Source: Rhodopseudomonas pentothenatexigens (GTDB lineage Bacteria > Pseudomonadota > Alphaproteobacteria > Rhizobiales > Xanthobacteraceae). From it: a stretch of 64,000 bases of DNA. The stretch is taken from NCBI RefSeq assembly GCF_900218015.1, contig NZ_UFQQ01000004.1:1-64000 (forward strand), read 5' to 3'. Under the pieces are notes generated by a model. The model saw only the letters and a list, made by a program, of their open reading frames with translations. It did no database searches and was not told the DNA's origin. This document shows, piece after piece, positions 1 through 64,000 of this stretch; position 1 is the first letter of the stretch, and each line of letters opens with the position of its first letter. A program made the translations under genes and the position numbers.

Positions 1-495
1 GCCCGGATAGCCGGTCCAGGGCGTATCGAACTGCGACACCGCCTTACCGAAGGTGAAGCCGGCGAACTGGATGAAGGCGTAGTACACGCCGAGCGTACCG
101 GCGGCGATGCCGTCACCCGTGGTCCAGTTGAAGGTCGCATCGAAGTAGGTGCGAACCACGCCGTACTCGGTCGCGGTGCGGGTATCGATGTTCAGATCCT
201 GACGGGACCGGAAGATGTAGCTGTTGGCGAGGCGGTTCTTCTGGCCGGCGTTGCCGTTCCAGGCCGGCATGTCGTAGGCGGCGCCGCCGAACATCGTCAC
301 GTCGGCGCGCAGATAGCCGCCGAGCTTGATGCAGGTGTCGGTGCCCGGGATGTAGTAGAAGCCGGCGCCGTAGATCGAGCAGACCTTCACGTATTCGACG
401 GCCTTCGCCTTCAACGGAAGATCAGCGGCCTGGGCGCTGCCGACGGCGATCACCGCCGCGGCTGTTCCCAGCGCCAGTTGCTTGATGAAGTTCAT
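1..495 (-). CDS. Outer-membrane porin, Rhizobiales type (partial, C-terminus outside window)
   Basis: The first 165 codons of an outer-membrane beta-barrel porin; the gene runs off the left edge. The start ATG (493-495) is preceded by a good Shine-Dalgarno (GGAGGG, seven bases upstream). Residues 1-23 form a cleavable signal peptide ending AQA, followed by ADLPLKAKAVEYVKVC. The next part reads CSIYGAGFYYIPGTDTCIKLGGYLR, the hallmark amino terminus of the Omp2b/porin family of Bradyrhizobium, Rhodopseudomonas and Brucella, with a conserved cysteine pair. It should sit in the outer membrane as a trimeric general diffusion pore. About 580 bases of non-coding leader lie upstream. Family assignment is firm; substrate preference cannot be told. 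Confidence 0.93.
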   Translation of the reverse strand, partial: MNFIKQLALGTAAAVIAVGSAQAADLPLKAKAVEYVKVCSIYGAGFYYIPGTDTCIKLGGYLRADVTMFGGAAYDMPAWNGNAGQKNRLANSYIFRSRQDLNIDTRTATEYGVVRTYFDATFNWTTGDGIAAGTLGVYYAFIQFAGFTFGKAVSQFDTPWTGYPG

Positions 496-616
496 TGCAA
501 CCCTCCAAGGTCAACAAGTGGATGGAGCCGGTTCCTGCGGGCGTCGCCCGAGGTGGCCCTGTGACGCGAAGTTCGCCAGCGCCTCGGCGCGACAGACCTC
601 TCAACGGGACGACTTG

Positions 617-646
617 TGTTTGCCCCACCCCGTCTGTTGCGGATCA
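617..646 (-). promoter_or_regulatory. Possible RpoE(ECF11)-like promoter upstream of the porin
   Basis: On the minus strand TGATCC (646-641) is followed after exactly 18 bases by CAAACA (622-617). The -35 equals the reported R. sphaeroides RpoE consensus; the -10 differs in its first base. It points at the porin about 120 bases downstream. A near-identical arrangement occurs at 13384-13413 beside the rpoE-chrR genes. Weak evidence, prediction only. Confidence 0.3.
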
Positions 647-708
647 TGGTTGATTTCATCACGTTAGCAAATTCATTTATCTACTCAGCAATATGTTTGG
701 CGCGTCAC

Positions 709-724
709 GTTGCATTTGTGCAAC
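709..724. promoter_or_regulatory. Perfect dyad GTTGCA-TTTG-TGCAAC, operator-like
   Basis: A 16-base perfect inverted repeat lies in the 582-base non-coding region between the porin and the MarR gene. Its core TTGCA-N4-TGCAA (710-723) has the spacing and TTG/CAA outer bases of Crp/Fnr-family sites. A related TTGCACAA follows about 12 bases later in the opposite sense. The surrounding stretch (650-750) is clearly AT-richer than the rest. The rest of 496-1104 shows no credible gene. Confidence 0.4.
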
Positions 725-1104
725 AAACGCGTCGCATTGCACAAAACGGCAAGCGTGGGTGTTGCAGGACGGCCAGATACGGTCGTCGCTGCTCGGACGC
801 CTGCCTGGCGAGCTCTGCATCCGCAGCGACCGGTCGACCCGGGATGATGGTGCGCCGGCGTGCACTTCCGACTTCAAGCGGTCGCTGAGTCATGCAATAT
901 TTGCTGTGAAGCGCCGTCGCGACGGAGGGTGGGGATTCGCGTCAGTTGAGGTAATGAAGTCCAATTGGCGCCGCAGTGTCGTCTGACAGTTGAAACCTCG
1001 CAGCGATGCGCGCGAGCAATCGAAAATCTGTGTACACTGTCAACCTATTTGCGTGAACAAGCTATGCACGAGCAGTCGTGGTCGTGCGGGATGCGTGCCC
1101 AACA

Positions 1105-1617
1105 ATGCAGACGAAGAGCAAAGTCGAACACCGCGCTGCGCGCGATTCGACCATCGACCCTGACGTTGCCCGGCGATTCGCAACCACGGTGGCGAGCGTC
1201 GCCGTGTATCTCGACGAGATTCGCCACTTCAGGGCCAAGGCCATGGGTATCAGCGGCCCGCAATTCGCGCTGCTGATGGCGGTGATGGATCTGGAACAGG
1301 GGGATGGCGTCTCGGTGCGTCATGTCGCCAAGGCCGTCCTGGTCGATCCCTCGTTCATCACCACGCAATCGAAGCTGCTGGAGAAGAAGGGCCTGCTGAG
1401 GCGACAGGTGGACGCCGCCGACGCCCGGGTGGTGAAGCTCTCGCTCTCCGACAAGGCCTATAAGCAGATTGCCGGCTTGGCCGCGGAGGAACGCGCCTTG
1501 AACAGCTTCGTGTTCGAAGACACCAGCAGCGATAGCCTCGAACGGCTGGTCTCGCAGTTGGCCGACCTGCAGGTCCGGTTCGAAAAGGCGAGCCTCAAGC
1601 TCGCCAGCGGCCTATAG
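1105..1617 (+). CDS. MarR-family transcriptional regulator
   Basis: A 170-residue winged-helix regulator. The central segment FALLMAVMDLEQGDGVSVRHVAKAVLVDPSFITTQSKLLEKKGLLRRQVDAADARVVKLSLSD carries the MarR helix-turn-helix and beta-wing (roughly residues 50-115); long flanking helices would form the dimer. Proteins of this family repress nearby genes and release DNA on binding small, often aromatic, ligands. The start is uncertain: an in-frame GTG lies at 1078, but neither start has a strong ribosome site. It ends tail to tail, overlapping by six bases, with a hydrolase gene on the other strand. Its target is unknown. Confidence 0.85.
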   Translation: MQTKSKVEHRAARDSTIDPDVARRFATTVASVAVYLDEIRHFRAKAMGISGPQFALLMAVMDLEQGDGVSVRHVAKAVLVDPSFITTQSKLLEKKGLLRRQVDAADARVVKLSLSDKAYKQIAGLAAEERALNSFVFEDTSSDSLERLVSQLADLQVRFEKASLKLASGL

Positions 1618-2760
1618 GGGCGGCGAAGAATGGCTGATGCTGCCGTTGTCGGTTGGCCCGGGATCCAGATGCTGGCCTAACCAATCAAACACGAAGTCGG
1701 CAAGCAGGATTGGATCGTAGCCCGCCAGATTCCAAGGCTCGCCGTGGCCATCGCCGAACACCTCGATCAGAAGATCGCGGCTGTGCGGATGGCGCTCGGC
1801 GAGCAGGCGGCGGGCATGCGACGGGTCGATGCCGTCGCTCGCGCGCAACGGCACCAGCATCGGGCAGCGAACCGCGGGTGCACGAGGCGAGCCAAGCATC
1901 AGCCCGGGCGCTCCACCGCACGCATTGGTCTGGCGCTCGGTCCACAGCTCCCAGAGCCCGCCATCGCAGACCGCGGCAGCGACGCGGCCATCGAGCGCGA
2001 CACCTCGCGCGACCATCGATGATGGACTGCCGTCCGAGATCACCGCAATGCGGTCCGGGTCGATCCGGAGGGTGTCGACGATATAGTCGACGATTGCCAC
2101 GATCGCCGTCTCCGGGCCGGTTCTGAAGGGAGCGGACAGATCTTCTTGGGGCGGAAGATCGACGCACAATAGCGCCATCCCGTGCTGACGCGCTGATCGC
2201 AACACCAGCGACAGAATCTCTTCCTTGGTCCGCCGGCACTCGGCCACACACACCACGATCGGCGCCGTGCCGGCCCCCCGCGTGGCGATCGGCAAGTGAA
2301 AACAATCAAGCGACCGCCCCTCGAGCCAGGGTATCGTAACTGTTTGTCCCTGCGGATATAAGTTGGTCAGAAATTGCCGCAGGCATTGTCGCGCCAGCGA
2401 GCCGAGCCGTTGGTCTTTGCCGTCGGGGCACTGCTCGATCGCCGCGGCCATGAAGTAATTGGCCGCGTGCAGCCAGCTTCTCTGCGCTGCGACGTAGTTG
2501 CAGGACCGAGTGGCTTCGTCGGCGCGCCGCCGATGCAAGCTGCCCAATTCTTCCCAGGTACGGCGCCAGCCCGGCCCGTTGCTGGCGCGGATCAGACCAG
2601 CCGCGGTGACGCACTCCGAATAAGTCGCGCCATCGGTCTGCGCCACGCACAGCAGGCGGCGGAATTCCGCGCTGTACTCGTCGTGGTCGAGCAGTCCTCG
2701 CACGTCGCGATGATCCCGAATGCGGTGGTCCAGTTGCAAGGCCGCAAGCCCCTCCCGCAT
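1612..2760 (-). CDS. Alpha/beta-hydrolase of the FrsA / dihydroxypseudooxynicotine-hydrolase type, altered nucleophile motif
   Basis: A 382-residue protein with a helical N-terminal half (about residues 20-130) and a C-terminal alpha/beta-hydrolase core (about 165-365), the plan of FrsA/DUF1100-like hydrolases. The strand IDPDRIAV (233-240) and following helix align with the nucleophile elbow of such enzymes, but where GxSxG is expected the protein reads S242-D-G244-S-P246. The aligned nucleophile is glycine, with serines at 242, 245, 247 and 248 nearby. A candidate acid/histidine region, DGHGEPW, is near residue 340. It could be an inactive homologue or use a shifted serine. Start: ATG at 2760 abuts AGGAG with no spacer, so an internal TTG a few codons in is a possible alternative. 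Confidence 0.68.
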   Translation of the reverse strand: MREGLAALQLDHRIRDHRDVRGLLDHDEYSAEFRRLLCVAQTDGATYSECVTAAGLIRASNGPGWRRTWEELGSLHRRRADEATRSCNYVAAQRSWLHAANYFMAAAIEQCPDGKDQRLGSLARQCLRQFLTNLYPQGQTVTIPWLEGRSLDCFHLPIATRGAGTAPIVVCVAECRRTKEEILSLVLRSARQHGMALLCVDLPPQEDLSAPFRTGPETAIVAIVDYIVDTLRIDPDRIAVISDGSPSSMVARGVALDGRVAAAVCDGGLWELWTERQTNACGGAPGLMLGSPRAPAVRCPMLVPLRASDGIDPSHARRLLAERHPHSRDLLIEVFGDGHGEPWNLAGYDPILLADFVFDWLGQHLDPGPTDNGSISHSSPPL

Positions 2761-2942
2761 CTCCTAACCGGCTTCGTTAAATTACTAAGCTGAATCAATA
2801 AACGAGTTGTGAGCCGCTGTCACCGGCGAACGAACCGCCGAACCCTTGAGTCGTCGCTGCAGCGCACGCGCGGATGCGCGTCGGCGTGATTGCCAATGAG
2901 GGGATGAATACCGCGCCTCTCGCGAAGGCCGGTCAGGAATAA

Positions 2943-3027
2943 TGGTGCCCCTGGCCGGGATCGAACCAGCACTCCTTGCGGAACTCGATTTTGAGTCGAG
3001 CGCGTCTACCAGTTCCGCCACAGGGGC
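2943..3027 (-). tRNA. tRNA-Leu (anticodon CAA)
   Basis: An 85-base type II tRNA on the minus strand. The acceptor stem GCCCCTG pairs with CAGGGGC, and discriminator A and CCA are encoded at 2943-2946. The anticodon stem CTCGA/TCGAG closes the loop CTCAAAA, giving anticodon CAA, which reads UUG. The long variable arm and the T-arm GGTTCGATCCC are typical of leucine tRNA. Confidence 0.96.
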
Positions 3028-3191
3028 CTGCGCAGCCGAGTTCCGGCCACGAAGCGGGCGGACTATAGCGGGCCGGAAGTCGGGGTCAACCCGACGCCAA
3101 GCAGCGCTCGCGAGACACCACCGTTTGATCCAACGCAGTCTCGACAGCGGAACGGCACCGCGTTACGACCCGGCGCAGCGTGGAGCCCGCC

Positions 3192-3740
3192 ATGACCGCT
3201 GACCTTTCCGCCCCTCCCGGAATTGCCGCCGAGCCCGCCGACGCGGCCAGGATCGCCGCGGGCGTGGCGCTAACGGTGGCGGCCGTCGCCGTGGCGGCGC
3301 TCGGTTTGGCTTGGTTCTCTCAGCTCGTGCTGGAGATGGCGCCGTGCAAGCTCTGTCTGGAGCAGCGCTACGCCTATTATCTCGACGTTCCCATCGGGCT
3401 GCTGATCGCTTTGGCGGCCTGGCGCCGTGCGCCGGTCTGGCTGCTCGGCGCCGGGCTGGCGGTGCTGGGTCTGATGGCTCTCGGCAACGCTGGTCTGGCC
3501 GCCTACCATGCCGGTGTCGAATGGCAGCTCTGGGCGGGGCCGTCTGATTGCAGCGGTCCCCTGCTCGATCTGAGCAAGGCCGGGGGGCTGCTCGCACAGC
3601 TCGACAAGGTGAAAGTGGTGCGCTGCGACGAGGTGCAGTGGCGGTTTCTGGGACTGTCCTTCGCCGGCTATAATGTGTTGATGTCGCTGGCGCTTGCGGC
3701 TCTCTGCGGCTGGGGTCTTGCCCGGCTGCGGCAGCGCTGA
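3192..3740 (+). CDS. dsbB: DsbB-family disulfide-bond formation protein
   Basis: A 182-residue membrane protein with four predicted transmembrane helices. C52-K-L-C55 follows the first helix, and a second periplasmic cysteine pair is at C120 and C145. This is the DsbB layout, in which the first pair passes electrons to quinone and the second reoxidises DsbA in the periplasm. An Arg directly after the first pair (LEQRYAYY) fits the quinone-site arginine of DsbB. ATG 3192 is chosen because GGAG lies seven bases upstream; an upstream in-frame GTG (3180) has no such site. The stop is three bases from the convergent AbrB-type gene. Confidence 0.85.
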   Translation: MTADLSAPPGIAAEPADAARIAAGVALTVAAVAVAALGLAWFSQLVLEMAPCKLCLEQRYAYYLDVPIGLLIALAAWRRAPVWLLGAGLAVLGLMALGNAGLAAYHAGVEWQLWAGPSDCSGPLLDLSKAGGLLAQLDKVKVVRCDEVQWRFLGLSFAGYNVLMSLALAALCGWGLARLRQR

Positions 3741-3743
3741 GTC

Positions 3744-4823
3744 TCAATCGTCGAGATCGTCCGGGCTTTTCCCGAAGAGATGCACGATCCCGGGCGTGAC
3801 GATCGACACGTAGATGAAACGGGACAAGTGGTGCGCGCCGACGAACACCGGGTCGATGTGCAGTGTCAGCGCCAACGCCATCATCGCATCCATTGCGCCG
3901 GGCGCGAACGCCACCACCAGATCGTTGAGCCTGACCGGCGAGATCAGCATGATCGCCACCACGAACATCGCTGAAATTCCGATTGCCACTGCGAACGATC
4001 CGAACGCCGCCCCGATATAGCTGACGATGGTGCGCGGCTTGATCGCGCCGAACCGCGCGCCGATCAGCGTCCCGATCCCGACCAGGGCCGCCAGATACGC
4101 CCATTCCGGCAGCGTGCCTTCGACCCAACCGGCGCCGTGCAGCACCGACGATCCGAGCATCGCGCCGAACATCCAGCTCGCCGGGAAGTTCACCAGCCGT
4201 AGCAGCAGGGCGACGCCGACCGCGACCGCAATCAGGATTGCCAGAACCAGCGGCGTCGCTTCCGGGCCTCGCGAGGGGAGAGCGCCGTGGCCGGTCATGC
4301 CGATCAGCGCCAGCAGCATCGGCACCGCGCTGGTGAGAATGATCACCCTCATGACTTGGACGACGGCGATCCCCGGCACATCGGCCTTTCGCTCGGTGGC
4401 CAGCATGATGATCTGCGACAGCGCGCCCGGGCTGCCGGCGAGCAATGCCGAGGTGCGGTCCCAGCCGTGGACGCGCTGCAGATAGATGCTGCTGCCAAAG
4501 GTGGCACAGAACGTCGCCACCGCAAGCAGGCCGATCGTCACCGGGTAGGAGGCGAGGTTGTGCACCATGGCCGGCGACACTACCGCTCCCAGCGAGACGC
4601 CGAGTGCCATCAGCACGATGTGCGACAGCGGCGGCGGCAGCCCCATCTTTCGTCCCGCGAGCCCGGCGGCACCGACCGCAATCATCGCGCCGGTGATCAA
4701 TCCGCCCGGAAACTGCGCCCAATAGAACAGTGCACCGCCGGCAATGCCGATCGCGATGGTTTCAAGAACTTGAAGGGTCCTGGACCGCCAACTTATGGCG
4801 GTCAGCGCGGAATCTGGAGGCAC
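3744..4823 (-). CDS. AbrB-family polytopic membrane protein (PF05145 type)
   Basis: A 359-residue integral membrane protein of about ten hydrophobic helices arranged as two related halves, each with a glycine-rich segment: FPGGLITGAMIAVGAAG near residue 43 and NFPASWMFGAMLGSSVLHG near 215. This duplication is diagnostic of the membrane AbrB family, once called 'ammonia monooxygenase' in error and unrelated to the DNA-binding AbrB. E. coli AbrB controls aidB-regulated phenotypes in an unclear way; a transport role is suspected. The start is a GTG at 4823 with a weak AAGG site. No operon partner is evident. Confidence 0.78.
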   Translation of the reverse strand: MPPDSALTAISWRSRTLQVLETIAIGIAGGALFYWAQFPGGLITGAMIAVGAAGLAGRKMGLPPPLSHIVLMALGVSLGAVVSPAMVHNLASYPVTIGLLAVATFCATFGSSIYLQRVHGWDRTSALLAGSPGALSQIIMLATERKADVPGIAVVQVMRVIILTSAVPMLLALIGMTGHGALPSRGPEATPLVLAILIAVAVGVALLLRLVNFPASWMFGAMLGSSVLHGAGWVEGTLPEWAYLAALVGIGTLIGARFGAIKPRTIVSYIGAAFGSFAVAIGISAMFVVAIMLISPVRLNDLVVAFAPGAMDAMMALALTLHIDPVFVGAHHLSRFIYVSIVTPGIVHLFGKSPDDLDD

Positions 4824-4985
4824 GCGACCTTATTGCAAATCAGAATACCTTCGACAATTGCGTCCCGCGCGCGGTGCCATGCCGGCGGTCGCCGCCGAAA
4901 GCGAGCATTGGTAATCGGGTCGCAATTGTCAGTTGCATATCGTCAGATAGAATATCATCGGGATGGGTAGCGAGGAGACCTGACG

Positions 4986-5519
4986 ATGAAGCTTGAAAGT
5001 CACGCGACAACCGGGGTGCTGCTGACGGTGGCGGCGTTGCTGACGACCACGCCGGCGCAAGCGCTGACCGCGCAGGAGTGCAGCGCCAAATATCAGGCGG
5101 CCAAGGCCGATGGCTCGCTGAACGACCAGAGCTGGAACGACTTCCGCAAGCAGCATTGTGGTGCCGAGGCCGCAGCGTCTCCGAGCGCAGGCGACAGCAA
5201 AACGGCCGAGACCAAACCGGCAGATGCCAAGCCGGAGGCCAAGCCTGACGCAAAGCCTGACACGGGCGGAGCGCCAGCCAAGGCCGAGAGCAAAGCCAAG
5301 AAGAAGAGCGCGGCCGCGCCGGCCGTGTCCCAGGGACCCGCGGTGTATCCGACCGCCATCGACGCCAAGTTCGCCAAGGAAAAGCCCACGCTCGCCCGAC
5401 TGCACACCTGCGCGCAGCAGTGGAGGGCCAACAAGGCCGCCAACACCACGGGCGGATTGCGCTGGATTCAGAAGGGCGGCGGTTACTGGAGCGAGTGCAA
5501 CAAGCGGCTGAAGGGATGA
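4986..5519 (+). CDS. Small secreted/periplasmic protein with Lys/Ala/Pro-rich linker, unknown function
   Basis: A 177-residue protein preceded by an excellent ribosome site (GAGGAG). Residues 1-27 form a signal peptide ending AQA. Two short conserved cysteine-containing modules flank a low-complexity middle. The first is LTAQECSAKYQAAKADGSL...QSWNDFRKQHC (about 28-58). A linker of repeated AKPEAKPDAKPD units follows (about 70-105). The second module (about 115-177) has LHTCAQQWRANKAAN and a final GGYWSECNKRLKG. Similar proteins are common in Bradyrhizobium relatives without assigned function. The four cysteines suggest disulfides made in the periplasm. Confidence 0.72.
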   Translation: MKLESHATTGVLLTVAALLTTTPAQALTAQECSAKYQAAKADGSLNDQSWNDFRKQHCGAEAAASPSAGDSKTAETKPADAKPEAKPDAKPDTGGAPAKAESKAKKKSAAAPAVSQGPAVYPTAIDAKFAKEKPTLARLHTCAQQWRANKAANTTGGLRWIQKGGGYWSECNKRLKG

Positions 5520-5680
5520 TCCGTCAGCCGCGGACGCGAGCGAGGATCCCGTGGTCCGGCCTGTGCCCATGCGGAGGCGCTGGCTGACATCGGCCGCATA
5601 GCAGCCGTCCTGCTCTTGCGATTGACAGGTTCCCGCGGAGCCCGCATCGCTGCGGGCGTCTTTCTGGATGAGGGAAACCG

Positions 5681-6064
5681 ATGATCGCCAGTATCGGCCT
5701 GATCCTGCTGTGCCAGCTCGCAGGCGAAGTGATCGCGCGCGGGCTCGGCTGGCCGCTGCCGAGCCCGGTGCTGGGCTTGATGTTGCTGTTCGGCCTGCTG
5801 GTGGCGCGCGACTACGTCACGCCGTTGGCACGCGGACCGCTCGGTGACGGCGGCGTCGAGGAGGCGTCCAAGGGGATGCTGGCGCATTTGTCGCTGCTGT
5901 TCGTTCCGGCGGGCGTGGGCGTGATCCAGCAGCTCGACATGATCACCGCCCACGGTATTGCGATCATGCTGGTGCTGGCCGGGTCGGTGCTGATCACCCT
6001 GGTGGTCACGGTGGTGACGTTCGTGGTGGTGGCGCGGCTGCTGTCGATGTGGGTGCCGCGATGA
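5681..6064 (+). CDS. CidA/LrgA-family holin-like membrane protein
   Basis: A 127-residue protein of four hydrophobic helices with family landmarks: QLAGEVIARGLGWPLPSPVLGLMLLFG near residues 13-40 and LSLLFVPAGVGVI near 68. CidA/LrgA proteins act with a CidB/LrgB partner at the inner membrane. They were first described as holin/antiholin-like modulators of murein hydrolases and later also linked to pyruvate or other small-metabolite transport. The ribosome site GAGGG is well placed before ATG 5681. It overlaps the next gene by four bases (ATGA), so translation is coupled. Confidence 0.88.
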   Translation: MIASIGLILLCQLAGEVIARGLGWPLPSPVLGLMLLFGLLVARDYVTPLARGPLGDGGVEEASKGMLAHLSLLFVPAGVGVIQQLDMITAHGIAIMLVLAGSVLITLVVTVVTFVVVARLLSMWVPR

Positions 6065-6783
6065 ACGCCAACCCGTTCTCGCTGTGGGTGTATCTGTCGC
6101 AGACCCCGCTGCTGTGGCTGACCGTGACGCTGCTGGTCTACGCCGCGACCGATGCGGTATCGCAGGCCACCGGGCGCAATCCGCTGGTCAATCCCGTTCT
6201 GCACGCCATGTGGATCATCGGCGTGTTCCTGTGGGCGACCGGAACCTCCTACACCACCTATTTCAGCGGCGCCCAGTTCGTGCACTTCCTGCTCGGCCCG
6301 GCGACCGTGGCGCTGGCGGTACCGCTGTATGAGAACCGCAAGCTGGTGCTGGCCGCGATCCTGCCGATGGCGCTGGCGCTGGTGGTCGGCTGCGTCACCG
6401 CGATCGTCTCGGTGGTGTGGTTGGCGCAGCTTGCCGGGCTGCCGGAGACCGTGGTGCTGTCGCTGGCGCCGAAATCGGTCACCGCGGGCGTCGCGATGGG
6501 GATCAGCGAGTCGCTGCATGCCGATCCGTCGCTGACCGCGGTGGCGGTAATCCTGACCGGCATTCTCGGCGCGATCGTCGTCTCACCGCTGATGAACCGG
6601 CTCGGCATTCGCGATTACCGCGCGCGCGGCTTCGCGGTCGGCCTCGCCTCGCATGGCATCGGCACCGCGCGGGCATTCCAGGTCGACGCCATCGCGGGCG
6701 TGTTCGCCGGCATCGCGATGAGCCTGAACGCGCTGATCACCGCGCTGCTGGTGCCGGTCCTGGTCACGCTGCTGGTGCGCTGA
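6061..6783 (+). CDS. CidB/LrgB-family membrane protein
   Basis: A 240-residue polytopic protein of the LrgB family. The signature LSLAPKSVTAGVAMGISESLHADPSLTAVAVILTGILGA is at about residues 134-172, and ARGFAVGLASHGIGTARAF near 188. It starts inside the stop of the cidA-like gene, forming a two-gene operon. Together the pair is expected to form a membrane complex that affects autolysis or exports small metabolites. No adjacent lytSR/cidR regulator is present, so its control cannot be inferred here. Confidence 0.9.
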   Translation: MNANPFSLWVYLSQTPLLWLTVTLLVYAATDAVSQATGRNPLVNPVLHAMWIIGVFLWATGTSYTTYFSGAQFVHFLLGPATVALAVPLYENRKLVLAAILPMALALVVGCVTAIVSVVWLAQLAGLPETVVLSLAPKSVTAGVAMGISESLHADPSLTAVAVILTGILGAIVVSPLMNRLGIRDYRARGFAVGLASHGIGTARAFQVDAIAGVFAGIAMSLNALITALLVPVLVTLLVR

Positions 6784-6877
6784 GTTCGGCGCGCGCCCTC
6801 GCCGCAGCGTGATTTGCCGCCGTCGCAACCGCCGCGTTACGCTTTGCGCGTCAATCATCCCCCTGAGGATGTCGCCG

Positions 6878-7342
6878 ATGTCCGATGTTTCAGTGGGGCC
6901 TGCCTCGTACGTGGCGGCCCCGCCGCTGCGCTGGTCGGTGCCGCGTCCTGTCGTGGCGATTGTGGCCGCGCTGATCGCGGTAACCGCCGCGATCCTGGCC
7001 TCGCCCGATGCGGCCACCGCGGCGCGCGCCCAGAGCGATGCCGAACTGGTATTGCTGCTGCGGTTCATGGCCGGCGTGAAGGCATTGCTGGCGCTGGCTG
7101 CGCTCGGCGCGGTGGTATGGCGGCTCGGCTATCCCGCGTCGCCCGTGACGAGTGCAGCCTACGTGCTCGCGCCCGCCCTAATGCTTGCGGCGCCGCTGCT
7201 GATCTGGCAGATCGCCCCGACCGCGCTCGGCGCCGGGCTGTTTCATGGCGGCTTGGCGCTGCTGCTGCTCGCTTTGTTTGCCGACCGCGGCCAGACCTCG
7301 GAATTGGTCCGGCGCAAACTGCTGGCTCGGCGGACGGTCTGA
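6878..7342 (+). CDS. Hypothetical membrane protein, four predicted helices
   Basis: A 154-residue protein of unknown function. Hydrophobic segments lie near residues 22-42, 66-84, 96-112 and 122-138. There is no signal peptide or recognisable catalytic motif, and the C-terminus is basic (RRKLLARR). ATG 6878 is preferred over 6869 because the site TGAGGA lies eight bases before it. It follows the cidB-like gene by about 95 bases and ends three bases from the convergent esterase gene. I do not recognise a family. Confidence 0.6.
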   Translation: MSDVSVGPASYVAAPPLRWSVPRPVVAIVAALIAVTAAILASPDAATAARAQSDAELVLLLRFMAGVKALLALAALGAVVWRLGYPASPVTSAAYVLAPALMLAAPLLIWQIAPTALGAGLFHGGLALLLLALFADRGQTSELVRRKLLARRTV

Positions 7343-7345
7343 GCG

Positions 7346-8422
7346 CTACGCCGCCGGCCCCTCGAGCCAATCGAGCAGCGCCACGTTGGCCTCGCGCGGG
7401 TAGCTGTGACTGAGATCGGCGATCTCGCGGTAGCTGACCTCGGCGCCGGCCGAGACCAGCGATTCGTGGGCCTGTCGGGCCACCTCGACCGGAAACATCC
7501 AGTCGTGGCGGCCGTGCACGATCTGGATCGGCAGCCCGCGCAGCCGCGCGACGTCCGCGGCGCCGGCGAGCAGCGGATGGAAGCTGGCAGCGATCGGCGC
7601 CAGATGGGTGAACGGCGAGTCGCTGACGAGGCCCGAGACGTAGCAGAACGTGCCGCCGTCGCTGAGGCCGGTCAGCAGCAGCCGCGACGGATCGACCCGC
7701 CAATGCCCTCGCACCTCGTCGAGGATGCGGGCCAGATTCGGCGAATCGACATCGTCGCCCATCAGCGCCCAGGTCCGCCCCATCGCGGTCGGCGCCACCA
7801 CGATCGCGCCGCGGCTGCGGGCGTCCCGCAGCCAGCTCCACAGGAACAGCCGGCCGTGACCGCTGCCGCCGTGCAGCGCCATCACCAGCGGCCACTCCCG
7901 GTCCGGGTCGTAATATTCCGGCACGTAGAGCGAATAGCCGCCGCGGCTGCCGGGTTCGTTGAACCGGTGAAACACCCCGCTGTCCGGATGCTTCGGCTGT
8001 GTCAGCCGCGCCAGCAGTGCCTCGTTCTGCTGGCTGGCCGGATCGAGGAAGAAGCTCGACACCGGCGGCAGATTGGCCGCGAGCGGATACAGCGCTTCCA
8101 GCGCCTGCGGCAGATGTCGCAGCGCGCGGAACACGTCTGCCAAATCGCCCTGGCCTGCATCCACCGCGCGCAGGCCCGCAAACGCCATGAGCGCCTGCTC
8201 GCCGGCGATCTGGAGCGGGCTGCGCAGATGGGCGAACGTCTCCGGCCAGCCGGCGAGCCGTGGCAGCCCGGCGCGCAACGCGTCCTCCGGCGTGCCGGCG
8301 AGCTGCATCAGATCGCTGAATTCCGGCGGATGCAGATAGCGCGCGACGAAACCGAGCGATTCGAGGGTCTGCAGCAGCGGCGGCAGCAGAGCCACGATGT
8401 CGTCCACCACGGTTTCGCTCAT
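7346..8422 (-). CDS. Alpha/beta-hydrolase, phospholipase/carboxylesterase-like
   Basis: A 358-residue predicted cytoplasmic esterase. The N-terminal 165 residues are helical and of no known fold. The C-terminal half has the esterase-D/carboxylesterase layout: oxyanion-hole segment MALHGGSGHGR, nucleophile elbow LLLTGLSDGGTF (intact GxSxG), an acid near GRHDWMFPVEVA, and a histidine in DLSHSYPREAN near the C-terminus. Substrate is unknown. Start ATG 8422 has a strong GGGAGG site. It is transcribed away from the chemoreceptor terminator. Confidence 0.78.
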   Translation of the reverse strand: MSETVVDDIVALLPPLLQTLESLGFVARYLHPPEFSDLMQLAGTPEDALRAGLPRLAGWPETFAHLRSPLQIAGEQALMAFAGLRAVDAGQGDLADVFRALRHLPQALEALYPLAANLPPVSSFFLDPASQQNEALLARLTQPKHPDSGVFHRFNEPGSRGGYSLYVPEYYDPDREWPLVMALHGGSGHGRLFLWSWLRDARSRGAIVVAPTAMGRTWALMGDDVDSPNLARILDEVRGHWRVDPSRLLLTGLSDGGTFCYVSGLVSDSPFTHLAPIAASFHPLLAGAADVARLRGLPIQIVHGRHDWMFPVEVARQAHESLVSAGAEVSYREIADLSHSYPREANVALLDWLEGPAA

Positions 8423-8534
8423 CGTGACCTCCCGATTGCAGACCAGCGGGGTACGACGATCGAAATCGGCGCAGCCGCAAGGCGCCGAGAGTGGCAGTCG
8501 ACAGCGGCGATGCAACCGCAAATCGTCGGGGCCA

Positions 8535-8566
8535 ACAACAACGCCGCGCGACCGGGGTCGCGCGGC
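8535..8566 (-). terminator. Rho-independent-type terminator after the chemoreceptor gene
   Basis: A perfect 10-base-pair GC stem (8543-8552 with 8557-8566) with a four-base loop. On the minus strand it is followed by GTTGTTGTT, a moderately U-rich tail. It lies 28 bases beyond the chemoreceptor stop codon. Confidence 0.7.
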
Positions 8567-8593
8567 GCAGATCAGTTCGGCGACTGGTTCGGC

Positions 8594-10288
8594 TCAGGCC
8601 GCTCGTACCGTTTCGAGGAACCGAGCGACCTCGTCCCTGAGCTTGTTGCTGTCCTGCGACAGCGATTTCGCCGCCGACAGAACCTGGCCCGAAGCCGTGC
8701 CGGTCTCGGTCGCGCCGCGCTGGACATCGGTGATGTTGGAGGACACCTGCTGGGTTCCGTGCGCCGCCTGCTGCACGTTGCGCGAGATCTCCTGGGTGGC
8801 GGCGCCCTGTTCCTCGACCGCAGACGCGATGGTGGAGGCGATCTCCGACATCCGGCCGATGGTCTGACCGATCTCCTTGATGGCCGACACCGACTGATCG
8901 GTCGCGGCCTGAATGCCGGCGATCTGCTGTCCGATCTCGCCGGTGGCTTTCGCGGTCTGCTCGGCGAGCGCCTTCACTTCGCTGGCCACGACCGCGAAGC
9001 CGCGGCCGGCTTCACCGGCACGGGCGGCCTCGATGGTGGCGTTGAGTGCCAGCAGATTGGTCTGCCCGGCGATGGTGTTGATCAGCTCCACCACGTCGCC
9101 GATTCGAGCTGCGGCGGTCGACAGCATCCCGACGCTGTCGTTGGTCTTGCGGGCCTGATCGACTGCATCGTTCGCAATCCTGGCCGACTCCTGCACCTGC
9201 CGGCTGATCTCGGAGATCGAGGACGACATTTCCTCCGTCGCCGACGCCACCGATTGAACGTTGGCCGAGGCTTGTTCGGATGCCGCCGCCACCGCGGTCG
9301 TCAATTCCTCGGCGTGTCCGGCAGTGGCGGTCAGCGTTCCGGCGGATGCTTCGAGTTCGGTCGACGCCGACGACACCGTCTCGACGATCTGGCCGATCGC
9401 GGCTTCGAACTGACGGGTCGCAGCGTCGACGCGCTGTCCGCGCGCGATCTTGGCTTCGGCCTCGTGCGCCGCGGCTTCGTCGGCGGCCTTCTTGGCGATC
9501 AGGGCTTCCTTGAAGACCTGCAGCGAATCCGCCATGGCGCCGATTTCGGTGCTGACACCGCGATAGGGCACGTCGGCCGAGAGATCGCCCTGTCCCAGCG
9601 CCTGCATCGGCTTGATGATCGAGCCGATGCCGGAGCTGATATCGCGGATCACCATCACGCTGGCGATGACACCGACTGTGATCGCCAGGCCGAGGATCGT
9701 CATCACGATGAAGAACGCCGAGCTGTAGGTCGCGGCGGCCGTGGCACTGGCATCGCTCGCGCCTTTGTTGTTCAGCGCGATGTCCTTCTGCATCACAGCA
9801 TCCATCTGATTTGCGAGCGGATTCAGAGTGCCCGACAGCAGGTTCACGCCCTCGATCGAGATCTGGCCATCGTGGCTCTTGCGTGAAACATCGAGCAATT
9901 TTGGCGCAGCGGCTTTGTATTTGTCCCAGAGCTCGACCCAATCCTGATAGATTTGTCGTTCCTCCGGCGACGAAATCAGCGCCTCATAGGCCTTCTGCTC
10001 GGTCTTGATCTTTTCCTCGATGGTCGCGATCTGCTTCTCCAGCTTGGCCATCGCGTCGTTGTTGGTCTCCAGCAAGTGATCGCGAAGTCTCATCCGGTAG
10101 TAGAGAACATCCGTCCGCATTTCGCCCAGAAGCGTCACCGTCGGCAGCCAGTTGGTGGTGATCTCCGTGGTATTGGCGTTGATCGAACTCAACCTGAGCA
10201 GGCTGACCGCGCCGAGCCCCGACAACGCGATCAGAAGCATCGCGACGAGCGACGTGATTTTGGTTCGGATCGAGATTTTTGACAGCAT
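8594..10288 (-). CDS. Methyl-accepting chemotaxis protein
   Basis: A 564-residue chemoreceptor. Transmembrane helix 1 is near residues 10-32. A four-helix-bundle (4HB_MCP-like) periplasmic sensor covers about 33-185, and helix 2 is near 190-212. HAMP and a methylation/signalling domain fill the rest. The hairpin tip [40 protein letters not shown], the CheA/CheW contact, is intact near residues 405-445. No C-terminal CheR-binding pentapeptide is present (the end is LETVRAA). Start ATG 10288 is chosen because the next residues ([12 protein letters not shown]) are the usual pre-helix sequence; longer in-frame extensions upstream are not credible. No che genes are nearby, so this is an orphan receptor. 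Confidence 0.92.
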
Positions 10289-10668
10289 GGCCTGATTTCC
10301 AATTGCCCGAAGGCTTGACGATCTTTGGACGCAAGCGGCTGCCCCCGGCCGGCAAACAATATTGACGGCTGTGGCGTCGACCGATGTCGTCGCGTGCGAA
10401 GAAGCTTTGGATGGGTCTGCTTGTTGCAACGTTAATTCGGAACTCCGTATCAATACGGGGCATGATTGCGGCGGACGCTTCCACCACCGAACAGTCCCAA
10501 GGCCGACCGTGGATGTGACAAAGGCCGGGTCGGCGCTCATGGACGTGAGCCGGAGGCGCAGATCGCACGAACCGGTACTTTTACTGGCTGCGCCAGTTGT
10601 GTAAGTCAGCCAGAGCCAAAGCAGTCTCGACCGTTATGCGAAACGACGTCGTGAAGGGAACGCGGGGA
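10289..10668. other. 380-base intergenic region with a CCGTA/TACGG hairpin
   Basis: Divergent promoter region between the chemoreceptor and the AI-2E-family permease. The only structure I see is CCGTATCAATACGG at 10445-10458, a short perfect hairpin or operator. No credible small gene is present. Confidence 0.4.
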
Positions 10669-11805
10669 ATGCGCGCCTCTGAGAACAGCTTCTTTATTCT
10701 GCTGCTGATCGGGGCGACCGTCCTGTTCGGGTGGATCCTGTGGCCGCTGTACAGCGCGGTGCTGTGGGGCATGGTGATCGCGATCCTGTTCGCGCCGCTG
10801 AACCGTGGCCTCAACCGCGCCTTCGGCTTCCGCCGCAACCTGGCGGCGCTGACCTCGGTGACCATCATCGTGCTGATGGTGCTGCTGCCGCTGTCGCTGC
10901 TCGGCGCGGCATTGGCGCGGGAAGCGGCCGCGACCTACACCAAGATCGAATCCGGGAATCTCGATCTGCTGAACACGCTCCGCGACTTGCTTGCGGCCCG
11001 GCCGGACTGGATCGGCGATCTGCTGAGCCGGTTCGGCGTCGGCAGCCTGGCGGATCTGCAGCAGCGGCTGTCGGCGGTGCTGCTGCGCGGCAGCCAGTAT
11101 CTGGCCGGACAGGCGCTGGACTTCGGCCAGAGCACTTTCGACTTCACCGTCAATCTGTTCGTGATGGTGTATCTGCTGTTCTTCCTGCTGCGGGACGGAG
11201 ACCTGTTGGCCGGGCGCATCCGCCGCGCCACGCCGCTTGGAGTCGATCACCAGACCCAATTGCTCGACAAGTTCACCGTGGTGATCCGCGCCACCGTGAA
11301 GGGCAACATGCTGATCGCCCTGATCCAGGGATCGCTGGGCGGCCTCGCCTTTTATGTGCTCGGGATCAGCGGCGCGCTGATGTGGGCGGTGGTGATGGCG
11401 TTCCTGTCGCTGCTGCCGGCGGTCGGTGCCGGCATCGTCTGGCTGCCGATGGCCCTGTATCTGATCGCCACCGGCTCGATCTGGCAAGGCGTCGGGCTGA
11501 TCGTCTGGGGTGCGCTGGTGATCGGCATGGTCGACAATTTCCTGCGCCCGATCCTGGTCGGCAAGGATACCCGGATGCCGGACTATGTGGTGCTGATCTC
11601 CACCCTGGGCGGCCTGGAAGTGTTCGGGCTGAACGGCTTCGTGATCGGCCCGGTGATCGCCGCGATGTTCATCGCCACCTGGGACATCTATTCGGCGGCG
11701 CGCCAGGATGCGGGGGACACCCCGACGATCGGCTCCGGCGCAGCGGAGGCAGAGTCGGCGGCGCCCCCGGTTCGCAGCGATCGCGGCGCGACGCCGGTCG
11801 CCTAG
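10669..11805 (+). CDS. AI-2E/PerM-family transporter
   Basis: A 378-residue integral membrane protein with about eight helices and the family's central soluble region (about 100-170: YTKIESGNLDLLN...LADLQQRLSAVL). It also has the conserved loop VIRATVKGNMLIALIQGSLGGLAFYVLGI. The C-terminal segment IGMVDNFLRPILVGKDTRMPDYVVLISTLGGLEVFGLNGFVIGPVI is diagnostic. Members include TqsA (AI-2 export) and Na+/H+ antiporters, so substrate cannot be assigned. ATG 10669 is chosen for the AAGGGA site nine bases upstream; ATG 10636 is an alternative. It converges on chrR with one base between stop codons. Confidence 0.88.
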   Translation: MRASENSFFILLLIGATVLFGWILWPLYSAVLWGMVIAILFAPLNRGLNRAFGFRRNLAALTSVTIIVLMVLLPLSLLGAALAREAAATYTKIESGNLDLLNTLRDLLAARPDWIGDLLSRFGVGSLADLQQRLSAVLLRGSQYLAGQALDFGQSTFDFTVNLFVMVYLLFFLLRDGDLLAGRIRRATPLGVDHQTQLLDKFTVVIRATVKGNMLIALIQGSLGGLAFYVLGISGALMWAVVMAFLSLLPAVGAGIVWLPMALYLIATGSIWQGVGLIVWGALVIGMVDNFLRPILVGKDTRMPDYVVLISTLGGLEVFGLNGFVIGPVIAAMFIATWDIYSAARQDAGDTPTIGSGAAEAESAAPPVRSDRGATPVA

Positions 11806-11806
11806 T

Positions 11807-12469
11807 CTAGATCCCGAACCAGGGCTGCAGCAGCCTGGCGAACCGGCCCTTGAACCGCAACGGCGCGTCTGTGACGGCGAGGCAGATGCAGTCACCGTCC
11901 AGGCCGGCGCGGGGCTGGTGTTCGGTGTCCTCGTCGGTCTCGGCGACGTCGCCCCGTGTCATCGACAGATGGCGGTCGTGCAGCGATCCGTGCAGCACCA
12001 AGGTCAGCTCGCGCCCGGAATGGCCGTGCTCCGGCACCTGCGTCCCGGCCTCGAACCGCAGCATCCGGGCGCGCGGCCGGCATCCTGGAATGTCGATGAC
12101 GATCTGTTGCACCCGCGGTGCCAGCCGGCTCCAGCGCAGGCCGGAGAGATCAGTGCCCAGATAGCTGCGCAGCGGTTCGGGGATCGCCATATCGGAGCGT
12201 GGCCGCAGCGCCGTTGCGGGTGGCGCCGATGGCGTCGCCGGTCCGCCCTGGGTCCGCGCCAGCACGCTCTGCCACAGGTCCGGCGTCACCTCCGCCGCCG
12301 GCAGCGCATCGAGCATTTCGCCGCCGAGCGCATCGGCGGCGGCGGCGCGGGTGCGGCAGTGCGGGCACAGCGCCAGATGGGTGGCGACCAGCAGGCTCGA
12401 GGCTTCGTCCAGCGTGCCGGCGGCGTAGCTCAGCAGCAGATCGTCGCTGATGTGATGGCGGACCGTCAT
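11807..12469 (-). CDS. chrR: ChrR-type zinc anti-sigma factor with cupin domain
   Basis: A 220-residue anti-sigma factor. The N-terminal zinc domain has H6, H31, C35 and C38 at exactly the positions of the zinc ligands in Rhodobacter sphaeroides ChrR (motif HLALCPHC). The C-terminal cupin (about residues 110-205) carries H148-x-H150-x3-E154 and a later histidine, the second metal site. In Rhodobacter, ChrR holds RpoE inactive until singlet oxygen or organic peroxide triggers release through the cupin domain. Its start overlaps the sigma-factor stop (ATGA), so the two are co-translated. Confidence 0.93.
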   Translation of the reverse strand: MTVRHHISDDLLLSYAAGTLDEASSLLVATHLALCPHCRTRAAAADALGGEMLDALPAAEVTPDLWQSVLARTQGGPATPSAPPATALRPRSDMAIPEPLRSYLGTDLSGLRWSRLAPRVQQIVIDIPGCRPRARMLRFEAGTQVPEHGHSGRELTLVLHGSLHDRHLSMTRGDVAETDEDTEHQPRAGLDGDCICLAVTDAPLRFKGRFARLLQPWFGI

Positions 12470-13053
12470 CGCAGGTCTCCCGCCGGCAGGTTCAGCGCTG
12501 CCCGCAGCTTGCCGAAGGCGAGCCGGATCCGCGACTTCACGGTGCCGACCGGCAGACCGAGCTGCTCGGCGATCGCGCTGTGCGATTGGTCTTCGTAGAA
12601 CGACAGCATCAACACACTCTTCTCGTTGAACGACAGCGTTTCCATCACGTCGCGCACGCGCTGCTCGGTCTCGGTGCGCTCCAGCCGGCGGTCGGGCGGC
12701 TCCTCGTCGTCGGGTACGAACGCCGGATCGTTGGGGTCGAAGCTCGGCCGCTTGGCCTGCCGCAGCCGGTCGATGCTGAGGTTGCGCGCGATGGTGAAGA
12801 TCCAGGTCGAGGCCGACGCTCGCGCCGGATCGAATTGCGCGGCGCTGCGCCAGACCGCCACCAGCGTCTCCTGGGTGATCTCTTCGGCCAGTGCCGGATC
12901 GCCGCCGCGCCGCGCGAAGTACGATTTCAGGCGCGGCGCGAAGTGGCGAAACAGCGTCTCGAACGCGGCACGGTCCTGCACGGCCGCGATGCGGACGATA
13001 CAGTCCGCCATCTCCGCCGATGACGGGCGTGGACCGTCGCGCAATTGATCCAT
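12466..13053 (-). CDS. rpoE: RpoE-type ECF sigma factor (ECF11, ChrR partner)
   Basis: A 195-residue ECF sigma factor. Region 2 (about 25-95) includes FARRGGDPALAEEITQETLVAVWRSAAQFDP and the -10 recognition helix region STWIFTIARNLSIDRLRQ. Region 4 (about 130-185) includes VLMLSFYEDQSHSAIAEQLGLPVGTVKSRIRLAFGKLRAAL. It should direct RNA polymerase to TGATCC-type promoters in response to singlet oxygen, as in R. sphaeroides, with chrR downstream as its antagonist. ATG 13053 has GGAG eight bases upstream. A matching promoter-like element is found at 13274-13303, implying autoregulation. Confidence 0.93.
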   Translation of the reverse strand: MDQLRDGPRPSSAEMADCIVRIAAVQDRAAFETLFRHFAPRLKSYFARRGGDPALAEEITQETLVAVWRSAAQFDPARASASTWIFTIARNLSIDRLRQAKRPSFDPNDPAFVPDDEEPPDRRLERTETEQRVRDVMETLSFNEKSVLMLSFYEDQSHSAIAEQLGLPVGTVKSRIRLAFGKLRAALNLPAGDLR

Positions 13054-13273
13054 GACGACCGCTCCGTTGCCGGGCGCGCACCGATCCGCAACACCGCCGT
13101 GAGGTGCACGCTCTGAACGCTGCAGCCTAACGCGGGACGCGGCGATACGGAGCGCGCCATGTGTCGCGCTCACATGCTCGCGAGTAGTAATCAGGTAGTC
13201 GCACGCGACGGGCGACTCTGGTGTGCGGAGAATCATGTGCAGCGAGAGCGCGATCGGATCGATTGCATTTGCT

Positions 13274-13303
13274 CTGATACGAACCAGACGTTCGTTTGGA
13301 TCA
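13274..13303 (-). promoter_or_regulatory. Candidate RpoE-dependent autoregulatory promoter of rpoE-chrR
   Basis: TGATCC at 13303-13298, an 18-base spacer, then TATCAG at 13279-13274, reading toward rpoE. The -35 matches the reported R. sphaeroides RpoE consensus (TGATCC with TAAGA-like -10); the -10 is imperfect. It would leave a leader of about 215 bases. The stretch 13054-13270 holds no gene that I can support. Confidence 0.5.
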
Positions 13304-13383
13304 CCGCATCCGACAAAAAATCGCATGCGGCAACCGAGCGCATCGGCCGCGCCGGGGCTCACGTGGCTGTGAGGGCGAGACAG

Positions 13384-13413
13384 TGATCCGTCGGCGCCGC
13401 CGTTTCGTAAACA
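13384..13413 (+). promoter_or_regulatory. Candidate RpoE-dependent promoter of the 33-codon gene
   Basis: TGATCC at 13384-13389, an 18-base spacer, then TAAACA at 13408-13413, reading rightward. Transcription would begin near 13420, a short distance before the ribosome site GGGAGG (13431-13436) of the small gene. Spacer length equals that of the divergent element at 13274-13303. Confidence 0.58.
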
Positions 13414-13443
13414 GCGTGCTAACAGCCAACGGGAGGTTTGGTC

Positions 13444-13545
13444 ATGTCGATGTTTCGGAAAATGAACGGGATGGAAGCCGCGGTGGTTGGCGGTGTGCTG
13501 CTGATGACGCTGGCGCCGCTGGTGCCCTACGCGCTGCTCGGCTGA
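13444..13545 (+). CDS. 33-residue single-span membrane peptide, putative RpoE target
   Basis: A tiny gene with a textbook ribosome site (GGGAGG, seven bases before ATG). The product has a basic, methionine-rich amino end (MSMFRKMNGME) followed by a hydrophobic stretch, residues 12-32, long enough to cross the membrane once. It stops at TGA 13543-13545 and is followed by a strong hairpin. An RpoE-like promoter lies just upstream and the rpoE-chrR operon is divergently placed next door. I know of no named family; a membrane stress peptide is an inference from position and composition. Confidence 0.62.
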   Translation: MSMFRKMNGMEAAVVGGVLLMTLAPLVPYALLG

Positions 13546-13591
13546 TCTTCGGCGAAGCAAGCTGACAGTTCGAGCGAACCCGGCCTTTGTT

Positions 13592-13624
13592 GGTGGGCCT
13601 GCCGGCGATGCCCGCAGGCCCACC
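13592..13624. terminator. Hairpin between convergent small-peptide and methyltransferase genes
   Basis: A perfect 11-base-pair stem (GGTGGGCCTGC at 13592-13602 with GCAGGCCCACC at 13614-13624) and an 11-base loop. It lies between two convergent genes, 47 bases after one stop and 23 after the other. No clear T-run on either side, so it may work in both directions or simply protect the 3' ends. Confidence 0.6.
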
Positions 13625-13646
13625 TCGCGCGGATCGTTCTCGGCAA

Positions 13647-14255
13647 TCAGTGTCCGCGCCGAAACGTCACAAATTGAAAGCGCTGCTCGGCGCCCCACGG
13701 CGTTGCATGAATCTCGCGGCGACTGTCGATCAGTTCGAATTCCGGGCCGAACTCACGTTGCAGGCCGTCGGCATCGTAGCGCATCACCTTCAGGCCGCTG
13801 CAACGCTCCGGACCATCGGACGCGAAGGTGCCGATGATCGCATAGCCACCCCGTGCCACCGCACGCGTCAGTCGCTCGCGGTATGACACGCGATCCGAAT
13901 CAGCGGTGAGAAAATGAAATGCGGCGCGGTCGTGCCACAGCGCGTAAGATCGTTTCGGCTGCCACTCGGTAATGTCCGCCACGATCCAATCGACTGCCGC
14001 GGCGCGTTCGCCGAGACGTTTCCGGGTCGCCGTGAGCGCTGCCGCCGACAGGTCGAGCACCGTCAGGTCGCGGTGGCCGCGGTCGAACAGGTGATCGACC
14101 AGCCGTGACGCGCCGCCGCCGACATCGATGATCGCCGCCTCCGGCGCCAGTTCCAGATCTGCGATCAGCTCCAGCGAGATCGTCGGCGTATCCTGAAACC
14201 AGGATACGTCCTGCTCGTTCTTGGTGGCATAAACGGTCTGCCAGTGATCGGTCAT
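13647..14255 (-). CDS. Class I SAM-dependent methyltransferase
   Basis: A 202-residue methyltransferase. Motif I IIDVGGGASRLVDHL (about residues 42-56) binds S-adenosylmethionine, and DLTVLDLSAAAL supplies the acidic residue for the ribose. The segment YALWHDRAAFHFL (about 112-124) is the motif IV/V region seen in small thiopurine- or tellurite-resistance-like methyltransferases. The N-terminal HWQTVYATKNEQDVSWFQD is common to this group. Start ATG 14255 has a GGAGGG site and overlaps the stop of the upstream LysR gene by the ATGA arrangement. Substrate is not known. Confidence 0.85.
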   Translation of the reverse strand: MTDHWQTVYATKNEQDVSWFQDTPTISLELIADLELAPEAAIIDVGGGASRLVDHLFDRGHRDLTVLDLSAAALTATRKRLGERAAAVDWIVADITEWQPKRSYALWHDRAAFHFLTADSDRVSYRERLTRAVARGGYAIIGTFASDGPERCSGLKVMRYDADGLQREFGPEFELIDSRREIHATPWGAEQRFQFVTFRRGH

Positions 14256-15136
14256 CTGCCCTCCTTGCCGGCGAGTGTCTGGACCAGCGCGATGAACTGA
14301 CGCGCCAACGGGTTGTTGTCGCCGGTCGTCAGCGCGTGGACATCGGCTGAAATCGGCGGGCCGGCGATTGGCCGATACGCGACGTCGGGATGCGCCAGCC
14401 TGCTGACGAATTCCGGGATGATGGCGATGCCGAGACCTGCGGCAACCAGGCTCGTCAATGACGCCGACTCGATCGCCTGATGGGTGACGCGCGGCGCGTA
14501 GCCCGCTTCGAAGCAGCACTGCCACAGATATTTTGCAAACAGCGAGTCCTCGAGCCGCAGGAACACGAAGCTCTCGTCCCGGAGATCCGCCAGCGTCACC
14601 TTCCTGGCCGATAGGGCGTGGCCCTTCGGCAGCACCAGCCGGACCGATTCCCGCCACGCCAGTTCGCTGGTGATCTCCGCATCCTGCGGCGGACAGCGCA
14701 GGAAGCTCACATCGGTCTGGCCGGATTTCAACGCCGTGACCTGCCGGTCGGGCGACATCTCGTGGATGCGGAGATCGACGTTCGGGTAGTTGAGCGCAAA
14801 CTGCTGGATCGCCCGTCCCAGCGGGCCGGTGAGCACTGATCCGGTCAGTCCGACATTGAGAATGCCGGCGGTGCCGGCACCGATCGAGCGGGCGCGCTGC
14901 ACGGCGGTTTCGGCCCGCTCCAGAATCGCGAGCGCCTGCTTCAGAAAATCCTCGCCGGCGCGGGTCAGCGCGACGCGGCGCGTGGTCCGCTCGAACAGCG
15001 GGGTGCCGATCTCGGCCTCCAGATCCCTGATCTGCTGGCTGAGCGGCGGCTGGGCGACGCCGAGGCTGTCGGCAGCCGCGGTGAAATTCAGGTGCCGCGC
15101 CACGGCGGCGAAATAGCGAAGATGGCGGATTTCCAT
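14252..15136 (-). CDS. LysR-family transcriptional regulator
   Basis: A 294-residue LysR regulator. The N-terminal winged helix is classical (MEIRHLRYFAAVARHLNFTAAADSLGVAQPPLSQQIRDLEAEIGTPLFERTTRRVALTRAG, residues 1-61). A periplasmic-binding-protein-like effector domain follows (about 90-290). It is divergent from the symporter-allE-allA genes across a 104-base region with nested dyads, so it probably controls that operon. It is translationally coupled to the methyltransferase gene downstream. The start at 15136 is set by family alignment; an in-frame start nine codons earlier is unlikely. Confidence 0.92.
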   Translation of the reverse strand: MEIRHLRYFAAVARHLNFTAAADSLGVAQPPLSQQIRDLEAEIGTPLFERTTRRVALTRAGEDFLKQALAILERAETAVQRARSIGAGTAGILNVGLTGSVLTGPLGRAIQQFALNYPNVDLRIHEMSPDRQVTALKSGQTDVSFLRCPPQDAEITSELAWRESVRLVLPKGHALSARKVTLADLRDESFVFLRLEDSLFAKYLWQCCFEAGYAPRVTHQAIESASLTSLVAAGLGIAIIPEFVSRLAHPDVAYRPIAGPPISADVHALTTGDNNPLARQFIALVQTLAGKEGR

Positions 15137-15149
15137 GGCCAAATAATAT

Positions 15150-15186
15150 GTCAAACGTCTCAATCGAGACAGATGAAATATTTGAC
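15150..15186. promoter_or_regulatory. Nested inverted repeats, probable LysR operator
   Basis: Between the divergent LysR and symporter genes, GTCAAA (15150-15155) pairs with TTTGAC (15181-15186). Inside lies a second perfect dyad, GTCTC-AATC-GAGAC (15157-15170). Such nested, AT-flanked dyads about 50-90 bases before the target start codon are typical LysR binding regions. The effector is unknown. Confidence 0.6.
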
Positions 15187-15240
15187 GTCTAGAAACTCAG
15201 CAGTGATTGTTTCGCAGGCTCCAGATCCGGGAACATTCCG

Positions 15241-16548
15241 ATGAAGCGGTTTTTCGCGTCGCTGTTTGGGCAGGTGGTCACCGCCCTCGTGCTTGGTGTG
15301 GTCGTCGGAGTGCTGTGGCCTGAGGTCGGGGTCGCGCTGAAGCCGCTCGGCGACCTGTTCATCAAGCTGATCAAGTTCGCGATCGCCCCGCTGGTGTTCG
15401 GCGTCGTGGTCAACGGCATCGTCGGCGCCGGCGACCTGAGGAAGGTGGGACGGGTCGGGCTGAAATCGCTGATCTACTTCGAAGCGGTGACGACGCTCGC
15501 GCTCGCGCTCGGCATCGTGCTGGCCTATGTGTTCCAGCCCGGGGCCGGCATGAATGTCGATACGGCGACGCTCGATGGTTCGGCGCTCGCCGGCTACAGC
15601 AGCCACGTCAAGGAAGTCACCGGCTTCACCGACTTCATCATGCGGCTGGTGCCGACCACCTTCGTCGACGCCTTCGCCAAGGGTGATGTGCTGCAGGTGC
15701 TGATCATCGCGATCCTGTTCGGCGCCGGCCTGTCGCTGCTCGGCGAGCGCGGCAAGCCGCTGGCCGACAGCATCGAGCGCATCACCGAAGTGCTGTTCAA
15801 GATCATCGGCATCATCGTCAAGCTGGCGCCGCTCGGCGTGCTCGGCGCGGTGTCGTTCACGGTCGCCAAATACGGCATCGGCTCGCTCAAGCAGCTCGGC
15901 CTGCTGGTCGGGCTGTTCTATGCCGGCGTCGCGCTGTTCGTATTCGTCATCCTCGGCGGCATCATGCGGCTCGCGGGCTTCAGCCTGTTCAAGCTGCTGG
16001 CCTACTTGCGCGAAGAACTGACGGTGGTGGCCGGCACCGCGTCCTCGGACAGCGTGCTGCCGCAGGTGATGCGCAAGCTGGAGCGGCTCGGCATCAAGGA
16101 CTCCACCGTCGGGCTGGTGATCCCGACCGGTTATTCGTTCAATCTCGACGCGTTCTCGCTGTATCTGACGCTGGCGACGGTGTTCATCGCCCAGGCCACC
16201 AACACGCCGCTGTCGTTCGGCCATCTGCTGGTGATCCTCGGCATCGCGCTGCTGACCTCGAAAGGCGCCCACGGCGTCCCCGGCTCGGCAATCGTGGTGC
16301 TGGCCGCGACGCTGTCGGCGGTGCCGGATATCCCGCTGATCGGCCTGGTGCTGGTGCTGTCGGTCGACTGGTTCGTCGGCATCGCCCGTGCGCTCGGCAA
16401 TCTGGTCGGCAACTGCGTGGCGACCGTGGTGATCGCCGCATGGGAAGGCGATATCGACCGCGCCCAAGCCAAGCGCGTGCTGAACGGCGAGGTCACCACC
16501 GACACTGCGGCGATCCTGGATGCGCCGGTCGCGGAAGCCTCCGCCTGA
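15241..16548 (+). CDS. Dicarboxylate/amino-acid:cation symporter (DctA/GltP family)
   Basis: A 435-residue DAACS-family symporter with about eight helices plus re-entrant hairpins. Landmarks include KLIKFAIAPLVFGVVVNGIVG near residue 40. The serine-rich hairpin tip TVVAGTASSDSVLPQVMRKLE sits near 260, VGLVIPTGYSFNLDAFSLYLTLATVFIAQATN near 288, and LTSKGAHGVPGSAIVVLAATL near 340. It would bring a dicarboxylate-like anion across the inner membrane with protons or sodium. The next gene, allE, begins 39 bases later, suggesting its substrate is a ureide-pathway acid rather than only C4-dicarboxylates; that is inference. Confidence 0.9.
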   Translation: MKRFFASLFGQVVTALVLGVVVGVLWPEVGVALKPLGDLFIKLIKFAIAPLVFGVVVNGIVGAGDLRKVGRVGLKSLIYFEAVTTLALALGIVLAYVFQPGAGMNVDTATLDGSALAGYSSHVKEVTGFTDFIMRLVPTTFVDAFAKGDVLQVLIIAILFGAGLSLLGERGKPLADSIERITEVLFKIIGIIVKLAPLGVLGAVSFTVAKYGIGSLKQLGLLVGLFYAGVALFVFVILGGIMRLAGFSLFKLLAYLREELTVVAGTASSDSVLPQVMRKLERLGIKDSTVGLVIPTGYSFNLDAFSLYLTLATVFIAQATNTPLSFGHLLVILGIALLTSKGAHGVPGSAIVVLAATLSAVPDIPLIGLVLVLSVDWFVGIARALGNLVGNCVATVVIAAWEGDIDRAQAKRVLNGEVTTDTAAILDAPVAEASA

Positions 16549-16587
16549 CGGCGGGGCTTGCCGACAAGAAACCATGGGAGAGGCCCG

Positions 16588-17427
16588 ATGGACGCCCCAA
16601 CCTACAATCCGGTCTGCGGCGGCCTGCCGCCTCAGACCGCGCTGCATACCGGCCGCGCGGTGTTTACCGAGGCCTATGCGGTGATTCCCCACGGCGTGAT
16701 GAGCGACATCGTTACCAGCCTGCTGCCGGGCTGGACCAAGACCCGGGTCTGGATTCTGGCACGGCCACTGTCCGGCTTCGCCGAGACCTTCGCGCAATAT
16801 CTGGTGGAGGTCGCGTCCGGCGGCGGCAGCGAGCATCCGGAGCCGGATCCGCAAGGCGAAGGCGTCGTCTTCGTGGTCGGCGGCGCCCCGAGCCTCGAGC
16901 TTGGCGGCAACACCCATGCGCTGCGCCCCGGCAGCTACGCCTATCTGCCGCCCGGCTGCGGCTGGCGGCTGCATAACGCTGGCTCCGAGCCGGCGCGCTT
17001 CCACTGGATTCGCAAGGCCTATGAACCCGCCCCGGGTCTCGATGCGCCGGAGGCCTTCGTCACCCACGAGTCGGAGATCGAGCCCGCCGGGATGACCGGC
17101 ACCGGCGGCACCTGGGCGACGACGCGGTTCGTTTCCCCAGAGGATCTGCGCCACGACATGCACGTCAACATCGTCACGTTGCAGGCCGGCGCCTCGATTC
17201 CGTTCGAGGAAACCCATGTGATGGAGCACGGGCTGTTCGTGCTCGAAGGAAAGGCGGTGTACCGGCTCAACCGCGACTGGGTCGAGGTCGAGGCCGGCGA
17301 CTTCATGTGGCTGCGCGCGTTCTGTCCGCAGGCCTGCTACGCCGGCGGCCCCGGCCGCTTCCGCTATCTGCTGTACAAGGACGTCAACCGCCATCCGGCG
17401 CTCGGCCGCCGCGGGCTCGGACGATGA
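16588..17427 (+). CDS. allE: (S)-ureidoglycine aminohydrolase
   Basis: A 279-residue bicupin enzyme that releases ammonia from (S)-ureidoglycine to give (S)-ureidoglycolate, a late step in allantoin breakdown. The first cupin (about 60-150) contains GEGVVFVVGGAPSLELGG and ALRPGSYAYLPPG. The second (about 190-275) carries the metal-site motif ETHVMEHGLFVLEGKAVYRL and GDFMWLRAFCPQ. The pattern matches YlbA/UGHY proteins. It starts after a GAGAGG site and its stop overlaps the allA start. Position between a transporter and allA supports the assignment. Confidence 0.9.
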   Translation: MDAPTYNPVCGGLPPQTALHTGRAVFTEAYAVIPHGVMSDIVTSLLPGWTKTRVWILARPLSGFAETFAQYLVEVASGGGSEHPEPDPQGEGVVFVVGGAPSLELGGNTHALRPGSYAYLPPGCGWRLHNAGSEPARFHWIRKAYEPAPGLDAPEAFVTHESEIEPAGMTGTGGTWATTRFVSPEDLRHDMHVNIVTLQAGASIPFEETHVMEHGLFVLEGKAVYRLNRDWVEVEAGDFMWLRAFCPQACYAGGPGRFRYLLYKDVNRHPALGRRGLGR

Positions 17428-17936
17428 CGGACGCCGCGCGAACAATCGTCGCGCAGCCGCTGACCGCGGCGGCGTTCGCGCCGTTCGGCCGGGTGATCGA
17501 CACCGCAGAGGTCGCCTCGCGACCGATGAATGCCGGCATGGCACGGCGCTTCCACGATCTCGCCGAGATCGAGGTGATCGGCGAGGGCGCGCGCGTCGTG
17601 GTCGGCCTGGTCGAGGCGCAGCCTTACGCGGTGCCGCTGTGGCTCAACCTGGTCGAGCGCCATCCGCTCGGCGCCCAGGCGTTCGTGCCGCTGAATGCCG
17701 CGCCGTTTCTGGTGGTGGTCTGCCCGGATGAGGGCGGCAAGCCCGGCGCGCCGCAAGCCTTCGTCACCGCGCCGCATCAGGGCATCTGCTACGCCCGCAA
17801 CACCTGGCACGGGGTGCTGACGCCGTTCGGCGCCGCGCAGGATTTCGTGGTGATCGATCGCGGCGGGCCCGGGGCGAATCTGGAAGAGCACGTGTTCGAC
17901 GAACCGTGGATCGTGCATCTGCCGGTGAGCCGCTGA
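17424..17936 (+). CDS. allA: Ureidoglycolate lyase
   Basis: A 170-residue AllA-type enzyme that splits (S)-ureidoglycolate to glyoxylate and urea. Family features: PLTAAAFAPFGRVI at residues 12-25, RFHDLAEIEV near 42, LVERHPLGAQAFVPL near 75, and the cupin strand ICYARNTWHGVLTPFG near 120, with the histidine of the active site. The ATGA overlap with allE shows they are co-translated. The pair gives the last two steps of ureide catabolism; the earlier enzymes and urease are not in this window. Confidence 0.92.
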   Translation: MTDAARTIVAQPLTAAAFAPFGRVIDTAEVASRPMNAGMARRFHDLAEIEVIGEGARVVVGLVEAQPYAVPLWLNLVERHPLGAQAFVPLNAAPFLVVVCPDEGGKPGAPQAFVTAPHQGICYARNTWHGVLTPFGAAQDFVVIDRGGPGANLEEHVFDEPWIVHLPVSR

Positions 17937-18043
17937 CGACGCCGCATCCGGGAGCGACAGAGGTCCGCCACGCTCCGGCATGGCAGAAGGAGATGTCGCT
18001 TCCGTCCGATCTCGCCGAGCGCCAAGTGCTGCGCGCGGGCGCG

Positions 18044-18601
18044 CTACGGATCCAGTTCGGTGTCCCAGTACAAGTAATCGAGCCAGCTCTCGTGCAGATA
18101 GTTCGGCGGGAACAGCCGGCCGTTGCGGTGGAGCTGGTGCACCGTCGGGGCGAAGGCGGTCTGGCGCGGGAACATCCTGGCCTGCTCGGGCGTCAGATTG
18201 CCCTTACGCAGATTGCATGGCGAACAGGCCGCGACGACGTTCTCCCAGGTGGTCTGGCCACCCTTCGAGCGCGGGATGATGTGATCGAAGGTGAGGTCGT
18301 CCGCGGCGCCGCAATACTGGCAGACGAACCGATCACGCAGGAACACGTTGAACCGGGTGAACGCCGGATGCGTCGTCGGCTTGACGAAGGATTTCAGCGA
18401 GACGACGCTGGGGAGCTGGAAGTCGAGGTTCGGGCTGTGGACCGCGCGATCGTAATGCGCCACGATGTTGACGCGATCGAGAAACACCGCCTTGACCGCG
18501 TCCTGCCACGACCAAAGCGACAACGGATAGTAGCTGAGCGGCCGGAAATCCGCGTTGAGCACCAGCACCGGCCAACCGCCATGCGAGACATGCGCGTTCA
18601 A
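18044..18601 (-). CDS. HNH endonuclease, conserved Rhizobiales type, TTG start
   Basis: A 185-residue HNH nuclease-like protein. The zinc-binding CxxC (CQYC) and later CSPC pair frame the HNH core DDLTFDHIIPRSKGGQTTWENVVAACSPCNLRKGN (about residues 95-132). The flanking sequence is highly conserved in Bradyrhizobium relatives (VSHGGWPVLVLNADFRPLSYYPL). I place the start at TTG 18601, preceded by AGGAG with a six-base spacer; an in-frame ATG 18 codons upstream has no such site. It is a single chromosomal gene with no mobile-element context; the function is probably DNA-related but unproved. Confidence 0.85.
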   Translation of the reverse strand: MNAHVSHGGWPVLVLNADFRPLSYYPLSLWSWQDAVKAVFLDRVNIVAHYDRAVHSPNLDFQLPSVVSLKSFVKPTTHPAFTRFNVFLRDRFVCQYCGAADDLTFDHIIPRSKGGQTTWENVVAACSPCNLRKGNLTPEQARMFPRQTAFAPTVHQLHRNGRLFPPNYLHESWLDYLYWDTELDP

Positions 18602-18878
18602 GAAACGCTCCTGACCCCCGTCGATCGACGCTGCGAAGCAGCATGCGGAACGCATACTACAGCCAGCGTGACGAGCTTGTGAAGGGCGATCCAGAAATGT
18701 CGGCGGTGCGGTGCGAGATTTCCGCCCAAACCAAGCGAGCCTGGGAGAAATCTGTGTTCCCAGGATCGGGCGCGGGAGGCGAATGTTCCATATTTACCGG
18801 CCGCGTTGACGGCGCCGCGGCTGACCAGCAGATTGTCCGCGACCATCCAACAACCGCCAATCCAAACGAGGAGGCGTC

Positions 18879-19877
<999 letters not shown>

Positions 19878-19899
19878 TCGAAAGAGTGTAGAAGCTGAT

Positions 19900-19930
19900 G
19901 CCGGATGGCGGGGTATTCCCGCGATCCGGC
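19900..19930. terminator. Shared terminator hairpin between cysK and purC
   Basis: A near-perfect stem: GCCGGAT (19900-19906) with ATCCGGC (19924-19930), one G-G mismatch, then GCGGG/CCCGC closing a GTATT loop. It lies between two convergent genes 23 and 17 bases away. There is no long T-run, so the efficiency is uncertain. Confidence 0.65.
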
Positions 19931-19946
19931 TCAGCACGGAGTGACC

Positions 19947-20864
19947 TTAAGTCACCACCAGATCAGTGCCGGTGAGCCGGCGGTAGGCGTCGAGATAGCG
20001 CTTCGAGGTCGCCTCGACGATCTCGGCCGGCAGCTTCGGCGGCGGCGCTTCGCCGTTCCAGCGGCCGGCGCGGCGTTCGGCGTCGAGATAGTCGCGCAGC
20101 GGCTGCTTGTCGAATGACGGCTGCGACCGGCCCGGCTGATACACATCGGCCGCCCAGAACCGCGACGAATCCGGCGTCATCACCTCGTCGATCAGGATGA
20201 TGCGGCCGTCCTTGTCGCGGCCGAATTCGAACTTCGTGTCGGCGATGATGATGCCCTGCTCGCGGGCGATCTCTTCGCCCTGGGTATAGACCGCGCGGGT
20301 CATGCTCTCGAGCGTGTAGGCGTCCTCGTCGCCGATGATTTCGCGCATCCGCGCGATCGTGATGTTCTCGTCGTGGCCGGTCTCGGCCTTGGTGGCCGGC
20401 GAGAAGATCGGCGGCACCAGCCGCTCGCTTTCCTGCAATCCTTCCGCAAGCTTTTCGCCCGCCAGCGTGCCGGAGGCGGCGTATTCCTTCCACGCCGAGC
20501 CGGTGATGTAGCCGCGGATCACGCATTCGATCGGAAATACGGTGGTGCGCTTGCACAGCATGGTGCGGCCGGCGAGCGCGGCGCGGTGACCCTGCAGGGT
20601 CGGCACTGCGTCGATGATCTCGTCGATGTCGGCGCTGATCATGTGATGCGGCACCACGCCGCCGAGCTGATCGAACCACCACGCACTCACCTGGGTCAGC
20701 ACCGCGCCCTTCATCGGGATGGTCTCGCCCATCACCACGTCGAAGGCGCTGATCCGGTCGGTGGTGACGAGCAGCAGACGGTCGTCGTCGACCGCGTAGA
20801 TGTCGCGGACCTTGCCGCGGCCGATCTTGGTCAGCGGCAGGTCGCTCGAGAGCATCGTGGTCAT
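19947..20864 (-). CDS. purC: Phosphoribosylaminoimidazole-succinocarboxamide synthase
   Basis: A 305-residue SAICAR synthetase of the long (about 300-residue, yeast-like) type. It condenses CAIR with aspartate using ATP in purine synthesis. Motifs: [36 protein letters not shown] (about residues 16-51), [18 protein letters not shown] (near 112), [32 protein letters not shown] (near 215). ATG 20864 is chosen; a GTG at 20882 would add six residues. A second purC copy of the short type is common in alphaproteobacteria and cannot be excluded elsewhere. Confidence 0.94.
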
Positions 20865-20934
20865 GGGCGGTGTTCCAGGCACAGGCGGACGCCGGCAAAG
20901 CCGGCGGCACAGGTCGATTTGAGCCCGCAGTCTA

Positions 20935-21852
20935 TCATTCCGGCAGCGGAATGAACTCGCTCTCGTTCGGGACTGCGGAAAAACGACCGGTTTTCCAGTC
21001 CTGTTTGGCCTGCTCGATGCGCTCTTTGCTCGACGAGACGAAATTCCACCAGATGTGGCGCGGCCCCTCCAGCGCGTCGCCGCCGAGAAACATCATCCGA
21101 GTGTCCGTCTTCGCCCGGACAGTGATGCGGTCGCCGGGACGGAAAATCAGCAGGGTCGGCCCGACGTGACGCTCGCCGGCGATCTCGACCTCGCCGTCGA
21201 CGACGTAGATCGCGCGCTCCTCGTGGTCGGGATCGAGCGGCACCGCGGTGCCGGCCTTGGCGTTGACCTCGACATAGAACCACGGCGACACCATCGTCAC
21301 CGGCGAAGCTCTGCCGAACGCCGAGCCGGCGATCACCCGCGCGGTGAAGCCGGTGTCCTGGATCATCGGCAGCGTCGCGGCGGCGAAATGCTGGAAACTG
21401 GGCGAGATCTCTTCCGAGCCGGCCGGCAGCGCGATCCAGCTCTGCAGGCCGAGCATCGATTGGCCGTCCCGGCGTTCGACGTCGGGCGTGCGCTCGGAAT
21501 GCGCGATGCCGCGGCCGGCGGTCATCAGGTTCATCGCGCCGGGCGCGATCTCCTGAATGTTACCCTCGCTGTCGCGGTGCATGATCCTGCCGTCGAACAG
21601 ATAGGTGACGGTGGCCAGCCCGATATGCGGATGCGGCCGCACGTCCATGCCTTTGCCGGCGATGAACTGCATCGGCCCGAAATGATCGAAGAAGATGAAC
21701 GGACCGACCATCTGCCGCTTGCCGTGCGGCAGCGCGCGGCGCACCGCGAAGCCATCGCCGAGATCGCGGGTCCGCGGCACGATGATCAGGTCCAGCGCAT
21801 CGCAGGTGGTCGGATCGCCGAGCACCGGATCGTTCGAAGGCATCCAGCTCAT
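20935..21852 (-). CDS. Pirin-family bicupin protein
   Basis: A 305-residue pirin. The metal-binding motif [17 protein letters not shown] (residues 72-88) and the downstream E/H cluster [10 protein letters not shown] (113-122) form the iron-site ligands of the N-terminal cupin. The C-terminal cupin retains [15 protein letters not shown]. Some pirins show quercetinase activity and others act as redox-sensitive regulators; neither can be assigned here. The gene follows a repetitive element and precedes purC by 70 bases on the same strand. Confidence 0.88.
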
Positions 21853-21874
21853 CTGATCACTCCCGGGTTGTCAT

Positions 21875-21960
21875 CGTCATTGCGAGGAACGCAGCGAAGC
21901 AACCCAGGAGCCTCGTGTACCCAGCTGGATGGCTTCGTCGCTTCGCTCCTCGCATTGACG
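21875..21960. repeat. Dispersed palindromic repeat (REP-like), family A
   Basis: CGTCATTGCGAGGAACGCAGCGAAGC at the left and a matching inverted arm GCTTCGCTCCTCGCATTGACG at the right flank a short centre with the CCCAG...CTGGATGG pair. This core (GTCATTGCGAGGAGCGAAGCGACG-like) is a familiar multicopy intergenic palindrome in Bradyrhizobium/Rhodopseudomonas genomes. It lies between pirin and malonyl-CoA decarboxylase and contains no gene. Confidence 0.75.
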
Positions 21961-22002
21961 CAGTGAGGCCAGTGTAAGATTCGGCAGGCATGCCGTCGTT
22001 TG

Positions 22003-23421
22003 TCACGCCGTCGGCGCGGTCAGCGCTGGGGTTCCAGCCTTGCCGTTGCTCTTGCGCGGCTCGCTGGTCACCGGCTTGGTTGGCACCAGCTTGCGCACCG
22101 CGGAAGCGGCGGCGATCTGGCCGCGTTCGAACAGCGCCTCGTGGTTGGCTTCGATGTCACCGAGCGCATAGAGATAGTTGACCATCAGCCCGTGCGACTG
22201 CCGTATGCCGTTGGGCGAGCGGTCGCCGAGGAAGTTGATCCGGTCGAGCCGCGCGCCGTTGCCGAGATGGAAGCGCGCTACCGCATCCAGCGGACGTCCG
22301 TTCTTGGACTTGGCCTGCAGAAAGTAAGCGGCGGCGAGCTGCAGCACGACCGGCTTCAGCCGGTCCGCGGTGTCGGCATCGTCGAACCAGTTCGGCAGGT
22401 CCAGCGCTTCGAGCGCGGTGCGCGCGGAGGCATCGAGCAGCGTCGAGTCGGGATTGTCGCGTTCATGCTTCAGCCATTTTGCGAAGCCCGGCACCGGCGA
22501 CAGCGTCACGAAGGTCTGCACGTTCGGCAGCTCGCGCTTGATCTCTTCCACCACCTGCTTGATCAGGAAGTTGCCGAACGAAATGCCGGCCAGACCCTGC
22601 TGAGTGTTGGAGATCGAATAGAACACCGCGGTGGTGGCTTCCTCGGCGGCGATCGGCTCGCGCTCGAGGTCGAGCAGCGGCGCGATCGCGGCCGGGCTGT
22701 CCTCGGTGAGCGCGACCTCGACGAAGATCAACGGCTCGTCGACCAGGCGCGGGTGGAAGAAGCCATAGCAACGCCGGTCCGGCGGCGCCAGCCGAGCACG
22801 CAGATCGTCCCAGTCGTGGATGGTGTGAACCTGCTCGTAGCGAATGATCTTTTCCAGAATGTTCGCCGGTGTCGTCCAGTCGATCCGCTGCAGCACGAGG
22901 AATCCCCGATTGAACCACGACGTGAAAAGATGCACGAAATCGTCGTCGACATGGCGGAGCTGTGGATGCGAGGCGAGACGGGCGAGCACCGCCTCGCGCA
23001 TCCTCACCAGCGCAGCGGTGCCGCCCGGCGCGTGGTTGAGCCGGCGAATCAGCTCCTGCCGGCGCGGCTCGGCGGCGCGCAGCAATTCGCCGGTCGCCTC
23101 GGTGGAGGCGTGGGCGCGAAACGCTTCGATCGCGGCATTGAGTTGGGCGAGGTCGGGACCGAACTGTTCGGCCAGCGCATCGAGAAACGCCAGCTTGTCG
23201 GCTTCGTCCGCTGCCTCGTAGCCGGCGAGCAGTGATGCCGCCAGCGCCACACCCGACGCTTCGCCGCGCCGGGACAGCAGCGTCTCGCCGAGCGCGATCA
23301 GTTGGTCCCCGGACATCGGCTGAGCGCTGGTCAGCCCGAACAGGCTGCGGCCGCGCTCGGCCAGGCTGTTGAACAGGCCGCCGAGAAATTCCGAAGCGCG
23401 GTCCACGGTGGCTGTCGGCAT
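22003..23421 (-). CDS. Malonyl-CoA decarboxylase
   Basis: A 472-residue enzyme converting malonyl-CoA to acetyl-CoA and CO2. The N-terminal helical oligomerisation domain is about residues 5-120. The C-terminal GNAT-like catalytic domain contains FVTLSPVPGFAKWL (the Ser of the human enzyme's active site lies in this motif) and VARFHLGNGARLDRINFLGDRS with the catalytic histidine. The motif ISFGNFLIKQVVEEIKRELP between them is conserved. No malonyl-CoA synthetase or malonate transporter is adjacent, so it may serve to adjust malonyl-CoA levels rather than malonate growth. Confidence 0.93.
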   Translation of the reverse strand: MPTATVDRASEFLGGLFNSLAERGRSLFGLTSAQPMSGDQLIALGETLLSRRGEASGVALAASLLAGYEAADEADKLAFLDALAEQFGPDLAQLNAAIEAFRAHASTEATGELLRAAEPRRQELIRRLNHAPGGTAALVRMREAVLARLASHPQLRHVDDDFVHLFTSWFNRGFLVLQRIDWTTPANILEKIIRYEQVHTIHDWDDLRARLAPPDRRCYGFFHPRLVDEPLIFVEVALTEDSPAAIAPLLDLEREPIAAEEATTAVFYSISNTQQGLAGISFGNFLIKQVVEEIKRELPNVQTFVTLSPVPGFAKWLKHERDNPDSTLLDASARTALEALDLPNWFDDADTADRLKPVVLQLAAAYFLQAKSKNGRPLDAVARFHLGNGARLDRINFLGDRSPNGIRQSHGLMVNYLYALGDIEANHEALFERGQIAAASAVRKLVPTKPVTSEPRKSNGKAGTPALTAPTA

Positions 23422-23595
23422 GAGCTTGATCCCCAGACGTTGCAGGTCCGTCGCCGCGCTTAGATGGGCGGTATTTTGGAACCATAGACGTTCCGGGCGA
23501 CGCCTTCCAGACGCATGAGCGGACGGATTGTTTCGCCACGGCTTTGTGACCGGCCCGAGAGGGTTTTCGGGCTCGATGCGTGGATCGCTAGCCTG

Positions 23596-24201
23596 CTAGT
23601 TCGCCAGCACTTCAGCTGTGACATTTTCGATGTTGTGCAGCAGACAGATCAACCGGCCAGCGGCGTCCTGTACCGGTGTGTTGATCGACTGCCAGTAGCG
23701 CTCGACGAACACGCCGTCGGCGTTGCGGACGTCGTAGCGCTGCACGGCGAGCGCGTGCGGCTGGCCGGTTTCGACCACGGTGCGAAGCGAATTATAGACG
23801 TTGCTCACTCCATCCGCGGTTTCGAGCGCAGGATTGTCCGGAAAGACCTCGAACAGAGGCTTGCCGACGATGGTGTCGCGCGTGGTGAAGGTGGCGCGCG
23901 AATAGGCGTCGTTGATGTCGATGATCTTCAAGCCGGGACCGGCATCGATCAGCATGTAGGGATGATCGGACGTATCGAAGCTGGCGCGGATTTGCGCCAG
24001 CACCGAGTTGAGGTCGCCTGCCTTATTCCGACACGCCAGCGGCGACAGATCGGCGCCGGAGATCTGCGAATGCAGCAGAGCGAGTTCGCGCTTGGCGGAC
24101 GACAGCAGGCCGAGCAGCGTCCGCCGCAGCTTCTCGTCCTCTGCCGTCTCGAGCAGTCTTTGGAAGTGAGCGATATTCTGTTCACAGACAAAGCGTTGCA
24201 T
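23596..24201 (-). CDS. PAS-domain-only protein
   Basis: A 201-residue protein with an N-terminal helical segment (about 1-65, QNIAHFQRLLETAEDEKLRRTLLGLLSSAKREL) and one PAS domain (about 75-190: PYMLIDAGPGLKIIDINDAYSRAT through YWQSINTPVQDAAGRLICLLHNIENVT). No kinase, cyclase or DNA-binding output domain is present. The PAS resembles those of HWE kinases. A short GGAGAG site precedes ATG 24201; an in-frame extension upstream is unlikely. It may act as a partner or cofactor-binding subunit for another sensor; the partner is unknown. Confidence 0.72.
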   Translation of the reverse strand: MQRFVCEQNIAHFQRLLETAEDEKLRRTLLGLLSSAKRELALLHSQISGADLSPLACRNKAGDLNSVLAQIRASFDTSDHPYMLIDAGPGLKIIDINDAYSRATFTTRDTIVGKPLFEVFPDNPALETADGVSNVYNSLRTVVETGQPHALAVQRYDVRNADGVFVERYWQSINTPVQDAAGRLICLLHNIENVTAEVLAN

Positions 24202-24280
24202 CGACCGCTCTCCGTGGTGCGGGAATGCCGGCTCTTCTGCTACGCCAGATTGCGAGTATGTCAATACCGCCGAAAGTTCC

Positions 24281-25645
24281 CTAGCGACCCGATGCCGTTG
24301 CCTCGCTCACCTTGGCAAACCGCTCCAGCGTCAACACCGCATCGGCAAAGCTCTGCGCTCGGCCGTCCAGCACCGGACGGGCGAGTTGCAGAAATTTCTG
24401 TGTCATCGCCTGGTCGCTGGGGAACGAGTTGGGCTCGCCGGACGGATCGACGTAGATCCGCTCGTGCACGCCGTCCTCGGTGGTGATCGAAACGCGGGCG
24501 CCGAACGGATGGGTTTTGCCCTCCAGCCGATCGTCGCGCACCACGTCGAACTTGTCGGCGAGCGCATCGATCGCCGGGTCGCCGAGCCGGGTGTAATCGT
24601 CCCAGCCGAAGCTGCCCTGCTCCAGCGCCAGCGCGCCGGTGAAGAACATCGAGAACTGGCCGCCGACGATCGAGCGCGGATGCCGCTTGGTCGGCGCGTC
24701 GCCTGTCAGCGTGATGCCGTTCTTGTGCAGCCCGACTTCGACGCGCGTGATTTGCGCCGGAGTGAGATTGTGCTCGCGGCGCATGGCGATCAGCGCGTCG
24801 ATTGCGGCGTGCGTGTAGCGGCAGCTCGGATACGGCTTCACGCCGATCTTCATGGTCTCGTAGACCTTGCCGAGGTCGGCCACCGCTTTGTCGTGATGCG
24901 GCGTGTCGGTGTAGCCGACCAACAGGCCATGGATGCCTTCGACCGACTCGGTCGAGCCGATGAATCCGTTCTTGGCCAGCGTCGCAGCGATGACGCCGTT
25001 CATCGCGGCGGCGCCGACCTGATAGCGCTTATTCCACGCACCGTTGACCAGGAATTGCAGCGAGCCTGCGGCCTGGCTGCCGGAGACGCCGAACGCCGCG
25101 ACGATCTGGTCCTGCGACAGGCCGAACAGCTTGGCGGCGGCTGCTGCGGCGCCGTAGGTGCCGGCGGTTGCGGTGGGATGGAAGCCGCGCGCGTAGTGCG
25201 AGGTCGGATCGAGCGCGTTGCCGAGCCTGCAGCACACTTCATAGCCGGCGACGATCGCGGTCAGCACGTCCCGGCCCGAGGCGCCGACCAGTTCGCCGAC
25301 CGCGAAGGCGGCCGGCACCACCGGTGCCGAGGGATGCAGCGACGAATCGGCGTGGGTGTCGTCGAAATCGAGCGAGTGGCCGAGCGCGCCGTTGAGCAGC
25401 GCCGCCACCGCCGGGGTCCAGCGCTTGTCGTCGCCGAACACCGTGGATTCGCCGGCAGCGTCGAGCGACAGCGCCTGCAGCATCTGCAGGATCGACGGCG
25501 TCGATTCGGCTTCGCGCCGGGCGCGGATCGCGCTGCCGAGGAAGTCGAGCGTCAGCAGCTTGGCGCGCGCCAGGACGTCCTGCGGAATGTCGGTGAATTG
25601 CAGCGCGGCGACGTAGCCTGCGAGCGTGGCGGTTTCGTTGGCCAT
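24281..25645 (-). CDS. MmgE/PrpD family protein
   Basis: A 454-residue MmgE/PrpD protein, the family of 2-methylcitrate dehydratase and cis-aconitate decarboxylase. Typical segments: LLTLDFLGSAIRAR near residue 30, NGALGHSLDFDDTHADSSLHPSAPVVPAAFAVGE near 85, GFHPTATAGTYGAAAAAAKLFGL near 155, and VKPYPSCRYTHAAIDAL near 270. No prpB or prpC genes are nearby, so it need not be a methylcitrate enzyme. The start ATG 25645 follows a GAGGGAG site. It is divergent from the FUSC gene. Confidence 0.86.
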   Translation of the reverse strand: MANETATLAGYVAALQFTDIPQDVLARAKLLTLDFLGSAIRARREAESTPSILQMLQALSLDAAGESTVFGDDKRWTPAVAALLNGALGHSLDFDDTHADSSLHPSAPVVPAAFAVGELVGASGRDVLTAIVAGYEVCCRLGNALDPTSHYARGFHPTATAGTYGAAAAAAKLFGLSQDQIVAAFGVSGSQAAGSLQFLVNGAWNKRYQVGAAAMNGVIAATLAKNGFIGSTESVEGIHGLLVGYTDTPHHDKAVADLGKVYETMKIGVKPYPSCRYTHAAIDALIAMRREHNLTPAQITRVEVGLHKNGITLTGDAPTKRHPRSIVGGQFSMFFTGALALEQGSFGWDDYTRLGDPAIDALADKFDVVRDDRLEGKTHPFGARVSITTEDGVHERIYVDPSGEPNSFPSDQAMTQKFLQLARPVLDGRAQSFADAVLTLERFAKVSEATASGR

Positions 25646-25815
25646 TCGGGCTCCCTCTTTTGTGCGCCACGTTAGGCGGGTCGCGCATGTGGTTCAAGCC
25701 GTCCAGCCGCAGGCCCCATCCTCGTTTGGCCGCATTTGCGCGGCCTGCGACGCCGTGCTCTGTACCGTGCGTGATTCCGCGCCAGACGGTGCAACCGCAA
25801 CGATTGCCGCCGCCG

Positions 25816-26928
25816 ATGACAGCCAACAGGACACGTCTGCTCTCGCAATGGAAGCCGCGCCGGCCACAATGGGGGCTGGCGCTCCGGATCACTCTCGCCG
25901 CGCTGCTCGCGCTCGGTCTGGCGCAGAGCCTGCATTTGCATCTGCCGCTGTGGGCGGTGCTGACCGCGATCATCGTGACCCAGACCAGCGTCGGGCGGTC
26001 GCTGAAAACGGCGGGCGACTATTTCGTCGGGACCATCGGCGGCGCGGTCTATGGCGGCGCGATCACCATCTTCGTGCCGCATCACAGCGAGCTTGCGCTG
26101 CTCGGTGCGCTGGCGCTGGCGGTGGCGCCGCTGGCGCTGCTCGCCGCGATCAAGCCCAGCCTGAACGTCGCGACCGTCACGGCCATCATCGTGCTGCTGG
26201 TACCGACCATTACCAAGGTCGAACCTCTGGCTTCGGCGATCGATCGCGTCCTCGAGGTCGCCGTCGGCGCCGCGGTCGGGCTCGCGGTCTCGTTCGTTGT
26301 GCTGCCGTCGCGAGCGCAGGGGCAGGCTCTGGCCGCAGCGGCGCGTTCGCTGGACCTGATGGCCGACGCGCTCGGAGCGCTGCTCGCCGGGCTCACAAAA
26401 GGGCTCGACAACGATGCGCTGCACCGGCTGCAGGACGGCATTGGTGCTTCGCTGGTGACGCTGGCGGAAATCGGCGCCGAGGCGCAGCGCGAGCGCAATG
26501 CCGGCCTATCGCGCGGGCCCGACGCTGCGCCGTTGGTGCGCACCCTGCTGCGCCTGCGCCATGATCTGGTGATGGTCGGTCGCGCTGTCACCACGCCGTT
26601 GCCGCCGCCGTTGCAGGAACGGCTCGGCGCCGCGATCGACAACCTGCGGACGGCGGCGACTTCGCATCTGTTCGCCTGCGCCGAGGCGCTGCGAGGTCGG
26701 CATGCGCCGCCGCCGCTGGCGCCGATGGAACAGGCGCTGGCCGTCTATACGGCCGAAGTCGCGGCGGTGCGGCGAGACGGTTTGATCCGGGCGCTACCCG
26801 GTGATCAGGCCGAACGGTTCTTCGCGCTCGGCTTTGCGATGGAGCAGTTGCACCAGAACTTCCGCGACCTCGAAATGCGGGTCACCGAATGGGGCCAGCC
26901 CGGCAAGCCGGAAACCCGGACGGTGTAG
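25816..26928 (+). CDS. FUSC-family membrane protein
   Basis: A 370-residue protein: an N-terminal block of about six hydrophobic helices (about residues 18-165), including the family sequence LPLWAVLTAIIVTQTSVGRSLKTAGDYFVGTIGGAVYG, followed by a helical cytosolic C-terminal half. FUSC proteins (YccS/AaeB/aluminium-activated-transporter relatives) are thought to export aromatic acids or bind lipids. At 370 residues it is about half the size of AaeB, with a single FUSC unit. The start is uncertain; an in-frame ATG at 25660 lacks a ribosome site too. Confidence 0.75.
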   Translation: MTANRTRLLSQWKPRRPQWGLALRITLAALLALGLAQSLHLHLPLWAVLTAIIVTQTSVGRSLKTAGDYFVGTIGGAVYGGAITIFVPHHSELALLGALALAVAPLALLAAIKPSLNVATVTAIIVLLVPTITKVEPLASAIDRVLEVAVGAAVGLAVSFVVLPSRAQGQALAAAARSLDLMADALGALLAGLTKGLDNDALHRLQDGIGASLVTLAEIGAEAQRERNAGLSRGPDAAPLVRTLLRLRHDLVMVGRAVTTPLPPPLQERLGAAIDNLRTAATSHLFACAEALRGRHAPPPLAPMEQALAVYTAEVAAVRRDGLIRALPGDQAERFFALGFAMEQLHQNFRDLEMRVTEWGQPGKPETRTV

Positions 26929-26946
26929 CCGACGCCAGTTGCGCGG

Positions 26947-27408
26947 TCAGATCTTATAAACCATCACGAACACGGCAGCGACCAGCGGCACCGTGGCGAT
27001 GATGCCCCAGATCAGCCAGGTCTTGGCGTCGCGCCAATATTGCGGCGGAATGTCACCGCCCTGGGCGAAGCTGCGGGCAAGGCGCGCCTGGCGGATCTGG
27101 AGCGGGATCAGGATGCCGAGCCACATCAGCCCGGAGATCACGAACAGGATCTGCCCCGATACCAGCCAGAACGAATCGAACAGCGGAATGTCCTTGACCA
27201 ACGCCGCGCCGTAGCCGCCGATGATGATCAGCGCGATGCCGGCCAGCGTGAAGATGAAATCCGACACCGTGACACCGCGCTGCGCGTGCGCCACGATCTT
27301 CGGATCCCGCGTCATGTCGGAGAACGCCTTCCAGAAGGCGGTGATGGTGACGTTGCCGACCAGCACGACCACGCCGACGACGTGGAGAAACTTGAACACA
27401 TCATACAT
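26947..27408 (-). CDS. DUF2269-type integral membrane protein
   Basis: A 153-residue protein with four transmembrane helices (about 5-25, 47-68, 79-103, 130-152). The amino end MYDVFKFLHVVGVVVLVGNVTITAFWK resembles DUF2269 proteins. The histidine in the first helix (FLHV) is typical of this group and could bind haem or metal, but that is unproved. It ends close to the convergent FUSC stop. Function unknown. Confidence 0.7.
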   Translation of the reverse strand: MYDVFKFLHVVGVVVLVGNVTITAFWKAFSDMTRDPKIVAHAQRGVTVSDFIFTLAGIALIIIGGYGAALVKDIPLFDSFWLVSGQILFVISGLMWLGILIPLQIRQARLARSFAQGGDIPPQYWRDAKTWLIWGIIATVPLVAAVFVMVYKI

Positions 27409-27633
27409 CGGGTCTGTTCCGCGCCAGTGCCGTCGTGACCAGCACACCGCCGCGCCACCGCTCGATCGTCGGACTTGTGCTCATGGTTTTGTCGCGATTG
27501 TCAAATCGACCTTCGTCGCTGCGCCGCTCCAGGCGCTCGCATTGTTCCCAATCATGGATTTTCCGTCCGCCATCGACGATGCTGAGGGCGGCTCAGTGCC
27601 TTGCTGCAACACCGGCCGGAAAGGACGATTGCC

Positions 27634-27942
27634 ATGGTCCGCAACAGAGTCCGCAATAGAATTCCGACGCATCTGATCAATCTGTCGATCGGCGCGAGTC
27701 TGATCGCGCTGTCCGGCATCGCGAGCGTGCCTGCAAGCGCTCAGAGCTGTCATGAGCTGTGGGTCGAGCGCAACGGCTACTACAAAGATGCCGGCCACTG
27801 CTTCAAGACGTCGCGTGCGATCTCCTATTTCGGCAATCGCGGCTGCGTCTACGAATTCGAGGGCGAGGTTCCGTTGCCGCGCGGCATCCGCGCCCGCATC
27901 AACCAGATCCGTGCGCTGGAGCGACGGTTCGGCTGCGATTGA
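27634..27942 (+). CDS. Small secreted YARHG-domain protein
   Basis: A 102-residue exported protein. Signal peptide residues 1-36 (ASAQ cleavage). The mature part starts SCHELWVERNGYYKDAGHCFKTSRAISYFGNRGC, the short Trp/Tyr/Gly pattern of the YARHG domain, with four cysteines in all. Such proteins are extracellular or periplasmic and of unknown function. ATG 27634 is chosen for the AAAGGA site nine bases upstream. Confidence 0.72.
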   Translation: MVRNRVRNRIPTHLINLSIGASLIALSGIASVPASAQSCHELWVERNGYYKDAGHCFKTSRAISYFGNRGCVYEFEGEVPLPRGIRARINQIRALERRFGCD

Positions 27943-28006
27943 TGGTCCGGTCCCGGCCGGGGTGGTGAATTTCGCCGCGGTCCTGAAACTGCCTCAGGAA
28001 CATTCA

Positions 28007-28142
28007 GATACCTTTGCTGTTGGCCTGCCGACGGCAGTGGCGACGTGGTTGCGAGGTGATCGCAGGTCGCGGCGACCGTCGAGCACTCTTTCAGGTATCC
28101 TCCCAGACTATGGCCCGCAGCCTGATGCTGCGGGTCTCTTTG
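28007..28142 (+). ncRNA. Candidate structured RNA or riboswitch-like leader
   Basis: GATACCT (28007-28013) can pair with AGGTATC (28093-28099), closing a junction with three perfect hairpins: CTGCC/GGCAG (28025-28037), TGCGA/TCGCA (28050-28064) and GGTCG/CGACC (28065-28077). A terminator hairpin with U-rich tail follows (28114-28142). The layout, closed multi-helix domain then terminator then a gene 85 bases on, is that of a riboswitch or a small RNA. I cannot match it to a named family. There is no open frame with a ribosome site here. The lead-in 27943-28006 holds no feature except a short CCTGA/TCAGG hairpin at 27982-27998. Confidence 0.45.
28114..28142 (+). terminator. Rho-independent terminator
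   Basis: An eight-base-pair stem CCCGCAGC (28114-28121) with GCTGCGGG (28127-28134), loop CTGAT, followed by TCTCTTTG. One of the clearest terminators in the window. It lies 172 bases after the YARHG gene and before the esterase gene. Confidence 0.78.
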
Positions 28143-28226
28143 TCTGGCCCGGCGGTCCAGATCTACCATATTGCAACGCAGCAATTATATCCGGGGGCAG
28201 GGCAGGGGCCCAGACCAGGAGCGACC

Positions 28227-29423
28227 GTGTCACTGAAACATCACATCGACTTCCTCGGGCAGCTCCGGAAAATGCAGTCCGTCAACGGCTTCGGCAGCGG
28301 CGAAGCAGCCACGGACAGCCGCCTGACCGAGACGACGGCGTTCGGCGTCAACCCGGGCGGCTTGCGCATGTTCTCCTTTGTGCCGGACGGACCCGCGCAG
28401 AAACTTCCGCTCGTGGTGGTGCTGCACGGCTGCACCCAGAACGCCGCCGGATACGAGGTCGGAGCCGGCTGGTGTACGCTGGCGCAGCGCTATGGCTTCG
28501 CGCTGCTGCTCCCCGAGCAGACCCGCGCCAATAATCCCAACACCTGCTTCAACTGGTTCGCGCCCGACGACATCCGCCGCGACAGCGGCGAAGTCGGCTC
28601 GATCCGGCAGATGGTGGAGCACATGGCGCGAACCCACAACATCGACCGCGCCCGGATCTTCGCCACCGGGCTGTCGGCCGGCGGTGCGATGACTGCGGCG
28701 CTGCTCGCGACCTATCCGGACGTCTTCGCCGGCGGTGCCGTGATCGCCGGCCTGCCCTATGGGGTCGCGCTCAACGTGAGGCAGGCGTTGAAAGAGATGC
28801 GACAGGCGTCGGCTCGCACCAATCGCCAGCTCGGAGACCTGGTCCGCGGTGCCACTCCGCATCGAGGCCCTTGGCCGAAGCTTGCGGTGTGGCACGGTGA
28901 TGCCGATCGCACCGTCGATCCGGCCAATGCGGACGCCCTGGTTCGGCAATGGCTCGACCTGCATGGCCTGCCCGACGCGCCCACGGCCCAGAACAAGGTT
29001 GACGGCTATCCACGCAGGCTGTGGCGCAATCCAGGCGGTGAAACGGTGGTGGAATCCTACACCGTCACCGGCATGGCGCACGGCACGCCGCTCGGTGTCG
29101 GGGCCGGAGAGCAAAGCTACGGGATGGCCGGCGCGTATCTGCTCGATGTCGGTATCTCGTCGTCCTACCACATCGCTCAGTTCTTCGGCCTGACGGGGCG
29201 GATCCATCAATCGCGGCCTGCCGACAAGGCGGTTCGGCTCCGGCCCGCACCGACCGGCAGCCGCGATCCGGCAACCGAAGCTGCAGTCCGCGGCGGCGAC
29301 CGCGACCGCTCTCCGGGTGCTCAGCATGCCGAGGCGTCGTCGACGCAGTCCGAAGGCAGGCGTGGTTTCGACGTGGGTGCAGTCATCACCCGGGCGCTGA
29401 CCGCGGCGGGGCTAATGAAATAG
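28227..29423 (+). CDS. PHB-depolymerase/feruloyl-esterase family hydrolase
   Basis: A 398-residue esterase of the PHB depolymerase (LpqC-like) family. Oxyanion segment LVVVLHGCTQNAAGYEVGAGW (about 67-87); nucleophile elbow FATGLSAGGAMTAALLATYPDVF near 155 with intact GxSxG; acid WHGDADRTVDPANAD near 230; histidine VTGMAHGTPLG near 287. The C-terminal 80 residues are low-complexity. There is no obvious signal peptide, which is odd if it attacks extracellular polymer. GTG 28227 is chosen because AGGAG lies five bases before it; longer frames would cross the upstream terminator. Confidence 0.83.
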   Translation: MSLKHHIDFLGQLRKMQSVNGFGSGEAATDSRLTETTAFGVNPGGLRMFSFVPDGPAQKLPLVVVLHGCTQNAAGYEVGAGWCTLAQRYGFALLLPEQTRANNPNTCFNWFAPDDIRRDSGEVGSIRQMVEHMARTHNIDRARIFATGLSAGGAMTAALLATYPDVFAGGAVIAGLPYGVALNVRQALKEMRQASARTNRQLGDLVRGATPHRGPWPKLAVWHGDADRTVDPANADALVRQWLDLHGLPDAPTAQNKVDGYPRRLWRNPGGETVVESYTVTGMAHGTPLGVGAGEQSYGMAGAYLLDVGISSSYHIAQFFGLTGRIHQSRPADKAVRLRPAPTGSRDPATEAAVRGGDRDRSPGAQHAEASSTQSEGRRGFDVGAVITRALTAAGLMK

Positions 29424-29556
29424 TACCCTGCAAGTCCCAGCTCGGCTGCTGGCCGAAATATGAGCACGATCAGCGGGTGTTCGGTGCAGTGACGTACGGA
29501 ACAGATCGCGATGTAGTGACTTGTCAGACCACCTTTCATCACTCGGGAGTCTGACC

Positions 29557-29976
29557 ATGATCAATCGCTTCGCCGGAACTGCCATCGTCGTGCTCGCTCT
29601 CGCGGCACCTGCCGTCGCCAACGCCCAGGGGGTGCCGGGTGGGATCGAACGCGGCGCCCGCGAAGGTGAGCGCGCTGCGGGGCCGGTGGGCGCGGTGGTC
29701 GGCGGCACGATCGGGGGTGTGGTCGGCGGCGTCGCCGGCATTCTGGGCGTCGACGATCGCCCGCAATTCCGCCACTACGTGGTCGAGCAGCGGCACCCTT
29801 CGTACCGCTATCGCGACGAGGTTCGCGTCGGCGTCGTGCTGCCGTCCGACGGCGTGACCTATTACGAGGTGCCGGACCGCTTCGGCCGCGCCAGCGAGTA
29901 TCGCTACACCATCGTCAACGATCGGACCGTGCTGGTCGATCCGCGCACCCGGAAGGTGGTGGAAATCATCGAGTAA
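29557..29976 (+). CDS. DUF1236 family secreted protein
   Basis: A 139-residue exported protein: signal peptide 1-23 (VANAQ), a glycine-rich segment resembling a membrane-inserting glycine zipper (GPVGAVVGGTIGGVVGGVAGILG, about 41-64), then the DUF1236 domain LPSDGVTYYEVPDRFGRASEYRYTIVNDRTVLVDPRTRKVVEII. These proteins are abundant in Rhizobiales and have no assigned function. GGGAG before ATG 29557 fixes the start. A strong hairpin follows the stop. Confidence 0.85.
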   Translation: MINRFAGTAIVVLALAAPAVANAQGVPGGIERGAREGERAAGPVGAVVGGTIGGVVGGVAGILGVDDRPQFRHYVVEQRHPSYRYRDEVRVGVVLPSDGVTYYEVPDRFGRASEYRYTIVNDRTVLVDPRTRKVVEIIE

Positions 29977-29998
29977 TCGAACGGTCGCGTTCGAACGG

Positions 29999-30026
29999 CG
30001 GGCCGCCCCAGCCACAGGGCGGCCCG
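29999..30026. terminator. Shared terminator hairpin
   Basis: A perfect 10-base-pair GC stem, CGGGCCGCCC (29999-30008) with GGGCGGCCCG (30017-30026), loop of eight. It lies between the convergent DUF1236 and AraC-type genes. Confidence 0.68.
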
Positions 30027-30039
30027 TTCGCCGTTGCGT

Positions 30040-31017
30040 TCAGGACCGCGAGCGGTGCAGCGTTTCGGACGGTTTCTCGCCGAACATGTCGCGATAGTCC
30101 CGGGCAAAATGGCCCAAATTCGAGAAGCCGCAGGCCAGCGCGGCAGCCGTGACGGTGGTCGGCGTCTCCCCGTCCGACAGCAGATGATGGGCTTGCTGCA
30201 GCCGCACCCGCTTGGCAAAGGCCATCGGCGAGTAGCCGCGGCTGCGCTGAAACGCTTTGAAGATGCCGCGCGAACTGATCCCTGTCAGCGCCGCCAGCTT
30301 CTCGATCGTGATCGGCCGCATCCAATTGGCTTCGATGTATTCCTCGACCTGCCGGACGTGCTTCGGCGCCACGCCGTTGGCCTCGCGCTCGATCTGCCGG
30401 CTGTAGTTATGCCGGAAGGCGCTCAGGAACAGCAGGGTGATGGCCTCCTGGAGCTCGGCCAGCACCACCGCGGGCAGCGGACTGCAATTCAGTTGATTGG
30501 CCAAGAAACACAGCAGGCGTCGCAAATTCACGACCTGCGGCGCCTCGTTGTCCGCGGCCGGCTCGAATTCCAGCGCGGCTTTCGGCTTGCAGCCGAGCAG
30601 CGAGGCCAGCTTACGCTCGAGTGCGGCACTGTGGACGCGCAGCAGGCTGAACTGGTAGGTCGGTCCGTATTCGGTTCGTGCACTGCGGCGCGGCGAGATG
30701 ATGCCGCACTGTCTGGCGTTGATCGAGGTGGTCGATCCGCCGCTGCGGGTGAGGAACTGGCCGGCCAGGGCGATCTGCAGCCGGGCGCACTCGGCCTCCG
30801 GGAATTCAACCGTGATTGCGCCGATGCCGACGCCGAAGCCGAGCGCGATGTCTTCGAGCTGGACGAAGTTGCTGCGAACCTCGAAGTCCGGGCCGACCGG
30901 AGCTTCCACCAGCCTGGCGCCGTACACGGACTGAAGCGCCTGCCGGAGCTCCTCGGGATCAGTGGTATCGAAAGCGCGGTAGCGGGAGAGCGGCTCGTTG
31001 AGAAGCTCGACAGTCAT
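30040..31017 (-). CDS. AraC-family transcriptional regulator
   Basis: A 325-residue regulator with an N-terminal AraC-binding-like (cupin_6 type) domain and a C-terminal double helix-turn-helix (about 225-320: VEEYIEANWMRPITIEKLAALTGISSRGIFKAFQRSRGYSPMAFAKRVRLQQAHHLL and ALACGFSNLGHFARDYRDMFGEKPSETL). The N-terminal region (ISPRRSARTEYGPTYQFSLLRV) is like those of regulators of aromatic degradation and polyol uptake. ATG 31017 or GTG 31020 are both possible because GGAGG lies 11 bases upstream. No catabolic genes adjoin; the 220 bases to the next gene hold nothing I can name. Confidence 0.88.
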   Translation of the reverse strand: MTVELLNEPLSRYRAFDTTDPEELRQALQSVYGARLVEAPVGPDFEVRSNFVQLEDIALGFGVGIGAITVEFPEAECARLQIALAGQFLTRSGGSTTSINARQCGIISPRRSARTEYGPTYQFSLLRVHSAALERKLASLLGCKPKAALEFEPAADNEAPQVVNLRRLLCFLANQLNCSPLPAVVLAELQEAITLLFLSAFRHNYSRQIEREANGVAPKHVRQVEEYIEANWMRPITIEKLAALTGISSRGIFKAFQRSRGYSPMAFAKRVRLQQAHHLLSDGETPTTVTAAALACGFSNLGHFARDYRDMFGEKPSETLHRSRS

Positions 31018-31237
31018 CACTGATAACGCCTCCGGTCCCACATTCCACGGCCGATCCTGGTAACAGAACGAGGGAACCGGATGTCACTCGTAGAATTCCC
31101 AGGTATTTGCGGAAAATTGGACTCGGCAGAACGCAAACGGTTCAAAGCAATGATCAGGACACCGTCGCGCGTCGGTAGCCGGCGTGCGCCGAGAGCCGCG
31201 CACGGTCTGTGGTCGCGGGTGGAGAGGGGAGGCGCGG

Positions 31238-31903
31238 CTAGGCTTGGCCGGTCAGGAACGGGTTGGTGAGCCGCTCCTGGCCGAAGCTGGAGCCGGGGCC
31301 GTGCCCGCAGATGAAGCCGACATCGTCGCCGAGCGGCAGCAGCTTCCGGGTGATCGAGTCGATCAGCGTGGCGTGGCTGCCACCGGGCAGGTCGGTCCGT
31401 CCGACCGAGCCGGCGAACAGCACGTCGCCGACCAGCGCGAACCGCATCGCCTCGCTGAAGAACACCACGCTGCCCGGCGAATGGCCCGGACAATGCAGGA
31501 TCTGGAAGCTGAGTTCGCCGATACCAACGGTGTCGCCATCGTCGAGCCAGCGATCCGGGGTGACGTCGCGCACCCCGCCGATGCCGAAGCTGCGGCCGGA
31601 ATTGACGACATTGTCGAGCAGGAACTGGTCGTCGCGATGCGGCCCGATGATCTCGACCTCGAGGGCGTCGCGCAGATCGGCGGCTCCGCCGACGTGATCG
31701 ATATGACCGTGAGTCAGCCAGATCGCTTCGACGGCGACGTTGGTCTTCTCGATCGCGGCCAGGATCTCCGGCACGTCGCCGCCGGGATCGATCACCACCG
31801 CCTTGCGGGTGGTGTCGCACCACAGCAACGTGCAGTTCTGCTGGAACGGCGTGACGGGAATGATCGCGGCGCCGGCTTTCGCCTTGGTCTGGGTCTCGGT
31901 CAT
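31238..31903 (-). CDS. Metallo-beta-lactamase-fold hydrolase (YcbL/glyoxalase II-like)
   Basis: A 221-residue metallohydrolase. The dinuclear metal motif is THGHIDHVGG (about residues 63-72), with the later ligands in LHCPGHSPGSVVFF (about 131-144) and LVGDVLFAGSVGRTDLPGG (about 151-169), and the terminal CGHGPGS. The short length and lack of the glyoxalase II C-terminal helical domain match YcbL-type hydroxyacylglutathione hydrolase-like enzymes. ATG 31903 is the first in-frame ATG; a 16-base tandem repeat lies directly upstream of it. Confidence 0.87.
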   Translation of the reverse strand: MTETQTKAKAGAAIIPVTPFQQNCTLLWCDTTRKAVVIDPGGDVPEILAAIEKTNVAVEAIWLTHGHIDHVGGAADLRDALEVEIIGPHRDDQFLLDNVVNSGRSFGIGGVRDVTPDRWLDDGDTVGIGELSFQILHCPGHSPGSVVFFSEAMRFALVGDVLFAGSVGRTDLPGGSHATLIDSITRKLLPLGDDVGFICGHGPGSSFGQERLTNPFLTGQA

Positions 31904-31927
31904 GGCGGGACAATGCCGCGTCGCCAG

Positions 31928-31984
31928 GGGTGAGTCAAAGCAAGGGTGAGTCAAAGAAAGGGCGAGTCGCAGACGGACTCACCC
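31928..31984. repeat. Three imperfect 16-base tandem units plus inverted arm
   Basis: Units at 31928-31943 and 31944-31959 differ at one base (GGGTGAGTCAAAGCAA / ...AGAAA); a third at 31960-31975 is more diverged. GACTCACCC at 31976-31984 is the exact reverse complement of the unit start, so a hairpin can form. It lies between the VWA gene and the metallohydrolase gene, both on the minus strand. Confidence 0.8.
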
Positions 31985-32030
31985 TGCGGTGCCGTGGCCG
32001 GAAGCTCAGGAACCGGGCCGGCGGTCCCGG

Positions 32031-33149
32031 CTAACGCTTCAACTGCGCTTTCAACGTCGCCTCGACCTCGCGGTCGAACGACGAGGCCGGCTTCGGCTGT
32101 CGGGCGCGTTGCGCGACCAGATAGGCGTCGCGCTGCTTGACCAGGGCCGCGAGCTTGTCGTTGAGCGCCTTGCGCGCGGTCATCTGCGCTTCCAGCTTGG
32201 TGGCGCGCTGTTCGGCCGGCAATGCGCGCAGCTCGGGCGGCAGGTCGTCGTCCTTGACCTGGTCGAGCTTCTGCCGGCCGGCCAGCACGTCGCTGACCAG
32301 ATCGCCGCCGCCGGTCACCGCCTCGGACGTATTGCGGGCGCGCTTGTTGATGTAGCTCGCCATGTCGGATGCTGCGGCTGGCGCAGCCGCCGCGACCTTG
32401 GCGAGCTGCCCGGTCTTCTCCTCGGTGCGGCGCTGCAGCGGTGCCGGTCCGTACGGGATCACCGTGCCGTTGATCTGCTTCTGAAGGATGATGATGTCGT
32501 CGTCGTAGGGCGTTTCGATCACCACCACCTGTCCGCCGTCCTGCGGGATCGGGATATAGCGGCCGCGACCGCCGTCGGCGATCTCCTGCCACACCCGCGC
32601 GGTGTCGCGGGCACCACCGGCCTGTACGGCGTTGACCAGGATGTCCTTCTGCCGCGCCACCGCCAGGGTCTCGGAGTATTTGGTGTCCTGCGCATAATCC
32701 ATGTGCGGCGGCGCGTCGCCGACCAGGAACACGATGCGGCGGCTGTCGCCGCCCTGCCGCCAATGCAGCTTGTTGATCGCGGTATCGAGCGCCTCGTTGA
32801 CGCTCTCGGGCCAGTCGCCGCCGCCGCGCGCCTGCAGTTGCAGCAGCTGACCGTACAGATCCTGGATATCGGTGGTGAGGTCGACGCTGCGGACCACATA
32901 GTCGTCGCCGATGTCGCGATAGGCGACCAGGCCCATCCGGATCTCGGCGTCGGGGTTGTCGTCGGGAATCGCGGTCGCGATCGACCAGATCTTGCGCTTG
33001 GCGCCCTCGATCAGGCCGCTCATCGATCCGGTGGTGTCGAGCACGAAGGCGACGTCGACGGTCGGCCGCGCCTGCGCGGCCGAGGCGAGCGGCAGCGGCA
33101 GCGCCAGCGCGGCGACAGCCAGCGCGGTTGTGATGGTGATACGTTTCAT
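32031..33149 (-). CDS. Secreted von Willebrand factor type A domain protein
   Basis: A 372-residue exported protein: signal peptide 1-28 (AAQA), VWA domain about 30-215 with the metal-ion-dependent adhesion site FVLDTTGSMSG, the downstream threonine in VDLTTD, and the aspartate of FLVGDAPPHMD. The C-terminal third is a helical, charged region (EQRATKLEAQMTARKALNDKLAALVKQRDAYL) with coiled-coil character. VWA domains bind proteins through a bound metal. AGGAG lies nine bases before ATG 33149. The partner is unknown and no MoxR or TPR genes adjoin. Confidence 0.83.
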   Translation of the reverse strand: MKRITITTALAVAALALPLPLASAAQARPTVDVAFVLDTTGSMSGLIEGAKRKIWSIATAIPDDNPDAEIRMGLVAYRDIGDDYVVRSVDLTTDIQDLYGQLLQLQARGGGDWPESVNEALDTAINKLHWRQGGDSRRIVFLVGDAPPHMDYAQDTKYSETLAVARQKDILVNAVQAGGARDTARVWQEIADGGRGRYIPIPQDGGQVVVIETPYDDDIIILQKQINGTVIPYGPAPLQRRTEEKTGQLAKVAAAAPAAASDMASYINKRARNTSEAVTGGGDLVSDVLAGRQKLDQVKDDDLPPELRALPAEQRATKLEAQMTARKALNDKLAALVKQRDAYLVAQRARQPKPASSFDREVEATLKAQLKR

Positions 33150-33299
33150 CGTGATGATCTCCTGCGCCCCGCCAAGCCCACGCTCAATGCTCCGCCTTGC
33201 GGCACCCGACAAAGGTGCAGCCGCAACGGTTCTGCGGCCGAGTTCGGAACCACGTGACCGCTTGGGCCCCTGCTCCGAGTTCGGCTAGACTTGGACGCG

Positions 33300-33782
33300 A
33301 TGGAATCGAATGCCGTTCAAATGATTCTGCCGCGGGACTTGCGGCAATCCGAAACCGCGCTGAACGTCGCGCGCGGAACGCAGCGCTTGCTGCGATCGCT
33401 CGGCTTCGCCTGTGTCGGCGAACTGCCGCTGCCGTCCGGCCGACGCGCCGATCTGGTGGCGCTGAACGAGCGCGGCGAGATCTGGATCGTGGAGATCAAG
33501 TCCTCGGTCGAGGATCTGCGGGCCGACCACAAATGGCCGGAGTATCGCGCGCATTGTGACCGGCTGTTCTTCGCCTTCACCCAGGACCTGCCGTGCGAGA
33601 TCTTCCCGGGCGACACCGGACTGATCGTCGCGGACGGCTACGGCGCCCACCTGCAGTGCGAGGCGCCGGAGCACAGACTGCCGGCCGCGACCCGCAAGGT
33701 GATGATGCTGCGCTTCGCGCTCGCCGCCGCGCAGCGTCTCGGCCGGCTCAGCGACCCGCAGGGGTTTGCGGAGGGGGCGTAG
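33300..33782 (+). CDS. mmcB: MmcB-family DNA repair protein (predicted nuclease fold)
   Basis: A 160-residue protein of the alphaproteobacterial MmcB family. The pattern RRADLVALNERGEIWIVEIKSSVEDLRADHKWPEY (about residues 47-81) fits a PD-(D/E)xK nuclease core, with D at the end of one strand and E-x-K in the next. In Caulobacter, MmcB acts in mitomycin C resistance and is induced by DNA damage. ATG 33300 is the first ATG; a TTG three codons earlier is possible. I see no clear LexA box in the 150 bases upstream. Confidence 0.84.
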   Translation: MESNAVQMILPRDLRQSETALNVARGTQRLLRSLGFACVGELPLPSGRRADLVALNERGEIWIVEIKSSVEDLRADHKWPEYRAHCDRLFFAFTQDLPCEIFPGDTGLIVADGYGAHLQCEAPEHRLPAATRKVMMLRFALAAAQRLGRLSDPQGFAEGA

Positions 33783-33793
33783 CCTTGAGTGCC

Positions 33794-33889
33794 GTCATTC
33801 CGGGGCGCCGCGCAGCGGTGAACCCGGACTCTCGACGGATTTTCGCGTGTCAGATTCCGGGATCGTGAACTTCGTTCGCGCCGGATGAC
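33794..33889. repeat. Dispersed palindromic repeat, family B
   Basis: Starts GTCATTCCGGGGCGCCGCGC and ends GCGCCGGATGAC with AACCCGGACTCTCGA and CAGATTCCGGGATCG in between. This is the 'GTCATTCCGGGGCG' class of intergenic repeats common in Bradyrhizobium and Rhodopseudomonas. It separates mmcB from the regA stop codon, so it may also shape 3' ends. Confidence 0.72.
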
Positions 33890-33917
33890 TAGGCTGATAG
33901 TCAGAAGAGAGCTGTGC

Positions 33918-34472
33918 TTACCGCGGCGCGCGCTTGGCGAGGATGCGCTGCAGGGTGCGGCGGTGCATGTTGAGGCGGCGCGCCGTCTCGGAGACGTTGC
34001 GGTTGCACATCTCGTAGATCCGCTGGATATGCTCCCAGCGAACGCGATCGGCCGACATCGGATTCGGCGGCGGCTCGGATTTTTCGGTGTCGGTGGAGAG
34101 CAGCGCAGCGACCACGTCGTCGGCGTCCGCCGGCTTCGACAGATAGTCCACCGCGCCCATCTTCACCGCGGTCACTGCGGTGGCGATGTTACCGTAGCCG
34201 GTCAGCACGATCGCGCGGGCATCGGGGCGCTCGCGCTTCAGCGCCGAGACCACGTCCAGCCCATTGCCGTCGCCGAGCCGCAAATCGACCACCGCGAACG
34301 CCGGTGCCGACCGGCCGATCTGGGCAAGGCCGCTGGAGACACTGTCGCAGGCCGTGACGGCGAAGCCGCGTGTTTCCATCGCCCGTGCCAGCCGATCAAG
34401 GAACGGCTTGTCGTCCTCGACGATCAGCAGCGATCGGTCGGTGTAATCGTTCAGTTCGGGAATGGCGTTCAC
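33918..34472 (-). CDS. regA: RegA/PrrA/ActR-type response regulator
   Basis: A 184-residue redox response regulator. Receiver domain 14-125: acidic pair E19 D20 D21 and phospho-acceptor D63 (VVDLRLGDGNG), the same position as in Rhodobacter RegA. A four-proline linker (SEPPPNP) leads to a Fis-type helix-turn-helix NVSETARRLNMHRRTLQRILAKR at the C-terminus. It globally controls photosynthesis, carbon and nitrogen fixation and respiratory genes (known as RegR in Bradyrhizobium). GTG 34472 is chosen: GGAG lies about nine bases upstream and homologues begin NAI(P/A)ELND. It lies 90 bases downstream of regB. Confidence 0.95.
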   Translation of the reverse strand: MNAIPELNDYTDRSLLIVEDDKPFLDRLARAMETRGFAVTACDSVSSGLAQIGRSAPAFAVVDLRLGDGNGLDVVSALKRERPDARAIVLTGYGNIATAVTAVKMGAVDYLSKPADADDVVAALLSTDTEKSEPPPNPMSADRVRWEHIQRIYEMCNRNVSETARRLNMHRRTLQRILAKRAPR

Positions 34473-34563
34473 TAGCGTGGCTCCTCGGCGAGTCCTCAAA
34501 ATATGGTGACGCGGAGCCGCCCTGCCAAGGCCCGGAACCTGCGACCGGAGCGCGCGCCCTAGG

Positions 34564-35886
34564 CTAAGCGTCTGCGCTCTCAGTATTTTCGACCATCTCG
34601 AAACGGGCCTTCGGCCAGCTCAGTTGCACGATCGCGCCATGATCGGGGAAGGTTTTGTTGCGAAATTCAACCTTGGCCCCGGTTCGCTCCAGCAGCGTGC
34701 GGGCGATGAACACGCCGAGACCGAGCCCCGAACGCTCGCGGTTGGGGTCGTCCGAACTGCGGCGGCGCGACAGATAGGGTTCGCCGATCCGGCGCAGGAC
34801 GTCGGGCTTGATCCCCGGGCCGTCGTCGGAAATCACGATCTGCACGGTGTCGGCATTCCACCAGGCATTGACCTCGACGGAGGTGCGGGCAAAGTCGACG
34901 GCGTTCTCCAGAATGTTGCCGATACCGTACAGGATCGCCGGGTTGCGCATCACCACGGGTTCGGTCTCGCCCGCCTGCGCCAGCCGGATCTTGATCGCGA
35001 TGCCGAAGTCGCGGTGCGGCGCCACCGCCTCCTCGATCAGCGTCGACAGCGGCATCCGGTCGAACGGCGCTCCGGCCGACGACAACTGCGCGATCTTGCC
35101 GAGGATCTCGCGGCAGCGCTTCGCCTGCTCGCGCAGCGTCCGCAGATCCGCGGCCATCTCCGGCGGCGCGCTCTTTTCCAGTTCGCGCGAAATCAGGAAG
35201 ATCGTCGACAGTGGAGTGCCGAGCTCGTGCGCCGCGGCGGCGGCCAGGCCGTCGAGCTGGGTCAGATGCTGCTCGCGCTCCAGCACCAGTTCGGCGGCGG
35301 ACAGCGCGTCGGCGAGCTTGCGGGCCTCTTCGGTGACCTGGAACGTGTACAGGCTGGTGACGCCGATCGCGAGCAGGATCGAAAGCCAGACGCCGACCAG
35401 ATAGATCTGCGGCAGCGCCACCGGTTCGTCGCCCGCCCAGGGCAGCGGCAAGTGGCTGTAGCCGAGAAAAGCGGCGCAGCCGGCAGCGAAGATGCCGAGC
35501 GAGATCGTCATCCGGGTCGGCAGCGCCGTGGCGCTGATCAGCACCGGGCCGAGGAACAGGAATGCGAACGGATTCTGCAGGCCGCCGGTGAAATACAGCA
35601 GCCCCGCCAGTTCGGAGATGTTGAGGGCGAGCAGCAGCGCCGCATAGATCGGCTCCATCCGCTGCATCGGATTGAAGGCGATCTGCAGTGCGAGGTTGAC
35701 CAGTCCCGAGATCGCGATGATCACGATGCACGGCATCACCGCGAAGTCGAATTCCAGCCCTTCCGAGACCACGAAGATCGCCGCGAGCTGGCCGAGCGCC
35801 GCCAGCCAGCGCAGCCGCAGGATGGTGTCGAGGCGGACGTGACGGCGGGGATGGCGGAAATCGGCTGAGATCAGATCATCGGACAT
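34564..35886 (-). CDS. regB: RegB/PrrB/RegS-type redox sensor histidine kinase
   Basis: A 440-residue membrane kinase with six predicted helices (about 22-180). It carries the quinone-responsive GGLQNPFAF heptapeptide region, the H-box AAAAHELGTPLS with H220, and KRCREIL with C258. By position C258 corresponds to the redox-active C265 of R. capsulatus RegB (H225 there). Catalytic motifs include NILENAVDFA (N), DDGPGI (G1) and GLGLGVFIA (G2). It phosphorylates the RegA partner encoded downstream when the quinone pool is reduced. ATG 35886 starts the family sequence. An ABC-transporter operon is divergent. Confidence 0.95.
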   Translation of the reverse strand: MSDDLISADFRHPRRHVRLDTILRLRWLAALGQLAAIFVVSEGLEFDFAVMPCIVIIAISGLVNLALQIAFNPMQRMEPIYAALLLALNISELAGLLYFTGGLQNPFAFLFLGPVLISATALPTRMTISLGIFAAGCAAFLGYSHLPLPWAGDEPVALPQIYLVGVWLSILLAIGVTSLYTFQVTEEARKLADALSAAELVLEREQHLTQLDGLAAAAAHELGTPLSTIFLISRELEKSAPPEMAADLRTLREQAKRCREILGKIAQLSSAGAPFDRMPLSTLIEEAVAPHRDFGIAIKIRLAQAGETEPVVMRNPAILYGIGNILENAVDFARTSVEVNAWWNADTVQIVISDDGPGIKPDVLRRIGEPYLSRRRSSDDPNRERSGLGLGVFIARTLLERTGAKVEFRNKTFPDHGAIVQLSWPKARFEMVENTESADA

Positions 35887-35995
35887 ACGCCGGACAGTAG
35901 CCTTGGGCGTTGAGGACCACAATTGAAGTCGGCGCGGCGGATCGCCCGGCCGGCGGCTTGCGCTTGGGCCTCACAATCGTCAAACAGGCGGCGTC

Positions 35996-36790
35996 ATGGC
36001 AATCGACAGTCACAACCAGCCGCAGACGGCGGCATTGCGAGCGGCGGCTGCCGCGGCGATCGAGGTCGCGCATCTATCCAAGGTCTACAAGACCGCCCGC
36101 GCGGTCGACGGCATCTCCTTTACGGTGCCTCGCGGTAGCGTCACCGGATTGCTCGGCGGCAACGGCGCCGGTAAGACCACCACGATCGCGATGATCATGG
36201 GACTGGTGCTGCCGAGCGCAGGCCGGATCCGGGTGCTCGGCTGCGGGATGCCGGAGCAGCGTGCCGATGTGCTCGGCCGGATCAATTTCGAAAGTCCCTA
36301 TGTCGACATGCCGTCGCGGCTGACGGTCCGGCAGAACCTCACGGTGTTCGGCAAGCTGTATGCGGTGCCGGATCTGGCCGGCCGAATCGCCGAACTCGCG
36401 GCCGATCTCGACCTGACCGAGTTTCTCGACCGCGCCTCCGGCAAACTGTCGGCCGGGCAGAAGACCCGCGTGGCGCTGGCCAAGGCGCTGATCAACCGGC
36501 CCGAGCTGTTGCTGCTCGACGAGCCGACTGCGTCGCTCGACCCCGACACCGCCGACTGGATCAGGTCGCATCTGGAAAGCTATCGCAAACAACGCGGCGC
36601 CAGCATCCTGCTCGCCTCGCACAACATGCTCGAGGTCGAGCGAATGTGCGACCGGGTCGTGATCATGAAGCGCGGCCGGATCGAGGACGACGACACCCCG
36701 TCCGCCATCATGGCACGCTACAACCGTGCGACGCTGGAGGACGTATTCCTCGACGTCGCCCGTGGTCGGGCACGGGACGCTGAATCATGA
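35996..36790 (+). CDS. ABC transporter ATP-binding protein
   Basis: A 264-residue ABC ATPase. Walker A GGNGAGKTTT near residue 59, signature LSAGQKTRVALAKAL near 148, Walker B LLLLDEPTASLDPDT near 169, and the switch histidine in LLASHNMLEVERMCDRVVIM. It is of the ABC-2/export class (NodI/CcmA-like). The signature reads LSAGQ, a small change from LSGGQ. It forms an operon with the following permease gene through an ATGA overlap. The exported substrate is unknown. Confidence 0.92.
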   Translation: MAIDSHNQPQTAALRAAAAAAIEVAHLSKVYKTARAVDGISFTVPRGSVTGLLGGNGAGKTTTIAMIMGLVLPSAGRIRVLGCGMPEQRADVLGRINFESPYVDMPSRLTVRQNLTVFGKLYAVPDLAGRIAELAADLDLTEFLDRASGKLSAGQKTRVALAKALINRPELLLLDEPTASLDPDTADWIRSHLESYRKQRGASILLASHNMLEVERMCDRVVIMKRGRIEDDDTPSAIMARYNRATLEDVFLDVARGRARDAES

Positions 36791-37617
36791 GAAGTCTGAT
36801 CGCAAGCCTCGAACTCGGTCACGGCCTTGCCTGGCACCGGATCAGCGCGATGGTGATGCGCTACTGGTACCTGCTGTTGTCGTCGTGGCCGCGGCTGTTC
36901 GAGCTGGTGTACTGGCCGGTGCTGCAGGTGATCACCTGGGGCTTCCTGCAGAGCTACGTGGCGCAGAACGCCGGCTTCTTCGCCCGCGCCGGCGGCACGC
37001 TGATCGGCGCGGTGATCCTGTGGGACATCCTGTTTCGCGGCCAGCTCGGGTTCTCGATCTCGTTCCTGGAAGAGATGTGGGCGCGCAATCTCGGCAACCT
37101 GATGATGAGCCCGCTGAAGCCGATCGAGTTCCTGATCGCGCTGATGATCATGAGCCTGATCCGGCTCGCGATCGGCGTGGTGCCGATGGTGCTGCTGGCG
37201 ATGGTGGTGTTCGACTTCAACCTGTTCGGGTTCGGACTGCCGCTCGGCGCGTTCTTCTGTAACCTGATCTTCACCTCGTGGGCACTGGGCATCTTCGTTT
37301 CCGGCCTGGTGCTTCGCCACGGACTCGGCGCCGAGAGCATCGTCTGGAGCCTGATGTTCGGGGTGATGCCGCTCGCCTGTGTCTACTATCCGGTTTCTGT
37401 GCTGCCGGATTGGCTGCAGGTCGTCGCCTGGACGCTGCCGCCGACCTACGTGTTCGAGGGGATGCGCGCGCTGCTGATCGATCATCAGTTCCGAGGCGAT
37501 CTGATGGTGTGGGCGCTCGGCATCAACGTGGTGCTGTTCGTGGGCGCGTTCGTCAGCTTCCTGGCGATGCTGAACAGCGCTCGGCGCCACGGGTCGCTGA
37601 TCCAGAGCGGCGAGTAG
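36787..37617 (+). CDS. ABC-2 type transporter permease
   Basis: A 276-residue permease with six helices (about residues 38-60, 70-92, 110-132, 142-165, 172-190, 235-258). The amphipathic segment FSISFLEEMWARNLGNLMMSPLKPIEFL (about 79-106) is characteristic of ABC-2 exporters such as NodJ and polysaccharide or drug exporters. It starts inside the stop of the ATPase gene. A weak hairpin CGGACA/TGTCCG with a T-rich tail (37627-37660) follows and may be its terminator. Confidence 0.88.
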   Translation: MRSLIASLELGHGLAWHRISAMVMRYWYLLLSSWPRLFELVYWPVLQVITWGFLQSYVAQNAGFFARAGGTLIGAVILWDILFRGQLGFSISFLEEMWARNLGNLMMSPLKPIEFLIALMIMSLIRLAIGVVPMVLLAMVVFDFNLFGFGLPLGAFFCNLIFTSWALGIFVSGLVLRHGLGAESIVWSLMFGVMPLACVYYPVSVLPDWLQVVAWTLPPTYVFEGMRALLIDHQFRGDLMVWALGINVVLFVGAFVSFLAMLNSARRHGSLIQSGE

Positions 37618-37755
37618 GCCATTTCCCGGACACGCCTGTGGACTGTCCGTGCTTACATTTTGCGCGGCAAAGCGCATATTTCGATCTTGTGATTGACGCG
37701 CCACTACCCAGCCGCCAGTATGTTGCGCCGCACAGGGTACGAGGGACACAACGCG

Positions 37756-39084
37756 ATGCCGGTCGTTATTGGTGAATTTGGTCGACCGCCGGAGATGCCT
37801 GCGGAAGTCAGTCCGGCGCTAACCACGCCGATGTACTGGTTCTACGAGATGGCTCACGCCTCGCTGAATCCGGCGCGGGCGATGTCGGATGCGACCAAGC
37901 TGGCGTTCAAGAACCCGCTCAACCCGTGGAGCCACACCGAGATCGGCAAGTCGATCGCGGCCGCCTGCGAAGTGTTCGAGCGTACCACCCGCCGCTACGG
38001 CAAGCCGGAGTGGGGCCTCGACGACACCGACGTCAACGGCATGCGGGTTCCGGTCGAGATCCACAATGTGTGGGAAAAGCCGTTCTGCCGGCTACTGTAT
38101 TTCGAGCGCAAGCTGGAGCGGCCGCTGCGCCATCCGCAGCCGCGGCTGCTGATCGTGGCGCCGATGTCGGGCCATTACGCGACGCTGCTGCGCGGCACGG
38201 TCGAAGCTTTCCTGCCGACCCACGAGGTCTATATCACCGACTGGTCCGATGCCCGGATGGTGCCGGTCGCGGCCGGCCGGTTCGACCTCGACGACTATGT
38301 CGACTACGTCATCGAAATGCTGCAGACGCTGGGCGGCAACGTCCATGTCATGGCGGTGTGTCAGCCGTCGGTGCCGGTGCTGACCGCGGTGTCGGTGATG
38401 GAAGCCAACGGCGATCCGTTCGTGCCGCTGTCGATGACGCTGATGGGCGGCCCGATCGACACCCGCCGCAACCCGACCGCGGTCAACAATCTCGCGGCCG
38501 AGAAGGGCATCGACTGGTTCCGCAACCACGTCATCACCAAGGTGCCGTTCCCGCATCCCGGCTTCATGCGCGACGTCTATCCCGGGTTCCTGCAGCTCAA
38601 CGGCTTCATCAGCATGAACCTCGACCGCCACGTCGACGCCCACAAGAACCTGTTCAACCATCTGGTCCAGGGCGACGGCGATCTCGCCGACAAGCATCGC
38701 GAGTTCTACGACGAGTATCTGGCGGTGATGGACCTGACGGCGGAGTTCTATCTGCAGACCGTCGACCTGGTGTTCGTCAAGCATGCGCTGCCGAAGGGCG
38801 AGATGACTCACCGCGGCAAGCTGGTCGAACCGTCGAAGATCACCCGCGTGGCGCTGATGACGGTAGAGGGCGAGAACGATGACATCTCCGGTCTCGGTCA
38901 GACCGAAGCGACGCACGATCTGTGCACGTCGATCCCGGACAATCGTCGCGTTCACTACGTGCAGAAGGGCGTCGGTCATTACGGCGTGTTCAACGGCTCG
39001 CGTTTCCGCTCGGAAATCGTGCCGCGGATCTGTGATTTCCACGCGTCGTCGGCCAGCGATGTGCCGGCGCGCGCGGCGGAGTGA
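37756..39084 (+). CDS. phaZ: Intracellular poly(3-hydroxybutyrate) depolymerase
   Basis: A 442-residue PHB-mobilising enzyme acting on granules in the cytoplasm. The amino end IGEFGRPPEMPAEVSPALTTPMYWFYEMAHASLNPARAMSD is the standard start of rhizobial PhaZ. The nucleophile motif is MAVCQPSVPVLTAVS with C202 in place of serine, as in Ralstonia PhaZa1. The histidine is near the C-terminus in GVGHYGVFNGSRFRSEI and the acid in VEGENDDISG. ATG 37756 is chosen by family match; the only ribosome-like site (GAGGGA) is rather far upstream. An ATG at 37720 is an alternative. Confidence 0.93.
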   Translation: MPVVIGEFGRPPEMPAEVSPALTTPMYWFYEMAHASLNPARAMSDATKLAFKNPLNPWSHTEIGKSIAAACEVFERTTRRYGKPEWGLDDTDVNGMRVPVEIHNVWEKPFCRLLYFERKLERPLRHPQPRLLIVAPMSGHYATLLRGTVEAFLPTHEVYITDWSDARMVPVAAGRFDLDDYVDYVIEMLQTLGGNVHVMAVCQPSVPVLTAVSVMEANGDPFVPLSMTLMGGPIDTRRNPTAVNNLAAEKGIDWFRNHVITKVPFPHPGFMRDVYPGFLQLNGFISMNLDRHVDAHKNLFNHLVQGDGDLADKHREFYDEYLAVMDLTAEFYLQTVDLVFVKHALPKGEMTHRGKLVEPSKITRVALMTVEGENDDISGLGQTEATHDLCTSIPDNRRVHYVQKGVGHYGVFNGSRFRSEIVPRICDFHASSASDVPARAAE

Positions 39085-39423
39085 TTAGTACGCGTCGTCG
39101 ATCGGCGTCTGCTGTGGACGATGCGTTGATCGGGATGAGTTTGCACTGATGAATCAAGTGCAAGCCGGCTGAGCAGTGGTGGATGCGGCCTGGGGGAATC
39201 CAGATTCACGGGTTCCGCAAGTAGTGAGGAGTGAGTCACCTCTCAGGGCATCATTTTGAATCAAAATTCGGCTAAATTTCAGGTTCCCGACCCCATCACT
39301 TAGGGGTGCGACATCGGCCTCGCCCTGTATATTGGGCAAATGATTTGTTTTTGCGCCGAGCGCTTCCCATGGCGGCGGTTATGGCAGATTCCAGGGGACC
39401 TTCTGTTTCCTGGACCTGCAGAC
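39085..39423. other. 339-base intergenic region with a hairpin and a palindrome
   Basis: No credible gene. Two structures: TTGCACT (39141-39147) pairs with AGTGCAA (39157-39163), loop of nine, 57 bases after phaZ; and ATTTTGAATCAAAAT (39253-39267) is a perfect 15-base palindrome in an AT-rich patch upstream of the metalloprotease gene, operator-like. No T-run follows the first hairpin. Confidence 0.5.
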
Positions 39424-40173
39424 ATGGCCCGCGCACTTCTCTATCGGCGCCCGACGGAGCCGTCGACCATCCCCGTTCGGCACGGCTCGCAGTACTTCGC
39501 CGTCCGTATTCGCCGCCACCGTCGCGCGCGACGTTACACCTTGCGGATTCATCCGAGCGATCGCGAGGCGATCCTGACGATGCCGCCCCGTGGCACGCTG
39601 GCCGACGCCAAGGAATTCGCCCAGCGCCACGGCGCGTGGATCGCCGCGCGTCTCGGCCGGCTGCCGAAGGCCGCGCCGTTCCTGCCCGGCACATTGGTGC
39701 CGCTGCGCGGCCAGGACCATAAGATCGTGCACCGCGCCGGCCGCGGCACGGTGTGGACCGAGGTGCGCGAATCCGGCGAGAAGATCCTGTGCGTCGCCGG
39801 CGAGGCCGAGCACATCGAGCGCCGGGTGATGGATTTCCTCAAGCGCGAGGCGCGCCGCGACCTGCAGAAGGCCTGCGACCGCTATGCGCCCGAGCTCGGC
39901 GTCAAGGTCACCCGGCTGTCGATCCGAGACCAGTCGAGCCGCTGGGGGTCGTGCACCTCGGCCGGCTCGCTGTCGTTCTCATGGCGGCTGATCCTGGCGC
40001 CGCCCTACGTGCTGGACTATCTGGCCGCCCACGAGGTCGCGCATCTCGTCGAGATGAACCACTCGGCGCGGTTCTGGCGCGTGGTCGGCAAGGTCTGCCC
40101 GCAGATGGAGCGTGCCAAGACCTGGCTCGACTCCTGCGGCAACGACCTGCACCGCTACGGCATCTCGGACTAA
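39424..40173 (+). CDS. YgjP-like (DUF45) metallopeptidase-fold protein
   Basis: A 249-residue protein with zinc-binding AAHEVAHLVEMNHSARFW (about residues 201-218), the HExxH...H pattern of the YgjP/WLM-type metallopeptidases, and the preceding conserved IRDQSSRWGSCTSAGSLSFSWRLILAP (about 170-196). The N-terminal beta-rich region covers 20-75. Fission into UTP pyrophosphatase activity has been reported for E. coli YgjP; the exact role here is open. ATG 39424 is chosen by family length. Confidence 0.86.
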   Translation: MARALLYRRPTEPSTIPVRHGSQYFAVRIRRHRRARRYTLRIHPSDREAILTMPPRGTLADAKEFAQRHGAWIAARLGRLPKAAPFLPGTLVPLRGQDHKIVHRAGRGTVWTEVRESGEKILCVAGEAEHIERRVMDFLKREARRDLQKACDRYAPELGVKVTRLSIRDQSSRWGSCTSAGSLSFSWRLILAPPYVLDYLAAHEVAHLVEMNHSARFWRVVGKVCPQMERAKTWLDSCGNDLHRYGISD

Positions 40174-40199
40174 CCGGTCGGCGCGGCTGTTGGCGTAGT

Positions 40200-40310
40200 C
40201 GTCATCGCCCGCGCAGGCGGGCGACCCAGTTTCGCAGAGCGCTCATTGCGGCGCACGAGCGACCTCAACCCTCTGGGATACTGGATCCTCCGCTTTCGCG
40301 GAGGATGACC
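40200..40310. repeat. Dispersed palindromic repeat, family C
   Basis: Left arm CGTCATCGCCCGCGCAGGCG, with the perfect local hairpin TCGCCCGC/GCGGGCGA; right arm with ATCCTCCGC-TTTC-GCGGAGGAT followed by GATGAC. The middle contains GACCCAGT and its partner ACTGGAT. This 'CGTCATCGCCCG...' element is a familiar multicopy intergenic repeat in Bradyrhizobium relatives. It lies between convergent metalloprotease and PBP1A genes, so both hairpins may terminate transcription. Confidence 0.75.
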
Positions 40311-40322
40311 GTGCACGAAGCA

Positions 40323-42530
40323 TCACCGCCCGAACAGCCGGTCCATCAGCCAACCATCGAGGCCTGCTGCGGCTTCCGGGCGGACGTTGGCGCGGGTCGG
40401 CGGGGGCATCCGGGCGCCGGGCGGAGCGTTGATGACCTGGGTTTCGCCGCGGGGACCGACCTGCGCGATGGTACCGCCTGCGATGGTGGCGCCGCCCGAG
40501 CTGCCGAAACCCGATGACGACGGTCCGGCGATCGGACCCCCGCTCCAGCCGCCGGGCAGCGGCTGCGGGGCCTCGCCCTTGAGGGCTTCGCGCATGAACC
40601 GCGTCCACACCTCGACCGGCAGGCCCCCGCCGGTCGCCTTGCGGGTCGGCGAATTGTCGTCGTTGCCGAGCCACACCCCGGTCACCAGGGTCGACGTGTA
40701 GCCGATGAACCAGGCGTCGCGGAAATCCTGGCTGGTGCCGGTCTTGCCGGCCGCCACCCAGCCCGGCAGATCCGCCCTGTGGGCGGTGCCCGAGCGCAGC
40801 GTCTCCTGCATCATGGTGTTCATCATCGCCACTGCGCGCGGATCGACCACCCGGGTCGCGGGCTCGCCAGTGCGCGCGTACAGCACCTTGTTGCCCTGCG
40901 CGGTGCGGATCCGCTTCACCACGTGCGGCGACACCAACAGCCCGCCATTGGCGAAGGTGGCGTAGGCGCCGACCAGCTCGGTCACCGACACCTCCGAGGT
41001 GCCGAGCGCGATCGACGGGTTGGCGTCGAGCTTGGAGGCGATGCCGAGCCGGTGCGCGGTGCGCACCACGTTCTTCGGCCCGACTTCGAGACCGAGCCGC
41101 ACCGCCACCGTGTTCAGCGACATCGCCAGCGCCTGGGTCAGCGTCACCGCGCCGAAATATTCGTGGGTGTAGTTCTCCGGCTTCCAGCCTTTGAGTTCGA
41201 GCGGCGCGTCCTGGCGGATGGTGTCGGGCGTCAACCCGGCTTCGACCGCGGTCAGATATACGAACGGCTTGAACGCCGAGCCGGGCTGCCGCTTGGCGGT
41301 GACGGCGCGGTTGAACTGGCTGTCGGCGTAGTTGCGCCCGCCGATCATCGCCCGCACCGTGCCGTCCGGCGTCATCGCCACCAGCGCGCCTTGCGTCACT
41401 TTGTATTTGACGCTCTTGGCGGCGAGCTCGTCGATGATCGCGGCCTCGGCGACCGACTGCAGCTTCGGATCGATCGAGGTTTCGACGATGATCGACTGGT
41501 CGATCTGTCCGACCAGATCGTCGAGCACCTCGGTGATCCAGTCGGCCACGTAGTTGATGGTGCCGGCGCCGGTCGGCTTGACTGTGTAAACGGGGTTGGC
41601 GATCGCGGCCTGGGCCTGCTTGACGGTGACGAAGCCGGCTTCGGCCATCGCCCCGAGCACGATCTGGGCGCGCTTCTCGGCGCCTTCGGGATTGCGATTC
41701 GGCGCCAGACGCGACGGCGACTTGACCAGCCCGGCGAGCATCGCCGCCTCGACCAGCGTCACCTCCTTGGCCGATTTGCCGAAGTACTTCTGCGCCGCGG
41801 CCTCGACCCCATAGGCGCCGGAGCCGAAATACACCCGGTTGAGATACAGTTCGAGGATCTCGGCCTTGGAATGCTTGCGCTCCAGCCACAGCGCCAGTTC
41901 GACCTCCTGCAGCTTGCGCGTCAGGGTGCGGTCCTGGGTCAGGAACAGGTTCTTGGCGAGTTGCTGAGTCAGAGTCGAGCCGCCCTGGGCCACGCCCCGG
42001 TGCAGCACGTTGGCGACCGCGGCGCGGGCGATGCCGAGCGGATCGACGCCGAAATGCGAATAGAACCGGCGGTCCTCGATCGCGATGAACGCTTTCGGCA
42101 GATACGGCGGCAGGTCCTTCAGCGCCACATTGGTGCCGGCCTGCTCGCCGCGAACCGCCAGCGTCGAGCCGTCGTCGGCGACGATGGTGATGGTCGGCGG
42201 TCGCTTCGGGATTTCCAGCGATTGGATCGGCGGCAGATGCGCGCCCACCCAGACCATGACGCCGACGACGGCCAGCACCGCCCAGATGCCGGCGACCGCG
42301 CTCCAATACATCGTGCGGCCGATCGCGCGGCGGACCGACGCGATCACGCCCTTGCGCGGCTTGCGCTTGCCGCGCGCTCCGCCGCCGGCCTTGCCCGCGG
42401 GCTTCTTCTTCGGCTTGTCGTCGGCCACGTTCACCCGATCCTGCGGCGTCAGGCGCATGTCCGCGAGCGACTCGCCGGGCCCGAATGTCGGCTCACGCCT
42501 CTCGCCGGCTTTTTTCCTGCCCCACGCCAT
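40323..42530 (-). CDS. Penicillin-binding protein 1A (bifunctional glycosyltransferase/transpeptidase)
   Basis: A 735-residue class A PBP. A lysine-rich cytoplasmic tail (1-70) precedes one membrane helix (about 75-98). The GT51 glycosyltransferase domain (about 130-305) has the catalytic motif FIAIEDRRFYSHFGVDPLGI and GGSTLTQQLAKNLFL. The transpeptidase domain (about 375-640) has the active serine in RQPGSAFKPF, SLN in MSLNTVA and KTG in AAGKTGTSQDFRDAWF. The C-terminus is Pro/Gly-rich. It polymerises and cross-links peptidoglycan in the periplasm. A GTG four codons upstream is an equally possible start. Confidence 0.94.
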   Translation of the reverse strand: MAWGRKKAGERREPTFGPGESLADMRLTPQDRVNVADDKPKKKPAGKAGGGARGKRKPRKGVIASVRRAIGRTMYWSAVAGIWAVLAVVGVMVWVGAHLPPIQSLEIPKRPPTITIVADDGSTLAVRGEQAGTNVALKDLPPYLPKAFIAIEDRRFYSHFGVDPLGIARAAVANVLHRGVAQGGSTLTQQLAKNLFLTQDRTLTRKLQEVELALWLERKHSKAEILELYLNRVYFGSGAYGVEAAAQKYFGKSAKEVTLVEAAMLAGLVKSPSRLAPNRNPEGAEKRAQIVLGAMAEAGFVTVKQAQAAIANPVYTVKPTGAGTINYVADWITEVLDDLVGQIDQSIIVETSIDPKLQSVAEAAIIDELAAKSVKYKVTQGALVAMTPDGTVRAMIGGRNYADSQFNRAVTAKRQPGSAFKPFVYLTAVEAGLTPDTIRQDAPLELKGWKPENYTHEYFGAVTLTQALAMSLNTVAVRLGLEVGPKNVVRTAHRLGIASKLDANPSIALGTSEVSVTELVGAYATFANGGLLVSPHVVKRIRTAQGNKVLYARTGEPATRVVDPRAVAMMNTMMQETLRSGTAHRADLPGWVAAGKTGTSQDFRDAWFIGYTSTLVTGVWLGNDDNSPTRKATGGGLPVEVWTRFMREALKGEAPQPLPGGWSGGPIAGPSSSGFGSSGGATIAGGTIAQVGPRGETQVINAPPGARMPPPTRANVRPEAAAGLDGWLMDRLFGR

Positions 42531-42711
42531 CGCATCGTCCACGCCGACTGTTGCGGCGGACGCTAACGGAGCCGGTTTAAGGCCCGGTAAAGCGAGGGTT
42601 AAAAGCCGGTTCCCGATTCGCCGAAAACGCCGCAGACTTGAGCCATCTCAACACCTTGGTTTACAGCTCTGCGATCGAAGCGGCGGCCGCCGACGTGCGA
42701 GAGGGACAGCA

Positions 42712-42963
42712 ATGACCAGGGTGTTGAGGACCGCGAAAGAGATCGAGGCGCTGCTGCTGCAGGACGTGCGCGGCCAGCGCCACTGCGACAAGGTCGAAGC
42801 GATCCGGATCCGGTCCTGCCAACCCTGCGACGACACCAACGGCGCCAACTGGAAGGTGGCGTCGGTCGATCCCGGTCAGGCCAGCCGCGAATTCGCGGGC
42901 GCGGCGGTGATGACCGCGATGGGCCGGCTGCAGCGCGAGGTCAGCGCCATTCCGTGGGAGTGA
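42712..42963 (+). CDS. Conserved hypothetical protein, 83 residues
   Basis: A small soluble protein with a strong GAGGGA site seven bases before ATG 42712. It contains a CxxC-like pair (RSCQPCDD) around residue 36 and a C-terminal helix (EFAGAAVMTAMGRLQREVSAIPWE). Codon use matches the neighbours, and similar small proteins occur in Bradyrhizobium. No function is known. Its stop codon lies inside the first copy of a 17-base tandem duplication. Confidence 0.66.
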   Translation: MTRVLRTAKEIEALLLQDVRGQRHCDKVEAIRIRSCQPCDDTNGANWKVASVDPGQASREFAGAAVMTAMGRLQREVSAIPWE

Positions 42964-42993
42964 CGGCTCCTTCGGAGTGATGGCTCCTTCGGA
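42960..42993. repeat. 17-base tandem duplication
   Basis: GTGACGGCTCCTTCGGA (42960-42976) is directly repeated as GTGATGGCTCCTTCGGA (42977-42993), one difference. Each unit contains the small hairpin CTCC-TTC-GGAG. The first copy contains the stop codon of the 83-residue gene. Confidence 0.8.
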
Positions 42994-43044
42994 GCGACCG
43001 CCCATCGGTCCGCCGCCTCGGCCGCCCGGCAGGACGACGGGCCT

Positions 43045-43287
43045 TCAATGATAGTTGCGGCGGCGCGGCATCGCGCCGATTTCGCCCATCAGCCAGCTCT
43101 TCATCTTGGCCCGGCTGGCGAACCGCTTGGCTTCCTCCAGCAATTCGTCGCGCTCCAGGCCCGCCGGCGTCAGCGCCGCTTCGATGTATTTCGCCACCGC
43201 GAGCTCCTCGAGCTGTTCGACGGTGAAATACCGGTTGCTGTTGCTGTCTGCTCTCATCATGGTCCGCCGCCGCAGCAGCGCCTCCAT
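43045..43287 (-). CDS. Hypothetical helical protein, 80 residues
   Basis: A short, mostly helical, charged protein (YFTVEQLEELAVAKYIEAALTPAGLERDELLEEAKRFASRAKMKSWL). GGAGG lies ten bases before ATG 43287; starts at the double methionine (43260, 43257) have no such site. A stray example of a small conserved Bradyrhizobium-type gene; I cannot assign a function. Confidence 0.6.
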   Translation of the reverse strand: MEALLRRRTMMRADSNSNRYFTVEQLEELAVAKYIEAALTPAGLERDELLEEAKRFASRAKMKSWLMGEIGAMPRRRNYH

Positions 43288-43424
43288 TCAACGGCTTCCT
43301 CCCCGTCTTGCCGGCATTCGATTCCGATTCGGCCGCACTGTCTGTGCAGAATTGGTCGATCCCCGGCGCCCTACGGGGGTGCGGCCGCCGCGGCGGCGGC
43401 GACCGCTTCGACCGACCGCGGATG

Positions 43425-44645
43425 TCACATCGCGGCGTCGTCCTCGAGGATTGGGCCGAACAGTTCCCAGCGCTCGCCGTTGAACTTCATCATCCGCAAC
43501 TGCTTGTTGACGCGGTAATCGGTCGGCGAGGTCGTGATCGACATTCCCGGCAGCGACAGGTCGAGCACGACGTTCTTCAGGCTGGCGGCCTGCTTCATGA
43601 TGTTGTCGCGGGTCAGGTCGTCGCCGCATTGCTTCAGGATCTGAACCAGCAGCTCCGCGGTGGAGTAGCCGTAGGAGTTGACCGTATTCATCTTGTCGCC
43701 TTCCGGATAATACTTATCCATGAAGGCGAAGTACTTCTTCACGCCGGCATCGTCTGCCCATTGCGGGTCGGCCGGATCCTTGCCGTAGTTGACGCTGATA
43801 ATCCCCTTGGAGATGTCGAGTCCGGCCGGCTTCAGCGTCGCCGAAACCGGGCTGGCGTTGATGTCGAGAATGTGCACCGGATTCCAGCCGAGGTCGGCGA
43901 CCTTCTTGATCGCCTGGGCGGCGAAGCGCGGCGTCGAGGCGTCGTACAGCAGGGTGGCGCCGGCTGATTTCAGTTTGACGATCTGCGAGTCGACGGTCGG
44001 ATCGGTGAGTTCGTAGGACGCTTCCGCCACGATCATCTTGTCGGCCTTGTCGCCGAGACCGGCGCGCAGACCGGTGACGTAGTCGCGGCCGAGATCGTCG
44101 TTCTGGAACAGGATGCCGATCTTGGCGTCGGGATGGTTCTTCAGGATGTAGCGCGCGTAGATCCGCCCTTCGGTCTGGTAGTTCGGGTTGTACCCCATCG
44201 TCCAGGGGAAGTTCTTCGGGTCGGTGAAGCGAGTCGCACCGGTCGCCGCGAGGAGCTGGGGCACCTTCTTGGCGTTGAGATATTTCTGGACCGCGGCGTT
44301 CGACGGTGTGCCGATGATCTGGAAGGTCAGCAGCACCTCGTCGCTTTCGACCAGCTTGCGGACCTGCTCGACCGCCTTCGGTGGCGAATAGGCGTCGTCG
44401 TACTGGATCAAATTGATCTTGCGGCCGTTGATGCCGCCTTGATCGTTGATCATCCGCATGTAAGCGGCCTGAGTCTTGCCGATACCCGCATAGGCCGAGG
44501 CGGGGCCGGAGAACGGCACGGTCTGGCCGATCTTGATCTCGGTATCGGAGGCGCCGGTGTCGTATTTCTTCTGCGCCGCCGCCGGGGCGGCGGCCAACAC
44601 GATCGCAGCAGCAGCCGCCGTAGCGGCCTGAATCAGGCTCTTCAT
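43425..44645 (-). CDS. Periplasmic branched-chain amino-acid-type ABC transporter binding protein
   Basis: A 406-residue exported solute-binding protein of the LivJ/Peripla_BP_6 family. Signal peptide 1-24 (PAAAQ), then KKYDTGASDTEIKIGQTVPFSGPASAYAGIGKTQAAYMRMINDQGGINGRKINLIQYDDAYSPPKAVEQVRKLVE, a standard amino end. In purple non-sulfur bacteria such proteins often bind aromatic or dicarboxylic acids instead of amino acids. The membrane and ATPase genes of the transporter are absent here, so it is an orphan. ATG 44645 is the usual start of the signal peptide. Confidence 0.9.
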   Translation of the reverse strand: MKSLIQAATAAAAAIVLAAAPAAAQKKYDTGASDTEIKIGQTVPFSGPASAYAGIGKTQAAYMRMINDQGGINGRKINLIQYDDAYSPPKAVEQVRKLVESDEVLLTFQIIGTPSNAAVQKYLNAKKVPQLLAATGATRFTDPKNFPWTMGYNPNYQTEGRIYARYILKNHPDAKIGILFQNDDLGRDYVTGLRAGLGDKADKMIVAEASYELTDPTVDSQIVKLKSAGATLLYDASTPRFAAQAIKKVADLGWNPVHILDINASPVSATLKPAGLDISKGIISVNYGKDPADPQWADDAGVKKYFAFMDKYYPEGDKMNTVNSYGYSTAELLVQILKQCGDDLTRDNIMKQAASLKNVVLDLSLPGMSITTSPTDYRVNKQLRMMKFNGERWELFGPILEDDAAM

Positions 44646-44787
44646 CGGTCGTTGACTCCCTTTGGCTCGTGACCGGCGGTCTTCGCTGAGCCGCCGTTGC
44701 CCGGGAGTGTGGATCAGCACCGCGACGGTGGCAATGGCGACGAGTAGTCCGGCCGCCGCTCTCCGGTCGCGTGCAGTGCAACCAGGC

Positions 44788-45150
44788 CTAAGCCAGCCAC
44801 ACCGCGATCAGCGCCAGCGCCGCAGGGGCGGCCTGGACATACAGGATACGCATGCTGACGCTCCAGGCGCCGTACAGGCCGGCGACCACGACGCAGCCGA
44901 GGAAGAACGTGGCGAGCTGCCGCGCCACGGCGAGGTCGGGATGGACCACGCTCCAGATCAGGCCGGCGGCGAGAAAGCCGTTGTACAGGCCCTGATTGGC
45001 CGCCAGCACCGCGGAGGCGGCGGCCTTGTCGGGCGTATTGCGGAACACCTTCATCCCGAGCGGGCGGGTCCAGAGAAACATCTCCAGCACGAGAAAGAAG
45101 ATGTGGAGCGCCGCGACCAGCGCGACCAGCATAACGGCGACGGCCTTCAT
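44788..45150 (-). CDS. DUF1304 family membrane protein
   Basis: A 120-residue protein of four helices: MKAVAVMLVALVAALHIFFLVLEMFLW, then NTPDKAAASAVLAANQGLYNGFLAAGLIWSVV, and further C-terminal helices. This matches DUF1304. The motif ANQGLYNGFLAAGL is the family hallmark. The ribosome site GGAGGG is excellent. It lies between a binding-protein gene and a DUF1330 gene that is read in the opposite direction. Function unknown. Confidence 0.82.
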   Translation of the reverse strand: MKAVAVMLVALVAALHIFFLVLEMFLWTRPLGMKVFRNTPDKAAASAVLAANQGLYNGFLAAGLIWSVVHPDLAVARQLATFFLGCVVVAGLYGAWSVSMRILYVQAAPAALALIAVWLA

Positions 45151-45241
45151 GAGCCCTCCGGGTCCGTTCCGAGTACTGACAATGGCGTCGGCCGCGTGAT
45201 AGCACTTCGGCCACAACAAAGAGTAACAGGGAGAGCACGAC

Positions 45242-45670
45242 ATGTCCGGGCACATCGACCCCACCAAGGAAGTCTTCGCGCAGTTTCGTACAAATGATCG
45301 CGAGGGGCCGATCCACATGCTCAACCTGGTGCGGCTCAAGCCGCGTGCCGCCTACCCGGACGGCCGCGATTCCACCGGGGCCGAAGCCTATGCGGCGTAT
45401 GGCCGCGAATCCGGCCCGGTGTTCGAACGGCTCGGCGGCAAGGTCGTATGGCAAGGTCAGTTCGAGCTGATGCTGATCGGCTCGCAGGACGAACACTGGG
45501 ACCATGTGTTCATCGCCGAGTACCCAAGCGTGGCGGCATTCGTGGAGATGATTCGCGATCCGGTGTATCGCGAGGCGGTCAAGCACCGGCAGGCCGCGGT
45601 CGAGGATTCCCGCCTGATCCGCCTGAAGCCGCTGAAGCCGGGTAAGGGGTTCGGCGAGATCCCCGCCTGA
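45242..45670 (+). CDS. DUF1330 family protein (dimeric ferredoxin-like fold)
   Basis: A 142-residue protein with the DUF1330 pattern: MLNLVRLKPRAAYPDGR near residue 26, YGRESGPVFERLGGKVVWQGQFELMLIG near 52, and VFIAEYPSVAAFVEMIRDPVYREAVKHRQAAVEDSRLIR near 88. Such small proteins form dimers with an alpha/beta barrel and are often found near aromatic or other catabolic genes. No enzymatic role is established. The site GGGAG lies before ATG 45242. Confidence 0.83.
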   Translation: MSGHIDPTKEVFAQFRTNDREGPIHMLNLVRLKPRAAYPDGRDSTGAEAYAAYGRESGPVFERLGGKVVWQGQFELMLIGSQDEHWDHVFIAEYPSVAAFVEMIRDPVYREAVKHRQAAVEDSRLIRLKPLKPGKGFGEIPA

Positions 45671-45765
45671 TCACGGCCCCGTCCGACGTGTCGGCTGCGG
45701 TGGCGCGACATCGGACCTTCATATAGGTTCGATCAGCCCGCGCCACCCTCCCGGAGAATCGATCG

Positions 45766-48501
45766 ATGCGTCTGTCGGTGCGCCTGACCCTGGCGATGAC
45801 CGCCCTGGTGTCGTGCACGGTGGCGGCGATCGGGCTGCTCGCCTACTACAATATCGGCCGCGCGGTGGTGCCGTCCGAGCTGACCCGGCTGGCCTACCAA
45901 GCCAAGGCGCGGCTCGGCGCCTACGAATCGGTGCTGCGCATCGTCCGCAACGAAGTGCTGTCCGCGCGGTTGTTGCCGGCCCACAGCGGCATCATCCGCG
46001 CCCAGCGCAATGGCGGTGTCGATCCCGAACTCGGGCTGACCGATGCGCAGTGGCGGCAGCATCTGGCCGAGGCTTATGCGGGCAACATGCAGATCAAGCC
46101 TGGTATTCTGGGCTATCGCCTGACGCGCATTGCGGACGGCGGCCGGGTGCTGATCGAGGTCGACCGGCGGGGCGCGAACGGCGCGATTCGTGTCGTTGCC
46201 GACGCCGAACTTCCGCAGCGCATCGATAGCGACGCGTTTCGTGAGGTGGTCGACCTGACCGGGGACGCTGTTCACTTCTCCCAGCTACGCATCGTGCAGG
46301 GCGACGACCGCGACGGCGGCGTGTCCTACCCGCAGATTTCGGCCGCGGCGCCGATCCGCGACGCCGACGGCGCCGTGTTCGCGGTACTTTCTATCGAACT
46401 GGACCTGCGGCCGGTGTTCGAACGCATCCGCGACGTGCTGGACAACGACACCGACGTGTATTTCGTCGAGGCCGACGGCGGCTATCTGATGACCTACATG
46501 GCGGGCAGGATCGTGCCGGCGGAGCCTGAACGGCGCTGGCAGGATGATTTTCCCGGTCTGGCCGCAGAGATCGGCGACAAGCCGGGCACCGCGACGGTCA
46601 TACCGGGCCGCGACGGCCGACGTCTGGCTGCCGCGATCGTGATGGCGCCGCTGTCGAGCGGCGTGCGCACCGGCGTGATTGAAACCGAACCGCTGGAACG
46701 GATCATGGCGCCGGCGCGGGCGCTGCGAACGCCCGGCCTGATCGTCGGCCTCGCCGCGCTGCTCGGCGCGGTGCTGCTGGCGGCGCTGCTGTCGCGCTCG
46801 CTGGCCAAGCCGATCGCGCTGCTCACCCGGGCGGTGACGGCGTTCTCTCGCACCGGCCGGCTGGTGGTGCCGCCCGGGCTGCAGGGCGAGAGCCGTATCC
46901 TCGCCGGCGCCTTCGCCGAGACCGTCGCCAGAATCGACGCGGCCAACGCGGCGCTGCGCAGCAAGTCGGAACTGCTCGACAAGACCATCGCCAGCATGGC
47001 GGACGCGGTCGCGGTGCTCGACGCGGCCGGCAAGCGGGTGTTCGCCAACCCGACCTGCGTCGCGCTGTTCGGCACCGCCGAGGAGATCGGCTCGGAGCGA
47101 TGGAAGAAGAAGTACAAGCGCTTTCTCGCCGACGGCGTGACGCCGATGCCGGACTACGACAGCCCGGCGGCGCGCGCCCGCCGCGGCGAGAGCTTCGACA
47201 ACGTCGAACTCGGCATCCGCCACGGCGACGATCCGGTGGTGCAACTCGCCGCCAGTTCACGACGGATCGAGAACCCCGATGGTTCGTTCGGCGGCGCCGT
47301 GATCGTGTACCGCAACGTCACCGCTTTCAAGGAATCCGAGCGCCAGCTCCGCCAGGCGCAGAAGATGCAGGCGATCGGCCAGCTCACCGGCGGCGTCGCC
47401 CACGACCTCAACAATATCCTCACGGTGATCACCGGAGGCATTGAAATCATCGCGGACGGCGTTGTGGACCGCCCGGAGTTGAAGGACGTCGCCGCGATGA
47501 TCGATCAGGCGGTGACCCGCGCGTCCGATCTCACGCACGGGCTGCTGTCGTTCTCGCGGAAGCAGCCGTTGCAGCCGCGCAGCATCGACGTCAACGCCCT
47601 GTTGCTCGACACCGTGAAGCTGTTGCGGCCGACGCTCGGAGCCGGGATCGAAATCGAGGTCGAGCCCTCACCCGATCTACGGCCGGCGCTGGCCGATCCG
47701 TCGCAGCTCGGCAGCGCGTTGATCAACCTTGCGGTCAATGCGCGCGACGCGATGCGCGGCAACGGCAAATTGTTGCTGGAAACCGGCAATGTCGATCTCG
47801 ATCAGGCCTATGCCGAACAGCACGATGAGGTCGCGGCCGGGCGCTACGTGATGCTGGCGGTGAGCGACAACGGCTGCGGCATCCCGGCGTCGATCCGCGA
47901 CCGGGTGTTCGAGCCGTTCTTCACCACCAAGGCGGTCGGCGAAGGCACCGGCCTCGGCCTCAGCATGGTGTACGGATTCATCAAGCAGTCGGGCGGCCAC
48001 ATCGAGCTGTACAGCGAGGAGGGCCACGGCACCACGATCCGGCTGTACTTGCCCTGCGCCGCGGTCGGTGACGGCACGCTGGAGCCGGCCGCGCCGCCAC
48101 TGGCGAAAGGCGGGCGCGAATCGGTGCTGGTGGTGGAGGACGACGCGCTGGTGCGCAGCTACGTGATGACGCATCTGAAGGCGCTGGGCTATCGGGCGCA
48201 TTCCGCGGCTTCGGCGGGTGAGGCGATGTCGATGGTGTACGACGGCGTCAGGTTCGATCTGCTGTTCACCGACGTGATGCTGCCCGGCGGCATGAACGGT
48301 CCGCAGCTCGCAGAGGAGCTTCGCAAGTACAAGCCGGACCTGAAGGTGCTGTTCACCTCCGGCTACACCGAGACCGCGATGCTGCGCCACGGCCGGATCG
48401 ATGCCGAGGTGCAGTTGCTCCCAAAGCCGTATCGCCGGGCTGATCTGGCGCGGATGCTGCGCCTGGTGCTCGACACCGAAGCCGGCGTCCCGGCCAAATA
48501 G
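45766..48501 (+). CDS. Hybrid sensor histidine kinase with Cache sensor and receiver domain
   Basis: A 911-residue hybrid kinase. Helix 1 (8-30), a periplasmic dCache-type sensor (about 35-320), helix 2 (about 325-348), a HAMP linker, a PAS domain (about 405-525), HisKA with GGVAHDLNNILTVITGG (His near residue 547), HATPase_c (NAVNARDAMR-type N-box ALINLAVNARDAM, G1 DNGCGIP, G2 GTGLGLSMVYGF), and a C-terminal receiver (about 785-905) with VLVVEDDALVR and acceptor D in LLFTDVMLPGG. Missing a downstream DNA-binding regulator, it may act through phosphorelay to a distant protein. The periplasmic ligand is unknown. GGAG lies before ATG 45766. Confidence 0.91.
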   Translation: MRLSVRLTLAMTALVSCTVAAIGLLAYYNIGRAVVPSELTRLAYQAKARLGAYESVLRIVRNEVLSARLLPAHSGIIRAQRNGGVDPELGLTDAQWRQHLAEAYAGNMQIKPGILGYRLTRIADGGRVLIEVDRRGANGAIRVVADAELPQRIDSDAFREVVDLTGDAVHFSQLRIVQGDDRDGGVSYPQISAAAPIRDADGAVFAVLSIELDLRPVFERIRDVLDNDTDVYFVEADGGYLMTYMAGRIVPAEPERRWQDDFPGLAAEIGDKPGTATVIPGRDGRRLAAAIVMAPLSSGVRTGVIETEPLERIMAPARALRTPGLIVGLAALLGAVLLAALLSRSLAKPIALLTRAVTAFSRTGRLVVPPGLQGESRILAGAFAETVARIDAANAALRSKSELLDKTIASMADAVAVLDAAGKRVFANPTCVALFGTAEEIGSERWKKKYKRFLADGVTPMPDYDSPAARARRGESFDNVELGIRHGDDPVVQLAASSRRIENPDGSFGGAVIVYRNVTAFKESERQLRQAQKMQAIGQLTGGVAHDLNNILTVITGGIEIIADGVVDRPELKDVAAMIDQAVTRASDLTHGLLSFSRKQPLQPRSIDVNALLLDTVKLLRPTLGAGIEIEVEPSPDLRPALADPSQLGSALINLAVNARDAMRGNGKLLLETGNVDLDQAYAEQHDEVAAGRYVMLAVSDNGCGIPASIRDRVFEPFFTTKAVGEGTGLGLSMVYGFIKQSGGHIELYSEEGHGTTIRLYLPCAAVGDGTLEPAAPPLAKGGRESVLVVEDDALVRSYVMTHLKALGYRAHSAASAGEAMSMVYDGVRFDLLFTDVMLPGGMNGPQLAEELRKYKPDLKVLFTSGYTETAMLRHGRIDAEVQLLPKPYRRADLARMLRLVLDTEAGVPAK

Positions 48502-48694
48502 GCCGGGCGTTTTCAACAGGGAACACGGCAAATCGATTTCGCCGGCTGCAGCCCGATTCGGGTTATGCACACGTCGTGCACCGGCCGGTCACACGCCCTG
48601 CATCTCGGCTGCAAGATCGCGTAGGTTGCCTTCGATTCGCCGCGCCGCCGTGGCCGAGTCCCCCGCCTGACCGAATCTGCCAAAGAGACTCCCA

Positions 48695-51028
48695 GTGCCG
48701 AACATCGCGTCCGTCATCGCATCCGAACTCGCCGTCCGTGAACAGCAGGTCCAGGCCGCCATCGACCTGCTCGACGGCGGATCGACCGTGCCGTTCATCG
48801 CCCGCTACCGCAAGGAGGCGACCGGCATGCTCGACGACGCGCAGCTTCGCACGCTCGAAGAGCGGTTGCGCTACTTGCGCGAAATGGAGGCGCGGCGCAC
48901 CGCGATCATCGACAGCATCAAGCAGCAGGGCAAGCTGACGCCGGAGCTGGAAGCGGCGCTGCTGAAGGCCGACAGCAAGGCGCGTCTCGAAGACATCTAT
49001 CTGCCGTTCAAGGAGAAGCGCCGCACCAAGGCGCAGATCGCGCGCGAGGCGGGCCTGGAGCCGCTCGCCGACCTGCTGCTGCAGAACCCCGACAAGGATC
49101 CGCAGGCCGAGGCGGCCGCCTATGTGAAGGCCGAGGGCGAGCACCCGGTAGCCGACATCAAGGCCGCACTCGAAGGTGCCCGCGCCATCCTGGTCGAGCG
49201 CTTCTCCGAACACGCCGATCTCACCGGCTCGCTTCGTGAAGCGATGTGGAGTCGCGGCGCTCTGAAGGCGAGCGTGCGCGAGGGCAAGAATGCCGCGGGC
49301 GCCAAATTCGCCGATTACTTCGACTTCTCCGAGCCCTACCAGAAGCTGCCGTCGCACCGCATCCTGGCGCTGCTGCGTGGCGAGAAGGAAGAGGTGCTCA
49401 GCCTCGATTTCGGCGACGGCGAAGATCCGGAGTCGAAGGAGCCGACGCAGTACGAAAACCGTATCGCCGCCACCTTCGGGATCTCCCGCAAAGGCCGCCC
49501 CGCGGACGGCTTCCTGTCCGACGCCGTGCGCTGGGCATGGCGGACGCGAATCAAGACCGCGCTGGCGCTCGATATGCGGATGCGGCTGTGGCAGCAGGCC
49601 GAGACCGAGGCGGTGCGGGTGTTCGCGGCGAACTTACGCGATCTGTTGCTCGCCGCGCCGGCGGGCGGCCGCGCCACGCTGGGGCTCGATCCCGGCTTCC
49701 GCACCGGTGTCAAGGTCGCGGTGATCGACCGCACCGGCAAGCTGGTCGACCACGCCACGATCTATCCGCACGAGCCGGCGCGCAAATGGAACGAGAGCAT
49801 GCTGACGCTGGCGCAGCTGTGCGTGAAGCATCGCATCGAGCTGGTGGCGATCGGCAACGGCACTGCGTCGCGTGAGACCGAGAAGCTGGTGGCTGATCTG
49901 ATGAAGGCCAAGCCCGATCTGAAGCTGACCAAGGCGATCGTGTCGGAAGCCGGCGCGTCGGTGTATTCGGCCTCGGAATTCGCCTCCAAGGAATTCCCCG
50001 ATCTCGACGTCTCGATTCGCGGCGCGGTGTCGATTGCGCGGCGTCTGCAGGATCCGCTCGGCGAACTGGTCAAGGTGCCGCCGCAGTCGATCGGCGTCGG
50101 CCAGTATCAGCACGATCTCAATCAGCACGCGCTGGCGCGTGCGCTGGATGCCACGGTCGAAGACTGCGTGAACGCGGTCGGCGTCGATCTCAACACCGCC
50201 TCGGCGCCGCTGCTGGCTCGGGTGTCGGGTATCGGCGAGACGCTGGCGACCAACATCGTGGCGCACCGCGACGCCAACGGCCCGTTCCCGAGCCGCGACA
50301 AGCTCAAGGAAGTGCCGCGGCTGGGGCCGAAGGCGTTCGAACAATGCGCCGGGTTCTTGCGAATCCGCGACGGCGAAAATCCGCTCGACGCCTCCGGCGT
50401 GCATCCGGAGTCCTATCCGATCGTCAAGAAGATCCTGGCCGCGACCAAGAGCGACATCAAGGCGCTGATCGGCCAGACCAAGGTGCTGCAGGGGCTGAAG
50501 CCGCAGGCCTTCGCGGACGAGAAGTTCGGTATTCCGACCGTCAGCGACATCCTGAAGGAGCTGGAAAAGCCCGGCCGCGACCCGCGTCCCGAGTTCAAGA
50601 CCGCGACTTTCCAGGAGGGCGTCGAGAAGATCACCGACCTCAAGCCCGGCATGATCCTGGAAGCGACGATCACCAACGTGGCGGCGTTCGGCGCCTTCGC
50701 CGACATCGGCGTGCATCAGGACGGCCTGATCCACATCTCGGCGATGTCGGAGCGGCGCATCAACGATCCGCGCGAAGTGGTCAAGCCGGGCCAGGTGGTG
50801 AAGGTCAAGGTGCTCGAGGTCGACGTGCCGCGCAACCGCATCGGCCTGACGCTGCGGATGTCCGATCCGATCCCAGCTCCCGGCGAACGCCGCAGCGGCG
50901 GTGGCGGCGGTGCCAGCGCCAAGCTGGTCGACCGCTACAAGCCGAAGCAGGAAGCCCCGAGCGGCGGCGGCGCGTTCGCGGCGGCGCTGGCCAAGGCGGC
51001 CGAGAAGGGTCGCAGCAAGGGGCGGTAG
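48695..51028 (+). CDS. tex: Tex-family RNA-binding transcription factor
   Basis: A 777-residue Tex protein. N-terminal helical Tex_N domain (about 1-190), YqgF/RNase H-like domain near 330-450 (GLDPGFRTGVKVAVIDRTG), helix-hairpin-helix motifs near 490-565 (LLARVSGIGETLATNIVAHRDANGPFPSRDKLKEVPRLGPKAFEQCAGF), and a C-terminal S1 RNA-binding domain (about 650-720: GMILEATITNVAAFGAFADIGVHQDGLIHIS). It binds nucleic acid and modulates expression or RNA stability. The start is a GTG (48695); the site before it is weak (AGAG). 193 bases upstream to the sensor kinase show nothing. Confidence 0.95.
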   Translation: MPNIASVIASELAVREQQVQAAIDLLDGGSTVPFIARYRKEATGMLDDAQLRTLEERLRYLREMEARRTAIIDSIKQQGKLTPELEAALLKADSKARLEDIYLPFKEKRRTKAQIAREAGLEPLADLLLQNPDKDPQAEAAAYVKAEGEHPVADIKAALEGARAILVERFSEHADLTGSLREAMWSRGALKASVREGKNAAGAKFADYFDFSEPYQKLPSHRILALLRGEKEEVLSLDFGDGEDPESKEPTQYENRIAATFGISRKGRPADGFLSDAVRWAWRTRIKTALALDMRMRLWQQAETEAVRVFAANLRDLLLAAPAGGRATLGLDPGFRTGVKVAVIDRTGKLVDHATIYPHEPARKWNESMLTLAQLCVKHRIELVAIGNGTASRETEKLVADLMKAKPDLKLTKAIVSEAGASVYSASEFASKEFPDLDVSIRGAVSIARRLQDPLGELVKVPPQSIGVGQYQHDLNQHALARALDATVEDCVNAVGVDLNTASAPLLARVSGIGETLATNIVAHRDANGPFPSRDKLKEVPRLGPKAFEQCAGFLRIRDGENPLDASGVHPESYPIVKKILAATKSDIKALIGQTKVLQGLKPQAFADEKFGIPTVSDILKELEKPGRDPRPEFKTATFQEGVEKITDLKPGMILEATITNVAAFGAFADIGVHQDGLIHISAMSERRINDPREVVKPGQVVKVKVLEVDVPRNRIGLTLRMSDPIPAPGERRSGGGGGASAKLVDRYKPKQEAPSGGGAFAAALAKAAEKGRSKGR

Positions 51029-51253
51029 CGTGCTTGATCGATCGATGAAGCGAGCGGATCGATCTCGAAGGCGCTGACTCCGCGTATCGCGTAGACAATC
51101 ATAACTGGGCGTCTCGGCGGATCAGGCCTCCCACGGCTGTCCAAGCATGGAACCGGCGGGTCAGCCGGCGATTGCATCCGGCTGGCTTTCTCCGCAACCT
51201 GAGCTCCTGCCGGCGAGAACCGGTCCGATGGCCCGGGAGGTTGAGGAGACACG

Positions 51254-53248
51254 ATGCCGCGCTTCGTCATCAATCCCCCGGTGTTCTTCGGATCGGTCGC
51301 CATCACGGCGCTGTTCCTGGCAATCGGCGTCGTGTTTCCGAACCAGGCCGAGGCGATCTTCGCGGCGGTGCAGAGCTGGATCCTGGAAACGTTCGGTTGG
51401 CTGTATCTGCTGGCGGTCGGCATCTTCATCGCCTCGGTGGTGCTGTTCGCGGCGAGCCGGTTCGGAGACCTCAAGCTCGGGCCCGACGATTCGACGCCGG
51501 ACTTCCGCTATCTGTCGTGGGTGGCGATGCTGTTCGCCGCCGGCATGGGCATCGGGCTGATGTACTTCGCGGTCGGCGAGCCGATGAAGCACTTCGCCGC
51601 GCCGCCCGAGGCCGCGCCGCTCAGCATCGCGGCGCAGCGCCAGGCGATGAGCATCACCTTCTTCCATTGGGGACTACACGCCTGGGCGATCTATGCGGTT
51701 GTCGGGTTGTCGCTGGCGTATTTCGGCTATCGCTACAATCTGCCGCTCACCGTTCGCTCCGGCCTGTATCCGCTGCTCGGCAGCCGGATCGACGGACCGA
51801 TCGGCCACGCCGTCGACATCTTCGCGATCTGCGGCACGCTGTTCGGAATCGCGACCTCGCTCGGCCTCGGCGTGCTGCAGATCAATGCCGGATTGACCTA
51901 TCTGCTCGGCGTGCCCAACGACGCAGCGGTGCAGATCGGGCTGATCGCGGCGATCACCGCGGTCGCCACCGTCTCGGTGGTCACCGGTCTCGACAACGGC
52001 GTGCGCCGGCTCAGCGAGCTCAACCTCGCGCTCGCGGTTCTGCTGATGAGCTTCGTGCTGGCGGTCGGCCCGACCGCGCAGTTGCTGCGCGACTTCGTGC
52101 AGAACATCGGCTTCTATCTCGACACCATCGTGCTGCGCACGTTCAACATCTACGCCTACGAACCACGGCCCTGGATCGACGCCTGGACGCTGTTCTACTG
52201 GGCGTGGTGGATCTCATGGTCGCCGTTCGTCGGGATGTTCATCGCCCGGATCTCTCGCGGGCGCACCGTGCGCGAATTCGTGATCGCGGTGCTGTTCGTG
52301 CCGGCCGGCTTCACGTTCTTCTGGATGACGGTGTTCGGCAACACCGCGCTGTGGATCGACACCACGGTGGCGCAGGGCGCGCTGCATCGGGCGGTCGCCA
52401 GCGACCTGTCGACCGCGCTGTTCCATTTCTTTCAATATCTGCCGTTTCCGATGCTGACATCGAGCATCGCGGTGATGCTGGTGGCGGTGTTCTTCGTCAC
52501 CTCCGCCGATTCCGGATCGCTGGTGGTCGACACGCTGGCGGCGGGCGGTGCCACCGACACCACCACAGCCCAGCGCGTGTTCTGGTGCGCCCTGGAAGGG
52601 CTGATCGCCGCCGTGCTGCTGCTGACCGGCGGCCTCGCGGCGCTGCAATCGGCCACCATCGCCACCGCGCTGCCGTTCTCGCTGATCATGCTGGTGCTGG
52701 TGTGGGCGTTGTTCAAAGGCATGGCCGCCGACGTCGCCCAGCGCCGCGTGCGGCAGGGGGCGGCGGCGCCGCAGGCCTATCCGGCCGCCGGCCTGTCGTG
52801 GCAGCGCCGGCTCGGCCTGATCCTGAACGCGCCGACCGAGGCCGAAGTCGGCGAGCACATCAAAGTGGTGGTCACGCCGGCGCTCGACGAGGTCCGCCGC
52901 GAGCTCGAGCATCAGGGCCGCCGCTCGATCGTGACCCGCTCAGAAACGGATCATTCGGTGTCGCTGAACGTGCCGGCCGAGGGCGTGCGCGATTTCGTCT
53001 ACGGGGTGCGTCCGGTCGCATATCGCCTGCCGGCATTCTCGCCGGCCGAGGCGACCCATTCGGGATTCCGCTACGAGGCCCGCACCTTCTTCAGCGACGG
53101 CAGCCGTGGCTACGACGTGATGGGAATGACGCGTGACCAGGTGATCGCCGACGTGCTGGCGCAGTTCGATCGCTATCTGCAGCTGGTGACCTCGCCGGCC
53201 GCCTCGCTCGCCGTCGGCGCGCCGGAACATAAGCCCCAGTCTGGATAG
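51254..53248 (+). CDS. BCCT-family betaine/choline-type transporter
   Basis: A 664-residue secondary transporter with about 12 helices. The family tryptophan segment [32 protein letters not shown] (about 312-344) and the ligand-cavity [14 protein letters not shown] (near 98) are conserved. A long soluble C-terminal tail (about 505-664) contains [26 protein letters not shown] and resembles BetT tails, which can sense osmolarity. It would import choline, glycine betaine or a related ammonium compound across the inner membrane, driven by sodium or protons. ATG 51254 follows GGAGG (ttgaggagacacg). No bet genes adjoin. Confidence 0.9.
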
Positions 53249-53278
53249 CAGGGCGTCAGACGCCCGGCGCCAGCTCCG

Positions 53279-54499
53279 TCACAGCAATGCAGCGGCGATT
53301 CCGGCTGCCGCGCTGAACGCGACGATCAGCAGCGGCGGGGCGCGCCAGATCGTCAGCAGCGCAAAGCCGGTCAGCGCGATCGCGACGTCGGCCGTGCCGT
53401 GGATCGTGCTGGTCCACACCGGATCGTACAGCGCGGCGCCGAGCAGGCCGACCACGGTGGCGTTGACGCCGCGCATCATCGCCTGCGCGGCCGGATAGTG
53501 TCGCAGCCCATGCCAGAACGGCAGCACGCCGAGCAGGATCAGGAAGCCCGGCAGGAAGATGCCGACCAGCCCAATCACTGCGCCTGTCAGCCCCTGGGAG
53601 GGCGCAGCGATCGCTCCCAGGTAAGCGGCGAAGCTGAACAGCGGTCCCGGCACGGCCTGGGCGGCGCCATAGCCGGCGAGAAACGCGTCGTCGCTGATCC
53701 ATCCCGGCCCGACAAAGGCGTCGCGCAGCAGCGGCAGCACCACATGGCCGCCACCGAACACCAGCGCGCCGGAGCGATAGAACGCATCGAACGTCGCGAC
53801 GATCGGCGACCCGGCCAGTTGCGCGAGCAGCGGCAGGCCGACCAGCAGCGTTGCGAAGCCGAACAGGGCAGCGATGCCGACTGTTCGCGACACCCGCGCG
53901 CCGACCTCGCCGAAGCGCGGCGCCGCACCGCTGCGGCACCACACGAGGCCGGCGATCGCGCCGATTGCGATCGCACCAAGCTGCGCAGCCGGTACCCCGC
54001 TGAGCAGCACGATCAGCGCCGCCGCCACCGCGATCGTGGTACGCTCGCGATCCGGGCAGAGCTGCCGCGACATCCCCCACACCGCCTGCGCGACGATCGC
54101 CACCGCGGTCAGCTTCAGCCCGTGCAGCAGGCCGGTTCCGATCGGGCCGTCCAGCGCTGCGGCCCCATAGGCGAACAGCACCAGGGCCGCCGCCGACGGC
54201 AGCGTGAACCCGGCCCAGGCGGCGAGCGCGCCGAGCGTGCCTGCACGCATCAGGCCGATCGCGAAGCCGACCTGGCTGCTGGCGGGGCCGGGCAGAAACT
54301 GGCACAGCCCGACCAGATCCGCATAGGCCTGTTCGTCGGTCCAGCGCCGCCGCACCACGAACTCGTCGCGGAAATAGCCGAGATGCGCGATCGGGCCGCC
54401 GAAGCAGGTCAGCCCGAGCTTGAAAAACACCCGCAGGACTTCGCCCGGCGTGCCGCTGTGCGGTTGCTCGATGGTCGAGAGGTCGGATTGCGCGGTCAT
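53279..54499 (-). CDS. chrA: Chromate transporter, ChrA family
   Basis: A 406-residue bidomain CHR protein. Each half holds the family motif: FKLGLTCFGGPIAHLGYFRDEFVVRRRWTDEQAYADLVGLCQFLPGPASSQVGFAIG (about residues 26-82) and the related FDAFYRSGALVFGGGHVVLPLLRDAFVGPGWISDDAFLAGYGAAQAVPGPLFSFAAYLGA (about 236-295). It should export chromate in exchange or with protons. It starts within the stop of the upstream SDR gene, so both are on one message. No chrB or reductase of the known chr operons is present. Confidence 0.92.
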   Translation of the reverse strand: MTAQSDLSTIEQPHSGTPGEVLRVFFKLGLTCFGGPIAHLGYFRDEFVVRRRWTDEQAYADLVGLCQFLPGPASSQVGFAIGLMRAGTLGALAAWAGFTLPSAAALVLFAYGAAALDGPIGTGLLHGLKLTAVAIVAQAVWGMSRQLCPDRERTTIAVAAALIVLLSGVPAAQLGAIAIGAIAGLVWCRSGAAPRFGEVGARVSRTVGIAALFGFATLLVGLPLLAQLAGSPIVATFDAFYRSGALVFGGGHVVLPLLRDAFVGPGWISDDAFLAGYGAAQAVPGPLFSFAAYLGAIAAPSQGLTGAVIGLVGIFLPGFLILLGVLPFWHGLRHYPAAQAMMRGVNATVVGLLGAALYDPVWTSTIHGTADVAIALTGFALLTIWRAPPLLIVAFSAAAGIAAALL

Positions 54500-55386
54500 C
54501 GGACCCCGTCGTCGGCGGCGTGCGGAAGAACCAGCCCCGTCATCCTCTCACTGATCTCCCACAGCCGCCTGTTGGCTTCCGTATCGCGCGCCTGCGCCGG
54601 AGCGGCAATCGTCTTGCGATCGGCATAATACTCGCCGCTGACGCCTTCCAGCTCCGGCGCGTTGGCGAGATACAGCACGCGCCGGGCGGCGCTCTCCGGC
54701 TTCGGGATCGCCCAGCCGCCGAGCCTGGCCAGCAGCTTCCAGAACAGCCCCTGGGCGCCATCGGTGCCGCCGAGATTGGATCTGAACACGCCGGGAAACA
54801 CGCAGTTGACGGTGACGCCGCTGCCTTGCAGCCGGCGCGCCAGCTCGAAGGTGAAGTGCAGATTGCCGAGCTTGGACTGGGCGTAGCCCTTCATCATGCC
54901 GTAGGGCCTCCGCTCCCAATTGAGGTCGTCGAAATCGATCGCCGCGTCGATGCGGGTGCCGACATTGACGATCCGCGCCGGCGCGCTGGCTTTGATCAGG
55001 TCGAGCAGCAGGTTGGTGAGCAGGAACGGGCCGAGGTGATTGGTCGCGAGCGCGCATTCGATGCCTTGCGGGCTCAGCCGGCGTTCGGCGAATGCCGTGC
55101 CGGCATTGTTGATCAGCAGGTGCAGACGATCGAAGCGATCACGCACAGCCTGCGCCAGCGCGCGGACCGAGTCCTGATCGGCGAGGTCGGCGACGAACAG
55201 ATGCAGGTCGTCATTGCCGGTGGCGGCACGAATATCCGCCAGCGCCGCTTCGCCGCGGCCGCGGTCGCGCGCCACCAGGCCGATGCGCAGGCCGTCCGCC
55301 GCCAGCGCCTGTGCGACCGCCTTGCCGAGGCCGGAATTGGCGCCGGTGACCAGCGCGGTGCGTTTGTGCTCGGGGCTCGTACTCAT
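54496..55386 (-). CDS. Short-chain dehydrogenase/reductase
   Basis: A 296-residue SDR of the retinol-dehydrogenase-like subgroup. The NAD(P) motif TALVTGANSGLGKAVAQALA is at residues 10-29; NNAG at about 92; YAQSKLGN provides the Tyr and Lys of the active site (about 167-174). The strand that usually reads VNVSS reads IVNVGTRID, so the catalytic serine position is Gly or Thr. A long C-terminal extension follows. Its stop overlaps chrA, an unusual operon. The cofactor and substrate are unknown. ATG 55386 is chosen by the position of the Rossmann motif. Confidence 0.86.
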   Translation of the reverse strand: MSTSPEHKRTALVTGANSGLGKAVAQALAADGLRIGLVARDRGRGEAALADIRAATGNDDLHLFVADLADQDSVRALAQAVRDRFDRLHLLINNAGTAFAERRLSPQGIECALATNHLGPFLLTNLLLDLIKASAPARIVNVGTRIDAAIDFDDLNWERRPYGMMKGYAQSKLGNLHFTFELARRLQGSGVTVNCVFPGVFRSNLGGTDGAQGLFWKLLARLGGWAIPKPESAARRVLYLANAPELEGVSGEYYADRKTIAAPAQARDTEANRRLWEISERMTGLVLPHAADDGVR

Positions 55387-55417
55387 CGGGTGCGCTCCTG
55401 GCCGTGGTAGCCGCAGT

Positions 55418-56899
55418 CTAGCGCCCCGCGGGCCTGCTGTGATGACGGCCATACAGGAAATAGATCGCAAGGCCGATCGCCAGCCACACCGCCAGCCGGA
55501 TCCAGGTATCGAGCGGCAGGCCGAGCATCAGGACGAACGACACGATCGCGCCGGCCGGCGCCACCAGCCAGATCGCCGGCGCCCGGAATGGCCGGTGCTG
55601 CTCCGGATGCTTGATCCGCAGCGCCAGCACGCCGACGCAGACCACCGCGAATGCGAACAGCGTGCCGATGCTGACCAGTTCGCCGACCAGCCCGATCGGC
55701 AGCACCCCGGCGAGGCCGGCGACGATGATGCCGGTGCCGATGGTGGCGACGTGCGGCGTGCGGAAGCGTGGATGGGTGGCGGCGGCGCCTTTCGGCATCA
55801 GGCCGTCATGCGCCATCGCGCGCAGCACGCGGGTCTGGCCGAGCATCAGCACCAGGATCACCGAGGTCAGCCCGGTGACGACGCCGATCTTGACGATCGA
55901 GGACAGCCAGCCGATCCCGGCGGCGTCGATCCCGACCGCGATCGGATCGGGCACGTTGAGCCGGTCGTACGGCACGATCCCGGTCAGCACGAACGCCACC
56001 GCGACGTACAGAATGGTGCAGATCGCCAGCGAGCCGAGGATGCCGACCGGCATGTCGCGCTGCGGGTTCTTGGCCTCCTGCGCGGCCGTCGACACCGCGT
56101 CGAAGCCGATGAAGGCAAAGAACACAACCGCGGCGCCGCGCAGCACGCCCGACCAGCCGAAGATGCCGGTCTCCTGCGCCGGCGGAATGAACGCGCCGTC
56201 CGGATTGGCGGCCGTCACCCAATTGGCCGGCGTCACCATCGGGGCGGCGAAGATCAGAAACAGCGCGATCACCGTCAGCTTCACGGCGACGATGACATTG
56301 TTGAACCGCGCCGATTCCTGGATGCCGATCACCAGCAGCGCCGAGATCGCCACGATGATCGCCATCGCCGGCAGATTGAGAAAAGCCCCGGTGGTCGACC
56401 AGGCCCGGGTCGCGGCGTCGTAGGCGAGCGGGGCGGAGGCGAGCTGGCTCGGCAGATGAATGCCGAAATTGCCGAGCAGGCTGACGAAGTAGCCGGACCA
56501 GCCGATCGCCACCGTGGTGGCGCCGACCGCGTATTCCAGGATCAGGTCCCAGCCGATGATCCAGGCCACCAGCTCGCCGATGGTCGCATACGCATAGGTG
56601 TAGGCGCTGCCCGATACCGGCACGGTCGAGGCCATCTCGGCGTAGCACAGCCCGGCGAACGCGCAGGCGACAGCGCCGAGCACGAACGACAGCGAGACCG
56701 CCGGTCCGGCATTGGCGGCGGCGGCATGGCCGGTCAGCACGAAGATGCCGGCGCCGATGATGCCGCCGACGCCAAGAGCGACGAGGTTGGTCGCCGACAG
56801 CGACCGCTTCAGATGGCGGACCTCGCCGTCGCCGCTGTCCCCGGCCGCAGCCTCGATCTGCAGGCTGCTCAGCGATTTACGCGTCCAGATCTCGGCCAC
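55418..56899 (-). CDS. APC-family amino acid permease (cationic-type, YfnA-like)
   Basis: A 493-residue permease with about 12-13 helices. The family landmarks are SATNLVALGVGGIIGAGIFVLTGHAAAANAGPAVSLSF (about 37-74) and SGSAYTYAYATIGELVAWIIGWDLILEYAVGATTVAIGWSGYF (about 97-140), and FFAFIGFDAVSTAAQEAKNPQRDMPVGIL (near 255). It is a member of the cationic amino acid transporter group and would import amino acids. The start is a GTG at 56899, preceded by AAGGGGG with a seven-base spacer. Upstream in-frame extension is only a GC-rich open stretch. Confidence 0.87.
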   Translation of the reverse strand: MAEIWTRKSLSSLQIEAAAGDSGDGEVRHLKRSLSATNLVALGVGGIIGAGIFVLTGHAAAANAGPAVSLSFVLGAVACAFAGLCYAEMASTVPVSGSAYTYAYATIGELVAWIIGWDLILEYAVGATTVAIGWSGYFVSLLGNFGIHLPSQLASAPLAYDAATRAWSTTGAFLNLPAMAIIVAISALLVIGIQESARFNNVIVAVKLTVIALFLIFAAPMVTPANWVTAANPDGAFIPPAQETGIFGWSGVLRGAAVVFFAFIGFDAVSTAAQEAKNPQRDMPVGILGSLAICTILYVAVAFVLTGIVPYDRLNVPDPIAVGIDAAGIGWLSSIVKIGVVTGLTSVILVLMLGQTRVLRAMAHDGLMPKGAAATHPRFRTPHVATIGTGIIVAGLAGVLPIGLVGELVSIGTLFAFAVVCVGVLALRIKHPEQHRPFRAPAIWLVAPAGAIVSFVLMLGLPLDTWIRLAVWLAIGLAIYFLYGRHHSRPAGR

Positions 56900-56937
56900 T
56901 CTCGAACCCCCTTGCCCGCGGCGGAACCCGCTCGATC

Positions 56938-57618
56938 TCAAGCGCGGCGAGGGTCGCCCGGTTCCATCGCGCCGGCGCTCGCCTGCGGCGACCTCATCGC
57001 CGCCAGACAGCCGAGCGCCGCCCGCACCAGCTCGTCGCGGTACACCGCAAAGCCGGCGCGCGGCATGCCACGGATCAAAGCGTGGGCGAACATGCCGTAC
57101 AGCAGGGTGAACACCGGCAGCGCGGTTTCGGCGGCGGAGCGGCCGGCGGGCCAGTCGGAGGCGCCTTCGAGCAGCGCCTGCCATTCCTTCAGGAACGAGT
57201 CGTAGGCTTCGAGATAGTGGCTGCGTTCGCTCTTGTGCCGTTCCAGCATGAAATGCTGCATCCATTCGCGCGGCGCTTGCGCATAGATTTCGGCCTGCGC
57301 GGTTATCGCAGCCCTGACGCCGGTGGCGAGGTCGTAGCTGCCGAGCGCGGTGCGGCGGCGGCGCAGCGCCAGCAACAGATCCTTGGTCCGCAGATGCACG
57401 CAGGCGCGTGCCAGCTCGTCCTTGCTGGAGAAATATTCGTAAAAGGTGCCGAGCCCGACGCCGGCGACCAGCACGATCTCGCGGATCGTCACCTCACTGA
57501 ACGGCTTTTCGTCGAGAAGCCGAACAAATGCGTCGCGGATTGCCCGCGAGGTTTCGTGCGAGCGCGGCTGCACCGGCCTTCGCCGTGATTTTGCTGAGGT
57601 TTCCGCGCGCTTCGCCAT
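56938..57618 (-). CDS. TetR-family transcriptional regulator
   Basis: A 226-residue repressor. The TetR helix-turn-helix is at about residues 20-66: RAIRDAFVRLLDEKPFSEVTIREIVLVAGVGLGTFYEYFSSKDELARACVH. The C-terminal ligand-binding region is helical with no known family. ATG 57618 is chosen because it directly precedes a basic tail and the fold. It is divergent from the acyl-CoA dehydrogenase gene across about 95 bases that contain a near-palindrome CGAACA-CC-TGTCCG (57631-57644), a likely operator. It probably represses that gene or the transporter downstream. Confidence 0.9.
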   Translation of the reverse strand: MAKRAETSAKSRRRPVQPRSHETSRAIRDAFVRLLDEKPFSEVTIREIVLVAGVGLGTFYEYFSSKDELARACVHLRTKDLLLALRRRRTALGSYDLATGVRAAITAQAEIYAQAPREWMQHFMLERHKSERSHYLEAYDSFLKEWQALLEGASDWPAGRSAAETALPVFTLLYGMFAHALIRGMPRAGFAVYRDELVRAALGCLAAMRSPQASAGAMEPGDPRRA

Positions 57619-57630
57619 CCAGGCCCAATC

Positions 57631-57644
57631 CGAACACCTGTCCG
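57631..57644. promoter_or_regulatory. Near-palindrome, possible TetR operator
   Basis: CGAACA-CC-TGTCCG with one mismatch between arms, 13 bases before the TetR start codon and 69 before the acyl-CoA dehydrogenase gene. Location in the divergent gap is typical for an autoregulated TetR repressor. Confidence 0.4.
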
Positions 57645-57712
57645 ATGCGGCTTGCCTATGATGCCTGCCGAACCATCGCAAGCGCCAGAGGCGCCGTCCC
57701 GGGAGGACCCAA

Positions 57713-59380
57713 ATGCTCAACGCCGCCACCACCGACAGCTACGGCGCCGTCACCCATGAGGTGATCAACCAGCCGGTCGAACTCGCCAACTACAATCTGT
57801 TCAGCGCCGACCGGCCATTGGTCGAAGCGGTGACCCGCGAAGGCGCCGAATGGGCCGCCAACGATATCGCCGATTTCGGCGCCCGGATCGGAGCCGCCGA
57901 CTATCTCGAACTCGGCGCGCTCGCCAACCGGCATCTGCCGGAATTCGACACCCACGACCGCTATGGCCGCCGCACCGATCTGGTGCGCTTCCACCCCGCC
58001 TATCACCGGCTGATGCAGACCTCGATCGAGCAGGGCTTGCATTCCTCGCCGTGGACCGATCCGCGCAACGGTGCGCATGTCGCCCGCGCCGCGCGGTTCT
58101 ATCTGCACAGCCAGATCGAGGCCGGCCACGGCTGCCCGATCAGCATGACGTTCGCGGCTGTGCCATGCATCAGCCTGCAACCCGACGTCGCCAAGCAGTG
58201 GCTGCCGAAGATTTTGGCGCGCAGTTACGATGCGCGCAACGTGCCGGCCGAGCAGAAGCAGGGCGTCACCATCGGCATGGCGATGACCGAGAAGCAGGGC
58301 GGCTCGGACGTCCGCGCCAACACCACCCGGGCGATCCCGGTCGGCGCCGGCGGCCCGGGCGGCGAATACGAATTGGTCGGCCACAAGTTCTTCGTCTCGG
58401 CGCCGATGTGCGATGCCTTCCTGGTGCTGGCGCAGGCGCCGGGCGGGCTGTCGTGCTTCCTGGTGCCGCGCTGGAAGCCGGACGGAGCCAAGAACCCGCT
58501 GCAGGTGCTGCGGCTGAAAAAGAAGATGGGCAACGCCTCCAACGCCTCCAGCGAAACCGAGCTGCGCGGCGCGTTCGGCTGGATGATCGGGCCGGAAGGT
58601 CGCGGCGTCGCCACTATCATCGAGATGGTGGCGATGACCAGGTTCGACTGCATGATCGGCTCGTCGGCGATCATGCGGGCGGCGCTGTCGCAGGCGATCG
58701 ATCATTGCCGGCAGCGCGCGGCGTTCGGCCGCCTGCTGATCGATCAGCCGATCATGCAAAACGTGCTGGCGGATCTCGCGATCGAAACCGAGGCCGCGCT
58801 GGCGCTGACGATGCGGATCGCCCGCGCGCTCGATCACCGCGCCGAGGAGCACGAGGCGCATCTGATCCGGATCGGGTCGGCGATCGGCAAGTACTGGATC
58901 TGCAAGCGCACGCCCGGCGTCACTGCCGAGGCGATGGAGTGCATCGGCGGCTCCGGCGTGATGGAAGACGGGCCGATGCCGCGTCACTTCCGCGAAAGTC
59001 CGGTCAATGCGATCTGGGAAGGCTCCGGCAACGTGCAGTGCCTCGACGTGCTGCGGGCGATGACCCGGACGCCGGAGACGCTCGAGGCGTATTTCGCCGA
59101 GGTCGAGCAGGCCAAGGGCGCCGACGTCGCGTTCGATCGTCACATCGCCGCGCTGAAGGACGACATGCGTGATGCGTCGGACTTCGAGGAGCGCGCCCGC
59201 GATCTGGTCGACCGGCTCGCTGTCGGGCTGCAGGCCAGCGTGCTGATCCGGCATGCCCCGGAAGAGGTCGCCGAAGCGTATTGCGCATCACGTCTGGCGC
59301 AGCGCGGCGCACATCATTACGGCGCGCTGCCCAAGGGCATCAACTTCGCCGCGATCATCGACCGCGCACGGCCGCGGTGA
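57713..59380 (+). CDS. Acyl-CoA dehydrogenase, AidB-like
   Basis: A 555-residue flavoprotein of the AidB/long ACAD type. N-terminal domain about 1-180 with YNLFSADRPLVEAV near 27; FAD-binding TIGMAMTEKQGGSDVRANTTRA (about 186-207); the medium strand domain HKFFVSAPMCDAFLVLAQAPGG; helical domain with MIGSSAIMRAALSQAIDHCRQRAAFGRLLIDQP; and the MECIGGSGVMEDGPMPRHFRESPVNAIWEGSGNVQ segment near 415 with the catalytic-type Glu. AidB is part of the alkylation response in E. coli; some homologues act in fatty acid oxidation. Its divergent TetR suggests inducible control by a small ligand. Confidence 0.9.
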   Translation: MLNAATTDSYGAVTHEVINQPVELANYNLFSADRPLVEAVTREGAEWAANDIADFGARIGAADYLELGALANRHLPEFDTHDRYGRRTDLVRFHPAYHRLMQTSIEQGLHSSPWTDPRNGAHVARAARFYLHSQIEAGHGCPISMTFAAVPCISLQPDVAKQWLPKILARSYDARNVPAEQKQGVTIGMAMTEKQGGSDVRANTTRAIPVGAGGPGGEYELVGHKFFVSAPMCDAFLVLAQAPGGLSCFLVPRWKPDGAKNPLQVLRLKKKMGNASNASSETELRGAFGWMIGPEGRGVATIIEMVAMTRFDCMIGSSAIMRAALSQAIDHCRQRAAFGRLLIDQPIMQNVLADLAIETEAALALTMRIARALDHRAEEHEAHLIRIGSAIGKYWICKRTPGVTAEAMECIGGSGVMEDGPMPRHFRESPVNAIWEGSGNVQCLDVLRAMTRTPETLEAYFAEVEQAKGADVAFDRHIAALKDDMRDASDFEERARDLVDRLAVGLQASVLIRHAPEEVAEAYCASRLAQRGAHHYGALPKGINFAAIIDRARPR

Positions 59381-59439
59381 CTGTCGGCGGAAACGAAAGC
59401 AGGGGTTGTCTGCCGCTCTCGTTCTCAACGGTACTGAGT

Positions 59440-59547
59440 CCTCATTCTCAAGAGCCCGGCGTAGCCGGGCGTCTTGAAGGATGAGAAGCCGCATCGCCTG
59501 CGGCGTATGGTTCGAGACGGCGCTCCGCGCCTCCTCACCATGAGGGT
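59440..59547. repeat. Dispersed palindromic repeat, family D
   Basis: Left arm CCTCATTCTCAAGAGCCCGGC with GCCCGGCGTAGCCGGGC as an internal stem, right arm GGTTCGAGACGGCGCTCCGCG ending CTCCTCACCATGAGGG. This 'CCTCATCCTGAGGAGC ... CTCACCATGAGGG' element is a well-known intergenic repeat class in Bradyrhizobium and Rhodopseudomonas. It fills the gap between convergent acyl-CoA dehydrogenase and ctpA genes. Confidence 0.75.
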
Positions 59548-59578
59548 GCGCGAGGTGACGTCGCGAGGGTGCCGTTCC

Positions 59579-60925
59579 TTACTTCGACGGCGAATCCTTC
59601 TTCAGATAGGCGAATGCGGCATTGAGCTGGGCGTCGTCGGGCTTGCCGATCAGGTCGGCCTTGATCGGGGCCGAAGTCGCGGCCTTGATCTTGTCGTCGC
59701 TCGCTTCGCCGGTCTTCGGCGTCGCCTTGGTGGCGCCGGCGTCCGGCTTGCCGAGCTGGCCCGGATTGGCGATCGCGCCGTGCAGCGCGCTTTCGCGGAT
59801 CAGCGGGCCGCCGCTGATCTGCTGATCCTTCGGTGCTTCCTGGATCACGTCCGGCACGATGCCCTCGTCCTGGATCGAGCGGCCCGCCGGCGTGTAGTAC
59901 AGCGCCGTGGTCAGCCGCACCGCGCCGTGGCCCTTGATCGGGATCACGGTCTGCACCGAACCCTTGCCGAAGCTGGTGGTGCCCATCACGGTGGCGCGCT
60001 TGCGGTCCTGCAGCGCGCCGGCGACGATTTCCGAGGCCGACGCCGAGGCACCGTTGATCAGCACCACGATCGGCACGCCGGGCAGCTTGTCGCCCCGCGA
60101 CGGCGCCGAGAATACCCGCTGGTCGTCGGACTGGCGGCCGCGGATCGACACCACGGTGCCGCCGTCGAGCAGGTCGCCGGCGACCGAGACCGCGGCATTG
60201 AGCAGCCCGCCCGGGTCGTTGCGCAGGTCGATCACCAGGCCCTTGAGGCCGTCCTTGGCGTCGCTCTTGAGCTTCTTGAGCGCGGCGGTGAAACCGTCGG
60301 AGGTGTCCTGGCCGAACTGGCTGATCCGGACATAGCCGATACCGTCCGGCTTCATCTCCGACTTCACCGAGGCGACCTTGATGATTTCGCGGGTCAGGGT
60401 GACGTCGAACGGATCGTCCTTGCCGCGCAGGATGGTGATGGTGACCTTGGTGCCGGGTGAGCCGCGCAGCATGTCGACGACGTTGCGCAGGCTCATGCCC
60501 TGTGTGCTGGCGGTGCCGACCTTGATGATCAGGTCGCCCGGCTCCAGCTTGGCGCGCGCCGCCGGGGTGCCGTCGATCGGCGACACCACCCGCGGAATCC
60601 CGCCCTGAGCCGAAATCTGCATGCCGAGGCCGCCGAACTGGCCCGACATGTCGGTCTGCATGTCCTTGAATTCCTTCTCGTCCATGTAGTCCGAATGCGG
60701 ATCGAGCCGGTTCAGCATGCCCTTCAGCGCATCCTTGGTCAGCGCGTCCGAGGCGATCGGATGGACGTAGGCACGCTGCACCAGCTGGATCACGCCGCCG
60801 ATCAGGTCGAGGTCGGCGGGCGCGGTCTGCTCGCGCTGCAACGCGAGCGCGGAGACCACGGGAACCGCGACGATGCCGAGAACGGCAAGGGAGCGAACGA
60901 CGACTTTGCGCATGGGCGAACTCAT
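59579..60925 (-). CDS. ctpA: S41 family C-terminal processing protease
   Basis: A 448-residue exported serine protease. Signal/anchor helix 5-29, PDZ domain (about 95-180: QFGGLGMQISAQGGIPRVVSPIDGTPAARAKLEPGDLIIKVG), and the S41 catalytic region with PIVVLINGASASASEIVAGALQDRKRATVMGTTSFGKGSVQ (about 284-325). The serine lies in SASASE and the lysine in QDRKRA, the Ser-Lys dyad. It trims C-terminal ends of periplasmic or membrane proteins. ATG 60925 or 60913 could start it; neither has a good ribosome site. Confidence 0.92.
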   Translation of the reverse strand: MSSPMRKVVVRSLAVLGIVAVPVVSALALQREQTAPADLDLIGGVIQLVQRAYVHPIASDALTKDALKGMLNRLDPHSDYMDEKEFKDMQTDMSGQFGGLGMQISAQGGIPRVVSPIDGTPAARAKLEPGDLIIKVGTASTQGMSLRNVVDMLRGSPGTKVTITILRGKDDPFDVTLTREIIKVASVKSEMKPDGIGYVRISQFGQDTSDGFTAALKKLKSDAKDGLKGLVIDLRNDPGGLLNAAVSVAGDLLDGGTVVSIRGRQSDDQRVFSAPSRGDKLPGVPIVVLINGASASASEIVAGALQDRKRATVMGTTSFGKGSVQTVIPIKGHGAVRLTTALYYTPAGRSIQDEGIVPDVIQEAPKDQQISGGPLIRESALHGAIANPGQLGKPDAGATKATPKTGEASDDKIKAATSAPIKADLIGKPDDAQLNAAFAYLKKDSPSK

Positions 60926-61073
60926 ATGAATGGGCGGATGACGGCCGCCTTGACGTTGCGGAACCAGAACCGACCGCGGCCGCGATCGGTTCCTGCGAGG
61001 GGGACACCGGCGCCCGGATAGGACGCCTGATCAGATACGCGCGAAGCGGGCGCGATCAAGGCGCCATGAGCGG

Positions 61074-63875
61074 TCACGCCGCCGGCTTCTGTTCGGCGTC
61101 GCCGTTGGCGAGCAGGTGCACCAGCGCACGCTTGATCGCCGCCTGCCGGGTCGGGGCGGTGATCTGCGCACCTAACAAATCGGTCACGTAGAACACGTCG
61201 CGGGCGCGTTCGCCGAAGGTCGCGACATGCGCCGAGGCGATGTTGAGGTTGAGCTTCGAAATCGCGGTCGTGAGCTGATACAAAAGGCCGGGGCGGTCGA
61301 GGCCGCTGACTTCGATCACGGTGTAGCGGTCCGACCAGTTGTTGTTGATCTCGACTTCGGGCTCGACCACGAAGGCGCGCAGCTTGGCCTTGCTGCCGCT
61401 GGTGGCGCGGCGGGCCACCGCTTCGGGCAACCGCAGCTTGCCTTCCAGCACTTCTTCGATGGTTTCGCCGATCCGGGTGGCCCGGCGGCCTTCGTCCTCG
61501 TCGCGGTCGTATTCGCGGCTGATCGAGATGGTGTCGAGCGCGCGGCCGTCGGTGGTGGTGTAGATCTGAGCGTCGACGATGTTGGCGCCGGCGGACGCGC
61601 AGGCGCCGGCGATCACCGACAGCAGCCACGGATGGTCGACGGCGAGGATCGTCAGCTCGGTGACGCCTCTGGCTTCGTCGAAGCCGACATTGATCGCGAG
61701 CTTGTGGCCGGCCTGTTCGGAGGCGCGCAGGAACCGGGCGTGGCGGATCTTGCGCTGCAGGTCGACCTTCAGCCAATACGCCGGGTAGTGCCGCGCCACA
61801 TAGGCGTTGAGTTCCGCCTCCGACCATTCGGTGAAAGCGGCGCGGAATTCGGCCTGGGCGGCGCGGATCCGCTCGGCGCGGTTCACTTCCGAGAAGCCCC
61901 CGGTCAGCACCGGCTCGGTCTCGTAGTACAAGGTGCGGATCAGCTGCGCCTTCCAGCCGTTCCACACCCCCGGACCGACGCCGCGGATGTCTGCGGTGGT
62001 GAGGATGGTAAGCAGCTTCATCTGCTCCACGGTCTCGACCACCGCGGCGAAGTTCTCGATGGTCTTGCGGTCGGACAGATCGCGCGACTGCGCCACCGTC
62101 GACATCACGAGATGCTGCTCGATCAGCCACGCCACCAGCTCGGTGTCGGCGGCGCTGAATCCGAATCGTGGGCACAGCCGCCGCGCCACCTTGGCGCCGG
62201 CGGTGGAGTGATCCTCGGGCTGGCCCTTGGCGATGTCGTGCAGCAGCACCGCGACGTACAGCACCGCGCGATGATCGGGGCGGATCTTGCGCATCAGTTC
62301 GGACGACAGCATGAACTCGTCGTTGCCGCCGCGCTCGATCTCCTGAAGATTGCCGACGCAGCGCAGCAGGTGCTCGTCCACCGTGTAGCTGTGGTACATG
62401 TTGAACTGCATCATCGACACGATGCGGCCGAAGGCGCGGATGAAGCGGCCGAGCACGCCGGTCTCGTTCATTCGCCGCAGCACCGGCTCGGCGTTGTCGG
62501 AGGTCAGGATCTCGACGAACAGCCGGTTGGCTTCGGGATTGTCGCGGAGCTGCGGCGTGATCAGCGACAGCGAGCGCGTCACGATCCGCATCGCGTCGGG
62601 GTGGAAGGCGAGGCTGTTCTTCTGCGCCAGCCGGAAAATCCGGATGAGATTGACCGGATCGTGCTTGAACACGTCCGGCACCGCCAGATTGATTCGGTTG
62701 TTGTCGATGACGAAGTCGTCGCTCTCCGGCACCCGGCGGCGCTTGGCGGCGGGCCGCAGCCGCGCCATCATCCGGGTCAGCGCCGGCGCCGCCTTGGCCT
62801 GCTGATCCTCCAGCTTGGCGCACAGGATCGCGGTCAGGTTGCCGACTTCCTTGGCGATCAGGAAGTAGTGCTTCATGAAGCGCTCGACGTCCTGCATCCC
62901 CGGATGCGAGGTGTAGCCGAGCCGCACCCCGATCTCGCGCTGCAGGTCGAACGACAGCCGGTCTTCGGCGCGCTTGGTCACGAAGTGGATGTTGCAGCGG
63001 ACCGACCACAGGAAGTCTTCGCAGCGGCGGAAGGTCCGGAGTTCGGCGGGATCGAACACGCCGCGCTCCGACAGCTCGCTGGTCTCGCGCACCCGGTAGA
63101 CGTATTTGGCGATCCAGAACAGCGTGTGCAGGTCGCGCAGCCCGCCTTTGCCGTCCTTGACGTTGGGCTCGACCAGATAGCGCGACTGGCCGGAGCGGCG
63201 GTGGCGCTCCTCGCGCTCGGCCAGCTTGGCGGCGACGAATTCGGCCGCAGTGCCCTCGACCACGTCCTTGTCGAAGCGCTCGACCAGCTCGGCGTACAGC
63301 GCCTCGTCGCCGGCCAGGAACCGCGTCTCCAGGATCGCGGTGCGGATCGTCATGTCGGCGCGCGCCTGGCGGATGCACTCGTCGACCGAACGGGTGGCGT
63401 GGCCGACCTTCAGGCCGATGTCCCACAGACAGTACAGGATGACTTCGGCGACCTGCTCGCCCCAGGCGGTCTGCTTGTAGGGCAGGATGAACAAGAGATC
63501 GATGTCGCTCTCCGGCGCCATCAGGCCGCGGCCGTAGCCGCCGGTCGCCACCACCGTCATGCGTTCGGAGCTGGATGGCGTCGGGGAGTTGTAAAGGTAC
63601 TCAGTTGCGGCGTTGAACAGTAGCCGGATGATCGTGTCCTGGACGAAACACAGTCGCTCGGCGCAGCGCCGGCCGTGGCGATCGCGCAGCAACTGCGCCT
63701 CGGCCTCGGCGCGGGCTTTCGCCAGTTCCGCCTTCATCAGCATTGCCAACGCAGTGCGGAACGCCGCGTCGTTGCCGGCGTGTTTCTCGGCCAGCGCGGC
63801 GATCTCGGCGGCGACCCGGGCGCTGTCGAAACGCTCGTCGGCGGCGGGGCGGGAAGGTGACACGACTTTGTCCAT
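61074..63875 (-). CDS. glnD: Bifunctional PII uridylyltransferase/uridylyl-removing enzyme
   Basis: A 933-residue nitrogen sensor that uridylylates PII proteins when glutamine is low and removes UMP when it is high. The nucleotidyltransferase core TVVATGGYGRGLMAPESDIDLLFI (about 105-128) has the GG and DxD metal residues. The HD domain VLYVAVLLHDIAKGQPEDHSTAG (about 480-502) removes UMP. Two C-terminal ACT domains (about 730-800 and 840-915; DHPWLLSVIAGACASAGANIVDAQIYTT and GLDRPGLLYQLTTAISKLNLNIASAHVATFGERARDVFYVTD) sense glutamine. ATG 63875 has GGAAA before it. It indirectly controls nitrogen fixation. Confidence 0.96.
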   Translation of the reverse strand: MDKVVSPSRPAADERFDSARVAAEIAALAEKHAGNDAAFRTALAMLMKAELAKARAEAEAQLLRDRHGRRCAERLCFVQDTIIRLLFNAATEYLYNSPTPSSSERMTVVATGGYGRGLMAPESDIDLLFILPYKQTAWGEQVAEVILYCLWDIGLKVGHATRSVDECIRQARADMTIRTAILETRFLAGDEALYAELVERFDKDVVEGTAAEFVAAKLAEREERHRRSGQSRYLVEPNVKDGKGGLRDLHTLFWIAKYVYRVRETSELSERGVFDPAELRTFRRCEDFLWSVRCNIHFVTKRAEDRLSFDLQREIGVRLGYTSHPGMQDVERFMKHYFLIAKEVGNLTAILCAKLEDQQAKAAPALTRMMARLRPAAKRRRVPESDDFVIDNNRINLAVPDVFKHDPVNLIRIFRLAQKNSLAFHPDAMRIVTRSLSLITPQLRDNPEANRLFVEILTSDNAEPVLRRMNETGVLGRFIRAFGRIVSMMQFNMYHSYTVDEHLLRCVGNLQEIERGGNDEFMLSSELMRKIRPDHRAVLYVAVLLHDIAKGQPEDHSTAGAKVARRLCPRFGFSAADTELVAWLIEQHLVMSTVAQSRDLSDRKTIENFAAVVETVEQMKLLTILTTADIRGVGPGVWNGWKAQLIRTLYYETEPVLTGGFSEVNRAERIRAAQAEFRAAFTEWSEAELNAYVARHYPAYWLKVDLQRKIRHARFLRASEQAGHKLAINVGFDEARGVTELTILAVDHPWLLSVIAGACASAGANIVDAQIYTTTDGRALDTISISREYDRDEDEGRRATRIGETIEEVLEGKLRLPEAVARRATSGSKAKLRAFVVEPEVEINNNWSDRYTVIEVSGLDRPGLLYQLTTAISKLNLNIASAHVATFGERARDVFYVTDLLGAQITAPTRQAAIKRALVHLLANGDAEQKPAA

Positions 63876-64000
63876 AGCTGTTTCCGGATATCGGACGGCA
63901 CCGCTGCTGTCACGGAATTCCGCGTGCGGGCGAGCGGCGGCACCACCCGGCCCCGCCAGCATAGGCGCCTGCAACGGATTGTGACGATGGGATTTTCGTC

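Follow-up and report, generated by a model that had tools for sequence, protein, structure and literature searches.

In the 64-kb window (the whole stretch of DNA analyzed here), the region preceding a PHB-depolymerase gene is best explained as an EcfG-controlled gene for an RNA of ~115 nt, probably an Hfq-type anti-Shine-Dalgarno sRNA, that was formed by loss of an open reading frame (ORF); judging from the sequence, we lean slightly towards this reading as a whole. Its parts carry different weights. It is highly probable that the element derives from an EcfG-controlled small-protein gene by ORF loss, and fairly likely that an RNA is made from it; whether that RNA has a regulatory function is close to an even question, tilting if anything towards the negative. 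According to the model that we propose, the ancestral locus would have encoded a small protein under EcfG control, rich in Met and Lys and probably secreted, the coding sequence of which would have been lost in the window genome, with the stress promoter and the 3′ module remaining. The promoter at 27997-28021 would drive an RNA of ~115 nt consisting of a 5′ hairpin, an unpaired UCCUCCCAGACU stretch, and a terminator. General stress would induce this RNA through the PhyR-NepR-EcfG system, and its CCUCCC would pair, probably with Hfq, with the Shine-Dalgarno regions of other mRNAs, as in the alphaR8 sRNAs, presumably repressing these targets. A first-pass annotation of this DNA had proposed either a metabolite-sensing leader or an independent small RNA. 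The leader found no support, and the small RNA is the better half of that proposal because a promoter, an unpaired anti-Shine-Dalgarno stretch, and a terminator can be recognized in the sequence. If our reading is correct, an mRNA would here have become a regulatory RNA, and the intact gene that sister species still carry would allow the two states to be compared; in these bacteria, a base-pairing RNA arm would also be added to the general stress response.

The origin of the element is indicated by the orthologous loci. In three other genomes of the genus (G010, G007, and G004), the 3′ module comes after the stop codon of a gene encoding a small Met/Lys-rich protein, which is probably secreted (the secretion signal was judged by eye). 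Thus, in these relatives the module lies in the 3′ UTR of a protein gene, and in the window this ORF is missing. The small-protein ORF was absent at this place, and the rest of the window genome did not yield one in a search that recovered the gene from 4 of the 16 genus genomes (G010, G004, G005, and G001) and that could miss a strongly diverged copy; the gene in G007 was accepted by its position and composition. In G001, the gene order is YARHG gene, small-protein gene, terminator, PhaR box, and depolymerase gene. The window genome contains the gene for the small YARHG-domain protein (27634-27942, + strand; Pfam PF13308, E 5.9e-12), an upstream neighbor lying outside the element, and lacks the small-protein gene. 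In a second genus, the depolymerase gene followed a small-protein gene in all five genomes (5/5), a PhaR-like box was located ~150 nt past the small-protein stop codon, and CTCCCCGACT followed by a GC-rich stretch was found after the stop codon in four of the five. Because the ORF is present in two genera, the change was most plausibly an ORF loss. Two distant, non-syntenic small-protein matches (G169 and G174) were found at loci without a depolymerase gene, and showed neither GGAAC-N15-19-GTT within 200 nt nor such a tail. Assignment of the small protein to the MXKDX family was rejected (TIGR02953, 9.8 bits versus 41).

When the region 27943-28144 was compared by blastn with the 15 other upstream regions of the genus, the promoter and the 3′ module were recovered as two separate stretches of homology, 65 nt apart. 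With the best local alignments picked, so that the identity figures are flattering, the 3′ module (28089-28143) was identical to that of G010 at 46 of 55 positions (E 7e-12), and the promoter segment (27995-28023) aligned upstream of the small-protein ATG with G007 at 26/30 positions (E 3e-4), with G010 at 23/29 (E 0.043), and weakly with G005 at 15/17 (E 0.52). Both the promoter and the 3′ module were closer to G010 than were the fourfold sites of the neighboring coding sequence, of which 110/197 were identical. Moreover, CTCCC-N-GACT was present in the 3′ UTR of 6 of the 10 syntenic small-protein genes; CCTCCC itself was found in two of the ten, and four more contained TCTCCCC. The motif was degenerate in G004 and G143, and absent from G005 and G001.

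The putative EcfG-type (general stress sigma factor) promoter, GGAAC-N17-GTT at 27997-28021 (+ strand), is proposed on the basis of position and homology. The site matches the published EcfG binding motif GGAAC-N17-20-GTT (PMC6599016). Given that GGAACN{16,17}GTT occurs once in the 64-kb window and that 1.74 such sites would be expected by chance, the pattern match is insignificant alone, and it is the place and the homology that carry the promoter claim. In this regard, GGAAC-N17/18-GTT was found upstream of the ATG in all five small-protein genes of the genus (5/5), in addition to the window genome. In the second genus, GGAAC-N17-GTT lay 54-56 nt before the small-protein ATG in 5/5 genomes; over the syntenic small-protein genes of the two genera, the promoter was therefore present in 10/10, and AGGAAC-N-TT was invariant in 11/11 aligned rows. 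No GGAAC-N15-18-GTT was detected in the 1.5-kb upstream regions of the ten other genus genomes, which have no small-protein gene, and no sigma-70-type promoter was found in 27600-28400. The genome encodes the anti-sigma factor NepR (PF18557, E 2.2e-15), and the presence of a PhyR-NepR-EcfG system was judged from this NepR match. In EcfG promoters, the base directly before GTT is usually C; the window promoter has T at this position, which counts against the EcfG reading. The element shares the GGAAC-N17-GTT promoter with genes of the EcfG general stress regulon but, unlike them, has no remaining protein product. The EcfG target table of S. melonis does include a predicted small secreted protein (PMC6599016). 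An inverted repeat (TCCTGA/TCAGGA, 27981-27999), seen in the fold, overlaps the -35 element of the EcfG-type promoter and could be either a chance occurrence or a regulator site.

Transcription from an EcfG promoter would be expected to begin ~7 bases past GTT. The position of the promoter would thus place the start of the RNA near 28028, rather than at 28000-28007, and together with the terminator this predicts a non-coding transcript of ~115 nt (28028-28144, + strand). When this predicted RNA was folded, it formed a 5′ imperfect hairpin (28029-28081, + strand; inverted repeat I1), a largely single-stranded segment with UCCUCCCAGACU, and the terminator, with a z of -2.4 (3 of 200 shuffles did as well). 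The UCCUCCCAGACU segment (28098-28109, + strand), which comprises the putative anti-Shine-Dalgarno seed and NGACU, recurs at the corresponding position in G010 and G007, and its CCUCCC was 62-77% unpaired in the predicted RNA. In the 3′ UTR of G007, however, the motif was predicted to be mostly paired, and in that of G010 partly paired, which speaks against a uniform picture. The intrinsic terminator (28112-28144, + strand) was identified by folding and by a terminator scan. It had been described initially as strong; its 10-pair hairpin (28112-28136) is present, but the U-tract (UCUCUUUGUC) is interrupted and poor. The predicted layout corresponds to that of Hfq-type sRNAs carrying an anti-Shine-Dalgarno seed. 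The 5′ hairpin is found in this genome only: no match to 28029-28081 was detected in 60 other genomes at E 0.001, with at most 13 candidates scored per genome. This confinement of the 5′ half to a single genome weighs against the sRNA reading. Derivation of the inner part from a repeat or mobile element was rejected (it has a single match in its own genome). The small-protein gene was likewise rejected as the source of the inner ~65 nt, since local alignments did not outperform shuffled sequences (43 to 123 of 300 simple shuffles scored as well).

The first-pass annotation had emphasized a closing stem enclosing three perfect hairpins. The closing arms, GATACCT (28007-28013, + strand) and AGGTATC (28093-28099), are indeed perfect 7-nt complements. 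With a start near 28028, however, the 5′ arm falls in the spacer between the -35 and -10 elements of the promoter and is probably untranscribed. The three hairpins were not recovered: when arms of 6 nt or more were required, the closing stem contained the repeat CTGCCG/CGGCAG, whose 1-nt loop is sterically impossible, and two further arms with a complementarity of 74-80%, and the MFE fold of the stretch was a single long, imperfectly paired hairpin that includes a short regular inner stem. The closing stem is not preserved in related genomes, and no conserved aptamer with covariation was recognized; at the aligned places, pairs were retained at 3/7 positions in G010, 3/7 in G007, and 1/7 in G004. 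The 5′ arm has a near-identical counterpart in G007 (AATACCT), to which no 3′ arm corresponds there. Compared with shuffled sequences, the fold of 28003-28145 gave a z of -3.5 (0/200 shuffles as good), and that of 28004-28101, from which the terminator is excluded, a z of -2.1 (3/200 as good); this drop indicates that a good part of the signal comes from the terminator. The pairing density had also been regarded as unique in the window. When 1800 segments of the same size, covering both strands, were scanned with 20 shuffles each, 24 reached an equal or lower z, and 284 had an MFE as low as that of the stretch. In the same z scan, the most unusually structured stretch was 59364-59577 (z -7.1 on the - strand and -5.0 on the + strand). 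The stretch had further been said to contain no reading frame; ORFs of at least 80 aa do overlap it, including an upstream extension of the depolymerase frame, and what stands is that none was judged to be a gene of its own.

As first described, AGGAG (28217-28221) followed by GTG (28227) is located ~85 nt 3′ of the terminator. This GTG is the start of an Esterase_PHB/short-chain PHA depolymerase gene (28227-29423, + strand; PF10503, E 8.4e-33; NF050058, E 4e-101), an orthologue of which was found in all 16 genomes of the genus. Between the terminator of the element and the depolymerase start codon, and outside the predicted RNA, lies a separate PhaR-like box, the putative operator of the depolymerase gene (28166-28186, + strand; core TGCAACGCA at 28172-28180). 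It fits the S. meliloti PhaR consensus WNWD2NYGCRNYGCRNH2WNW (PMC12542648) except at the first base. In 16/16 genus genomes, the core YGCRNYGCR preceded the matched coding stretch by 52 to 59 nt, this stretch starting at codon 1 to 3. Within 200 nt upstream, it was present in 16/16 genus loci (1.6 in simple shuffles) and in 23/25 further family loci (2.5 in simple shuffles), in several of which the true start codon may precede the matched stretch. In S. meliloti, PhaR binds such boxes upstream of phaZ and SMa1961, both PHB depolymerase genes (PMC12542648). Given this binding and the conservation of the box, the depolymerase gene is most likely under its own PhaR-controlled promoter, which argues against its co-transcription with the element. 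By comparison, the element with CCTCCC and GACT was found in only 3 of the 16 genus genomes (G000, which is the window genome, G010, and G007), and the depolymerase genes keep the PhaR-like box in genomes that do not have the element.

The relation of the element to known RNA families was examined with Rfam. At both gathering and permissive thresholds, no riboswitch family was found in the stretch, and weak matches to mir-6096, RNaseP-T, and Six3os1_3 were far below threshold and were regarded as chance. The one family to respond plausibly, RF00519 (suhB/mmgR, alphaR8), scored 22.1 bits against a gathering threshold of 41 (E 0.022 in a 401-base scan with all Rfam families), and the score of at least 41 bits that marks membership was not reached. 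The element had been said to match no named family, which holds in that nothing exceeded an Rfam threshold, and needs amending in that it resembles RF00519 below threshold. In genome-wide searches, the element had an E of 0.071, and the G010 copy at the same place scored 30.1 bits (E 6.4e-4). Since 13 of 14 control genomes also gave RF00519 matches at E up to 1, one of them above the cut-off, the score of the element is weak evidence when taken alone. The window genome also contains two full alphaR8 members, at C37 (73.1 bits) and at C46 (52.8 bits). The alphaR8 10-nt sequence UUUCCUCCCU and its counterpart in the element, UAUCCUCCCA, agree at 8/10 positions, and a Rho-independent terminator follows the 10-mer in the element. 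The weak hairpin directly 5′ of the 10-mer is absent; the long 5′ hairpin stops at 28081, leaving ~15 nt between it and the motif. The pattern TCCTCCCN{0,2}GACT followed by CTTT had exactly three sites each in the window genome and in G010, namely the element and the two alphaR8 genes; reversed-pattern controls for this search matched in 8 of 16 genomes, G000 and G010 not being among them. With its sub-threshold score and without the 5′ hairpin of the family, the element was not filed as an RF00519 member, although on paper it would work like one. As in the alphaR8 sRNAs (mmgR/suhB, RF00519; SisA-D of Caulobacter), a CCUCCC, here predicted to be mostly unpaired, is followed by an intrinsic terminator and, as in the genome's own two members, (N)GACU lies between them. 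Unlike the alphaR8 sRNAs, the element has no compact 5′ hairpin, has an EcfG-type promoter, and originates from an mRNA 3′ UTR. In S. meliloti, the alphaR8 family has been connected with carbon storage (PMC12559287 and PMC7143759). Just before the alphaR8 gene at C37 of the window genome, a PhaR-like box was observed at 1472-1492 of L013 (core TGCGGTGCG at 1478), with a second PhaR-like core match at 1457. A PhaR-like box reportedly precedes mmgR of S. meliloti as well, and PhaR control of alphaR8 sRNA may be old.

A further likeness is offered by CcsR1-4 of Rhodobacter sphaeroides, the motif of which has anti-Shine-Dalgarno content. Like CcsR1-4, which come from the 3′ UTR of the stress-induced small-protein mRNA ccaF1 (PMC8625941), the module belongs in relatives to the 3′ UTR of a small-protein mRNA that would be induced by stress. 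The element differs in having a single CCUCCC beside the terminator instead of a series of repeated RNAs and, with the ORF gone, no processing from an mRNA would be needed.

Several other explanations were weighed against an EcfG-controlled sRNA formed by ORF loss. It is possible, although we rather doubt it, that the element is a non-functional relic, in which a promoter and a terminator were left behind by a deletion, any RNA is idle, and the element is decaying. Sister genomes do contain decayed or missing forms; by eye, G004 (CGTCCACGATG) and G015 (CCTCTCAGCCTATGG) carry degenerate versions, and little or nothing is left in G006 and G003 or in the remaining genomes. The promoter has also been lost from the ten other genus genomes without the small-protein gene, which fits decay, and after a recent deletion both ends would still be intact even in the absence of selection. 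The greater similarity of promoter and module to G010, relative to fourfold sites, argues against a relic, but could be explained by selection before the deletion; moreover, the ~65 nt between promoter and module match nothing found, so that the deletion was perhaps not very recent. That the element is instead a true third alphaR8/mmgR member, a divergent duplicate of the two genome copies, appears improbable. UxUCCUCCC-(U)AGACU and a terminator are common to the element and the alphaR8 genes at C37 and C46, but the score falls far short of 41 bits, the compact 5′ hairpin of the family is absent, and the syntenic relatives are 3′ UTRs of protein genes and not sRNA genes.

The two remaining alternatives concern the flanking genes. 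The element might be the plain 3′ UTR and terminator of the upstream YARHG gene, with no RNA of its own, given that 54 nt separate the end of this gene from the promoter-like site and that the terminator scan found no terminator between them. In the relatives, however, the corresponding terminator serves a different gene with its own promoter, which is retained here, and we consider a YARHG 3′ UTR very unlikely. Least credible of all is control of the PHB-depolymerase gene by a metabolite-sensing riboswitch or an attenuator, which is what a structured stretch and a terminator 5′ of that gene would at first suggest. An element that is missing from most orthologous loci and lies 5′ of a conserved operator does not behave as a riboswitch for the depolymerase gene; in addition to the lack of an Rfam riboswitch and the conserved PhaR-like box 3′ of the terminator, the closing stem is unconserved, its 5′ arm lies inside a conserved promoter, and no homologue of the inner part was found in the 60 other genomes. 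A tempting but wrong annotation is thereby corrected, in that the depolymerase gene is more likely to be controlled by PhaR than by a riboswitch.

Tails resembling the 3′ module were also found beyond this locus. TCCTCCCNGACT followed by TTTTT within 12-42 nt occurred in 25 of 149 family genomes, compared with 1 of 149 for the reversed pattern. Class-wide, the same type of tail was found in 12 of 289 genomes, as was the reversed control (12 genomes), in a sample whose sole member of the family is the window genome. Among the 30 family tail sites, 27 with a locus were examined. Ten of these 27 were located 14-83 nt past the stop codon of a gene with CtrA ends (L076, L077, L079-L082, L090-L092, and L095, each with TCCTCCCNGACT and a terminator at about position 1500); one of the ten ctrA-like proteins was tested and proved to be CtrA (NF045991, E 3.2e-127). 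Another site followed a phasin gene (TIGR01985), and at two of the 27 the gene ends resemble those of what we take to be alanine dehydrogenase. The remaining sites followed further genes or were free-standing, and a site in G025 had the full alphaR8 layout. From their sequence, the ctrA tails could possibly give rise to a 3′ UTR-derived anti-Shine-Dalgarno sRNA from the mRNA of a cell-cycle regulator. Among the titles and abstract starts of the literature matches listed, there was no description of the element or of a similar ctrA 3′ UTR sRNA. A scan of the whole collection for CCTCCCNGACTATGGSCCGC gave two matches only (Prevotellaceae and Cypionkella), in a collection from which near relatives of the window were possibly left out.

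Taken together, the comparisons place the window tail within a class of mRNA 3′ ends that recurs in the family. A broader proposal, which we put forward as speculative and on the whole unlikely, is that a stress gene became a pure sRNA gene when loss of its ORF brought the EcfG promoter next to the 3′ UTR, which would imply that the CUCCC-N-GACU/terminator tail, and not the protein, was the product worth keeping, and that this tail is a plug-in anti-Shine-Dalgarno module shared within this bacterial family by sRNA genes (alphaR8) and the 3′ ends of unrelated mRNAs (ctrA, phasin, and others). As a separate observation, phasin genes, which encode PHB granule proteins, carried a CCTCCC and terminator tail at L078 and L115, in a family genome and in G010; these tails provide another link between CCTCCC-terminator tails and PHB metabolism.
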